The translations under genes and the position numbers were made by a program. Positions 1-64,000 of a stretch of DNA of 64,000 nt are shown piece after piece. The DNA comes from Streptomyces sp. RPT161. Its GTDB lineage: Bacteria; Actinomycetota; Actinomycetes; Streptomycetales; Streptomycetaceae. Position 1 is the first letter of the stretch; the number at the start of each line of letters is the position of its first letter. The stretch lies in NCBI RefSeq assembly GCF_027533845.1, contig NZ_JAPZVN010000010.1, positions 1 to 64,000 of the forward strand, read 5' to 3'. The notes beneath the pieces are model-generated. The model saw only the letters and a program-made list of their open reading frames with translations. It had not been told where the DNA came from and did not search any database.

Positions 1-49
1 ACGATCCTTCACGTCACGATCCGTCGCTAGCGCTGCATCGACTGTGGGC

Positions 50-445
50 ACGTCACCACAGCCGCGCTCATCGACTCTTCTCCGCGGCCCGCTGGTGTGC
101 CGACCATGTGGGATTGGTGTTCGTCGATGCGATCGTGGCACGCCTTCTGCCCGCAGGATCGCCGATCACCGTGGCGGTTGACGAAACGGTCCGGCAAGAA
201 GGTGTTCGCCGCCGTGTGGCATCACGACACGGCACAAGGCATCGAAGTCGGCCGGGTTCGGGGAGTGCTGGGTGGTCGTCGGCATCGTGGCTGAACTGCC
301 GTCCTGCTCCCGGCCGGTGTGCCTTCCGGCGCTCGCCCGGCTGTAGCGGCCCCGCCACACCGGCAAACTCGCCCACGCCCGCCAGATGGCCGATTTGATC
401 GACGGCCGCCGTCCCGACCGGATCGTGCACGCCGACAGGAAGTGT
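50..445 (+). pseudogene. decayed DDE transposase (IS701/DDE_5-like remnant)
   Basis: Pieces of a DDE transposase appear in successive frames. A segment around 115-210 reads FVDAIVARLLP then VAVDET, as in the first catalytic Asp block of this family. After a frame change comes GKKVFAAVWHHDTAQG (about 195-240). A third frame gives CWVVVGIVAELPSCSRP near 268-320, followed by stops. This order of motifs is typical of IS701-type (DDE_5) transposases in actinomycetes. At least two frameshifts and several stops make it non-functional. It lies just beyond the last gene of the peptide operon, so it may mark an old edge of that cluster. The family assignment rests on remembered motif resemblance. Confidence 0.65.
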
Positions 446-495
446 GGAACGTGCCCTGCTCGAGGCGTACGCCGTGGCAACGGTCGAGATAGAGA

Positions 496-1746
496 TCATG
501 ATCCGGCGGACATCGACCTGATCCCGCTGCTGAAGGTGGCGGTCACCGCGGCGACGGCGACCAGCAGCGGGAAGACCAGCATCGCCGTGCCGGAGGCGAA
601 GCGTGCCAGGAGCAAGCCCACCAGGGCGGGTGCGAGGGCGGCCGCCGAAGTGGCCGACAGCAGTAGCACGCTGACCACCCGCCCCTGGAGACGGTCCGGG
701 GTGACGGCCGACTGGTAGCCGAAGAGCGCGGCGTTGGTGGTGGGCCCGAGGAAGAGCGCCGCGGCCAGCGGCACCGCGGCGAGCAGGCTGGTGGGGACCA
801 GGGCGCTGACCGCCATCAGTGCGGTGGTGGTCCAGCAGAGCACCACGATAAGTCTCGGTAGGCCCAGCCAGCGCTGGATGACCGGGGCGGCGCAGGCGCC
901 CAGGAAGCCGCCCAGGCCGAAGATCGTGCTGGCCAGACCGACGACGAACGATGAGGTCCCGGAGCGCTGCAGGGAGACGATGATCGCGAAGAGCATGCCG
1001 GTGAAGGCCATGTTGAGCGGGGCGGCGATCGCCAGCAGGGCACGCAGGAACGGATTGCCGAGCACGAACCGCAGCCCCTCGACCCCGGCCGCCCCGCTGT
1101 TCTGGGGCGGCTCGCTCCTTGGCTGCTGCATGGGCCGGCGGATGGACATGATGGCCGTCAGCGACAGCAGGAAGGTCAGCGCGTCGCCGAGGAACGGCAG
1201 CGCCCTTCCCAGCCCGAACAGCAGGCCGCCCAGCGGTGGTCCGGCCAGCGAGCTCCCGTACGATCGTGCTTCGTTGCGGGCGACGGCGGTGGGCAGTTGG
1301 TCCGGGGGCACCAGGTTGCGCACTGCGGCGTGTTCGGCCGTGCCGAACACTGCATCGGCCGCAGCGCTGCTGATCACCACCAGCAGAATCAGCGCGACAC
1401 CAGCCTTGCCTACCAGCACCGCGCAGCCAAGGACGGTGTGAGCGGCGATCCGGAGCGCGTCGCAGGCCACCATCAGACGGCGTCGGTCGACACGGTCGGC
1501 GAGGACGCCGGCCGGCAGTCGGCAGGCCATGGCGACCAGCAGGCCTGCCGTGCCGACCAGACCCGCCTGAGCCGGGGACCGTGTCAGCTCCAGCATGAGG
1601 AGCGGGAGCGCCAGATTGGCCATGGCGCTGCCCACGTCGGATAGACACTGACTGGCCCAGAGCAAGTTGAAGGCACGGTTACGCCACAGGCTCAGGGGCC
1701 GTTCGTTCTCCGCCGTGACGGCGGCGGCCCCGGTGCTCTGCTCCAT
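496..1746 (-). CDS. MFS exporter, last gene of the peptide operon
   Basis: This is an integral membrane protein of the major facilitator superfamily, with about 12 hydrophobic segments over 416 aa. An N-terminal stretch reads LWRNRAFNLLWASQCLSDVGSAMA, as in EntS-like and drug-efflux MFS_3 proteins. The loop 2-3 motif appears as GVLADRVDRRRLM. Two ATG codons lie in tandem at 1749 and 1746. The AGAGGAGA ribosome site abuts the first, so the second, about five bases from AGGAG, is preferred. It is cotranscribed with the acetyltransferase, MbtH and NRPS genes and probably exports the finished peptide, which would also give self-protection. The substrate is inferred from context only. The stop lies next to the transposase remnant and no clear terminator hairpin is seen. 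Confidence 0.88.
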   Translation of the reverse strand: MEQSTGAAAVTAENERPLSLWRNRAFNLLWASQCLSDVGSAMANLALPLLMLELTRSPAQAGLVGTAGLLVAMACRLPAGVLADRVDRRRLMVACDALRIAAHTVLGCAVLVGKAGVALILLVVISSAAADAVFGTAEHAAVRNLVPPDQLPTAVARNEARSYGSSLAGPPLGGLLFGLGRALPFLGDALTFLLSLTAIMSIRRPMQQPRSEPPQNSGAAGVEGLRFVLGNPFLRALLAIAAPLNMAFTGMLFAIIVSLQRSGTSSFVVGLASTIFGLGGFLGACAAPVIQRWLGLPRLIVVLCWTTTALMAVSALVPTSLLAAVPLAAALFLGPTTNAALFGYQSAVTPDRLQGRVVSVLLLSATSAAALAPALVGLLLARFASGTAMLVFPLLVAVAAVTATFSSGIRSMSAGS

Positions 1747-1786
1747 CATTCTCCTCTGCGCGCGGGGGCCGCCAGTGCACGGTGCG

Positions 1787-2299
1787 TCAGGTGATGTCGG
1801 TGGTGGGGCTCACCAGCAGCTTTGTCACCGAACCGTCGTCGCCGACGATGTCCCGCACATGCCGGAAGCCGAGTCGGCGGCACATCCTGAGGCTGGCGGT
1901 GTTCTCGGCGCCCACCATGCCGTACGCCTCCTTCAGCCCGCGGGTGTCGGCGGCGTGGCGCAGCAGGCCGCGGACGACCTCGCTGCCCAGCCCCTCGCCC
2001 CAGTACGCCGGGGCGAGCGCGGCGACGAGTTCGTGCCCGGCTACGTTGCCGGTCTTCTTCAGCTCGGCGTGGCCGATGTACTCCTCCTGGCACCACACGC
2101 CCCAGACGTCGAACAGGTCGTTGGGATAGACATCGGTGAGGATGGCGCTGAACAGTGTGCGGATCTGCGGCGCGGATACCTGTGCCTGCCCCATCCATCG
2201 GCTGACCTCCTCCTCGCTCAGCAGCGCCACGAAGGCGTCCTCGTCCTGCGGTCTGTATGGAATGAAATGCAGCCGTTCGGTTCTCAGGGCGGGCGTCAT
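1787..2299 (-). CDS. GNAT-family N-acetyltransferase in the peptide operon
   Basis: This 170-aa protein has the RimJ/RimL-type GNAT layout. The N-terminus (TERLHFIPYRPQDEDAF) is typical of Acetyltransf_3. The acetyl-CoA loop is YWGEGLGSE at residues 99-107, a variant of the Q/RxxGxG/A motif. Motif B is NTASLRMCRRLGF at 133-145. It is expected to move an acetyl group from acetyl-CoA to an amine. AGGAGCC lies a few bases before the ATG. It sits 93 bp after mbtH and 40 bp before the exporter gene. The substrate cannot be read from the sequence. Options are the side-chain amine of a basic residue in the predicted peptide, the free N-terminus of a linear by-product, or a precursor amino acid. An unrelated housekeeping role is less likely because it lies inside the operon. 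Confidence 0.85.
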   Translation of the reverse strand: MTPALRTERLHFIPYRPQDEDAFVALLSEEEVSRWMGQAQVSAPQIRTLFSAILTDVYPNDLFDVWGVWCQEEYIGHAELKKTGNVAGHELVAALAPAYWGEGLGSEVVRGLLRHAADTRGLKEAYGMVGAENTASLRMCRRLGFRHVRDIVGDDGSVTKLLVSPTTDIT

Positions 2300-2392
2300 G
2301 GAAGGCTCCTCGGCGGTGGGACGGAGAGGTGGTGGCAGCCCGGACGCCGGGGCGACCGCGCCGCCACCGGCGTCCAGCTCGAGTAGGGCGGG

Positions 2393-2596
2393 TCAGGCGG
2401 TGGCGTTCTCCATCCGCTCGCGCAGGCTGCGCGGGCGCATGTCGGTCCAGACCTCGTCCACGTAGGCGGAGCACTCGGATTCCGTGCCCTCCTTGCCGAC
2501 GGTGTGCCAGCCGGCGGGCACCTCCACGTCGAGCGGCCACAGCGAGTACTGCTCCTCGTCGTTGCGCAGCACCTGGTAGCGGGCGTTCTCGTCCAT
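2393..2596 (-). CDS. MbtH-like NRPS accessory protein
   Basis: This is a 67-aa MbtH-fold protein with the family signature intact: NDEEQYSLWP near residues 12-21, PAGW at 27-30, and a C-terminal block ending YVDEVWTDMRPRSLRERM. The three conserved tryptophans are W20, W30 and W50. Such proteins bind A domains and are often needed for their folding or adenylation activity. It follows NRPS 2 by about 185 bp. AGGAGAA precedes the ATG by four bases. Longer upstream starts in the same frame lack family homology and were not used. A family this short and conserved leaves little doubt about the role, although which of the ten A domains depend on it cannot be told. Confidence 0.96.
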   Translation of the reverse strand: MDENARYQVLRNDEEQYSLWPLDVEVPAGWHTVGKEGTESECSAYVDEVWTDMRPRSLRERMENATA

Positions 2597-2780
2597 GTTG
2601 TTCTCCTGTCGTGAGTCCGGTTGGTTCGTCTCGGGCCTGCCGGTCCGTCGGGGTCGGTCCGGCCCGCCGTGCGAAGCGCGGCGGTCACACAGTGGTCCGG
2701 TGCGGCCCGTCAGGGGGCCCTCGGCGACCGCGAAGCGTGCCGGCGGCGCACGGGTGGTGCGCGTGCCGGGCGGTGGGTCG

Positions 2781-22766
<19,986 letters not shown>

Positions 22767-22779
22767 GGTCGTCCGGTCC

Positions 22780-25700
22780 TCACCGTTCGTCGTGGTCGCT
22801 GTCGCCGCGCGCGGCGTCCTCAAGGTCACTCAGTACCTGCTCCTCCACCAGCTCCGCCAGGGCGGCGATGGTGCGGCGCACCAGCACGTCGCGGGGCGTG
22901 AGCGTCACGCCGAACGCGTCATTGGCCCGGGAGGCGATGAGCAGGGCGCGCAGGGAGTCGCCGCCCAGGGAGAAGAAGTCGTCCTCCACGCCCACGGCCG
23001 TGTGCAGGGCCTCCTCCCACAAGGCGGCCAGGGCCTCCTGCGTGGGAGTGCGCGGGGCGACGCGGCCGGCCGGCTCCTCCTCGGCCGGTGCCGGGGCGGG
23101 CAAGGCGGCCCGGTCGGTCTTGCCGTTCTCGGTGAGCGCGAAACGGTCCATCACCACGAACGCCGAGGGGACCATGTGACCGGGCAGGGACCGGGCGGCC
23201 AGCGCCCGCAGCTCCGCGGCGGCGGGCGGCTCGGCGCCCGGCTGGGCCAGCACGTGGGCCACCAGACGCGGCAGCCCCGGCTCGTCCTCCCGTACGGTCA
23301 CCACCGCGTCCACCACGGCTGGGTGGTGGGCCAGGGTGGCCTCGACCTCGCCCGCCTCGATCCGGTGGCCGCGCAACTTGAGCTGATGGTCGGTGCGCCC
23401 CAGGTAGTGCAGTTCGCCGCGGGCGTCGCGTCGCACCAGGTCACCGGTGCGGTACATGCGGGCGCCCGGCGGGCCGAACGGGTCGGCGGTGAAGCGGGTC
23501 GCGGTCAGCCCCGGGCGGCGCAGATAGCCGCGCGCCAGGGCCGGGCCGCTCAGCCACAGCTCACCCGGCACACCGTCGGGGACAGGGCGAAGCCGCTCGT
23601 CGAGGACGTAGACGCCGGTAGCCGGCAGCGGGCGGCCGATGGGCGGCGCCGCTCCATCGGGTTCCAGTGGGGCGGACCAGGTGGCCACCACGGTGGCTTC
23701 GGTGGGCCCGTAGGAATTGACCATGCGGTGGTGCGGGGCCCAGCGGGCGACCAGTTCGGCGCCGCACGCGTCGGCGCCGACCACGAGGGTCTTGAGGTCG
23801 GGCAGAGTGCCGGGAGTGTCCGGCGGAAGGGTGGCGAGCGCGGCTGGCGGCAGCAGCGTGTGGGTGATGCGCTCGCGGCGCAGCACCTCGGCCAGTTCGG
23901 CGCCGAGCAGCGGGCCGGGTGGCGGTACGACCAGACGGGCGCCGTGCGGCAGCGACATGCACAGTTCCAGCACCGAGGCGTCGAAGCTGGGGGAGGCGAA
24001 CGCCAGTACCCGGTCTCCGGTGGCCACGTGGTAGTGCTGGGCCTCGGCGGCGGCGAAGGGCGCCAGGCCCCGGTGGGTGACGACGACTCCCTTGGGGGTG
24101 CCGGTGGAGCCCGAGGTGTATATGACGTAGGCCGGATCGTCGAGGTCCAGCGGGCGGAGCCGGTCGGCGTCGGTGGGCCGTTTCTCGGGCATCCCCTCGG
24201 TCGGTGCCGTGAGCAGCTCGGCGACCTCGGGGGCGTCGAGGGTCACGGCGGGGGCCGCGTCGCGCAGCATCATCGCGACCCGCTCGGCCGGATAGCCGGG
24301 GTCCACCGGCAGGAACGCGGCGCCCGCCTTGGCGACCGCCAGTTGGGCGAGGGCCATGTCCGCCGAGCGCGGCAGCAGCAGGGCGACGATGTCGCCGGGG
24401 CCCGCGCCGCGGGCGATGAGCCGGTGCGCCATGCGGTTCGCCCGCGTTTCCACTTCGGCGAACGACAGCAGCAGACCCGGTGCGCTCAGCGCCGGTGCCG
24501 TCGGCAGGAGGTCGACCGCGGCCTCGACCAACGCGGGCAGGGTGGCCGGGGGGACCGGCGATGACGTCGGACGCGCGGGGCTTCGTACCAGCCGTGCCCG
24601 CTCCTCGGGCGGCAGCGAGTCCACCGCGACCAGGCGGACGGTGTCCGGCGAGGCGGCCAGGGCATGCAGGGTGTGCAGTAGCTGGGCGGCCAGGGAGCGG
24701 GCGGTGGCCTGCTCGAAGTACCTGGGGTCGTAGCCCAGTTCGACACTCAGCCGGTCGCCGGGCGAGATCACCACGGTGAGCGGGTAGTTGGTGGCCTCCC
24801 GCGCGTCCAGGTCCCGTACCCGTACGCCGTTCGCGTCGGCCGTCGCATCGCCGACCGGGTAGTTCTCGAAGACGAGCAAGCTGTCGAACATCGGCGCCCC
24901 GGCGGGCAGTTGGGTCAAGGCGTGCAGGTCGGTCAGCGGCAGGTGGTCGAAGCGGCGGTCTTCCGCCCGCGCCTCCTGCACCTCGCGCAGCCACGCGTCG
25001 CACTGCGCGGTGCCCTCCACGGTGATCCGGGCGGGCAGGGTGGTGATGAACAGGCCAGTGATGGTGTCGGCGCCGGGCAGGTCCGCGGGGCGCCCGGAGA
25101 CGGTGGTACCGAAGCACACCTCCCGCTCGCCGCTCCAGCGCGACAGCAGCAGCGCCCAGACGCCCTGCACCACGGTGTTGAGGGTGAGGCGGTGTCGGCG
25201 GGCGAACTCCGTCAGCCGGGCCGTCTCCGCGGCGTCGAGACGTTGCGACAACCAGGTCCCGGAGCGGGCCACGGCGCCTTGGGCGGGCCTGCGGTCGTAC
25301 GGCAGCGCCGTGGGCGCGGTCATACCGGCGAGGGCACGCTTCCAGTGCTCCACGGCCCGGGCGGTGTTCCGGCTGGCGAGCCAGGCGGCGTAGTCAGCGA
25401 ACGGCCGGCGCTCCGGCAGACGGGGCTCGTCGCCCCGGGCGAGTGCGGCATGACAGGCCATGACGTCCGACAGCACGTGGAAGACACTCCACCCGTCCAG
25501 CAGCACATGGTGGAAGGTCCACACCACCCGCACCGCGTCGGGGCCCAGTCGGACCAGGGCGACGCGCAGCAGCGGGGCGCTGTCGAGGGCCAGACCGCGG
25601 GCTCGGTCGGCGGCGAGGAGCCGCTCCAGTTCCGCCTCGCGCTCCCCCAGCGGCAGGGTGCTCCAGTCGTGTTCGGTGACCGGCAGGGTGGCAGTGCGGT

Positions 25701-25920
25701 GCACGGCCTGGAGCGGCACCGGAACTCCGTGCAGTACCACGGCCGTGCGCAGGACGGGCGTGCGGTCGACCACGTGCTGCCAGGCGGCGGCCAGCAGGCG
25801 GGTGTCGCGCACTCCGTCCACCACGAACGTGATCTGTTCGACGTACAGGCGCTGGCCGGGCTCGTCCATCCCGTGAACGACCATGCCGGTCTGCGTGGGG
25901 GTGAGCGGATAGAGGTCCAC
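22780..25920 (-). other. module 5 (C-A-T), end of NRPS 1
   Basis: The C domain begins [14 protein letters not shown] (DCL style, after E4). The pocket D-A-L-L-V-G-S-V-V plus K is almost the same as in modules 1 and 10. There is no E domain, so an L residue is predicted, and NRPS 2 correspondingly starts with an LCL-style C domain. Confidence 0.83.
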
Positions 25921-28900
25921 CACGTCGCGGCCGGTACCCACCAACCGGTCGACGGCGGCCTGGTCCAGCGGGGCCAGCGGGAAGTCCGACGGGGTGCGGC
26001 CGCCCGCGCCGGGCTCGGCGCAGTGCCGCACGATCTCCCCCAGTTCCTGGTTCATCTCGGCCGCCAGCCGGACGACGGTCTCGCGCCGGTGCGCCTCGCG
26101 CGAGTAGGACCAGGTGAACTCCAGCCGCTTGTCGCGCACTTGACCCACAACGTCGATGAGGTGCGGCCGCTCTCCCGCTCGGTCCATACCGCCCGCCAAC
26201 GCGCCGTACGGCGTGTGCAGCAGGCCGCCGGGGGCCGCGCTCCAGTCCTGCTGGCCCAGGTAGTTGAAAGCGATCCGCGGCGGCTCCGGCAGCCGCGCCT
26301 CGGCCGTGGGGCGCAGGTGGCGCAGGGCGCCGTAACCTACTCCGCCCCGCGGCACGGCGCGCAGGCTCTCCTTGACGGACTTGAGGGCAGCCCCGGTGTC
26401 CGCTCCTGGCGGCACCGCGAGGGCGACGGGGAACATGGTGGTGAACCAACCGACGGTACGGGAAAGGTCGACGTCGTCGAAGAGTTCCTCCCGGCCATGG
26501 CCCTCCAACACGACCGCCACCCGGTCCCGCCCCGTCCAGCGCGCCAGGACCCGGCCGAGGGCACACAGCAGGACGTCGTTGACCCGGGTGCGGTAGACCT
26601 CCGGCACGTCCTGGAGCAGTCGGCGCGTCAGGTCGTCGTCCAGACCGACCGTCAGGGTTTCCTCGTCTTCGGCCGTGTTGCCTCCGTCGAGGTCGGTCGG
26701 CACGTCGGCGTACCCGCTCAGGCCCTGCCAGTGGGCGAGTTCGTCGTCGAAGCCGCCAGCCGCGGTATGCCCGGCGAGCCGGGTGGCCCAGGCCCCGAAG
26801 GAGGTCGTCTTCGGCCCGAGGTCCACCGCGTAGCCGTCCCGCAGCGCCCGGTAGGCGGCGTCCAGGTCCTCAAGGATCACCCGCCAGGACACCGCGTCCA
26901 CCACCAGGTGGTGGGCGGCCAGCAGCAGAACCGGGCGCCGGTCGCCAGCTGGGCGGCACAGGGCAGCCCTGAGCAGCGGTCCGTCGGCCAGGTCGAAGCC
27001 GGAGGCCAGCCTGTCGGCCAGCCGTCGCAGCGTCCTGTCGAGGTCCTCGGCGCTTTCCTCGGGCAGTTCGTGGATGTCCAGGTGCGGTGCGCCGCCGGGC
27101 GCGGTGCCCTGCTGGCGCCATCGGCCGTCGCCGCCCAGCGTGAACCGCAGGCGCAGCGCGTCGTGCTGTTCCAGGACCTCGGCCAGCGCGGCGCGCAGCA
27201 GCGACTCGTCAGGGTCGGCGGACAAGTGGAAGCAGACCCCTTGGGTGAAGGCCGCCGGATCGCCGGTGAGGGTGTCGAACAGCCAGTGCTGCACGGGCGT
27301 CAGTGGGGCCTCATCCACGAACGGGCCCTGTTCGGCGGCGGTGACCGGGACCGGCAGGTCCTCGGCCGCGGCGGCCAGTTCGGCGACCGTCTGGTGCTGG
27401 AACAGGTGCCGGGGGGTCAGCGCGAGACCGGCCCTGCGAGCGGCGGAGACGATCTGGATGCCGAGGATCGAGTCGCCGCCGAGCGCGAAGTAGTTGTCGC
27501 GCGCCCCGACGTCGGGCACGCCCAGCACCTCCGACCAGATCGCCGCGAGTGTCCTCTCGGCGTCCGTGCGCGGCGGCAGGCCCCCGCCGGGGGCCGGGGC
27601 GGACCACACCGGTTCGGGCAGCGCACGCCGGTCCAGCTTGCCGGTGGCGCCGAGCGGCAGCCGCTCCAGCGGGACCACCAGCGACGGGACCAGATGGTCG
27701 GGGAGTGTGCCCGCCAGGAAGGAGCGCAGCGCGGCGGGCTCCAGCGCCGCGCGCCCCTCGGGCACCGCGTAGGCCACCAGCCGCCGGTGACCGCCGTCCT
27801 CCACCACGCGGGCGGCGGCGGCCGACACCAGCGGGTGCCGAGCCAATGCGGCCTCGACCTCGCCGAGTTCGATGCGGAAGCCCCGCACCTTCACCTGGTC
27901 GTCGGTGCGGCCGAGGTAGACCAGGTCACCCTCGGCGGTCCACCGCACCAGGTCCCCGGTGCGGTACATGCGGGCCCCAGGAGGACCGAAGGGGTCGGCG
28001 AGGAACCGGGAGGCGGTCAGACCGGGCCTGCCCAGGTAGCCGCGGGCCACTCCGGTCCCCGCGAGATACAGCTCTCCCGGCGCCCCCACCGGGACGGGAC
28101 GCAGCCGGTCGTCCAGGACATGGGCTCGGGAACCGCCGATCGGCCGGCCGATCGGCGGTTCCCGATCGGGGTCCGCTGGGTCGCAGGTCCAAGCGGTGGC
28201 GTAGACGGTTGCCTCGGTGGGGCCGTAGATGTTCATCACCCTGCAGCCGGGAATCGCCGCACGTACCTGGCGGACGGTCCGTGCGGGCAGCCCCTCGCCG
28301 GCCAGCACGACCGTGTCGGCGGTGGCGCGGACGGTGTCCTCCGCCAACAACCGTCCGAGGGCGGACGGCACCGCGCTGAGCAGGCCGGCGCGCCAGGGGC
28401 CGGGACGCTCGGCCAGGGCCAGCAGGTCGGGTACGAGTTCCACGCACCCGCCGCAGAGCAGCGGGGAGAGGATCTCGAACACCGACACGTCGAAGTTGAG
28501 TGAGGTGGAGGCCACGACATGACCGAGCCCCCGGCCCCCGAGCTCGACGGCGGCCCAGTCGGTCAGCGCCACCACCGACTCGTGTGCGACCACGACGCCC
28601 TTGGGGCGCCCCGTCGAGCCGGAGGTGTGGATGACGTAGGCCGGGTGGGCGGGCAGCAGCGCGCCGTGCCGCTCTTCGTCCCGCAGTTCGGCGGAGGACG
28701 CCGACGCCAGCCGCTCGGAGCACGCCAGGTCGTCCAGCACGATCCGCTCGAACGGGCCGTCCGGCAGCCGACCGGCGGTTTCCGTACTGGTCACCACGGC
28801 GTCGGGCCGGACGTCGTCGAAGAGGAAGGTGATGCGTTCGGCGGGGTAGCCGGGGTCCACGGGCAGGTACGCGGCGCCGCTCTTGAGGACCGCCAGCAGC

Positions 28901-31900
28901 GCCACGACCAGGTCGGCGGTGCGGGGCAGGGCCAGAGCGACGAACCGCTCGGGGCCGGTGCCCGCGTTGACGAGCGTGCGGGCCAGCCGGTTGGCGCGCT
29001 CGTTGAGTTGCCGGTAGGTCAGGCGTTCGGTGCCGGCCAGCACGGCCGGGGCGTCCGGGGTGCGCGCGACCTGCTCCTGGAAGACCTCGGGCAGCGTCCG
29101 GTGCGGCACCTGGATCACCGGGCCGCCGAACCGTTCAAGGAGGTTGCGGCCCTGCACTGGGTCCACCAGCGGCAGGTCGGCCAAGCTGCGGTCCGGGTCG
29201 GTGGCGATCTGCGTCAACAGCGTCCGCAGACTGGCGCCGAGGCCCTCGACCGTTTCCGCGTCGAAGACCGCCGGGTCGTAGTCGAGCGCGATCGACAGGG
29301 CGTCGCCGGGGGCGACCACCACGCTGAGCGGGTAGTTGGTCGGTTCCAGGTCGCGTTCCTGCTCCATGGACAACCCGTGCCGGGCAAGGGCGTCGCCGTC
29401 GAACGGGTAGTTCTCGAAGACCACGATGCTGTCGAAGAGATTCGTGCCGCCCGGGACCTCGCTCCAGGTCTGCAACTGGGCCAGGGAGACGAAGTCGTGG
29501 CGCCGCGACTCCGACTGGGCGGCCTGGAGTTCGCCCAGCCACTCCAGTACCTCGCGCCGCCCGTCGATCCGCGCGCGGGTCGGCAGGGTGTTGATGAACA
29601 CGCCGACCATCGAGGTCACTCCCGGCAGCTCGGCCGGGCGTCCGGAGACAGTCGTGCCGAACACCACGTCGTCGCCGCCGCCGTAGCGGGACAGCAGCAG
29701 CGCCCAGGCGCCCTGGAGCACGGTGTTGACGGTCAGGCCGGCCCGCTGCGCCGTCTCCCGCAGCCGCGCCGAGAGTGCGGCATCCAGCGTCACCCGCACC
29801 GACCCGGACGAGGAGGTGCGATGCGCCTCCGCGTGCCGCCGGTCGCACGGCAGTCGGGTGGGGACGGAGAAACCGGCCAGCGCCTCTCGCCAGTAGCGCT
29901 CCGCGCGCGCCGTGTCCTGCCCGGCCAGCCAGCGCAGGTAGTCCGCGAAGGGCGCACGTTCCGGCACGTCCGGGCGGCACCCCCTGGTCAGGGCCGCGTA
30001 CCGCTCGCACACCTCGTCGAAGACCTGGGCGGCGCTCCACCCGTCGAGCAGCACGTGGTGGAACGTCCACACCATCCGCACGCGCTCCGGCGACAACCGG
30101 ATCAGCGTGAGCCGCATCAGCGGTGCCGCGGCCAGGTCGATTCCGTCCTGCCGGTCCTCGGCGAGCAGTGCGGCGAGCTCCCGTTCGCACCGCTCGACGG
30201 GCCAGCCGGACCAGTCGTGGTGGGTGACGGGCACAGTGGCCCTGTGCTGCACGACCTGGAGCGGTTCGGCGGTCTCCTGCCACACCAGCCGCGTGCGCAG
30301 CATGGGGTTGGCGTCCGCCGTGCGCTGCCACGCATCAGCGAGGGCATGCGGATCGGTCACCCCTGACAGCACCAGTTGCACCTGGTTGACGTAGGTGCGG
30401 CCATCGGGGTTCATGAGGCTGTGGAACAGCATGCCCGCCTGCATCGGCGTCACCGGGTACAGGTCGGCGACCGCCCGGCCGTCCCCCACGACTCGGTCGA
30501 CGGCCGCCTGGTCAAGCCGGGCCAGCGGGAAGTCGGACGGCGTGCGGCCGCCGGCGTGCGGCCGGGAGCAGTGGGCGACGATCTCCTCCAGAGTCCGCAG
30601 CATGCCCTCGGCGAGCCCGGCGACGGTCTCCTCGCGGTGCCGTCCTGTGCTGTAGTGCCAGCTGATCTCCAGGTGGTCGTCCTCGACGCGGGCCACCACG
30701 TCCAGCAGATGCGGGCGCACCGACTCGGGGGCCTCCGCGCCGCCCAGGCCGCCGGGCACCGCGCACACCAGTCCCCCTGGGTCGGCGGACCACTGGAAGC
30801 GGCCCAGGTAGTTGAAGCTGATGCCGGGCATCGGCGCCTCGGTGAGCCGTTCGTCCCCGGCCAGGTGGCGCAGGGCCCCGTAGCCGATGCCGCGGTCCGG
30901 TACGGCCCGCAGTTGCTCCTTGACGGACTTCAGGGTGGTGCCCCAGTCCCCTTCGGGCACCTTGAGGGCGACCGGGAACAGGGTGGTGAACCAGCCGACG
31001 GTCCGGGACAGGTCGACGTCGTCGAACAGTTGGTCCTCGCGGCCGTGCCCCTCCAGGGCTACGGCGACGGTGTCGTATCCCGTCCATGCGGCGAGCACCC
31101 GGCCGAGGGCGGCCAGCAGCACGTCGTCGATGCGTGTGCGGTAGACGCCGGGCACCTTGCGCAGCAGGTCGTCGGTGCGCCGTCGGTCCAGACGGACCGT
31201 CACCGCCCGTACGTCGCCTACGGAGTTGCCGCCGTCGCGATCCACCGGCAGGGGGGCCGCGCACTGCCGGACCGCCGTCTCCCAGTGGTCGCGCTGTGCC
31301 GCGAAACCGCCGTCGCTGGTGTGGGCGCGCAGCCGCCGCGCCCACTCCTGGACGGAGGTGGTGCGCTCGGGCAGGCGCACCGGCTCCCCCGCCCGTGCCT
31401 GCCGGTAGGCGGTTTCCAGGTCCTCCAGCAGGATCCGCCAGGAGACGCCGTCGACCACCAGGTGGTGTGCGGCCAGCAGGACCCGTGCGGGCCGGGTACC
31501 GGTGGCCATGAACAGTCGTGCGGTGACCAGTGGCCCGGTGTCGAGCCGGAACCCGCTGTGCGCCTCCTGCGTGACGCGCGCCTCGGTCGCCTCGGCCGCC
31601 GCCGCGTCCAGCCCGGTCAGGTCACACACCGTGAGCAGTTCCGGTGGGGCCGCGTCGGGAGCCGCGCAGGACTGGTACCAGGATCCATCCTCCCGCCGGA
31701 CGAAACGGCAGCGGAGGGCGTCGTGGTGGGACCACAGGGCCGCAAGCGCACGGCGCAGGGCATCCGGGTCGGGGTCGCCGGCCGTCTCGACGACGACGGC
31801 TTGGTCGAAGAACTCCGGACACCGCGGCCCGGGGTCGAGGAACCAGTGCTGAATCGGCGTGAGGAGGACTTCCCCGCTCACCGGTGCGCTTCCGACGACG

Positions 31901-34900
31901 GGCGCGCTGGTACCGGTGGCGGCGGCCAGGGCGGCGATCGTGGGATGCCGGAACAGGTCCCGGGGGGTCAGCGCCAGACCCGCGGTGCGGGCACGGGAGA
32001 CCACCTGGATGCTGAGGATGGAGTCGCCGCCCAGCATGAAGAAGTTGTCGTCCGCACCGACCCGGTCGACGCCGAGCAGATCCGCCCAGATCCCGGCGAG
32101 GAGGCGCTCGGTCTCGGTGCGCGGCGCGCGGTAGGTGACGTCGGCCGCCGACGACCAGTCGGGGACGGGCAGGCTGCGCCGGTCCACCTTGCCGTTGGCG
32201 GTCAGTGGCAGCTCCGGCACCGTCACGTACGCGGCAGGCAGCATGTAGTCCGGCAGGTCGGCCGACAGATGGGAGCGCAGTTCGGCCGCGGGCGGTACCG
32301 CGCCGCCCTCGGCCGGGACGAGGTGGGCGGCCAGGCGTTTGTGTCCGGAGTGCTCGTACACCGATACGACCGCCTCTACGACGGCCGGGTGGGAGGTGAG
32401 CCGGGCCTCGATCTCGGCCGGTTCGATGCGGAACCCACGGATCTTGACCTGGTCGTCGGCGCGGCCCACGAAGTGCAGTTCGCCCTTCGGGCTCCACTGG
32501 ACGACGTCGCCGGTCCGGTACATGCGCCCGCCGGGTGGACCGAACGGGTCTGCCATATAGCGCGCGGCCGTCGCTCCGGGCTGACCGGCGTAGCCGCGCG
32601 CCACTCCGGCGCCCGCGATGTACAACTCGCCGGGTATGCCGGGCGGTTGGGGCTGGAGCGCGCCGTCCAGGACGTAGACCCGCACGTTGTCCAGGGGACG
32701 CCCGATGGGCAGCACCGCGGGCAGCGGATCACCGGCGCGGAAGACGCGCCGGGTGGCGAAGGTGGTGGTCTCGGTGGGGCCGTAGCCGTCGACGACTGTC
32801 AGGCCGGGGCAGGCGTCCAGGACGCGGCGCACCACCGCACCGGGCACGGCCTCACCCCCGGTCCACACCTCCCGGGCACCGCGCAGACAGCCGGGGTCCT
32901 CCTGGGCGAACAGACGGAACAGGCCGGCAGTGAGCCACAGGCACCGCACGCCCTGGTCGGCGATCGCGTGGCGCACCGTGGCGACGTCGAGCTCCGACGG
33001 CGGCGCCAGCACAGCGGTGCCGCCGCGCAGCAGGGGCACCCACAGTTCGTAGGTGGCCGCGTCGAACGCGTGCGGGGAGTGCACGAGCACCCGGTCGTGA
33101 CCGGCGAAGGCACGGTCGAGGGCGAGCGCGGCGACGTCCCGTTGGCGCACCGCGACGCCCTTGGGCGTGCCAGTGGAGCCTGAAGTGAACATCAGGTACT
33201 GGACGTTGTCCGGGTGCACCGCGGCGTCGGCCGCACGTGGCGGCGTGGATGCGGCGGCGTCACCGTCCGCCCTCAGGACACGTCCGCCGGGGAGCACATC
33301 CCGTGCCGTCTCCTCCCAAGCGGCGTCGGCGAGCAACAGATCGGCACCCGCCTCGGCGAGCATCCGCCGCAGCCGCTCCAGTGGCGCCCTGCCGTCCAAG
33401 GGGACGTACACCCCGCCGGTGCGCGCGAGGGCTAGTTGGGCGGCGACCAGCGTGACAGAGCGATCCATCAGCACGCCCACCGGGCGTTCCGCCGTCACGC
33501 CGAGCGCCGCCAGCCGGGCGGCCAACGCCTGGGCACGGGCATCCAGTTCCCGGTAGGTGAAGCGCTCGTCTGCGGTCACCAGGGCGACGGCTCCGGGCGT
33601 GCGCGACACCTGGGCGGCGAAGAGTTCGGCCACCGTGGCGTCGGGCGTGTTGGTGGCCGTGTCGTTCCACTCGCGCACCACCTGCTCCCGGCGGTCGGCC
33701 GCCAGCAGCTGCACCCGAGTGGGCGGCCGCTGGGCGTCGGCGGCGATCCCGGCCAGCAGCACGGTGAGGTACTCGCCCATCCGGGTGACGGTGTCCGCGT
33801 CGAACAGCCGGGGGTCGTAGCCGAGGCGCAGGGCCAGTTCCGCGCCGGGATAGGCGACGAGGCTCAGCGGGTAGTTGGTGGTCTCGATGCCGTCCAGGCC
33901 GCTCAGACGCAGCCCGTGTGCGGCGGCGAGCGTGTCGTCGACCGGGTAGTTCTCGAAGACGACGATGCTGTCGAAGAGGGCGGCCCGCTCGGGCAGGCCG
34001 GTGAACGTCCTCATCCGGGGAAGCGGCAGGTGGTCGAAGCGCCGGTCCTCACTCTGGTCCTGCTGAAGCTGCCGCAGCCAGGCGAGGAGGGTTCCGGTGC
34101 GCGGCACCGTGACCCGGGTGGGCAGCGTCGTGATGAACAGACCGGTCATGGCATCAGCGCCGGGAAGCTCGGGTGGCCGTCCGGAGACGGTGGTGCCGAA
34201 GACCACTTCGTCGCGGCCCGCCTGTCGGCTCAGCAGCAGCGCCCACGCGCCCTGGACGAGGGTGTTCAGGGTCAGCCCCGCCGTCCTGGCCAGGGCTTCG
34301 AGCGCCCGGGTGGTGTCGGCGGCGACGGTGACGCGGACCGCCTCGGTGGACTGCGCCCGGTGGCTCTCGCGCGGCTCGCGGTCGTACGGCAGCGCGGTGG
34401 CCTCGGTCAGGCCACGCAGGCGGGCCTGCCAGTACCGGTCGGCCTCCGCCGAATCGCGGCCGCTCAGCCAGGCCACGTAGTCGCGGAACGGGCGCCGGTC
34501 GGGCAGGGCGTCCTGCTCCGGGATGCCCGGCCGTCCAGGGCGTCCGGCGAGTGACGCGTGGGAGGCGAAGACATCGGACAGGACCTGGAACAGGCTCCAG
34601 CCGTCCAGGATCAGGTGGTGGAAGGACCACACCACCTGCACCGCGGCGTCCGGGAGCTGGGCGAGTACCAAGCGCTGAAGGGGGGCGTTCGCCAGGTCGA
34701 TGCCCTGTTCACGGTCTGCCAGGAGCAGCTCGCGCAGTCGTCCCTCCCGTGCGGTTTCCGGCAGGTCGCGCCAGTCCAGACGAGCGACCGGCACAGGTGC
34801 GTGACGCTGTACCACGAACAGTGGTTCGGGCACGTCCTGCCAGACGACGCGCCCGCGCAGCACCGGGGTACGGTCCGCGACCCGCTGCCATGCCTCGGCC

Positions 34901-37900
34901 AGTGCGGCGGGGTCGGGTACGCCGTTCAGGACGAAGGTCAGCTGCTGGAAGTACACGCCGCGGGCGTCCGGGGACAGGCCGTGGAAGAGCATGCCCGCCT
35001 GAGTGGGGGTGAGCGGATGGATGTCCTCCACCGCTTCCGGCTCCTCGCCCACAATCTGGTCGACGGCACCCTGGTCGAGCCTGGCCAGCGGGAAGTCGGA
35101 GGGCGTGCGGCCGCCGGTGCCCGGTCGTGTGGCGTGCCGGGCCAGGTCGGCCAGCGCCTCGGCGAACCGGCCGGCCAGGCGGGCGACGGTACTGTCCTGG
35201 TGCAACTGTGCCGAGTGGAACCAGGTGAACTCCAGCACGTCGCCGTCCAGGCGTCCCACGACCTCCAGAGCGTGCGGACGTGTGGCCAGCGGGTCGGCGT
35301 CCAACTCCAGCGGGCGGAAGGGGCCGTGGTAGAGGCCGTTCGGTCCTCCCGGCTGCGCGAACCGTCCCAGGTAGTTGAAGCTGATCTGCGCGGCCGGCTC
35401 AGACGGCAGCGCCCCGGGAGCCGCCAGGTAGCGCAGGACGTCGTGGCCCAGGCCGTGCAGGGGCACCGCCCGCAACTGCTCCTTGACCTGCTTGAGGACG
35501 GTGTCCCAGTCGTCGTCCGGCGCAACGGCCAGGGCGACCGGGTGGCGAGTGGTGAACCAGCCGACGGTGCGGCTGGTGTCGACGTCTGTGAACAGTTCCT
35601 CGCGGCCGTGCCCCTCGACGTCCACCACCACCCGGTCGTGTCCGGTCCATGCGCACAGCACCCGCCCCAGGGCGCTCAGCAGCACGTCGTTGACCTGGGT
35701 GCGGTACGTCTCGGGCAGGGTACGCAGCAAGGCGGAGGTGTCCTGCGCGCTGAGGCGCACGGTCACCGAACGGGCTGTGGCATAGGAGTTGATGCCGCTC
35801 AGGTCCGTTGGCAGCGCCGCCCGGGCGCCCGCGACCGACCGTGTCCAGTACTCCCGCTCGTCGTCGAAGCCGCCCTCAGCGGCGTACGCGGTCAGGCGCT
35901 GGGCCCAGTGCCGCAGTGCCGAGGACTTCGCGGGCAGCTCCCGCGTCGTATCGCGCCCGTCGCGGCGGGCGCGGTAAGCCCGGTCCAGGTCCTCCAGCAG
36001 GATGCGCCAGGACACTCCGTCCACCACGAGGTGGTGGACGGCCAGGTGCAGCACACGGGGCTGATGGGAGCCCCGGTCGTGCAGGACGGCACGCAGCAGC
36101 GGGCCGTTGCGCAGGTCGAAGGGGCCCAGGTGCGGTGTGTCGGTTTCCGGGCCGCTGTGGCGTACCAGGCGCAGACGGGGCGCGTTGTCGTCGATGTGCC
36201 ACTGGACACCGGTATCGCCGTCCTCGGTGAGGAAGCGGGAGCGCAGCGCGTCGTGGTGGACGAGTACGTCGTTGAGTGCGTCCTCCAGGGCGCTCGCGTC
36301 CACGGCTGCGGGGACTTCCAGGGAGAGTGTCTGGGCGTAGTGGCCAGCCCGCTCCGCGGCGCTGTCGAACAGCCATTGCTGAATGGGCGTCAGTGGTGTC
36401 GGGCCGGTGGCGGACACCGCGGCTGGGGCCGCGGACCGCCGACTGTCCGCGGCGTCCGCACATCGGGCCAGGGCGGCGAGCGTCTGGTGCCGGTAGACAT
36501 CGCGGGAGGTCAGTGTGAGGCCCGCCTGCCGGGCCTGGGCCACGACCTGGATGCTGAGGATCGAGTCGCCCCCCAGTGCGAAGAAGTTGTCGTCCGCCCC
36601 CACCCGCTCCAGATGGAGGACATGCGCCCAGATCGCGGCCAGCGTCCGCTCGGTCGGGGTGCGCGGGGCGACATGGCGGCTGCCCTGCGCCGCAGGGCCG
36701 GGGTCGGGGAGCCGGCCGCGGTCCAGCTTGCCGTTGGGGTTCAGCGGCAGGGCGGACAGGACCACGACGGTCGAGGGCACCATGTAGTCGGGCAGGGTAC
36801 GGCCGAGGGTGCGGCGCACCGTCTCCGGTTCCACCCGGGCGCCCGGGGCCGGCACCACGTAGCCGACCAGACGGCGGTGGCGGTCACTCTCGCGGGCGGT
36901 CGCGGCAGCCTCGGCGACACCCTCGCAGCGCCGCAGCGCCTCCTCCACCTCGCCCAGTTCGATGCGGAAGCCGCGTACCTTCACCTGCTGGTCGGTCCGG
37001 CCGAGGTACTCCAGCTCTCCGTCGGCGGTCCAGCGCACCAGGTCGCCGGTGCGGTACATGCGGTCCCCGGGGATCCCGAAGGGATCGGCGACGAACCGCG
37101 CGGCGGTCAGGCCCGGTCGGCGTAGATAGCCGCGCGCCAGGCCGCCGCCCCCGAGGTAGAGCTCCCCCGTCACCCCTGGGGGTTGCGGGCGAAGCAGCCG
37201 GTCCAGGACGTAGGCCCGGGTGCGGGCCACGGGTTTGCCGATCGGCGGCGCCTGGTCCGGCACGGTCTCGCCGACGAACCAGGCGGTGGCGTAGACGGTG
37301 GCCTCGGTCGGCCCGTAGATGTTGGCCACCGCGCAGGAGGGCAGGGTCTGCCGCAGGTCGCGGACGGTCTGGGCGGGCAGCGCCTCGCCGGCCAGCACGA
37401 CCGTGTCCGGCTGGACGGCGGTGCCCTCGGTGAGCATCCGGGAGACCACCGACGGCACACCACTGACCAGCCCGGCCTGTCGCGGCTCCGGTGCGTCGGC
37501 GAGCGCCGGGAGGTCGGCGACCACCTCGACGGATCCACCAGCCAGCAGCGGGCAGAGCATCTCGAAGACCGAGACGTCGAAGTTGAGCGAGGTGGACGCC
37601 ACCACATGGGCCAGCCCTTCGGGGCCGAACCGCTCCGCCGCCCAGTCGGCCAGCGCGGACACACTGCTGTGGGTGACCACCACACCCTTGGGGCGGCCGG
37701 TCGACCCGGAGGTGTAGATGACGTACGCGGGATGGTCGGGGTCCAGTGGCCGCAGCCGGTCCGCGTCGGTCGGGTTGGCGTCGGCCGGTCCGTCCGCGAC
37801 GGTGCTCGGGAGACAGTCCTGTTTCCCGGCTGTCCCGTCGTGGGCCGCGCAGTCCTCCAGAACCAGCGGGTCGCAGCCCTCCGGCAGCGCGCCCACGGTC

Positions 37901-40900
37901 TCGCGGGTGGCGATGACGAGGGCGGGAGCGGCGTCGGCGAGCATGAAGCGGATACGGTCGGGCGGATAACCGGGGTCGACCGGGAGGTATCCGGCCCCGG
38001 ACTTCAGCACCGCCCACAGAACCGCTATCAGGTCGGCCGAGCGCGGCAGGCAGAGCGCCACCAGGGTCTCCGGGCCCGCGCCGCGAGCCGTCAGCAGCCG
38101 TGCGAGCCGGTTGGCGCGCCGGTTCACCTCGGCGTAGTCCAGCCGGACTGGGCCGCAGACCACCGCGGTCCGGTCGGGGGTGCGGGCCGTCTGCGCCTCG
38201 AACAGTGCGGGCAACGTGCTGGCCGCTCCGCCCTGTTGGGCGCGTACGGGCGGGTTCCAGGCCTCCAGCAGTGTGCGCCGGTCCTCCTCCGACAGCAGCG
38301 GCAGCTCCCCCAGCGTCCGGTGCGGGCCGTCAGCCATGCCTTCCAGGAGGCGGTGCAGATGACGACTCATCCGGTCCACGGTGCGGGCCTCGAACAGATC
38401 CGTGTTGTACTCGACGGTCAGTTCGCAGGTGCCGTCCGCGCGCGGCGTGAACTCCAGCACGAGGTCGAAGCGTGCCGCCGGACGGGGCAGCGGGTGGTCG
38501 TCGATCCGCAGCCCACCGGCTCGCGAAGGGAGGTCCAGGGGCGCCTGCTGGACCACCAGCACCTGCACCAGCGGCGTGCGGCTGGGGTCCCGGGCCGGGG
38601 CCAGCTCCTCGACCACGCGGTCGAACGGCACGCCGTCGTGGGCGAAGGCGTCCAGCACCGTCGCCCGCATGGTCTCGACGAACCGGTCGACCGTGGCGGT
38701 GTCGTCCACTTGGGCACGCAGTACCACTGTGTTGGCGAAGAAGCCGGTCACGTCCTCAAGGTCCCGGCGGCCCCGTCCGTTGGTGATGGTGCCGAAGACC
38801 ACGTCGCGCTGCCCTGAGTACCGGGAGAACAGCAGGGCAGCCGCCCCGGCGAAGAGGGTGAAGACGGTCGTGCTCCGGCCGCCCGCCAGGTTCCGCAGCC
38901 GTGCGACCAGATCCGCCGGGAGGTGCTGGCGATGCGCCGCGCCGGGGGTGGTGCGCACCGCGGGCCGGGGGCGGTCCGTGGGCAGATCGAGGTGCTGCAT
39001 ACCGGTCAGGTGCCGCTTCCAGTACGCCAGATCCTCCGCATCAGCGTCCCCGGCCGGCCGCTGCCGCTCCCACACGGCGAAGTCCGGGTACTGGACGCTC
39101 GGCACGGGTAGGGAGTCGGGCTCGCCGGACACCTCCGCGTGGTAGAGCGCGGCCAGCTCCCGGGTGAGGACGCCTACCGACCAGCCGTCGGTGACGATGT
39201 GGTGCTGGGCGAGCAGCAGTAGATGGTCGTCGGAGTCGATGCGGATGAGCAGGGCCCGGGACAGTGGCCCCGTCGCGATGTCGTAGGGGCGGCTCAGTTC
39301 CTCGGTCAGCAGGCGTTCGCCGGCCTCGGCCCGCTGTTGGGCGGGCAGCGCGCCCAGGTCCGCGGTGCGCAACGGGAGCGTGGCGTCGGCGTCGATCCGC
39401 TGCACCCCCTGGCCGTCGACGGTGGTGAAGGTGGTGCGCAGGGACACGTGACGGGCCGCGAGCCGGTCCAGGGCGCGGCGCAGCGCACCGGGGTCCAGTG
39501 GTCCGCGCAATCGCAGCGCCACGCCGGTGTTGTACTCGGTACCGCCCGCGGTGAGGTCGTCCAGGAACCACAGCCGTCGTTGCGCGCTGGACAGCGGCAG
39601 CGGCTGGTCGCGCGGGGCGGGCGGGATCGCTTCCGCCGGCGCGGCGGCTGACGGGTCGTCGAGTAATGGGGCCAGAGCGGCGATGGTCCGGGCGGTGAAG
39701 ACGTCCCGGACCGACAGCCGGGCGCCCAGTTCGTCGCGGATCCGGGAGAGCACGCGCGCGGCCAGTATCGAGTCGCCACCCAGATCGAAGAAGTCGTCCT
39801 GCGTACCGATGGGTTCGGCCCCCAGCGCGTCCGACCAGATGGCGGCCAGTTTGCGCTCGTTCGGGGTGCGCGGCGTGACGTGGTCTGCCACCGATGTGGG
39901 GCCGGGCGCGGGCAGGGCGCGGTGGTCGACCTTGTGCTGCGGGGTGAGCGGCAGCCGGTCCAGGACGACGATGGCGGAGGGCACCATGTGCGCCGGCAGG
40001 GCTGCGGCGACCGCTGCGCGCAACCGCGCGGACTCGGGCGCTCGTTCTCCGTCGGCGGGCGTGACGTAGCCGACCAGCCGTTGCCGGCCCGGCTCGTCCT
40101 CCCGCACCACGACCACGGCCTCTCGCACATCGGAGTGGCAGAGCAGGGCCGCCTCGATCTCGCCCGGCTCGATGCGGAAGCCCCGCACCTTCACCTGGCG
40201 ATCGAGCCTGCCGAGGAACTCCAGTTCTCCGTCAGCGTTCCAGCGGACCCTGTCGCCGGTGCGGTAGAGGCGGGTGCCGGGCGGCCCGAAGGGGCTGGCG
40301 ACGAATCGTGTCGAGGTCAAGCCCGGGCGGCCGAGGTAGCCTCGGGCCAGCCCGTCCCCGCCCACGTACAGCTCACCGTCGGTGCCCACCGGTACCGGCC
40401 GCATCGTCTCGTCGAGCACATGTGCCTGCGTGCCGGGCAGGGGGCTGCCGATCGTGGGGGTGCCGAGGCCGGCGGCGAGCGGCCCGGTCCAGGTGGCCAC
40501 GATGGTGGCCTCGGTCGGCCCATACGAATTGATCATGCGGCACCGTGGTGCCCAGCGGTCGACCAGTGCGGCCGGGCACGCCTCGGCGCCCACGATCAAC
40601 GTGCGCAGATGCGGCGCACCGCATCTTTCCGGATCGGGCAGGGTGGCGAGGGCGGCCGGCGGGATGAGGGCGTGGGTGATGCGGTGCTCGTCCAGGACGC
40701 GGGCGAGTTCGTCACCCAACCAGGGGCCGTCCGGCGGCACGACCAGGGTGGCGCCGGACAGGACGGAGATGCACAGTTCCAGAACGGATGCGTCGAAACT
40801 GGGGGACGCGAACTGCAGCACACGGTCGCCGGGGCCCACGGCATAGCGTTCGGCGGCGGCCTCCGCGAAGCCTGCGATGCCCCGGTGAGTGACCGTCACG

Positions 40901-41442
40901 CCCTTGGGCATCCCGGTGGAACCGGAGGTGTAGATGACGTAGGCCGCGTGGTCCGTTTCCACCGTCGCGCACCGGGCCACTCGCCGTCGACCGGTGCCGT
41001 CACCCATGAGGTGACGGACCTCGGTCAGGTCGTCGAGGACCACGGCGGGTGCGGCGTCGGTCAGCATGAGGGCGCGGCGCTCGGTGGGATAGTCGGGGTC
41101 CACTGGCAGGAAGGCGGCGCCCGCTTGGGCCACGGCCAGTTCTGCGGCGACGAGTTCCATGGACCGCGGCAGCACGAGCGCCACCGCCCGGTCCGGTCCG
41201 GCTCCCCGCCGCAGGAGGTCGTCGGCCAGGCTCTCTGCCCGCGCCGCCAGTTCCTCGTAGGACCAGGTCCGCCGACCGTCGGTCACTGCGGGCGCGTGCG
41301 GTGTACGGGCGAGCCACGCGGTGAACAGCTCACCGAACGGCGGGTGCGGCGCCGGACGGGCCGCGGCGCTGCCCGGAACTGCGGCGGCGTTTTCGGCCCG
41401 CGGCAGGGGGGACGCCGCGGGCGTGTCGTGCAGGTCCGTCAT
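22780..41442 (-). CDS. NRPS 1: loading module plus modules 2-5 (A-T, C-A-T-E x3, C-A-T)
   Basis: This 6220-aa synthetase starts the peptide. Approximate residues are A1 30-510, T1 about 557; C2 612-1050, A2 1065-1600, T2 about 1626, E2 1665-2110; C3 2140-2560, A3 2570-3100, T3 about 3142, E3 3175-3620; C4 3660-4080, A4 4095-4610, T4 about 4656, E4 4695-5130; C5 5175-5600, A5 5610-6120, T5 about 6162. There is no starter C domain, so the first residue is probably not N-acylated. All catalytic motifs (HHxxxDGWS, YTSGSTGxPKG, LGGDSI, EGHGRE) are intact. The ATG at 41442 follows a GAAGGA site. The frame is open to 41664, but that extension has no homology. The acidic C-terminus ([21 protein letters not shown]) may dock onto NRPS 2. 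A TTA codon lies at 39664-39666. Confidence 0.97.
25921..30470 (-). other. module 4 (C-A-T-E)
   Basis: The C domain begins [14 protein letters not shown] (DCL style). The pocket D-V-F-S-V-A-I-V-Y plus K equals module 2, and the A domain shares its [13 protein letters not shown] core, which implies a duplicated module with the same substrate. The E domain is intact ([18 protein letters not shown]). A D residue is predicted, identity unknown. Confidence 0.83.
30471..35030 (-). other. module 3 (C-A-T-E), predicted D-Val
   Basis: The C domain begins [14 protein letters not shown], the style of DCL domains that follow E domains. The pocket D-A-Y-W-W-G-G-T-F plus K is a well-known Val code. The E domain is intact ([18 protein letters not shown]), so D-Val is predicted. 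Confidence 0.88.
35031..39609 (-). other. module 2 (C-A-T-E)
   Basis: The C domain opens with [11 protein letters not shown], the LCL style, matching an L residue upstream. The pocket reads D-V-F-S-V-A-I-V-Y plus K, identical to module 4; I do not recognise its substrate. The E domain has [10 protein letters not shown] and EGHGREEL, so residue 2 should be D. Confidence 0.85.
39610..41442 (-). other. module 1 (A-T), loading module
   Basis: The A domain has no upstream C domain, as expected for an initiating module. Aligning by eye to GrsA, the specificity residues read D-A-L-L-I-G-S-I-V plus the invariant K. The pocket is hydrophobic and nearly identical to those of modules 5 and 10. It shares several positions with an aromatic (Tyr) code I remember from tyrocidine synthetase, so a bulky hydrophobic or aromatic residue is a tentative guess. 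There is no E domain, so residue 1 should be L, and the next C domain is of the LCL type. Confidence 0.8.
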
Positions 41443-41575
41443 GGGAGAAGTCCTTCGGGGCGGGGACGATGCGGTGCGCGCGGAGTGGGGCGCGCCGGGC
41501 AAGGCGGACAGGCCGGGCGCGGCGGAGCGGTGTCGCGGGCGTCCGCGCGTGCGAACGGGTGAGGCAGACCGCCGT

Positions 41576-42925
41576 TCAGACGGACGCGGTGCGGCGGGCG
41601 GTGCGTCCGGATATCTGCACCCGGTCGATGGCGCCTGTGGCCGGGTCGCGGTGGAAGCGTCCACCGGGTTCTCGCCGACCGGTGGCCGGGTCGACGAGCT
41701 CGCAGGTCAGGTCCGGGTAACACACCAGCGGCAGCGGGCGGTCGCCGTCCACTGACAGCGTGGGCGAGCCGCCCGGGTCGAGTGTTATCCGGTACTCGGT
41801 GCGGCCGTTGCGGTACGTGCCTGCGCACTCGGGGAGATCCACGGGACGGCCACGGTGCACGGGGGCCGGAGCGGTCGGCACCCGTAGGCCGATGAGCCGG
41901 GCCACGTCCTCGGCGAGGTCGTGCCAAAGAGCGGTAGCGCCACTGGAGTTGCCGGTGAACGCGACCACCACTCCGCTGTCCGGCTCAGCCCTCAGATGGC
42001 ACGACGTGCCCTGCGCGTTGCCGTCGTGGCCGCACCACCACCGGCCGTCCTGCTGGAACAGCGCCACGCCCAGTCCCCAGGCGTCGGCCAAGGCCCCGGG
42101 GTCGGCCTCCGGTTCGGGACCGCGCATTGTCGCGGCGACGGCGGCCGGCAACACCGCAGACCGGCCCACCAGGCTCCTTCCCAGAGCCGCGAGATCCAGG
42201 GCACTCGCCAGCAGGCCACCGGCAGCCGCCTCCACCGGGGCCAGGTTCTGCTGCGCCGTACGCACGCGGCCGGAAGCCGTGTTGCGGGCGTGGCCAGCAG
42301 CGGTGGGGCGGGCCGGGGCGGTGTCGCCGAGGAAGGCGGGCACGGTGCCCAGCGGCTCCAGGAGCATCGCTCGGACGGCGTCCTGCCACGTCATGCCCGT
42401 CACCTCCGCCACCAGTCGTCCGGCCGCGACGTATCCGGCGTTGGAGTAGGAGAAGCCCGCTCCCGGTGCGAACAGGGTGTCGCGGGGGGTGCAGGCTTCC
42501 GCCAGGTAGCGGGAGAAGGTGGTGCCGACGGCCGTGTCCGAGTCGGGGCCGGTGGGCAACCCACCGGTGTGGCTGAGGAGGTGGCGCACCGTCAACTGAG
42601 GTAACGCCCGCAGCTCCGGCAGGAACAGGGCGGCCGGATCGTCCGGGCTGAGGTCGCCGTCGTCGGCGAGAAGCATCACCGCGGCGGCGGTGTAGGTCTT
42701 GGTGACCGATCCCAGCGGAACGGCGGTGTCCGCGGTGAACGGGGCACCGGTGGCGGCGTCGGCCGTTCCGGTGCACACGCTGAGGACGTGCGTCCCGGTG
42801 TCCACGGCCAGTTGGGCTCCGGGTACCCGGTGGGTGAGGGCTAGAGACTCCAGGCGCTCCTGTAACGCTCGGGGTGGGGAGGACAGTCGCCGATCGGTGA
42901 GGGTAGCGGTGGTGGCGTAGGGCAT
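41576..42925 (-). CDS. stand-alone PBP-type thioesterase (SurE-like peptide cyclase)
   Basis: This 449-aa serine hydrolase has the penicillin-binding protein/beta-lactamase fold. The catalytic motifs are SxxK as SVTK (residues 73-76), YxN as YSN (160-162), and HxG as HDG (300-302) in place of the KTG of true PBPs. No signal peptide or membrane segment is seen, so a cytoplasmic enzyme is expected rather than a cell-wall DD-peptidase. The SxxK, YxN, HxG set is shared with SurE of surugamide biosynthesis and its relatives, which release NRPS peptides that end in a D residue and close them head to tail. Here the terminal module ends in E and lacks its own TE, which fits exactly. The gene lies between the P450 gene (85 bp) and NRPS 1 (133 bp). 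A resistance-type beta-lactamase is the alternative. Confidence 0.87.
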
Positions 42926-43010
42926 GAGTAGGGGACTCCAGGTGGCTGGGACTCATGGCAGTGGTCTGGGCGCCCGCGAGGTGAGCGGCGCGGGGCCCGG
43001 ACACACAGCG

Positions 43011-44231
43011 TCAGCACGTGCGCGACGGTCTGGTGACCTCGACGGGCAGATGGCGTACGCCGACGATGACCGCCGGGTTCTGGAACGTGATGTCGTCGTG
43101 GGACGGGACGTCGATCGCGCAGAAACGTTTAAGCAACGAATTCAACGCGACCCGCGCCTCCAGCCGGGCCAGCGGCGCGCCGAAGCAGAAGTGGATGCCG
43201 TGACCGAAGGTCAGATGGGGATTGGGACTTCGGGAGACGTCGAAGACTTCGGGTGCGGTGAATCGGGACGGATCGCGGTTGGCTGCGCCCAGGTGGGCCA
43301 TCAGCAGGCTGTCGGGCGGGATCTCGTGACCGCCGAGCATCACCGGCCGAGTGGTGCGGCGCCCCAACTCGGGGAAGGGCGGCAGCCAGCGCAGCACCTC
43401 CTCCACGGCGTCCGGCAGCTTGCCGGGATCGTCGCGCAGAGCGCTGAGCGTGCCGGGGTGCCGGTCGAAGGTGACGATGGCGTTGCCCAGCAGCGCCGTC
43501 GTGGTGATGTGCCCGGCGACTAACAGCAAAGCCACGAAACCGACCATCTCCTGGTCCTCCAGGCGGACGCCGTCCACCTCTGCCGAGAGGAGCTTGCCGG
43601 TGAGGTCGTCCGCTGGGTGCGCGCGGCGGTGGCGGATATGGTCTAGAACGTAGTCGTTCATCTCACGCACGGTCGGTGCGATGGCTTCCAGTGCCCGCTC
43701 GAGATCGGCCATGCCGGCCGCCTCACCGAGTTGGTCCCCTCCGAAGAGGATGCTCGCCCATTCCTTGAAGAGTTCGTGGTCAGCGGCGGGCACGCCGAGC
43801 AGTTCGGCGATGACGATGATTGGGAGAGGATAGGCCAGTGCGTCGACCACGTCGAAGTGGTCTCGGTCCGCGACGGCGTCCAGCAACCGCGCGCACACCT
43901 CCTCGATGCGCGGCGCCAGTCCGTGCACTACGCGCGGGGTGAACGCCTGGCTCACCAGGGCGCGCAGCTTGCGGTGCTCCGGGGGGTCCATACCGACGAA
44001 GTTGCCCTGGCGAAACGCCTCGAAGTCGGGCTGGCTGGGGGCGATCGGGGAGAGATCAGAGGAGTACGTCACCGGGTCCGCGAGTACGGCGGCGACGTCC
44101 GCGTGATCGACCACCCGCCACGTGCCCTGTGCGTCGTCGTACCGGACGGGCCCGGCTTCGCGTAAGGACCGCCACCGTCCCGCTAACTCTTCCAGAACCG
44201 ACGCGGGCGGCGTCGTCTGTTCAGTGGTCAC
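43011..44231 (-). CDS. cytochrome P450, first gene of the peptide operon
   Basis: This is a 406-aa soluble bacterial P450. The C helix is MDPPEHRKLR (81-90), the ExxR pair is E278-R281, and the haem loop is FGHGIHFC with Cys349 as ligand. The I-helix signature is AGHITT (239-244): the usual acidic residue before the catalytic Thr is Ile242. It needs separate redox partners, none of which are nearby. It probably oxidises an amino acid on a carrier domain or the finished peptide; hydroxylation or aromatic cross-linking are both possible. The GTG start has a GGGAGAA site upstream. Three in-frame TTA codons (43521-43523, 44163-44165, 44184-44186) suggest that translation depends on the bldA tRNA. 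Confidence 0.93.
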   Translation of the reverse strand: MTTEQTTPPASVLEELAGRWRSLREAGPVRYDDAQGTWRVVDHADVAAVLADPVTYSSDLSPIAPSQPDFEAFRQGNFVGMDPPEHRKLRALVSQAFTPRVVHGLAPRIEEVCARLLDAVADRDHFDVVDALAYPLPIIVIAELLGVPAADHELFKEWASILFGGDQLGEAAGMADLERALEAIAPTVREMNDYVLDHIRHRRAHPADDLTGKLLSAEVDGVRLEDQEMVGFVALLLVAGHITTTALLGNAIVTFDRHPGTLSALRDDPGKLPDAVEEVLRWLPPFPELGRRTTRPVMLGGHEIPPDSLLMAHLGAANRDPSRFTAPEVFDVSRSPNPHLTFGHGIHFCFGAPLARLEARVALNSLLKRFCAIDVPSHDDITFQNPAVIVGVRHLPVEVTRPSRTC

Positions 44232-45430
44232 CTTTTCTCCCTTGCATCGGCGGCACGCACTTGAGAGGTTCCGCGCAACGTCGGCATAACGCGCCGCAGG
44301 AGGACCGTCGCGCGACGCGTCCGCGGGACCGTTCCTGGGGAAACCCCATGGCCGCGGTATGTTCCCCGGCCTGCCGACCCGCGGCGAACCGTAGTGTCTT
44401 CCGCTGGCTCAGCCGACCGGTGCGCGATATGCCCGGCACAGTGAGGTGACGTCGCGGTCCCGTAGGCGGGCGGCCGTCACGCGTTCGTCACTGAGGTGCT
44501 TCGAGCACCGTCACCACAGCTGCGGGTCCGCGCTCCCGGCTCGCCTGCGTCCACGAGAAACGTACGGCTCCCGCCTCACGGACCAAGCAACATGGCGCTC
44601 CCAGCGACACCTTCCGCGCGACCGTCGCACAGTACTCCGGTCGAGCGCATCCGGGGCCGCTGGCCGCCCACCAAGCGCCGAAAGCACAAGGCATGATGAG
44701 AGGCTACGCGCATCTGAAAAGCGCTGTCCGACAGTTGGCACAATGCGCACTCCACGCCTTCGTCTCGGTCGAACTCGGGCCCAGTTTTCACGGTGAGTCA
44801 CCCGATAGCAACCCCCCGAGGTTGAACAAAGGTGCCCTTTTGTCGAGTGCTTACTCTGACCGCCCGGTCGCTTCGACAGGGCCTCGCCCGGCACAACCGT
44901 CGTGCCGGTCGTCACCACACGGTTGCCCGCCAACGCCTCCCCCAAAGGCGGTTGCCGAAACATACACCTCGCACCTGTCAGGCGACTCACGCTTCGGCAC
45001 AACTGAAGCCGCGGGGACCAGCGAAGGGCCACGGCGACCCCATAGCTCGGTGAGACTGAGCCCAGAAGCACGACGGGGCGCACAAGTAGCAGCGCATGCG
45101 CGGGAGCATGCTTCCACGGAAGCATTTCTGCGCCCATCACGCCTGTACCAGGGGTTGACATTCCGTCCGAACCCGCGCTCATGTCTTGCGCGGGTGGCAA
45201 TCACGTCAACTCCTATGCCGCTGGCGCCAGTTCTCACAGAGTGTGATCGGAGCCGCTCCAGCCGCGGAACGCCAGTTGACACAGCTCGCCAGTCCGGCCA
45301 TCGTCGCGGGTTGCTGGTGGTAGACCCACGACGACGGGCTGTGGGCTTGTTTCGGTTTGACGGACATCCGCGGCTAAGGTCTGTCCGGCGGATCTTTGAA
45401 CCGTTCGGTACTCGTGGCTGCGTGTTGGGC
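44232..45430. other. 1.2-kb region with no convincing gene
   Basis: Open frames here are short or lack protein-like composition on both strands. The promoter of the minus-strand peptide operon should lie in this region, but I cannot pick a clear -10/-35 pair. A 6-bp stem with a TCG loop lies at 44495-44509 and an 18-bp palindrome at 45108-45125. TTGACA boxes on the plus strand near 45146 and 45276 have poor matching -10 boxes. The right end runs into a series of decayed insertion sequences. Confidence 0.6.
45108..45125. promoter_or_regulatory. 18-bp perfect palindrome, possible operator
   Basis: ATGCTTCC and GGAAGCAT are perfect inverted arms separated by two bases, a size typical of a dimeric repressor site. 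A TTGACA box lies about 20 bp further right on the plus strand. It is about 880 bp upstream of the P450 start, so a link to the peptide operon is only a guess. It could also be a leftover from an insertion sequence. Confidence 0.35.
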
Positions 45431-45741
45431 ATGGGCCGAGGCGATCTGACGAATGCCGAGTGGGCACGACTGAAGCCGAATCTGCAGCGGGGCGGACGTT
45501 GGGCCAGCCATCGCAGGGTGATCAACGGGATTTCTTCCGCGAGCGGACGAGCGTCCCGTGGCGGGATTTACCTGCGCGTTTCGGGGCATGAAAGTCCGTC
45601 TACGAGCGGACGGCACGTGGGACAAGGTCCTGCAGACTCTCCAGGCCGAAGCCGACGCAGAGGGCCGGATCGACTGGAGCATGGTGAGCGTGGACTCGAC
45701 CTCCTGCCGCGCTCATCAACAACCCTGCCCTTGCCGATAAC
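45431..45741 (+). pseudogene. IS5-family transposase fragment, frameshifted
   Basis: The frame opens MGRGDLTNAEWARLKPNL, the usual start of an IS5-family orfA, and then loses frame near 45535. Fragments matching RDLPARFGA and KSVYER follow in another frame with a stop between them. The segment from about 45610 reads DGTWDKVLQTLQAEADAEG and VSVDSTSCRAHQ, the first catalytic Asp region. The second half of the transposase is missing. At least one frameshift and one stop make it inactive. Confidence 0.7.
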
Positions 45742-45833
45742 TCACCCTGTGCCGCGTGAAAACCCCGGTTCGGGCCGCTGAGCTGGTGCATTCTTCTGCG
45801 GGAGCAGTATTAGACCGAGGATGATCCGAGTCC

Positions 45834-46246
45834 ATGCGGTGGTCATGGATCTACCTGCTGACACGGAAGGCGCTGGAGCTGGCAGGCCTACGGCTGATGG
45901 GTAGCGCGGCCAAAGACGTCGAACTGCTGGTGCTGCGGCATCAGCTCGCCGTGCTCCAACGACAAGCCGACCGAGCGCCGTTGGAACCGGTCATGGAACG
46001 CTGAGTAGCCACCTGCCGACGTGAACTCCTCGACCGGACGCTGATCTGGAACAGCGTCTCCTCAGCGCCATACGCGCGTTCGAACACCACTACAACACCC
46101 ACCGCCCCCACCGCGCCCACGCCCAAGGTTCATCCCTGAGAGCGCGGCCCATGCTGATCACAGAGCCGGACTGGATCGCCCAACTGAACATACGCCGCCG
46201 TGACCGGCTCGGCGGAAGCCTCCACGAATACCGATATACGGCTTGA
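45834..46246 (+). pseudogene. integrase-core transposase remnant with internal deletion
   Basis: The 5' part reads MRWSWIYLLTRKALELAGLRL and KDVELLVLRHQLAVLQRQ, the N-terminus of an integrase-core (rve) transposase common in actinomycetes. Most of the catalytic core is gone. The 3' part resumes with RRELLDRTLIWN, HYNTHRPHRA and RRRDRLGGSLHEYR, the normal C-terminus. A large internal deletion is therefore likely. A related remnant lies at 54715-55564 in the same orientation. Confidence 0.7.
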
Positions 46247-46251
46247 ACAAC

Positions 46252-46386
46252 ATGGATGAACTTTCCGGCACTCACAGGGCTGACGAAGGGAAGAGGGACT
46301 GCCTCGACTTCCTCGACCTGGTCGTGTCCGAGGAACTCGCCGTTCGCGACGACCGACGTTTTCGCCAGTGCCTGCGGCTCTCTTGA
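46252..46386 (+). pseudogene. IS21 helper ATPase (IstB-like) fragment
   Basis: This 44-codon frame reads CLDFLDLVVSEELAVRDDRR and FRQCLRLS. It resembles the N-terminal region of IstB-type proteins, where a similar ExxxRxxRRFxxxLRLS stretch precedes the ATPase core. The Walker motifs are absent and the frame stops at once. No partner istA is seen. From 46387 to 46690 only scattered, unassignable coding traces remain. Confidence 0.5.
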
Positions 46387-46693
46387 GCGTCGCCCGCGGT
46401 CGGGCATGAATCCGATATCACGCTCGTGCGAATGACTTGTCCCTCGCCGCGCAGACCTTCGCGTGGCTCGCTCTGCTACAGCCACTCCGCGACGAAGAGC
46501 ATCCGCCGCGCAGCCCCGCTGAAGCCCGCACACGGAAGATTCGTGCACTCTCTGCGCGAAGAGCGCACAACTGATTCTGATCTTTGGCAGCGTGCGTCAC
46601 CGAGCAGCCTGAGGGTCAATCAGCTCACAGCCAGCGAACTCCTTGCAGCGCTAAGACCTGTGCTGGGGGTGAGCTGCGCGTGACGCGACTTAC

Positions 46694-46966
46694 CTATCGC
46701 TTCTGCTGATGTCGTCCCAGAGTGAGGCGGTAGAAAATAAGGATGATGATCGAGCCGACGATGGCCGCAATCCAGGTGGAAAGATGGAAGAACCCCTTGA
46801 TGGAGTGGACGTGGAAGATCACCTTCCCGAGCCAGCCGCCGAGTAGACCCCCCGCGACGCCGAGGACCATCGTCACCACGCACCCGCCCGGGTCCTTTCC
46901 TGGCATCAGTATCTTGGCGATAATGCCGGCCAGCAATCCAAGCACTACCCAAGCGACGATTCCCAC
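46694..46966 (-). CDS. GlsB/YeaQ/YmgE-family small membrane stress protein
   Basis: This 90-aa protein has three hydrophobic segments (about residues 2-20, 30-48 and 66-80). It carries the transglycosylase-associated family pattern: AWVVLGLLAGIIAKILMPG followed by a Gly-rich GVAGGLLGGWLG. Family members are small inner-membrane proteins linked to general or envelope stress; their biochemical role is unknown. The GTG at 46966 is chosen because GGAG lies seven bases before it and family homology starts there. The frame is open upstream to 47107, but that extension is not protein-like. It sits alone between insertion-sequence remnants. Confidence 0.85.
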   Translation of the reverse strand: MGIVAWVVLGLLAGIIAKILMPGKDPGGCVVTMVLGVAGGLLGGWLGKVIFHVHSIKGFFHLSTWIAAIVGSIIILIFYRLTLGRHQQKR

Positions 46967-47439
46967 AATGGATCTCCAATCGTCGATTGACTCACGCGGT
47001 CTGCTGACTCCGTGTCCCGCAGATCGAACTCTTCGCTCTCCCCCTAGAGCCTCATGGACGCCCCTACCAAATTCCCCCTTTCCCCTATCCCACCACTTTA
47101 GCCCCATAGCGTCACGTCGGCCTCAGGACCGATCGCGGCCTGCGCGCCGCGCCCCCACACCGACAGTCGAGCAGTAGGCTTCGGCGGGAGTGGGTTGCGC
47201 CGCGGCATTAGCGTCGTCCTGAAGCTCAGGGTCACACTATTCGGGCTCTTGAGCGCCAGCCTTGAGCACCGATAGCGCGTAGACCAGCAGCCCTGCCGTC
47301 GAGAAGCTGACGACCGCCCAGGCCATGGGTGCGGCGGACCTGGTTCCGTCCAGGCCGACCAGCGGTGCCGCCAAGCCGCCGAGGGCGAACTGCGGGGCGA
47401 CAGCCCCAGTACGCAAGGCCGGCCGTGGAGCCTGCGGAG

Positions 47440-48027
47440 GATCGAGTTCTGCTGCTCACCCCACTCCGCTGTTCGGTGTCCAAGTCCGCAGCCGACCGAA
47501 TCATCGACGAGCTCGGGCCGTCGCTCGCACTCCAGCCGCGCAGCCGGTTCCGCAAGGACAACGTACTGATCGTGGACGGAACCCTGGTGCCCACCCGTGA
47601 CCACAACATCGCCGAGCGGTCGAAGAATTACAGGTACTTGACCAACCACCAAGTTGTCATCGATGCCGACACCCGGTTCCTGGTAGCCGTCGGCCAGGCA
47701 GAGCCCGGCAACCGCAACGACTGCAAAGGCGTGGGAGCTGTCCGGCGCGAAGGACGCCGCCAGCCGCACTACCGTGATCGCGGACGGCGGCTACCGAGAC
47801 ACACCGGCCTGGTCATCCCGCACCGACGCGAGAGCGGCGGGGCCGAAGTCCCGGCCTGGAAAGAAGAACACAACGCGTCTCACCGCAAGATCCGCGCCCG
47901 CGTCGAGCACGCTTCCGCCCGGATTAAAGGCTGGAAGCTCCTGGGTGGCTGCCGACTGAAAGGTGACGGCGTTCACCACGCCATGCTCGACATCGCTCGC
48001 CTGCACAACCTCACCGTGGTCGGGTAA
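47440..48027 (+). pseudogene. IS5-like DDE transposase, truncated and internally out of frame
   Basis: The frame reads VSKSAADRIIDELG, then VLIVDGTLVPTRDHNIAE (first catalytic Asp), NYRYLTNHQVVIDADTR, and finally RARVEHASARIKGWK (catalytic Glu) and HAMLDIARLHNL. The N-terminal third is missing. From about 47729 to 47805 an extra base and a later two-base insertion shift the translation. The middle catalytic Asp, in a TTVIADGGYRDT block, is readable only in another frame. The long open frame is therefore misleading and the enzyme should be dead. Confidence 0.72.
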
Positions 48028-48078
48028 CGGAGGATCGGGCTGCGCAACCAGCACACGACACGTTGATCGCACATGGCC

Positions 48079-48516
48079 TTAAGCTGACCCTGCTCTGGGA
48101 CGCTCCTCCTCACACAAACCCAGATCACGGCGCATGGCTTCACGCATGGGGTCGATGATGCGCCTCGGCCCCTGATCGTGCGGCTTCACCCGGCCGGGGA
48201 TTCCCTGCTTCAGGCGCTTCAGGCGCTTGACCAATCCGTAGACCCGAGTCAGTGCCTCGTTTACTTCGTGATCCGGAGAGATCACCGTGTCGGGACCGAT
48301 CATCAGCGCCTCGGACCAGCGGTCGCGAAAGTTGTCCTTGGTCTCTTCCAAACGTCGAAAGTCCTCGGCATCAGCCGCACTGTCCCGCACGGCCACACTG
48401 TCCCGCATGACGTACAGGTGGCGGCTGAGCGCCGTGGCGAACTGCCGTGCGTCCCGATGTCGGCCGGAGCCCGTCATTGGTGTTACTACCAGCGCGCGTA
48501 CTGCGGCCGGGTGCAC
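48079..48516 (-). CDS. hypothetical protein, perhaps a C-terminal fragment
   Basis: I do not recognise this 145-aa product. From about residue 25 it looks like a real, mostly helical, charged protein (FATALSRHLYVMRDSVAV, FRRLEETKDNFRDRWSEALM). The first 24 residues look random, and no ribosome site precedes either the first ATG (48516) or an internal one (48477). It may be the surviving 3' part of a longer gene cut by the neighbouring insertion sequence. No catalytic motif, signal peptide or membrane segment is visible. Confidence 0.45.
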   Translation of the reverse strand: MHPAAVRALVVTPMTGSGRHRDARQFATALSRHLYVMRDSVAVRDSAADAEDFRRLEETKDNFRDRWSEALMIGPDTVISPDHEVNEALTRVYGLVKRLKRLKQGIPGRVKPHDQGPRRIIDPMREAMRRDLGLCEEERPRAGSA

Positions 48517-48582
48517 CCACCTGGACCCGCAGGGTGCGCGTGGTGGTGTCGCATCGTAATGAGAGGGCTTGACGGCAGATTG

Positions 48583-48617
48583 CCACGCGGCCGACCGGCT
48601 ACCGGTCGGTCGCGTGG
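48583..48617 (-). terminator. strong hairpin terminator after the CsbD gene
   Basis: A 16-bp stem (arms 48583-48598 and 48602-48617) with a single G-U pair encloses a three-base CTA loop. It starts ten bases after the CsbD stop. No T tract follows, as is common in streptomycetes. Confidence 0.8.
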
Positions 48618-48626
48618 GACGGGTAA

Positions 48627-48800
48627 TCAGTGCTTGAAGGTGTCCTTCGTCTTCTCGGCGGCTTGTTTGGCGTCGCCCTTGACCTGCTCTGCCTTCCCCT
48701 TCGCCTTCAGGCTTTCGTTGCTCGTGGCCTCGCCCGTGACTTTCTTGGTCTTGCCTTCTGCCGTTTTGCTGAGGTTCTTGGCTTTCTTGCCGATGCCCAT
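48627..48800 (-). CDS. CsbD-family stress-response protein
   Basis: This 57-aa hydrophilic, Lys- and Glu-rich protein has the CsbD pattern: a GKKAKNLSKTAEGKTKKVTG start, then SLKAKGKAEQVKGDAKQAAE. The family is induced in general stress responses and is probably largely disordered or helical; no enzyme activity is known. The ATG at 48800 has GGAGGG five bases upstream. A longer in-frame start (48911) gives an unrelated N-terminus and was rejected. It diverges from the gas-vesicle operon across a 355-bp gap, so the two may share stress-responsive control. Confidence 0.9.
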   Translation of the reverse strand: MGIGKKAKNLSKTAEGKTKKVTGEATSNESLKAKGKAEQVKGDAKQAAEKTKDTFKH

Positions 48801-49001
48801 GTCACCCTCCGGGCTTATGTCGATACTGAGCGGATCTCCCGTGATCGGCTGCGTGTCGAGCCTTCCTTGCGCTGGCGCGGATGCAGCCGATGACGACAGC
48901 CCTGTGGTCACCTACAGCGAGCAGTCGAGGCTCCTCAGTGGATCCGCACCTATTCGGACGAACACGCTCAAATGCTTCATACTTGACTCTAAACCCGTTC
49001 T

Positions 49002-49026
49002 GTTCCGTGCTCCTTGTTCCCGGTAT
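49002..49026 (+). promoter_or_regulatory. possible SigB-type promoter for the gas-vesicle operon
   Basis: GTTC and CGGTAT lie 15 bases apart, one mismatch each from the GTTT/GGGTAT pattern remembered for streptomycete SigB-type stress promoters. The site is about 130 bp before the first gene of the operon. No transcription data support it. Confidence 0.3.
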
Positions 49027-49155
49027 GGCGGTGCAGGCGAGCGCGGTGGGAGTGGGCGTAGCGCGTTCAGCCGAAGTCACGCGGCGGCAGATCGCGGCAT
49101 CCGTTCATGGTGTCTCCGGCGGCGCATCGGTACTGATGCGGAAGGGAGCAGAGTT

Positions 49156-49722
49156 ATGAAGAACGGACAGGTCGCTCTCGCGCTCGCGGGCGGCTACCTC
49201 TTGGGGCGCCTCCACAAGGCGCGGTGGGCGTTGGCACTTGCCGGCCTGGCGGCGGGGAAGCGGCTCCGTGCGAACGGGGGCGGACTCCCCGCCGGACTAC
49301 TGAAATCGCCGCAAATGGGGCGGCTCGCCCAGGACATCCGTAGCGATCTGTTGACGGCTGGCCGTAGCGCGGCCGTCGCGGCGGTTGGCACTCGGATCAA
49401 CGAATTGAGCGACAAGATGGGGGAGCGCGCAGCCTCCCTCCGAGAACCGCCTGGCGAGGCTGAGGAGGACAGCGACGAGGACGGTGGGGAGGAGACGCCC
49501 CGCAGGCGCAAGGCTGCGCGGCGCGGCGGCGCAAGTAGTCGTGGCAGCCGCAGCAGGAGTGGGACCGAGGGCGCGTCGAAGTCGAGTGGATCCGCGCGAG
49601 CATCCACAAAGCCTTCGTCGGCGGGGAGCCGGACGAAGAGGGCAGACCGAGAAGGAACATCCGGTGGACGGTCCGCCGCTGGGACCGCTTCCGGCAGGCC
49701 GGCGCGGCGGAGCCGAGGGTGA
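49156..49722 (+). CDS. gas-vesicle cluster protein with basic Ser/Arg-rich tail (GvpY-like)
   Basis: This 188-aa protein opens with KNGQVALALAGGYLLGRLHKARWALALAG, a Gly-rich hydrophobic stretch that may be one membrane or vesicle-contacting helix. A helical part follows (50-95), then an acidic patch (101-113), then a 75-residue Arg/Ser/Gly-rich disordered tail. Streptomycete gas-vesicle clusters carry a similar small gene, called gvpY in the literature as I remember it; the match here is by start and context only. GGGAG precedes the ATG. It is the first gene of the operon and lies six bases before the SRPBCC gene. It may bridge vesicle and membrane, but its role is unknown. Confidence 0.7.
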   Translation: MKNGQVALALAGGYLLGRLHKARWALALAGLAAGKRLRANGGGLPAGLLKSPQMGRLAQDIRSDLLTAGRSAAVAAVGTRINELSDKMGERAASLREPPGEAEEDSDEDGGEETPRRRKAARRGGASSRGSRSRSGTEGASKSSGSARASTKPSSAGSRTKRADREGTSGGRSAAGTASGRPARRSRG

Positions 49723-49728
49723 TGACGT

Positions 49729-50811
49729 ATGGCTGATCGTTCGGGCAAACGTGCTGTGAGTGGCGCTGGTGGTCTCCTTCAGGAACTGCCCACAGATCGT
49801 CTACTCGAGGAGGCGCAGAATCTGATCACTGCGGCGGGTGAGCGGGCCCTCACGGGGGTCGCGGGCAAGATCGGGGATGCGACGGAGCGGCTCACCGATT
49901 ACGCGAACAACGGCGGTACGGGGCTGACCGCCCTGCTCACCGGTGGGCGCAGCCTGACGGAGGGGAAGTCCATGGTCACCTCCTTGCTGAATGCCGGAAT
50001 GACTCAGGTCAAGGAGAAGGTGAAGGATGTCGTCGGCGGCCACGACGGAGGCGGCGACAAGGGTAAGAAGATCAAGGTCACCAACATCGTCGAAAGCATC
50101 GACGTGGGCGTGCCAGTGTCACTCGCCTACAACCAGTGGACCCAGTTCGAGGACTTCCCGACCTTCATGAAGAAGGTGGAGAGCGTCAAACAGCAGTCTG
50201 AAACCGAGCTCGACTGGAAGGCTCAGGTCTTTTTCTCGCACCGCAAGTGGAAGGCCAGAGTCATCGAGCAGGTGCCCGATGAGCGCATCATCTGGGAGTC
50301 GGAGGCGGAGAAGGGGCATGTCGATGGGGCGGTCACCTTCCATGAGTTGACGCCTGACCTGACCAAAATCGTCATGGTTCTTCAGTACCACCCCCAAGGC
50401 TTTTTCGAGCGGACCGGGAACATATGGCGGGCTCAAGGGCGGCGGGCACGGCTGGAGCTCAAGCATTTCCAGCGCCATGTCATGACCGAGGCGATATTGA
50501 ACCCCGATGACATCCACGGGTGGAGGGGCGAGGTACTTGACGGAGAGGTGGTGCGCAGCGACGAGGAGGTGCGGGAGGAAGAAGAGGGCCGCGAAGAGCG
50601 GGGAACTTCAGCAGGGGAGGAAGAAGAAGGACGCCCCGAGGCCGAAGAGGGCCAAGAGGACGAAGAAGACCGTGACGACGAGGAGGGCGACGAGGAAGAA
50701 GCGGAGGGTGAAGAAGGGCCCGAGGACGACAGTGAAGCCGAGGACAACAGTGAGTCCGAGGACGAGCGGGCGCGACGTCCCCAGCGCCGGTCCGCGGAGA
50801 GGGCCCGGTGA
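49729..50811 (+). CDS. SRPBCC-domain gas-vesicle cluster protein with acidic tail (GvpZ-like)
   Basis: This 360-aa protein has three parts. Residues 1-110 are helical ([26 protein letters not shown]) and end in a Gly/Asp/Lys linker. Residues 116-262 form a polyketide-cyclase/START-like SRPBCC domain ([50 protein letters not shown]). Residues 277-346 are about two-thirds Asp and Glu, followed by an Arg-rich end. SRPBCC domains make hydrophobic pockets. Streptomycete gas-vesicle clusters contain such a gene (gvpZ in my memory). A chaperone role for vesicle proteins is plausible but unproven. Its stop overlaps the region just before gvpA. Confidence 0.8.
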
Positions 50812-50816
50812 GGGCG

Positions 50817-51269
50817 ATGACCGTAGCTAGTCGACAGGGGCAGTACCTGGACAGGCCCTCAGGGGGCGGTCTGGTCGAAGTGATCGACCTGATCTTGGAC
50901 AAGGGTCTGGTGATCGATGTCTATGTCCGGGTCTCCCTGGTGGGGATCGAACTTCTCACGATAGACGCACGAGTCGTAGTGGCAAGCGTTGATACCTATC
51001 TGCGCTTCGCCGAGGCCGTCAACCGACTCGATCTTGCCCGCAGTGGGACCGAGACGCGCGGCCTGCCGGGAATGATGGAAGAGATCCGCGAGGGAGGCGC
51101 CGAGCACAAGACGAAGGGTGTCCTGGAAGGCGTCAAGGACACCGTCGGCAACGTCCTTGGCGGTGGCGAGGGCGATGAGGAAGAAGACGAGGGCGAGCGC
51201 GAGGTGGAACACGAGGAACATCCCCAAGGCAGGTCTCGTCCTATGAGTCGCAAGGACCGACAACGATGA
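50817..51269 (+). CDS. gvpA: gas vesicle structural protein GvpA, extended streptomycete type
   Basis: This is a 150-aa GvpA-family protein. The conserved core at about residues 18-70 reads [48 protein letters not shown], the amphipathic helix-strand-strand-helix that builds the ribbed vesicle shell. An 80-residue tail follows, ending in an acidic stretch ([17 protein letters not shown]). Tails of this kind also occur in other streptomycete GvpA proteins as I recall. The ATG at 50817 is preferred because GvpA proteins often start MTV; a GTG nine bases earlier overlaps the upstream stop and is possible. This copy is closest to the structural subunit among the three GvpA-type genes. Confidence 0.88.
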
Positions 51270-51303
51270 GTCCGCGGCCAGCGCAGCACGTCGGGAGGCC
51301 GTT

Positions 51304-52077
51304 ATGTGCGCCTGCTACGTATACGGCGTGGTCCGGGAATCCGACACCGCCACCGCACTCGGAGACCTGCCCGCAGTCGGCAACCCCAACGCGCCCGTGA
51401 CATTCGTCCCGCACCGCGCCATCGCCGCGGTGGTGAGTGAAATACCCACCGACCGGCCGCTCGGTGCGCCGGAAGACCTACAGGCCCATGCCAGAGTGCT
51501 CAACACCCTGGCTGCCGCAGAGGCGCCCGTGCTGCCGTTCCGCTTCGGCACAGTAGTGGAGGACGCGCAGTCGGTCGCAGAGAATGTACTCGCCAGCGGC
51601 TACGACGCCTTCGTTGCCGCTTTGGAGCGTTTGAAAGGCTGTGCACAGTTCACGTTGAAGGCGCAGTACAACCAAGAGGCAGTATTGCGTGAAGTGCTGG
51701 ACGAGCGGCCCGACATCGTGAAGTTGCGGGAAGAGCTAGAGAAGTTGTCCGGCGAGGCTGGCTACTATCAGCGGATCGAACTGGGCCAGCTCGTGGCGGA
51801 AGCTGTCGCCGCCAAGGGTGACGCGGACGCGGCCTTGGTCCAAAAGTGCTTGGCGCCCTCGGCGGTCGCGACGGCCGTGTCGGAGTCCTCATCGGAGGAC
51901 GGCCTCGTGGATGCTTCCTTCTTGGTGGAGGACGCGCGCCGAACGGACTTCGAAGAAGCCGCAGAGGACCTGGCCCGTCGCTTGCACGGCAGGCTCCGGC
52001 TCCAGTTGTTGGGGCCGCTCGCGCCGTACGACTTCGTGGCGAATGCCATGGGCGACCGCGGGGAGGAAGAAGGTTAA
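51304..52077 (+). CDS. gvpF: gas vesicle protein GvpF/GvpL family, first copy
   Basis: This 257-aa GvpF/L protein opens with CYVYGVVRESDTATALGDLPAVG. It contains the family's LPFRFGTVVED block near residue 80 and LKAQYNQEAVLREV near 120. The ending, GRLRLQLLGPLAPYDF, is typical. GvpF is thought to bind GvpA and help nucleate or chaperone vesicle growth. Length and both domains appear complete. It is placed between gvpA and gvpG, the same neighbourhood as in other streptomycete clusters, and its stop lies two bases before the gvpG ATG, which suggests translational coupling. Confidence 0.92.
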   Translation: MCACYVYGVVRESDTATALGDLPAVGNPNAPVTFVPHRAIAAVVSEIPTDRPLGAPEDLQAHARVLNTLAAAEAPVLPFRFGTVVEDAQSVAENVLASGYDAFVAALERLKGCAQFTLKAQYNQEAVLREVLDERPDIVKLREELEKLSGEAGYYQRIELGQLVAEAVAAKGDADAALVQKCLAPSAVATAVSESSSEDGLVDASFLVEDARRTDFEEAAEDLARRLHGRLRLQLLGPLAPYDFVANAMGDRGEEEG

Positions 52078-52079
52078 GC

Positions 52080-52331
52080 ATGGGGTTGATCACTGGATTG
52101 CTCACCTTGCCGCTCGCGCCGGTCCGTGGCGTGATCTGGGTTGCCGAGCAGGTGCGTGACGAGGCCCTTCGGCAGACCGAGAACCCGAAGGCGCTGCGTC
52201 GGCGCTTGGCTGAGGTCGAGCGAGCACGGGACGCCGGAGAGATCCCTGAGGACGAGGCCGCTCGCCTGCAGGAGGACCTTGTGCGCCGCTTGCTGGCATC
52301 TGGGCCGCCGCTCGGCGGCCTGGAGGTGTGA
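52080..52331 (+). CDS. gvpG: gas vesicle protein GvpG
   Basis: This 83-aa GvpG protein opens MGLITGLLTLPLAPVRGVIWVAEQV, the conserved hydrophobic GvpG start. A charged helix follows (LRRRLAEVERARDAGEIPEDEAARLQEDLV). It is a small accessory protein needed for vesicle assembly, with probable helix-mediated contacts to GvpF and GvpL. The length is normal for the family. It begins two bases after the gvpF stop and ends three bases before the gvpO start. Confidence 0.93.
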   Translation: MGLITGLLTLPLAPVRGVIWVAEQVRDEALRQTENPKALRRRLAEVERARDAGEIPEDEAARLQEDLVRRLLASGPPLGGLEV

Positions 52332-52334
52332 GTC

Positions 52335-52802
52335 GTGCCCCGAGCAGGCAACGGGGGCCCGAGCGACTCCTCGCGCCACCGCCGCGACAGTCAAGACGCG
52401 CGGCGCCCCGCCTCCCGCAGGAAGGCGGCGCAAGGACGCGCGGAAGACTACGAGCGAAATACCCGGCGAGCAGGTTTGGAGCCCGTCGGCCACAACGAGA
52501 ACGAGGAGGACAAGGCCGAGAAGGCGCACCACCGCCAGCACTCGGCGATCACCGCACGGAAGGCGGCAAAGTGCGCCGCCGAGCAGGTGGCGGGCCTCAC
52601 CGGGCGGCAGCCCGAGAGCGTGACGTCACTGGAACGGACCGACAACGGATGGCGCGTCGGCATCGAGGTCGTCGAGTCCCACCGGATACCGGATTCCACG
52701 GACATCCTCGCGGTGTATCGCGTCGAGGTGGACGACCGGGGCGAGCTCATCTCGTACGGCCGTTCCGACCGGTACTACCGCGGCCGAGCAGAGGAGAAGT
52801 GA
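52335..52802 (+). CDS. gvpO: gas vesicle protein GvpO
   Basis: This 155-aa protein has a disordered, charged N-terminal half. The GvpO domain at about 70-150 reads KCAAEQVAGLTGRQPESVTSLERTDNGWRVGIEVVESHRIPDSTDILAVYRVEVDDRGELISYGRSDRYYRG. GvpO is a conserved assembly or regulatory accessory protein in haloarchaeal and actinobacterial clusters. The start is GTG, three bases after gvpG. In the S. coelicolor-type order I remember, gvpO is the first gene of the cluster; here it lies between gvpG and gvpJ. Confidence 0.92.
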   Translation: MPRAGNGGPSDSSRHRRDSQDARRPASRRKAAQGRAEDYERNTRRAGLEPVGHNENEEDKAEKAHHRQHSAITARKAAKCAAEQVAGLTGRQPESVTSLERTDNGWRVGIEVVESHRIPDSTDILAVYRVEVDDRGELISYGRSDRYYRGRAEEK

Positions 52803-52805
52803 GGT

Positions 52806-53249
52806 ATGAGTCAGCAGCCGGTGTGGAGCGGCGTCAGCAGAAGTCCTGCAACCTCACGTGAGGTGGCCCACCCGCAGCCGGCGAACCTGGCCGACATCCT
52901 TGAACGTGTCCTTGACAAGGGAATCGTCATCGCTGGGGACATCCGAATCAACCTCCTCGACATCGAGCTCTTGACGATCAAGATCCGGCTGATCGTTGCC
53001 TCTGTGGACAGGGCTCGCGAGATGGGCATCGACTGGTGGGAACACGATCCGTCGCTGTCTTCCGGAAAGCGCGATGTGCTTGAGGAGAACCGTCGTCTTC
53101 GCCAACGCATCGGTGAGCTCCAAGCGGGGCGGAACACGCAATCTGACGGTGCGATCGAGTCCGGGGGGCGACAGGCCGAGGAAGAGGCGCCACACCAGCG
53201 CCCGGACGACGAAGGAACCTCCGAGCAGAGCGGAGACGCGTCACCATGA
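52806..53249 (+). CDS. gvpJ: GvpA-family minor protein GvpJ
   Basis: This 147-aa protein has a GvpA-like core at about residues 25-75: NLADILERVLDKGIVIAGDIRINLLDIELLTIKIRLIVASVDRAREMGIDWW. The DRAREMGIDWW ending of the core is a mark of GvpJ-type minor proteins, which are thought to cap or nucleate vesicles. An acidic, Gln-rich tail follows. A short coiled coil (VLEENRRLRQRIGELQAG) follows the core. It overlaps gvpL by an ATGA junction. Confidence 0.88.
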   Translation: MSQQPVWSGVSRSPATSREVAHPQPANLADILERVLDKGIVIAGDIRINLLDIELLTIKIRLIVASVDRAREMGIDWWEHDPSLSSGKRDVLEENRRLRQRIGELQAGRNTQSDGAIESGGRQAEEEAPHQRPDDEGTSEQSGDASP

Positions 53250-54037
53250 CCGAAGACTTCGCAGTCTGGCTCTATGCGGTGGTCCCTGCCACACAGTGCG
53301 TGCAGACCACCGAGCTGACGGGCGTCGCGAGTGGGCCGGTGCGCCTCATCGCGGGGGAGGGCGTTTCGGCTGTCGTCGGATCCGTCCCGTTGAGTGACTT
53401 CGCGGAAGAACCCTTGCGGAACCACCTGGAGGATCTGTCCTGGCTGGAACAGACCGCTCGCGCACATCACCAAGTGATTGATGCGGTGGGCAACACAGGA
53501 GACGTGGTCCCCTTGCGGTTCGCCACGATCTACCACGACGACTCTGCTGTCAAAGACGTCCTGATGGAGCGCGCCGCCGATTTCGAAGCGGCCCTGGAGC
53601 GCGTTAGGGGGCGTACTGAGTGGGGAGTCAAGGCCTATGTAGACCCGGATGCACTCCCCACAACTCCCGAGCAATCCGGGGCGGATGACAGCCCCGGAAC
53701 TGCCTACCTCCTGCGTCGCAGAGCACAGCGGCAGGGACAGCAAGATGCGCAGCAGCGCGCGCTCCAGCGTGCGGAAGAGATCCGGACAGCGCTGAAGGAG
53801 GTGGCCACCCGCACCGTACAGCACCCGCCACAGGACGCTCGGCTCGCCCAGTACCGGGGGTGGATGGTCCTCAATGACTCCTACCTGGTCGATGACGATC
53901 GCGCCCAACAGTTCGCGGCACTGGTGACCTCATGTGACGCACGCTTCCCCGAGGTGCGACTGGAACTCAGCGGTCCCTGGCCGGCCTACTCCTTCACCGG
54001 GGACGAGGAAGAAGTGCAGCAGGGAGATACCACGTGA
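53246..54037 (+). CDS. gvpL: gas vesicle protein GvpF/GvpL family, second copy
   Basis: This 263-aa GvpF/L protein opens FAVWLYAVVPATQC. It has the VVPLRFATIYHDD block near residue 85, GVKAYVDPDALP near 128, a long charged helix (about 150-190), and the typical ending VRLELSGPWPAYSF. It is clearly diverged from the first GvpF/L copy. By position between gvpJ and gvpS it corresponds to gvpL of streptomycetes. ATGA and GTGA overlaps at both ends imply one tightly coupled translation unit. Confidence 0.9.
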   Translation: MTEDFAVWLYAVVPATQCVQTTELTGVASGPVRLIAGEGVSAVVGSVPLSDFAEEPLRNHLEDLSWLEQTARAHHQVIDAVGNTGDVVPLRFATIYHDDSAVKDVLMERAADFEAALERVRGRTEWGVKAYVDPDALPTTPEQSGADDSPGTAYLLRRRAQRQGQQDAQQRALQRAEEIRTALKEVATRTVQHPPQDARLAQYRGWMVLNDSYLVDDDRAQQFAALVTSCDARFPEVRLELSGPWPAYSFTGDEEEVQQGDTT

Positions 54038-54288
54038 GTACTTCGCGCGGCGAGGACTTGCCCAACGCGACGCCTCCCGCACTCCGGGGCCGACAAGTAG
54101 CTCTCGTCGACCTGCTCGACCGTGTGCTAGCCGGAGGTGTCGTCATCGCCGGAGAGATCACCCTGTCCATCGCCGATGTCGACCTCGTGCGGGTCTCCCT
54201 CCGCGCGCTCGTAGCGTCAGTGCGCGCAGCTTCAAGGCCGGACAGAGGCCGCCTCCCCGAGGAACTCCAAGAAGGAACCTCACGGTGA
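54034..54288 (+). CDS. gvpS: GvpA-family minor protein GvpS
   Basis: This 84-aa protein carries a short GvpA-like core: VALVDLLDRVLAGGVVIAGEITLSIADVDLVRVSLRALVASVRAA. It has almost no tail, unlike GvpA and GvpJ in this cluster. GvpS-type proteins are minor, probably shell-associated. The start is GTG inside the gvpL stop, and its own stop overlaps the gvpK GTG, so translation is coupled on both sides. Confidence 0.88.
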   Translation: MSTSRGEDLPNATPPALRGRQVALVDLLDRVLAGGVVIAGEITLSIADVDLVRVSLRALVASVRAASRPDRGRLPEELQEGTSR

Positions 54289-54701
54289 CCGGCATCGGCG
54301 ACAACAAGCCACGGCGCGACTCAGCAGCCGATGGCGACGAACGCAGCGAAGAGCCAGAACTGTCTGAAGGCACTGTAGTCGGCCGCCGAACTGGCGTCGA
54401 CCACGAGCCAGGAGTGGGCCGACGTGTCGCTATGGATCGTGAGTCGGTCGAGCGTGGGCTGGCGGGTCTGGTCCTGACCATTATTGAACTTCTACGGCAA
54501 CTGATGGAGCGTCAAGCGCTACGTCGCATCGACGAGGGCGACCTGACCGGACAGCAGGTCGAGGAGATCGGACTCACTTTGATGGCACTGGAGGAGCGGA
54601 TGACCGAGCTGCGCGAGCACTTCGGCCTGTCACCGGAAGACCTGAACATTGACCTTGGCCCGCTGGGCCCGCTTCTGCCCTGGGACCCCGGAACCGAATG
54701 A
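54285..54701 (+). CDS. gvpK: gas vesicle protein GvpK
   Basis: This 138-aa protein has a GvpK domain in its second half: VERGLAGLVLTIIELLRQLMERQALRRIDEGDLTGQQVEEIGLTLMALEERMTELREHFGLSPEDLNIDLGPLGPLL. The first 50 residues are polar and probably disordered. GvpK is a conserved assembly accessory of gas-vesicle clusters. The GTG start overlaps the gvpS stop, and family homology begins well inside, so an upstream start is not supported. It is the last gene of the operon; a transposase remnant begins within 20 bp of its stop and no terminator is obvious. Confidence 0.92.
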   Translation: MTGIGDNKPRRDSAADGDERSEEPELSEGTVVGRRTGVDHEPGVGRRVAMDRESVERGLAGLVLTIIELLRQLMERQALRRIDEGDLTGQQVEEIGLTLMALEERMTELREHFGLSPEDLNIDLGPLGPLLPWDPGTE

Positions 54702-54714
54702 CTTTGGTGGCTGG

Positions 54715-55564
54715 GATGTGACACGCTGCGCCACCAACTGCTGGGTCGGCAGCGCCAGATCGGCAAGCCCACACTCGCCGACACCGACCGCGCCGTGCTC
54801 GCTGGCCTCCTTCACCACCTCTCCGCCGACAAGCTGCGGCGCCTCCTTCATACGGTCCCGGGGCCGTTGTGCGGCCTGATATGCGCCATCCGAGGTGAAG
54901 GTGGCCGCATCCACGGTCTGGGTGAAGGACGCCGGCATCCCGCCAACTTCCAGGCGTGTCTCTGCTACCTGGACGGACTTTCTGCGCTCGCAAGCGGAGG
55001 CACTCCTGGCGTGTGACTTCTTCGAGACCGTGACCTTGACCGGGGCTCGGCTGTACGTGTTCGCAGTGATCGAGCATGCAACCGGAAGATCCGGGTTCTC
55101 GGTGCGACCGCGCATCCCACCGCCTCCTGGGTGGTGCAGGCCGCCAGGAACCTCGTCATGGACCTTGAGGACGCCGGATGCCGGGCGCGCTACATGATCA
55201 GGGACCGGGACGGGAAGTTTTCCGGCACTGTTCGACGCGATCCTCAATGATGCGGGCATCAAGGTCGTACTCACCGGAGCCCGCATGCCCCGCATGAACT
55301 CCATCATGGAAAGGTGGGTGCAAACCTGTCGACGCGAGCTGCTGGACCGCACCCTGGTCTGGAACCAGCCCCACCTGCTCCACGCGTTGCGCGAGTTCGA
55401 GCACTTCTACAACGAGTACAGGCCACACCGAGGGCTCACCAACGCCCGCCCGCTACACCCACTCCCCCAACCGGTCACCGAACGGTGGCAAACTACCCAC
55501 CCCGACATTCGAAGGCGTGAACGCCTGGGCGGCCTCCTCCACGAGTACCGAGATGCGTCCTGAC
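54715..55564 (+). pseudogene. integrase-core transposase remnant downstream of gas-vesicle genes
   Basis: Pieces in several frames give the N-terminal region (LRHQLL, KPTLADTDRAVLAGLLHHL, about 54730-54860) and the linker (STVWVKDAGIPPTSRR, FLRSQAEALLACDFFETV, about 54910-55035). The core follows (RKIRVLGATAHPTASWVVQAARNLVMDLEDAG, RYMIRDRDGKF), then the C-terminus (RRELLDRTLVWNQPHLLHALREFEHFYNEYRPHRG, RRRERLGGLLHEYR). An internal deletion and at least two frameshifts (near 55085 and 55215) inactivate it. It shares its C-terminal motifs and orientation with the remnant at 45834-46246. Confidence 0.78.
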
Positions 55565-55868
55565 CTCGACGGATGAGGTATTCGGCAATCGCACCCTCAG
55601 CACCCCCACCCCGATGCCGCCCGCGGCCAGTTCAAAGGACCGACCTCCAGCAGGCCCTCCAGGAGGCCCGTCCAGGGGAGGCCGGTGCCGGGCCCAGGCC
55701 ATGGCCCGCCGAGCACACGATGAGCCAGCCGAGAGCCATGGCGCCGGTGGCAGCCGCAGTCAACTCGGCGTAGGGGCAGGGACAGCAGCATGTACTGGGC
55801 GCCTGCCTCCTACACGCGAGAGCAGCGCAGCCGTCGGCCCCAACCCGCCGTCGGCCCTCAAGCTGCGG
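55565..55868. other. 304-bp stretch with no recognised feature
   Basis: There is no protein-like frame, hairpin with T tract or repeat of note. It separates the transposase remnant from the minus-strand pair of small genes. Confidence 0.6.
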
Positions 55869-56063
55869 CTAGTCAGGGGTGGGTGGCGGCCACGGCGACG
55901 AGGTCGTCGTGGTGGTCGCCTGCGGCTTGCGGTACGCGAAGTACGCGGCGTCTTCGAACGCGGCGATAATCCTGCCGTCGTCGTCAGTGCGCGGAAAGAA
56001 GTGCGCCGCCAAGGCCAGGGCGACCAGCAGCCCGGCCTGCTCTACTGTCAGTTCGTCGCTCAC
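55869..56063 (-). CDS. small hypothetical ORF overlapping the SUKH/nuclease gene
   Basis: This 64-aa frame starts at GTG inside the 3' end of the upstream gene. It reads SDELTVEQAGLLVALALAAHFFPRTDDDGRIIAAFEDAAYFAYRK, then a Thr/Pro-rich end. The composition is more protein-like than the overlapping end of the neighbour, so either translation is coupled or a frameshift separates what was one protein. I know no family for it. No catalytic motif is seen. Confidence 0.4.
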   Translation of the reverse strand: MSDELTVEQAGLLVALALAAHFFPRTDDDGRIIAAFEDAAYFAYRKPQATTTTTSSPWPPPTPD

Positions 56064-56592
56064 CGGGCAGCACCCGCTTGACGGTCTCGACGACCAGTTC
56101 AAGGAAGTCCGTAGCGGTGGCGGCCTTCATCCCGTGCCGCCGACACCCCTCGGTGAGCTGGCGTATCTGGCTCTCGCGGTGGTCGGGCACGAGGATCCAT
56201 CCGGCCTTGCCCTTGTCCCCGCCGTCCGCCCGCAACTTGCTGACCAGGTGGTTCGACCACCGGTAGTCCTTAAAGTCCACGGCGAAGAGAGTCTGTTGCT
56301 TCTCCCCGTCTCCACGCGCGATCAGCATGTCGGGCTCGTCGAAGTCCCCCATCTCCGCTGTGTACCGAGCGTTGTCCGTTTCCTCCCGCACGGGAGAAGA
56401 GGGGATATAGACCTCGATCCCTTCGCCGTAGACCTCCATGTAGACCCGGTAGTCGTCGGGAAAGCCGTGGCCGTAGTCGACCATCTGCGTCCAGTCGATG
56501 ATGTTCCCGCCACTGATCGGTGGGGCAACCAGAGCCCGAAGCCCGCGGACCACCTCCGCCGGGGAAGTCATCCCCTCAGACTCGCCGCCCAC
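55984..56592 (-). CDS. SUKH (SMI1/KNR4)-like start fused to PD-(D/E)XK-like nuclease domain
   Basis: This 202-aa frame has two unlike parts. Residues 10-65 (LRALVAPPISGGNIIDWTQM, FPDDYRVYMEVYGEGIEVYI) resemble the first third of a SUKH-superfamily immunity domain. Residues 85-172 (EPDMLIARGDGEKQQTLFAVDFKDYRW, then DKGKAGWILVPDHRESQIRQLTEG) look like a PD-(D/E)XK nuclease core, with P87-D88 and D106-x-K108. The last 25 residues are Arg/Gly-rich and may be out of frame. The GTG at 56592 is chosen because AGGAG lies six bases upstream; an ATG at 56571 has a poor site. It may be a true fusion, or two truncated genes joined by recombination near insertion sequences. Confidence 0.55.
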   Translation of the reverse strand: MGGESEGMTSPAEVVRGLRALVAPPISGGNIIDWTQMVDYGHGFPDDYRVYMEVYGEGIEVYIPSSPVREETDNARYTAEMGDFDEPDMLIARGDGEKQQTLFAVDFKDYRWSNHLVSKLRADGGDKGKAGWILVPDHRESQIRQLTEGCRRHGMKAATATDFLELVVETVKRVLPGERRTDSRAGRAAGRPGLGGALLSAH

Positions 56593-56956
56593 GTCACTCT
56601 CCTGATCACGTGCACCAGACCGCGCTGCCTCATGCGCGCACGTGACCACAACTGAGCCGAGGATTCCGACGTCAAGCCTTCGCCGAGGACAGTCCAGCGT
56701 GCGACACCCGAGATCGGACTTCCCTCGAAGCGAGCCGCAACCGTCGGAAAACGCCGTAGGAGTACACCTGCTCGACCAGGCCAAGAATGCCTACCAACCA
56801 TCTCCGAGAGCTGGGTCGAGCTTCAAGAACGCCGTCGCCGAGTAAGGCGCCCCCTTGGAATCGACGTTGAAGTTGACGCCCCAACTCACCCACCGCGCGA
56901 GGCCGTTCGTGATCGCGGTTTCGGTCCCCCCGGTGGCCCCGGCACTGGTCCACCTC
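56593..56956. other. 364-bp intergenic stretch
   Basis: No protein-like frame is seen on either strand. It contains the upstream region of the SUKH/nuclease gene, including its AGGAG site, and the end of the Asp23/AmaP operon lies to the right. No clear promoter or terminator was found. Confidence 0.5.
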
Positions 56957-57535
56957 TCATCCGATGCGACCGCCTGCGGGGCGGGGGGTAATGTCCAGGC
57001 GGATCCGGGCGGGCAGGTCCTCTTGGTCGAGGACGCGTCGTAGGTGGGTCAGGGCTTGTTGTTCGATCCTGGCGCGGATGGGGCGGGGGTCGGCGTCGGC
57101 GGCGAGGGTGATGCGCAGGTCGAGGCGAGGGTGGCGGGAGCTGTGGATGAGACGGGCACGTGCGCGGTGGACGCCTCGGTACGACTGCAGTTCGTCCTCC
57201 AGTGCGTCGGTGACCGCGACGGCGCTCAGTCGGGTCGCGCCCCGGCTGAGGTCGGCCTCAAGGGCGATGGTCCGCACTCCTGCCCGCCGTAGCTGAGCCA
57301 GGGCCCATACCAGGCCGGCGACGGCTAGCAGGGCGGCTGCGGCGCCGACTGCGGGCCATACCCAGCCCGAGGCCGCCGCGTAGTGACGTTCACCGGGGAC
57401 GAGCAGTGCGGCGTCCGGACCGGCCGCGCCGAAGAACCCAGTGCCACGTAGCAGAGCCAGCACGCCGCCAGCCAGCAGCACCAGGCCGACCAGGGCCAGT
57501 GCGATCCGGTTGATGCGGTGCGGGGGACGGTTCAT
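56957..57535 (-). CDS. alkaline-shock membrane anchor protein (AmaP-like)
   Basis: This 192-aa protein has two membrane segments (about 9-30 and 56-80). A cytoplasmic domain follows (AVAVTDALEDELQSYRGVHRARARLIHSSRHPRLDLRITLAADADP, ending LRRVLDQEDLPARIRLDI). AmaP-type proteins hold Asp23 at the membrane in Gram-positive bacteria. It is the last gene of a six-gene operon, overlapping the gene before it by ATGA. The layout suggests an anchor for the Asp23-like proteins encoded upstream in the same operon. Confidence 0.82.
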   Translation of the reverse strand: MNRPPHRINRIALALVGLVLLAGGVLALLRGTGFFGAAGPDAALLVPGERHYAAASGWVWPAVGAAAALLAVAGLVWALAQLRRAGVRTIALEADLSRGATRLSAVAVTDALEDELQSYRGVHRARARLIHSSRHPRLDLRITLAADADPRPIRARIEQQALTHLRRVLDQEDLPARIRLDITPRPAGGRIG

Positions 57536-58068
57536 GGCCGTCTCCCGGTGGTGCGCACTTTCACGGTCACCCGGTACTCGCGGTCGGTGCGCAGCGCCTC
57601 CAACCGCTCGTGGACCGCGTCGCGGACCAGGTCGTGCAGTTGCTCGATGCTGCGCCGCGGTGTGGTGGCCTTGACCTTGACCCGGCGGCGGCCGATCCGT
57701 GTGTGGTGGGCGTCAACGCCGTCGATCTGCCCTACGGCCTCGGCCACGCTCCGGCACAGGCCGCGCCGTGTGGCGACGGTGCGGGTGTGTTCGTCCGCGC
57801 TGAGGAGCGGGACCAGGCGGCGCCGACCGCGGGAGGCTGCCGCGCGCAGCAGGAGCAGGCCCAGGACGGCGATCGCGGCCGCCACCGCCATGACCGTGAT
57901 GTCGCCCCAGTGGCTATCTGCGAGGTGTGTGGCCAGGGCCTGCTGCGGCCAGACCGTTGTGGGGTGGCCTGCTGCCACCGCGATCACGTCGATGAGCACG
58001 CTCGTGCCGGCCGCGGTCAGCACCAGGGCGGTTAGCGCGCACAGGATCCGGTGCCCGACGCCGCTCAT
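57532..58068 (-). CDS. membrane protein of the Asp23 operon (DUF6286-like)
   Basis: This 178-aa protein has two hydrophobic segments (about 8-33 and 54-75). A soluble domain follows (RTVATRRGLCRSVAEAVGQIDGVDAHHTRIGRRRVKVKATTPRRSIEQLHDLVRDAVHERLEAL). The two-helix plus alpha/beta layout resembles the DUF6286 proteins found in streptomycete Asp23 operons. It overlaps both neighbours by ATG/TGA junctions. It probably sits in the membrane beside the AmaP-like protein; no enzyme motif is present. Confidence 0.72.
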   Translation of the reverse strand: MSGVGHRILCALTALVLTAAGTSVLIDVIAVAAGHPTTVWPQQALATHLADSHWGDITVMAVAAAIAVLGLLLLRAAASRGRRRLVPLLSADEHTRTVATRRGLCRSVAEAVGQIDGVDAHHTRIGRRRVKVKATTPRRSIEQLHDLVRDAVHERLEALRTDREYRVTVKVRTTGRRP

Positions 58069-58478
58069 CCCATCCTCCGCGCCGGCCGCGGCGGTGGCGG
58101 CAGCCGTGCGACGTCGATGTCGACGTGGTCCACGTGCAGACCGGTCAGGTGTTCCACTCGGTCAATGACATGGGCGCGTAGCCGGCGGGTGGTGGCGCGC
58201 GCTGAGTCCGCCCAGATGAGGGAGACGGTGATGGTCAGGCCGGTGACGTGGCCGTCGACCCAAGCCGTCACCCGCGCCGGTCGGTCCATGCCGCGATGTC
58301 CGAAGGGCATTCCCAGCACCCGGGGCACATCACCGCCGATCCATTCGGACTCCTGCACCACCCGGGCCGCGATCTTCTCCACCACCCGTTCGGCAATTAC
58401 GGTTCGGCCCGGGCCGCCTGCTGGACCAAACGCCTGATCCTGCGGCGCGCCAGTGGCGCCGCCGGGGGGGCCGTTCAC
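58065..58478 (-). CDS. Asp23/Gls24-family protein, second copy
   Basis: This 137-aa protein has an Asp23 core: RTVIAERVVEKIAARVVQE near the start, ARVTAWVDGHVTGLTITVSLIWADSARATTRRLRAHVIDRVEHLTGLHVDHVDIDVARL to the end. The N-terminal 25 residues are Gly/Pro-rich. The GTG at 58478 overlaps the stop of the small membrane protein gene, which supports that start. Asp23 proteins form membrane-associated assemblies during envelope or alkaline stress. Confidence 0.82.
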   Translation of the reverse strand: MNGPPGGATGAPQDQAFGPAGGPGRTVIAERVVEKIAARVVQESEWIGGDVPRVLGMPFGHRGMDRPARVTAWVDGHVTGLTITVSLIWADSARATTRRLRAHVIDRVEHLTGLHVDHVDIDVARLPPPPRPARRMG

Positions 58479-58678
58479 ACCCGCGTCCGGGAGCGGTGGA
58501 TACCGGCGCGGTAGGCATCGCGGGATGCCCGCAGGTCGAATCCTCCCTCGACGATCCAGCCGACGAGCAGGCCGGCCAGCCCCACGACCAGGACCACGAC
58601 GAAGGCGACGATGCCGCCGAAGACACCGGCGAAGCCCAGAGCCACACCAAAGCCCAGGCCGAGAGCGGTAGGAGTCAC
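58475..58678 (-). CDS. small two-segment membrane protein of the Asp23 operon
   Basis: This 67-aa product has a long hydrophobic stretch (LGLGFGVALGFAGVFGGIVAFVVVLVVGLAGLLVGWIVEGG), probably two membrane helices, and a short basic C-terminus. It occupies the place of DUF2273-type small proteins in Asp23 operons. The GTG at 58678 has GAGG about six bases upstream; an earlier GTG at 58690 lacks a site. It is probably a scaffold for Asp23-like proteins at the membrane. Confidence 0.7.
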   Translation of the reverse strand: MTPTALGLGFGVALGFAGVFGGIVAFVVVLVVGLAGLLVGWIVEGGFDLRASRDAYRAGIHRSRTRV

Positions 58679-58731
58679 AGCGCACCTCACAGCAGAAATA
58701 GCGGAAGTAAACAGGCAGCGGCTGGCGAGCC

Positions 58732-59076
58732 TTATCCGTCGGGAGGCAGATCGCCGAGGTCCAGGTCCTCGATGACCACGTCCACCATCGCTCCTGGGGC
58801 GACGGCGGCCACGGCGTCGCGCACCTGCACCCCGATCTCCGCCATCGTATGGCCGTGACGGCCGACCACGTGCACGCGCACCGCTTCTCCTGCGACCTGC
58901 ACCCCGGCCACGCGCCGCCCCGGCAGACAGGCAGCTGCGGCGCCGACTGGGCCCGCGGACAGACGGCTGACCGCCGGACAGCCGCCAGCGGCGGCCGCGA
59001 TCGCGTCCGGGTCCCGTTCGAGCGCTGGCGAGGCTTCGGCCGCGGCAGCGGGGCCGGATATCTGGGATCGCCTCAT
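58732..59076 (-). CDS. short Asp23-like protein
   Basis: This 114-aa protein has an Ala-rich N-terminal half and a C-terminal half that resembles the last strands of Asp23 domains (VRVHVVGRHGHTMAEIGVQVRDAVAAVAPGAMVDVVIEDLDLGDLPPDG). The usual N-terminal helix is degraded or replaced. The ATG overlaps the stop of the first Asp23 gene by ATGA. Its role is likely to modulate or assemble with the full-length Asp23 proteins. Confidence 0.68.
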   Translation of the reverse strand: MRRSQISGPAAAAEASPALERDPDAIAAAAGGCPAVSRLSAGPVGAAAACLPGRRVAGVQVAGEAVRVHVVGRHGHTMAEIGVQVRDAVAAVAPGAMVDVVIEDLDLGDLPPDG

Positions 59077-59555
59077 TGCACGCGCGTGGCTGGGCCTGCG
59101 CCCGTGTCCTCGTCCGTGTCCCCGGCCACGCGGAGATCGTCCACCGCGATGTTCACCTCGACGACTTCTAGACCGGTCATGCCTTCGATCGCCTGGATGA
59201 TGTTGCGGCGGACCGCGGCCGCCAGCTCCGCGATCGATACGCCGTACTCGCAGACGATGACCACGTCTACGGCGGCTTGCGTCTCCCCGACCTCCACCGA
59301 CACGCCCTGAGTGACGCTCGGCCGCCGTGAGCCCGGGATGCGCTCGCGTACCACGCCGATCGCCCGCGTCCCCCCGGTCCCCAGGTCGTACACCCCCGCC
59401 ACCTCACGGGCGGCGATGCCGGCGATCTTCTGCACCACCACGTCCGCGATCGTGGTGCGCCCCCGTTCCGTCACCAGGCTCTTGGGCCCGGTCATGGAGG
59501 AAGGCGGGTTGTTGGAGGCGCCGCTGCCTGCATCGGGTTCTGCGGACATTCTCAT
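59073..59555 (-). CDS. Asp23/Gls24-family envelope stress protein, first gene of operon
   Basis: This 160-aa protein is a full Asp23-family member. The core reads RTTIADVVVQKIAGIAAREVAGVYDLG, VTQGVSVEVGETQAAVDVVIVCEYGVSIAELAAAVRRNIIQAIEGMTGLEVVEVNIAVDDLRV. It is a cytoplasmic protein tethered to the membrane by AmaP in other Gram-positives and linked to cell-envelope homeostasis. The ATG at 59555 has GGTGG about seven bases upstream; a second ATG two codons later is possible. It leads an operon of six overlapping or closely spaced genes. Confidence 0.9.
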   Translation of the reverse strand: MRMSAEPDAGSGASNNPPSSMTGPKSLVTERGRTTIADVVVQKIAGIAAREVAGVYDLGTGGTRAIGVVRERIPGSRRPSVTQGVSVEVGETQAAVDVVIVCEYGVSIAELAAAVRRNIIQAIEGMTGLEVVEVNIAVDDLRVAGDTDEDTGAGPATRVQ

Positions 59556-59579
59556 CAGCTTGCCACCTTCCGATGCGAT

Positions 59580-59625
59580 TAGAGCCCTTTCATATGTTAT
59601 TCACTATTCTGAGACATGCCACACG
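59580..59625 (-). promoter_or_regulatory. AT-rich putative promoter of the Asp23 operon
   Basis: A short AT-rich island in GC-rich DNA lies 25-70 bp before the first Asp23 ATG. On the minus strand it reads AATAGTGAATAACATATG, with TAACAT as a possible -10 box. No good -35 box is visible. Confidence 0.35.
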
Positions 59626-59729
59626 CTCACGCGTCTGCTCGGATGGCCTCCAGCACCGTTGATGGCCTGCCTCCCTGACCGCGGCGGCCAATGAGGTACT
59701 GCGACAGCGGCCGGCACGTTGCGGACGTG

Positions 59730-59830
59730 GGGCGGGCGGGCATCGCCCCACGTTACGTCTACGGGATCATCCGCGCCTCGCACTCCCCACTCCCCCGAGA
59801 CATCGACGGCATCGGAGACTCTTGGAGCGG
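59730..59830 (+). pseudogene. fossil N-terminus of a GvpF/GvpL gene
   Basis: A short segment reads APRYVYGIIRASHSPLPRDIDGIGDS. It matches the usual start of GvpF/L proteins (YVYGI, followed by a short loop and a GxxGxG-like end). After about 30 codons the similarity ends and the frame runs into the ribosome site of the next gene. It may be all that is left of another gas-vesicle gene. Confidence 0.5.
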
Positions 59831-59869
59831 GGGAGAAGCTAGAGCGGGAGGAAGGACAGGAGGGCAACC

Positions 59870-60049
59870 GTGACCGTCCTCGCTATCTTTCTCTTCATCA
59901 TCGGGGCACTATTGATCCTTATTGGGTCGCTTCTGTTGACCCTAGGGGCGATCTTGATCCTCATGGGGGCAGCCTTGATCGCTGTGGGTGCGTTCTTGCT
60001 GATCCGGAGATTCCTCAGGCGTGATCGAACGCAATTTCACTCTTGGTGA
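59870..60049 (+). CDS. 59-aa membrane protein with a seven-residue glycine repeat
   Basis: The GTG start has a perfect AGGAGG six bases upstream. The product is almost wholly hydrophobic up to residue 45, and a basic tail (RRFLRRDR) follows. Glycines at positions 12, 19, 26, 33 and 40 are exactly seven residues apart, each within an I/L-x-x-G-A/S-x-L-L/I pattern. This gives two membrane helices or one long hairpin with a glycine face, suitable for tight helix packing. I do not recognise a characterised family. It lies between the GvpF/L fossil and decayed genes, on the opposite strand to the Asp23 operon. Confidence 0.72.
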   Translation: MTVLAIFLFIIGALLILIGSLLLTLGAILILMGAALIAVGAFLLIRRFLRRDRTQFHSW

Positions 60050-60309
60050 ATCTGAAGGCGGGCGGCCCCCTCGATGCGGCCGCAACTGATCGCCAGCGGT
60101 GTGATCTGCGGGCGCCTAATACTCCAGTCGCGCTTCTCTATTTGTGCTGGTCAGTGCGTCTGTTTCGAGTCTATTTGACTGACGCGCCATCAGGGGGGTG
60201 GTGGTTCGTGACTCACCCGATCGAAGTGCGTTGAGCCGGTCATGGAGTCGGATGTCGAAGCGGGCCTGTGGGCCAGTGAGTTGGAGTCCAAGCGCCGCTC
60301 TGCCCGCAG
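60050..60309. other. 260-bp stretch with no recognised gene
   Basis: It is mostly non-coding on both strands, with no clear promoter, terminator or repeat. It lies between the small membrane protein gene and a gene fragment. Confidence 0.5.
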
Positions 60310-60450
60310 GGCAGAGCTGAACAGCTGACCAAGGCCGAGCTGTACTCCCACGCCACGGCGGCCGGCATCCCCGGTCGATCCACGATGAGCCGCGACGAGC
60401 TCATCAACTCGCTGACTACTGCGCGGCGGCACCGCCGCCGGGCGTCGTGA
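60310..60450 (+). pseudogene. C-terminal fragment with a Rho-N/SAP-like tail
   Basis: The frame ends with EQLTKAELYSHATAAGIPGRSTMSRDELINSLTTARR and a stop. The LxKxELYxxAxxxxIPGRSxMSxxEL pattern is common at the C-terminus of Ku and other actinomycete DNA- or plasmid-stability proteins. Upstream the frame is closed within about 50 bp and has no start codon, so only the tail survives. Confidence 0.5.
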
Positions 60451-60622
60451 GCACGCCCCACAAGTGCGATTCGTTGACCACATGTCACACCGACGAGCCG
60501 ACCACCATTGGCGGCCCCACCCCGGGGATAACCCGGCGGATCCGGGCCTGCGGTGGCTGAATTTACGTAGGTCGGCCGAGCGCGTTCCGGCTGGTTGAAG
60601 GTCTGCGTAGGGGTGGAGTGCG

Positions 60623-61114
60623 CTCACCTCGACGGAGCTGCGCACCCTGCTGACCACGGACCTGCGCGACGGAAGACTGTTCCTGCCCAACCGCACCGTC
60701 CTGCTCGCCGACGCCGTACGCGACCGACTCGCGGCCTACCTCGACTACCGCAACAGACGGTGGCCACGCACCGCCAACGCTCACCTGTTCCTGTCCCAGA
60801 CCACTGCCTGCGGCGTGGAGCCCGTCAGCCACGTATAGGTCAACGACGTACTCGGCATGCCCGCCCGCCGCCTCCGCGAGGACCGCCTCCTTCACGAGGC
60901 CGAGGCCACCGGAGGCGATCCCCGCAGGATCTGCGATCTGTTCGGCCTGACCGTCGGTGCGGCCCTGCGCTACACCTCCACCGTCGACCAGGCTGGCCTC
61001 GTCGAGTACAACCTCCGCAACGCCGGATCACGAAAGCCCATCAGACATGGCCGAGATGAGCTTTGGGCTGTTCCTGAAGTTTCTTCGAGCTATATGCATA
61101 CGATGGCCAAATGA
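60623..61114 (+). pseudogene. tyrosine-recombinase-like fragment with in-frame stop
   Basis: One frame reads LTSTELRTLLTTDLRDGRLFLPNRTVLLADAVRDRLAAYLDYRNRRWPRTANAHLFLSQ, a TAG at 60836, then VNDVLGMPARRLREDRLLHEAEATGGDPRRICDLFGLTVGAALRYTSTVDQ. This resembles the C-terminal part of an integrase/XerD-like protein of streptomycete mobile elements. The 5' end is missing and the last codons run into the cyclophilin start. Only one stop breaks the rest. Confidence 0.58.
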
Positions 61115-61602
61115 CCACAGTTCTGCTGAATACCTCCGCTGGGGACATCACCCTGGAGCTCGACGAGTCGAAGGCGCCGAAGACGGTGGCGAACTTCGTC
61201 GAGTACGTCGAGTCCGGCCACTACGATGGCACCATCTTCCACCGGGTGATCCCCAATTTCATGATTCAGGGCGGCGGCCTGACCGCAGACATGCAGCAGA
61301 GGGCAGCACCGCAGCGGGTGGAGAACGAGGCCAACAACGGCCTGCGCAACGACAAGTACACGGTGGCGATGGCGCGGACATCGGACCCGCATTCGGCGAG
61401 CGCGCAGTTCTTCATCAACACCAACGGCAACGATTTCCTCAACTACCCGGGCCAGGACGGCTGGGGCTACGCAGTGTTCGGCAAGGTCTCGGCGGGCACC
61501 GAGGTAGTAGATGCGATCGAGGGAGTTGCCACCACGACCAAGGCCGGGCACGGCGATGTGCCGAAGGAGCCGGTGACGATCGTGTCCGCGCAGCTGGTCT
61601 GA
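61111..61602 (+). CDS. cyclophilin-type peptidyl-prolyl cis-trans isomerase
   Basis: This 163-aa cytoplasmic PpiB-type cyclophilin is complete. Catalytic-site motifs are FHRVIPNFMIQGG (R and F of the active site, about 48-60), MARTSDPHSASAQFFIN and FGKVSAGTEVVDAIEGV. It speeds proline isomerisation during protein folding. No ribosome site precedes the ATG. A TACGAT box ends six bases before it, so a leaderless transcript is possible. A strong hairpin follows the stop. It is the only intact gene between 60050 and 62424. Confidence 0.95.
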   Translation: MTTVLLNTSAGDITLELDESKAPKTVANFVEYVESGHYDGTIFHRVIPNFMIQGGGLTADMQQRAAPQRVENEANNGLRNDKYTVAMARTSDPHSASAQFFINTNGNDFLNYPGQDGWGYAVFGKVSAGTEVVDAIEGVATTTKAGHGDVPKEPVTIVSAQLV

Positions 61603-61618
61603 AGTGGCCGGTGATCAT

Positions 61619-61653
61619 CGCCCGCGTGGCCCCTCGCCGGGGCGACGCGGGCG
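61619..61653 (+). terminator. hairpin after the cyclophilin gene
   Basis: Perfect 9-bp inverted arms (CGCCCGCGT and ACGCGGGCG, at 61619-61627 and 61645-61653) enclose a smaller CCCC/GGGG hairpin. It begins 17 bases after the stop. No T tract follows. Confidence 0.65.
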
Positions 61654-61736
61654 GTCGTACGGTTACGCGTCGAGAAAGCGTGGGGTACGACCATGAGGCC
61701 GCTAGCTAGACGAGTAATTCCGAATAATCACCGGGC

Positions 61737-61872
61737 TCATTGCCCTTGTGGCCCGACCTTGGTGAGCCGCTGAACGGCAGTTTGCCGCCTTAAGATCCAT
61801 TCGTCGCGTCCATCGTGGGCGATCCGGTTGCGGCTGGTGACGAAGTCCTCCAGCGCCCCTTCGCCGCTACCG
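61737..61872 (-). pseudogene. possible HEPN-domain C-terminal fragment
   Basis: The minus-strand frame ends LEDFVTSRNRIAHDGRDEWILRRQTAVQRLTKVGPQGQ. RNRIAH fits the Rx4H core of HEPN RNase-type domains, often part of toxin or defence proteins. Only about 40 codons look protein-like and no start or ribosome site is seen, so this is at best a remnant. Confidence 0.3.
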
Positions 61873-61918
61873 GGTCTCACACCCCCCACGCCCCAGCGCC
61901 CGCTACCGGCCCAGCCAT

Positions 61919-62285
61919 CAGAAATGACTGTCGATCACAGTGTCGGTGATGGGCTTGACGATGGAGCCAGCAACGGGGACGCCGCCGACAACGGTGCCGA
62001 CGCCTTTGAGGAGGCCGCCGACGCCGGCTAGGAGGCGAGGACAGGGCTGGGTGCGGACGTACTGTCTAGTCCAGCACCGCTGCCACTTGCCGCCACCGGC
62101 ACACCCAGCCCCGGCAGCTCCTCGCCTGTCAGCCGCTCCACCGCCCCGCCAGCCGGGCCGACCTGGAGAACCGTGCCGGGCGCCGCTGCACTCACCGCGT
62201 CGGCACTGTCAGCGTGCGCGGAGGCCGCACTCCCGCTGATGATGGCGCTTCCTGAAAGCGGCCACTCCCTGCTCGGGGGTGTCCC
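61919..62285 (-). pseudogene. broken small secreted-protein gene
   Basis: One frame (upstream part) contains SGSAASAHADSADAVSAA, like the end of a signal peptide with an AHA cleavage site. It then reads GTVLQVGPAGGAVERLTGEELPGLGVP and stops at 62028. The next part, SLLAGVGGLLKGVGTVVGGVPVAGSIVKPITDTVIDSHF, lies in another frame and ends properly at about 61920. A frameshift near 62030 and a lost signal-peptide start explain the pattern. Small Gly/Pro/Val-rich secreted proteins like this are common in streptomycetes. Confidence 0.45.
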
Positions 62286-62424
62286 CACACTTGCTCAGTG
62301 GATCTCCTCACTTATCCGGCACAGACCGCGTCGAGCCTCCCGGCCTGCCGAGAGGAGCCTGGGATGGTGGGGCCACCTGGTCGTTCAGCAGAGAGGGCTC
62401 CACCTCGGAGTGCGCGGTTCAGCG

Positions 62425-63201
62425 TTACCGCTCCGGGAGATGGCGGACGAAGTCCAGTAGCAGGGTGCAGAACGCGGAGGGTTGTTCCAGCGGCGCGAGG
62501 TGCCCCGCGGCGGGGATGACCACGGTTTCGCCTGCGTCGAGGTCCCAGGCCAGTCCTTCGCCACCCTCGAAGAAGTCGGGCATGTCGTGTTCACCGACAC
62601 CGACCAAGGCGGGGACGGTCAGCGTGCGCAGCACCGCCGTTCCCTCTCCGAGCGGGTCCGCTGCCAAAGACGGCTCGCCGTGGGCGAGTTGTTCGGTGAG
62701 TTGGCCGCGGAGCATGCGGGCCGCGTGCGCGCGTACGTCGTCGGTCGCGCCAGCGGAGGTCCACGCTTCGACGCCGGCTGTCACGGCTGCGTCGAGGTCG
62801 CCGGCGGCGAGCGCTGTTCTTTCGGCGTCCCAGGCGGCTTGCAGACGGGGAGAGGCCGGCTGGTCGTGGGGCCGATACCCGACGAGCACCAAGCCTTCGA
62901 CCCGCTCGGGCGCCGTGACGGCGGCCTGGAGTGCCACCAGGGCACCGAGGGAGTTCCCGGCTAGGACGAAGCGGTCGGCCCCGAGGTGGTCGAGGGTGTC
63001 GAGTACGTCCGTCCAGGGGGCTACCTCGCGGTCGGCGGGCACGAGCGCGTCGCCGTGGCCGGGCAGGTCCAGGGCGATAGCCCGCAGGCCCGCATCGGCG
63101 AGCAGGGGAAGGTGGGCGCCCCACATGGTGCGGTCGGTGGGACGGGCGTGCAGCAGGACGACGGGGCGGCCTCGGCCCGCTTCGTCGGAGGGCAGCAGCA
63201 T
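62425..63201 (-). CDS. alpha/beta hydrolase
   Basis: This 258-aa alpha/beta-hydrolase-fold protein has GNSLG (82-86, nucleophile Ser84), an Asp in GEHDMPD (204-209), and His234 in AAGHLAPLEQP. The segment LLHARPTDRTMW takes the place of the HG oxyanion loop. The length is normal. The ATG at 63201 is preferred because homology starts there, though its ribosome site is weak (GAAGAAAAG); the frame is open to 63267. No signal peptide is seen. The substrate is unknown; esterase, lactonase or haloperoxidase-like roles are possible. It shares strand and close spacing with the aldo/keto reductase gene, so both may be cotranscribed. Confidence 0.88.
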   Translation of the reverse strand: MLLPSDEAGRGRPVVLLHARPTDRTMWGAHLPLLADAGLRAIALDLPGHGDALVPADREVAPWTDVLDTLDHLGADRFVLAGNSLGALVALQAAVTAPERVEGLVLVGYRPHDQPASPRLQAAWDAERTALAAGDLDAAVTAGVEAWTSAGATDDVRAHAARMLRGQLTEQLAHGEPSLAADPLGEGTAVLRTLTVPALVGVGEHDMPDFFEGGEGLAWDLDAGETVVIPAAGHLAPLEQPSAFCTLLLDFVRHLPER

Positions 63202-63307
63202 GGCAAGCGTCTTTTCTTCGGTGGGGACAGGGAAGGGGAGAAGGAGGCAGGGAAACAGCCGGCTCACGGTGCGAAGGAGCAGGAGATCTGCCTTCCTGGG
63301 ACGGCTG

Positions 63308-64000
63308 TCACGCTGCGCCAGTCAGTTCGTCGGCCTCCGCGTCGCTCAGCCTCAGGGACGCCGCCGCCAGGTTCTCCTCCAGGTGCGCGACCTTGGATGT
63401 CCCGGGGATGGGCAGGACGACGCCGGAGCGGGCCAGCAGCCAGGCCAGCGCCACCTGCGACGGGCCGGCGTGGTGGGCGGTCGCGATCCGGTCGACCGGG
63501 CCGCCGGGGCGGGCCAGCTCGCCCGCGGCCACCGGCGCCCAGGGAATGAAGCCGATGCCGTGGCGGGTGCAGTACTCCAGGACGTCAGCGGAGCTGCGGT
63601 CGGTGAGGTTGTAGCGGTTCTGCACGGTGGCTATTTCCACGATCGTGCGGGCCTGCTGGATCTGGCCGACAGTGACCTGGGACAGTCCGATCGCGACGAT
63701 CTTGCCCTCGTCCTGGAGCCTCTTCAGCTCACCGACCTGGTCCTCCAACGGCACCTTCGGATCGATGCGGTGCAACTGGAACAGGTCGATGTGATCCACG
63801 CCGAGCCGGCGCAGACTCATCAGGGCCTGCTGGCGCAGGTACTCGGGGCGGCCCACCGGCGGCCACGCGGCTGGACCGAGGCGCATCAGTCCCTCGTCGG
63901 TTCTGATCACGTCGGGCCCGTTGCGGGTCAGCCCGGCCTTGGTCGCGATCAACACGTCGTCGCGGTAGGGATGGATCGCCTCCCGGATGATCTCCTCGCT
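63308..64000 (-). CDS. aldo/keto reductase, N-terminus beyond the window
   Basis: About 230 C-terminal residues are visible; the gene continues past 64000. Motifs typical of AKR proteins are [11 protein letters not shown] (the Lys of the active-site region), [18 protein letters not shown] (catalytic His region), [39 protein letters not shown], and the cofactor segment [18 protein letters not shown]. It is an NADPH-dependent reductase of aldehydes or ketones with unknown substrate. The C-terminus is complete at 63308. Confidence 0.92.

Follow-up and report, generated by a model that had tools for sequence, protein, structure and literature searches.

The window analysed here is the whole 64,000-nucleotide stretch of Streptomyces sp. 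RPT161 DNA (positions 1 to 64,000 of contig NZ_JAPZVN010000010.1). An open reading frame (ORF) on its minus strand, 55984-56592, encodes 202 amino acids followed by a stop codon. Its 5' part resembles a SUKH-like gene and its 3' part the end of a pPIWI-RE REase gene. The features of the locus, with the evidence for each in parentheses, are as follows.

About 54722-55598, plus strand: insertion sequence (IS) relic with an rve_3 integrase core, split into several frames (Pfam, plasmid matches).
55599-55916, no strand assigned: unassigned DNA, ~320 bp, that separates the IS relic from the point where the helicase breaks off (nothing matched in the plasmid collection).
55869-55916, minus strand: tail of the helicase-stub reading frame, lacking helicase homology (ORF list, matches).
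55917-56063, minus strand: first 49 codons of a PprDinG-type helicase gene, whose homology breaks off at 55917-55922 (protein and DNA matches, PADLOC).
55984-56592, minus strand: chimeric ORF, a SUKH-like 5' piece in frame with a pPIWI-RE REase 3' piece (ORF, Pfam, relatives, start comparison).
56077-56302, minus strand: 3' end of a REase gene, the last ~75 codons including DFKDY, with the helix-1 E and the WP-motif W missing (Pfam, PADLOC, DNA match, alignment).
56302-56317, minus strand: junction, the interval in which SUKH-like homology gives way to pPIWI-RE homology (DNA matches, codon comparison).
56318-56592, minus strand: the initial ~90 codons of a SUKH-like (SMI1/KNR4-type) gene, interrupted by an in-frame gap of 12 codons (relatives, DNA matches).
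56593-56720, minus strand: DNA upstream of the SUKH-like start, homologous to the DNA upstream of the intact SUKH-like gene L062 (72% over 56418-56720).

The initial annotation placed the ORF beside insertion sequences, and one such element, the single IS relic, does lie ~320 bp away. Of 30 plasmid records, the 10 listed share 71-79% identity with the relic. When the flank 52000-59600 is compared with two other genomes of the genus, the matches fall mostly in the IS relic, and the rest are short pieces from the gas-vesicle side or the right flank. Neither genome has both flanks on one contig, so no empty site can be read. A gas vesicle gene cluster occupies about 49700-54700 of the window, with GvpL/GvpF and Gas_vesicle domains at 53246-54288 (Pfam), and short DNA matches suggest that a second gas vesicle cluster may be present elsewhere in this genome, on contig C96. 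Nothing in the window is matched by Rfam.

A ribosome-binding site, AGGAG at 56599-56603, precedes the GTG at 56592. This GTG, the start used in the initial annotation, has better support than the ATG at 56571, because GATCAGGAG and GACGTGG recur unchanged and with the same spacing in L062. Two residue numberings are in use, one for the 202-aa version that starts at GTG 56592 and one for a 195-aa version; residues 76-165 of the latter are residues 83-172 of the former. NCBIfam has no family for the chimeric ORF, and a sequence search of solved structures with the chimera returned nothing meaningful (the best match, E 1.1, is a ferredoxin). An AlphaFold prediction of the chimera made without an alignment is uninformative (mean pLDDT 33.7, pTM 0.22).

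The SUKH / SMI1-KNR4 superfamily has an immunity role. The N-terminal half of the ORF product had been read as the start of a SUKH domain, and this is likely right. Genes in genomes of the same family match it strongly, the best at E 4.1e-28 with 65% identity over residues 3-93, and identities in individual family genomes are 65% (G061), 57% (G089) and 56% (G142). The plasmid collection gives four weak matches (E 1e-2 to 0.5), all to this half only, and two of the four are annotated SMI1/KNR4. The ~90 N-terminal codons show 54-59% identity to the relatives L062-L064, two of which (L064 and L063) have printed frames that extend upstream beyond the likely start, and 34-42% to the more distant L074-L076. 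At the DNA level the homology to L062 covers 56720-56418 and 56379-56318. It includes ~128 bp upstream of the start and, as in the homology to intact relatives generally, takes in the ribosome-binding site and the GTG. The window ORF has no Pfam SUKH match, L062 reaches 22.1 bits for SUKH_6 against a cut-off of 27, and of five further SUKH-like relatives four score below threshold and one has no match. From these sub-threshold scores of relatives and the plasmid annotations, the name SUKH is likely rather than proven. A tandem pair of SUKH-like frames on one strand occurs at L076:4486-5760; the first has a sub-threshold SUKH_6 score and the second no Pfam match.

The homology to these relatives is that of an incomplete gene. 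Intact SUKH-like relatives are ~200 aa long, and the window keeps about 90 of those codons. Unlike its relatives, the window gene has a 12-codon in-frame gap that deletes the conserved FDNFL segment, which reads GEGxFDxF(L/V) in all seven relatives read, and it has lost its 3' part, which finds no match elsewhere in its own genome. There are two one-codon gaps besides, and the frame is maintained through all three gaps and the join.

The C-terminal half, initially described as a PD-(D/E)XK-type nuclease, can be assigned to a specific family of that type. Residues 83-172 (202-aa numbering) match PF18154, pPIWI_RE_REase, at 51 bits (curated cut-off 26.1, E 1.8e-13), and PADLOC's identically named model agrees on this half. 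PF18154 was surveyed in the family genomes, giving 105 matches in 94 of 394, the window's own match included. The window match begins only at position 23 of the 117-position profile. Starts at positions 1-3 are seen in 102 of the 104 other matches, and the remaining two, in G271 and G314, are weak. The DxxD, DxK and VP positions are occupied in the window protein by alignment. Two residues, the E of helix 1 and the WP-motif W that precedes DxxD, are lost from it and are invariant in 37 of 37 aligned REases, an alignment made of the best-scoring 30 of the 105 PF18154 rows plus seven triads and so favouring well-conserved sequences. The window REase is thus a domain without profile positions 1-22 and without these two residues. 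Its frame also has no native stop and reads on past the helicase start. In four relatives (L067, L068, L069 and L071) the REase domain closes a frame of 419-477 aa, which overlaps the start of a frame of ~1100 aa. The REase gene of genome G192 has a gene with an HTH_3/HTH_31 domain directly upstream (L069:3096-4364).

On the minus strand, the REase end is followed by a sequence encoding VSDELTVEQAGLLVALALAAHFFPRTDDDGRIIAAFEDAAYFAYRKPQA, which is 61% identical over 49 codons to the helicase start of L065. A helicase-start match lies downstream of the REase in all 14 REase neighbourhoods fetched (E 7e-19 to 5e-5), and the second gene was named PprDinG by PADLOC in the three that were scanned (315, 290 and 317 bits). 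The REase and helicase pieces form a single DNA match, for example 69.7% over 390 columns to L067 (window 56302-55918). This match to L067, which begins at 56302, is the longest of the pPIWI-RE DNA matches, and all 11 that reach the helicase stub end at 55917-55922. Since the REase piece is followed directly by the first 49 helicase codons, 55917-56302 can be read as one 386-bp scrap of a REase-DinG-pPIWI triad. Codon-position differences from seven relatives were compared for the REase piece and the helicase stub. Both show their largest differences at third positions, a pattern to be expected of changes that predate the join, and there is no clear sign of selection either way.

The SUKH-side DNA matches stop at 56317-56318, close to where pPIWI-RE homology begins. 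At the join the codons GAC TTC GAC GAG CCC GAC ATG CTG ATC GCG agree with three SUKH-like relatives and not with the five REase relatives compared. In the PD...D-x-K motif on which the nuclease reading had been based, D106 and K108 belong to the DFK of the REase motif, and EPDMLI falls to the SUKH side of the junction. The apparent EPD...DFK is a composite, because the codons of aspartates 78 and 81 (195-aa numbering) follow the SUKH-like gene, which leaves DFK alone as native REase sequence. Three SUKH-like relatives (in G061, G089 and G142) continue to align beyond the junction, as far as residue 93 or 106, in a weak stretch; these genes carry no REase.

Burroughs et al. (2013; PMC3702460) give the members of the pPIWI-RE three-gene system as a REase, a DinG-type helicase and pPIWI, in strictly conserved gene order. 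The window shows a REase 3' end followed directly by a DinG-type gene, in the order that they describe. It differs in keeping only ~75 REase and 49 helicase codons, and no pPIWI domain is found in the genome, so that the locus does not hold the three genes in order. In eight of ten compared neighbourhoods an RNaseH_pPIWI_RE domain lies 5.7-7.0 kb (start to start) downstream of the REase match; in the other two, G192 and the C2 locus of G154, it sits on another contig. In G192 the helicase gene is followed by a frame of 491 aa that carries pPIWI_RE_X alone (L069:9025-10497), and this locus is perhaps another decaying pPIWI-RE locus. A profile search of the window's own genome detects PF18154 nowhere except at this locus, and a helicase query of that genome finds only the 51-codon stub of the window. 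RNaseH_pPIWI_RE (PF13032) is silent in this genome and scores in 10 of 10 comparison genomes. The profile for pPIWI_RE_X (PF13111) is also silent, but so it is in the control genomes, which makes the RNaseH_pPIWI_RE search the informative one.

The chimera itself was sought in other genomes. Both halves occur together in one match in 0 of 393 other genomes drawn from the family and in 0 of 393 drawn from the class; the two draws overlap, and the counts of relatives in them are lower bounds, up to eight candidates having been scored per genome. The same join, whose absence from other genomes had been named at the outset as grounds for doubting a functional fusion, is thus seen in neither draw. 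No match to the chimera was detected in phage records, and scans of viral contigs and of proteins on genome contigs contain no relative of it. A degenerate DNA pattern spanning the junction occurs at 19 loci, and tblastn at E 0.01 detects no relative of the chimera at any of them. The chimera is also absent from the two other genomes of the genus. The join is known as one copy only.

We conclude, with a probability of about 0.9, that ORF 55984-56592 is a chimeric relic of two broken genes. The possibility that two truncated genes had been joined by recombination was raised in the initial annotation, and the three homology edges, at 56317-56318, 56302 and 55917-55922, bear it out. A pPIWI-RE triad of REase, DinG helicase and pPIWI genes would formerly have stood at the locus, or a piece of one would have been brought in. 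What remains would be 386 bp reaching from the tail of the REase gene into the first part of the helicase gene. Deletion or non-homologous recombination near 56302-56317 may have joined this scrap to the 5' end of the SUKH-like gene, and its other side would have been cut at 55917, not far from the IS relic. On this account, the simplest one, the relic would be what the loss of a pPIWI-RE island and of a SUKH-like gene left behind beside a degraded insertion sequence; we infer the order of events and any involvement of the IS. As the join is in frame and the ribosome-binding site and start of the SUKH side are kept, the ORF may be translated. Its product is most likely inactive, since it would combine half a SUKH-like domain without FDNFL and a REase without its first helix, and the probable lack of function is deduced from these sequence features. 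Against the relic stands the keeping of the frame through three gaps and the join, with intact start signals, more than would be required of a gene long dead.

A functional two-domain protein, with a SUKH-like recognition or partner-binding part and a minimal REase nuclease acting in defence or as a toxin, is very unlikely. The open in-frame ORF with its SUKH-side start signals speaks for it, as do the occupied DxxD and DFK positions and a DxxD-to-DFK spacing that, judged by eye on the alignment, falls inside the range of the relatives. The SUKH part, however, lacks the GEGxFDxF(L/V) segment found in seven of seven relatives and everything past about codon 90, the REase part lacks the E and W that all 37 aligned REases share, no relative in the family and class draws has both halves, and neither a partner helicase nor a PIWI gene was found in the genome. 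The working defence or toxin fusion raised initially is not supported; taken overall, a working fusion of any kind is very to extremely unlikely. One version of it is that the chimera was kept as a new protein, in which the SUKH-derived N-terminus would take the place of the REase's lost first helix and strand and provide the DxxD. Such a protein would be a minimal nuclease, or would counter incoming pPIWI-RE systems as a dominant-negative factor. We regard this as extremely improbable.

It is similarly exceedingly unlikely that the ORF is an assembly artefact in which two DNA pieces were mis-joined within the SUKH-like and REase genes. The homology edges are sharp and the genome is a 139-contig draft, but the missing pieces match nowhere in an assembly of 100% stated completeness, and a mis-join should leave the other halves on other contigs. 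That the frame is still translated into a harmless peptide that retains some RNA or protein binding, as the retained ribosome-binding site and start would allow, is hardly to be expected, and in sequence alone it cannot be separated from the chimeric relic.

As a chimeric relic, the ORF is most likely ordinary and has little significance as a new system; its 386-bp scrap would come from pPIWI-RE, an antiviral gene cluster already described in bacteria. It does indicate that a recombination joint can create what looks like a PD...DxK motif, with the aspartates here contributed by the SUKH-like gene, and it cautions that motif spacing in a short ORF is a poor guide to nuclease function. For this Streptomyces, the locus would mark a former pPIWI-RE operon, or an acquired scrap of one, in the genome.
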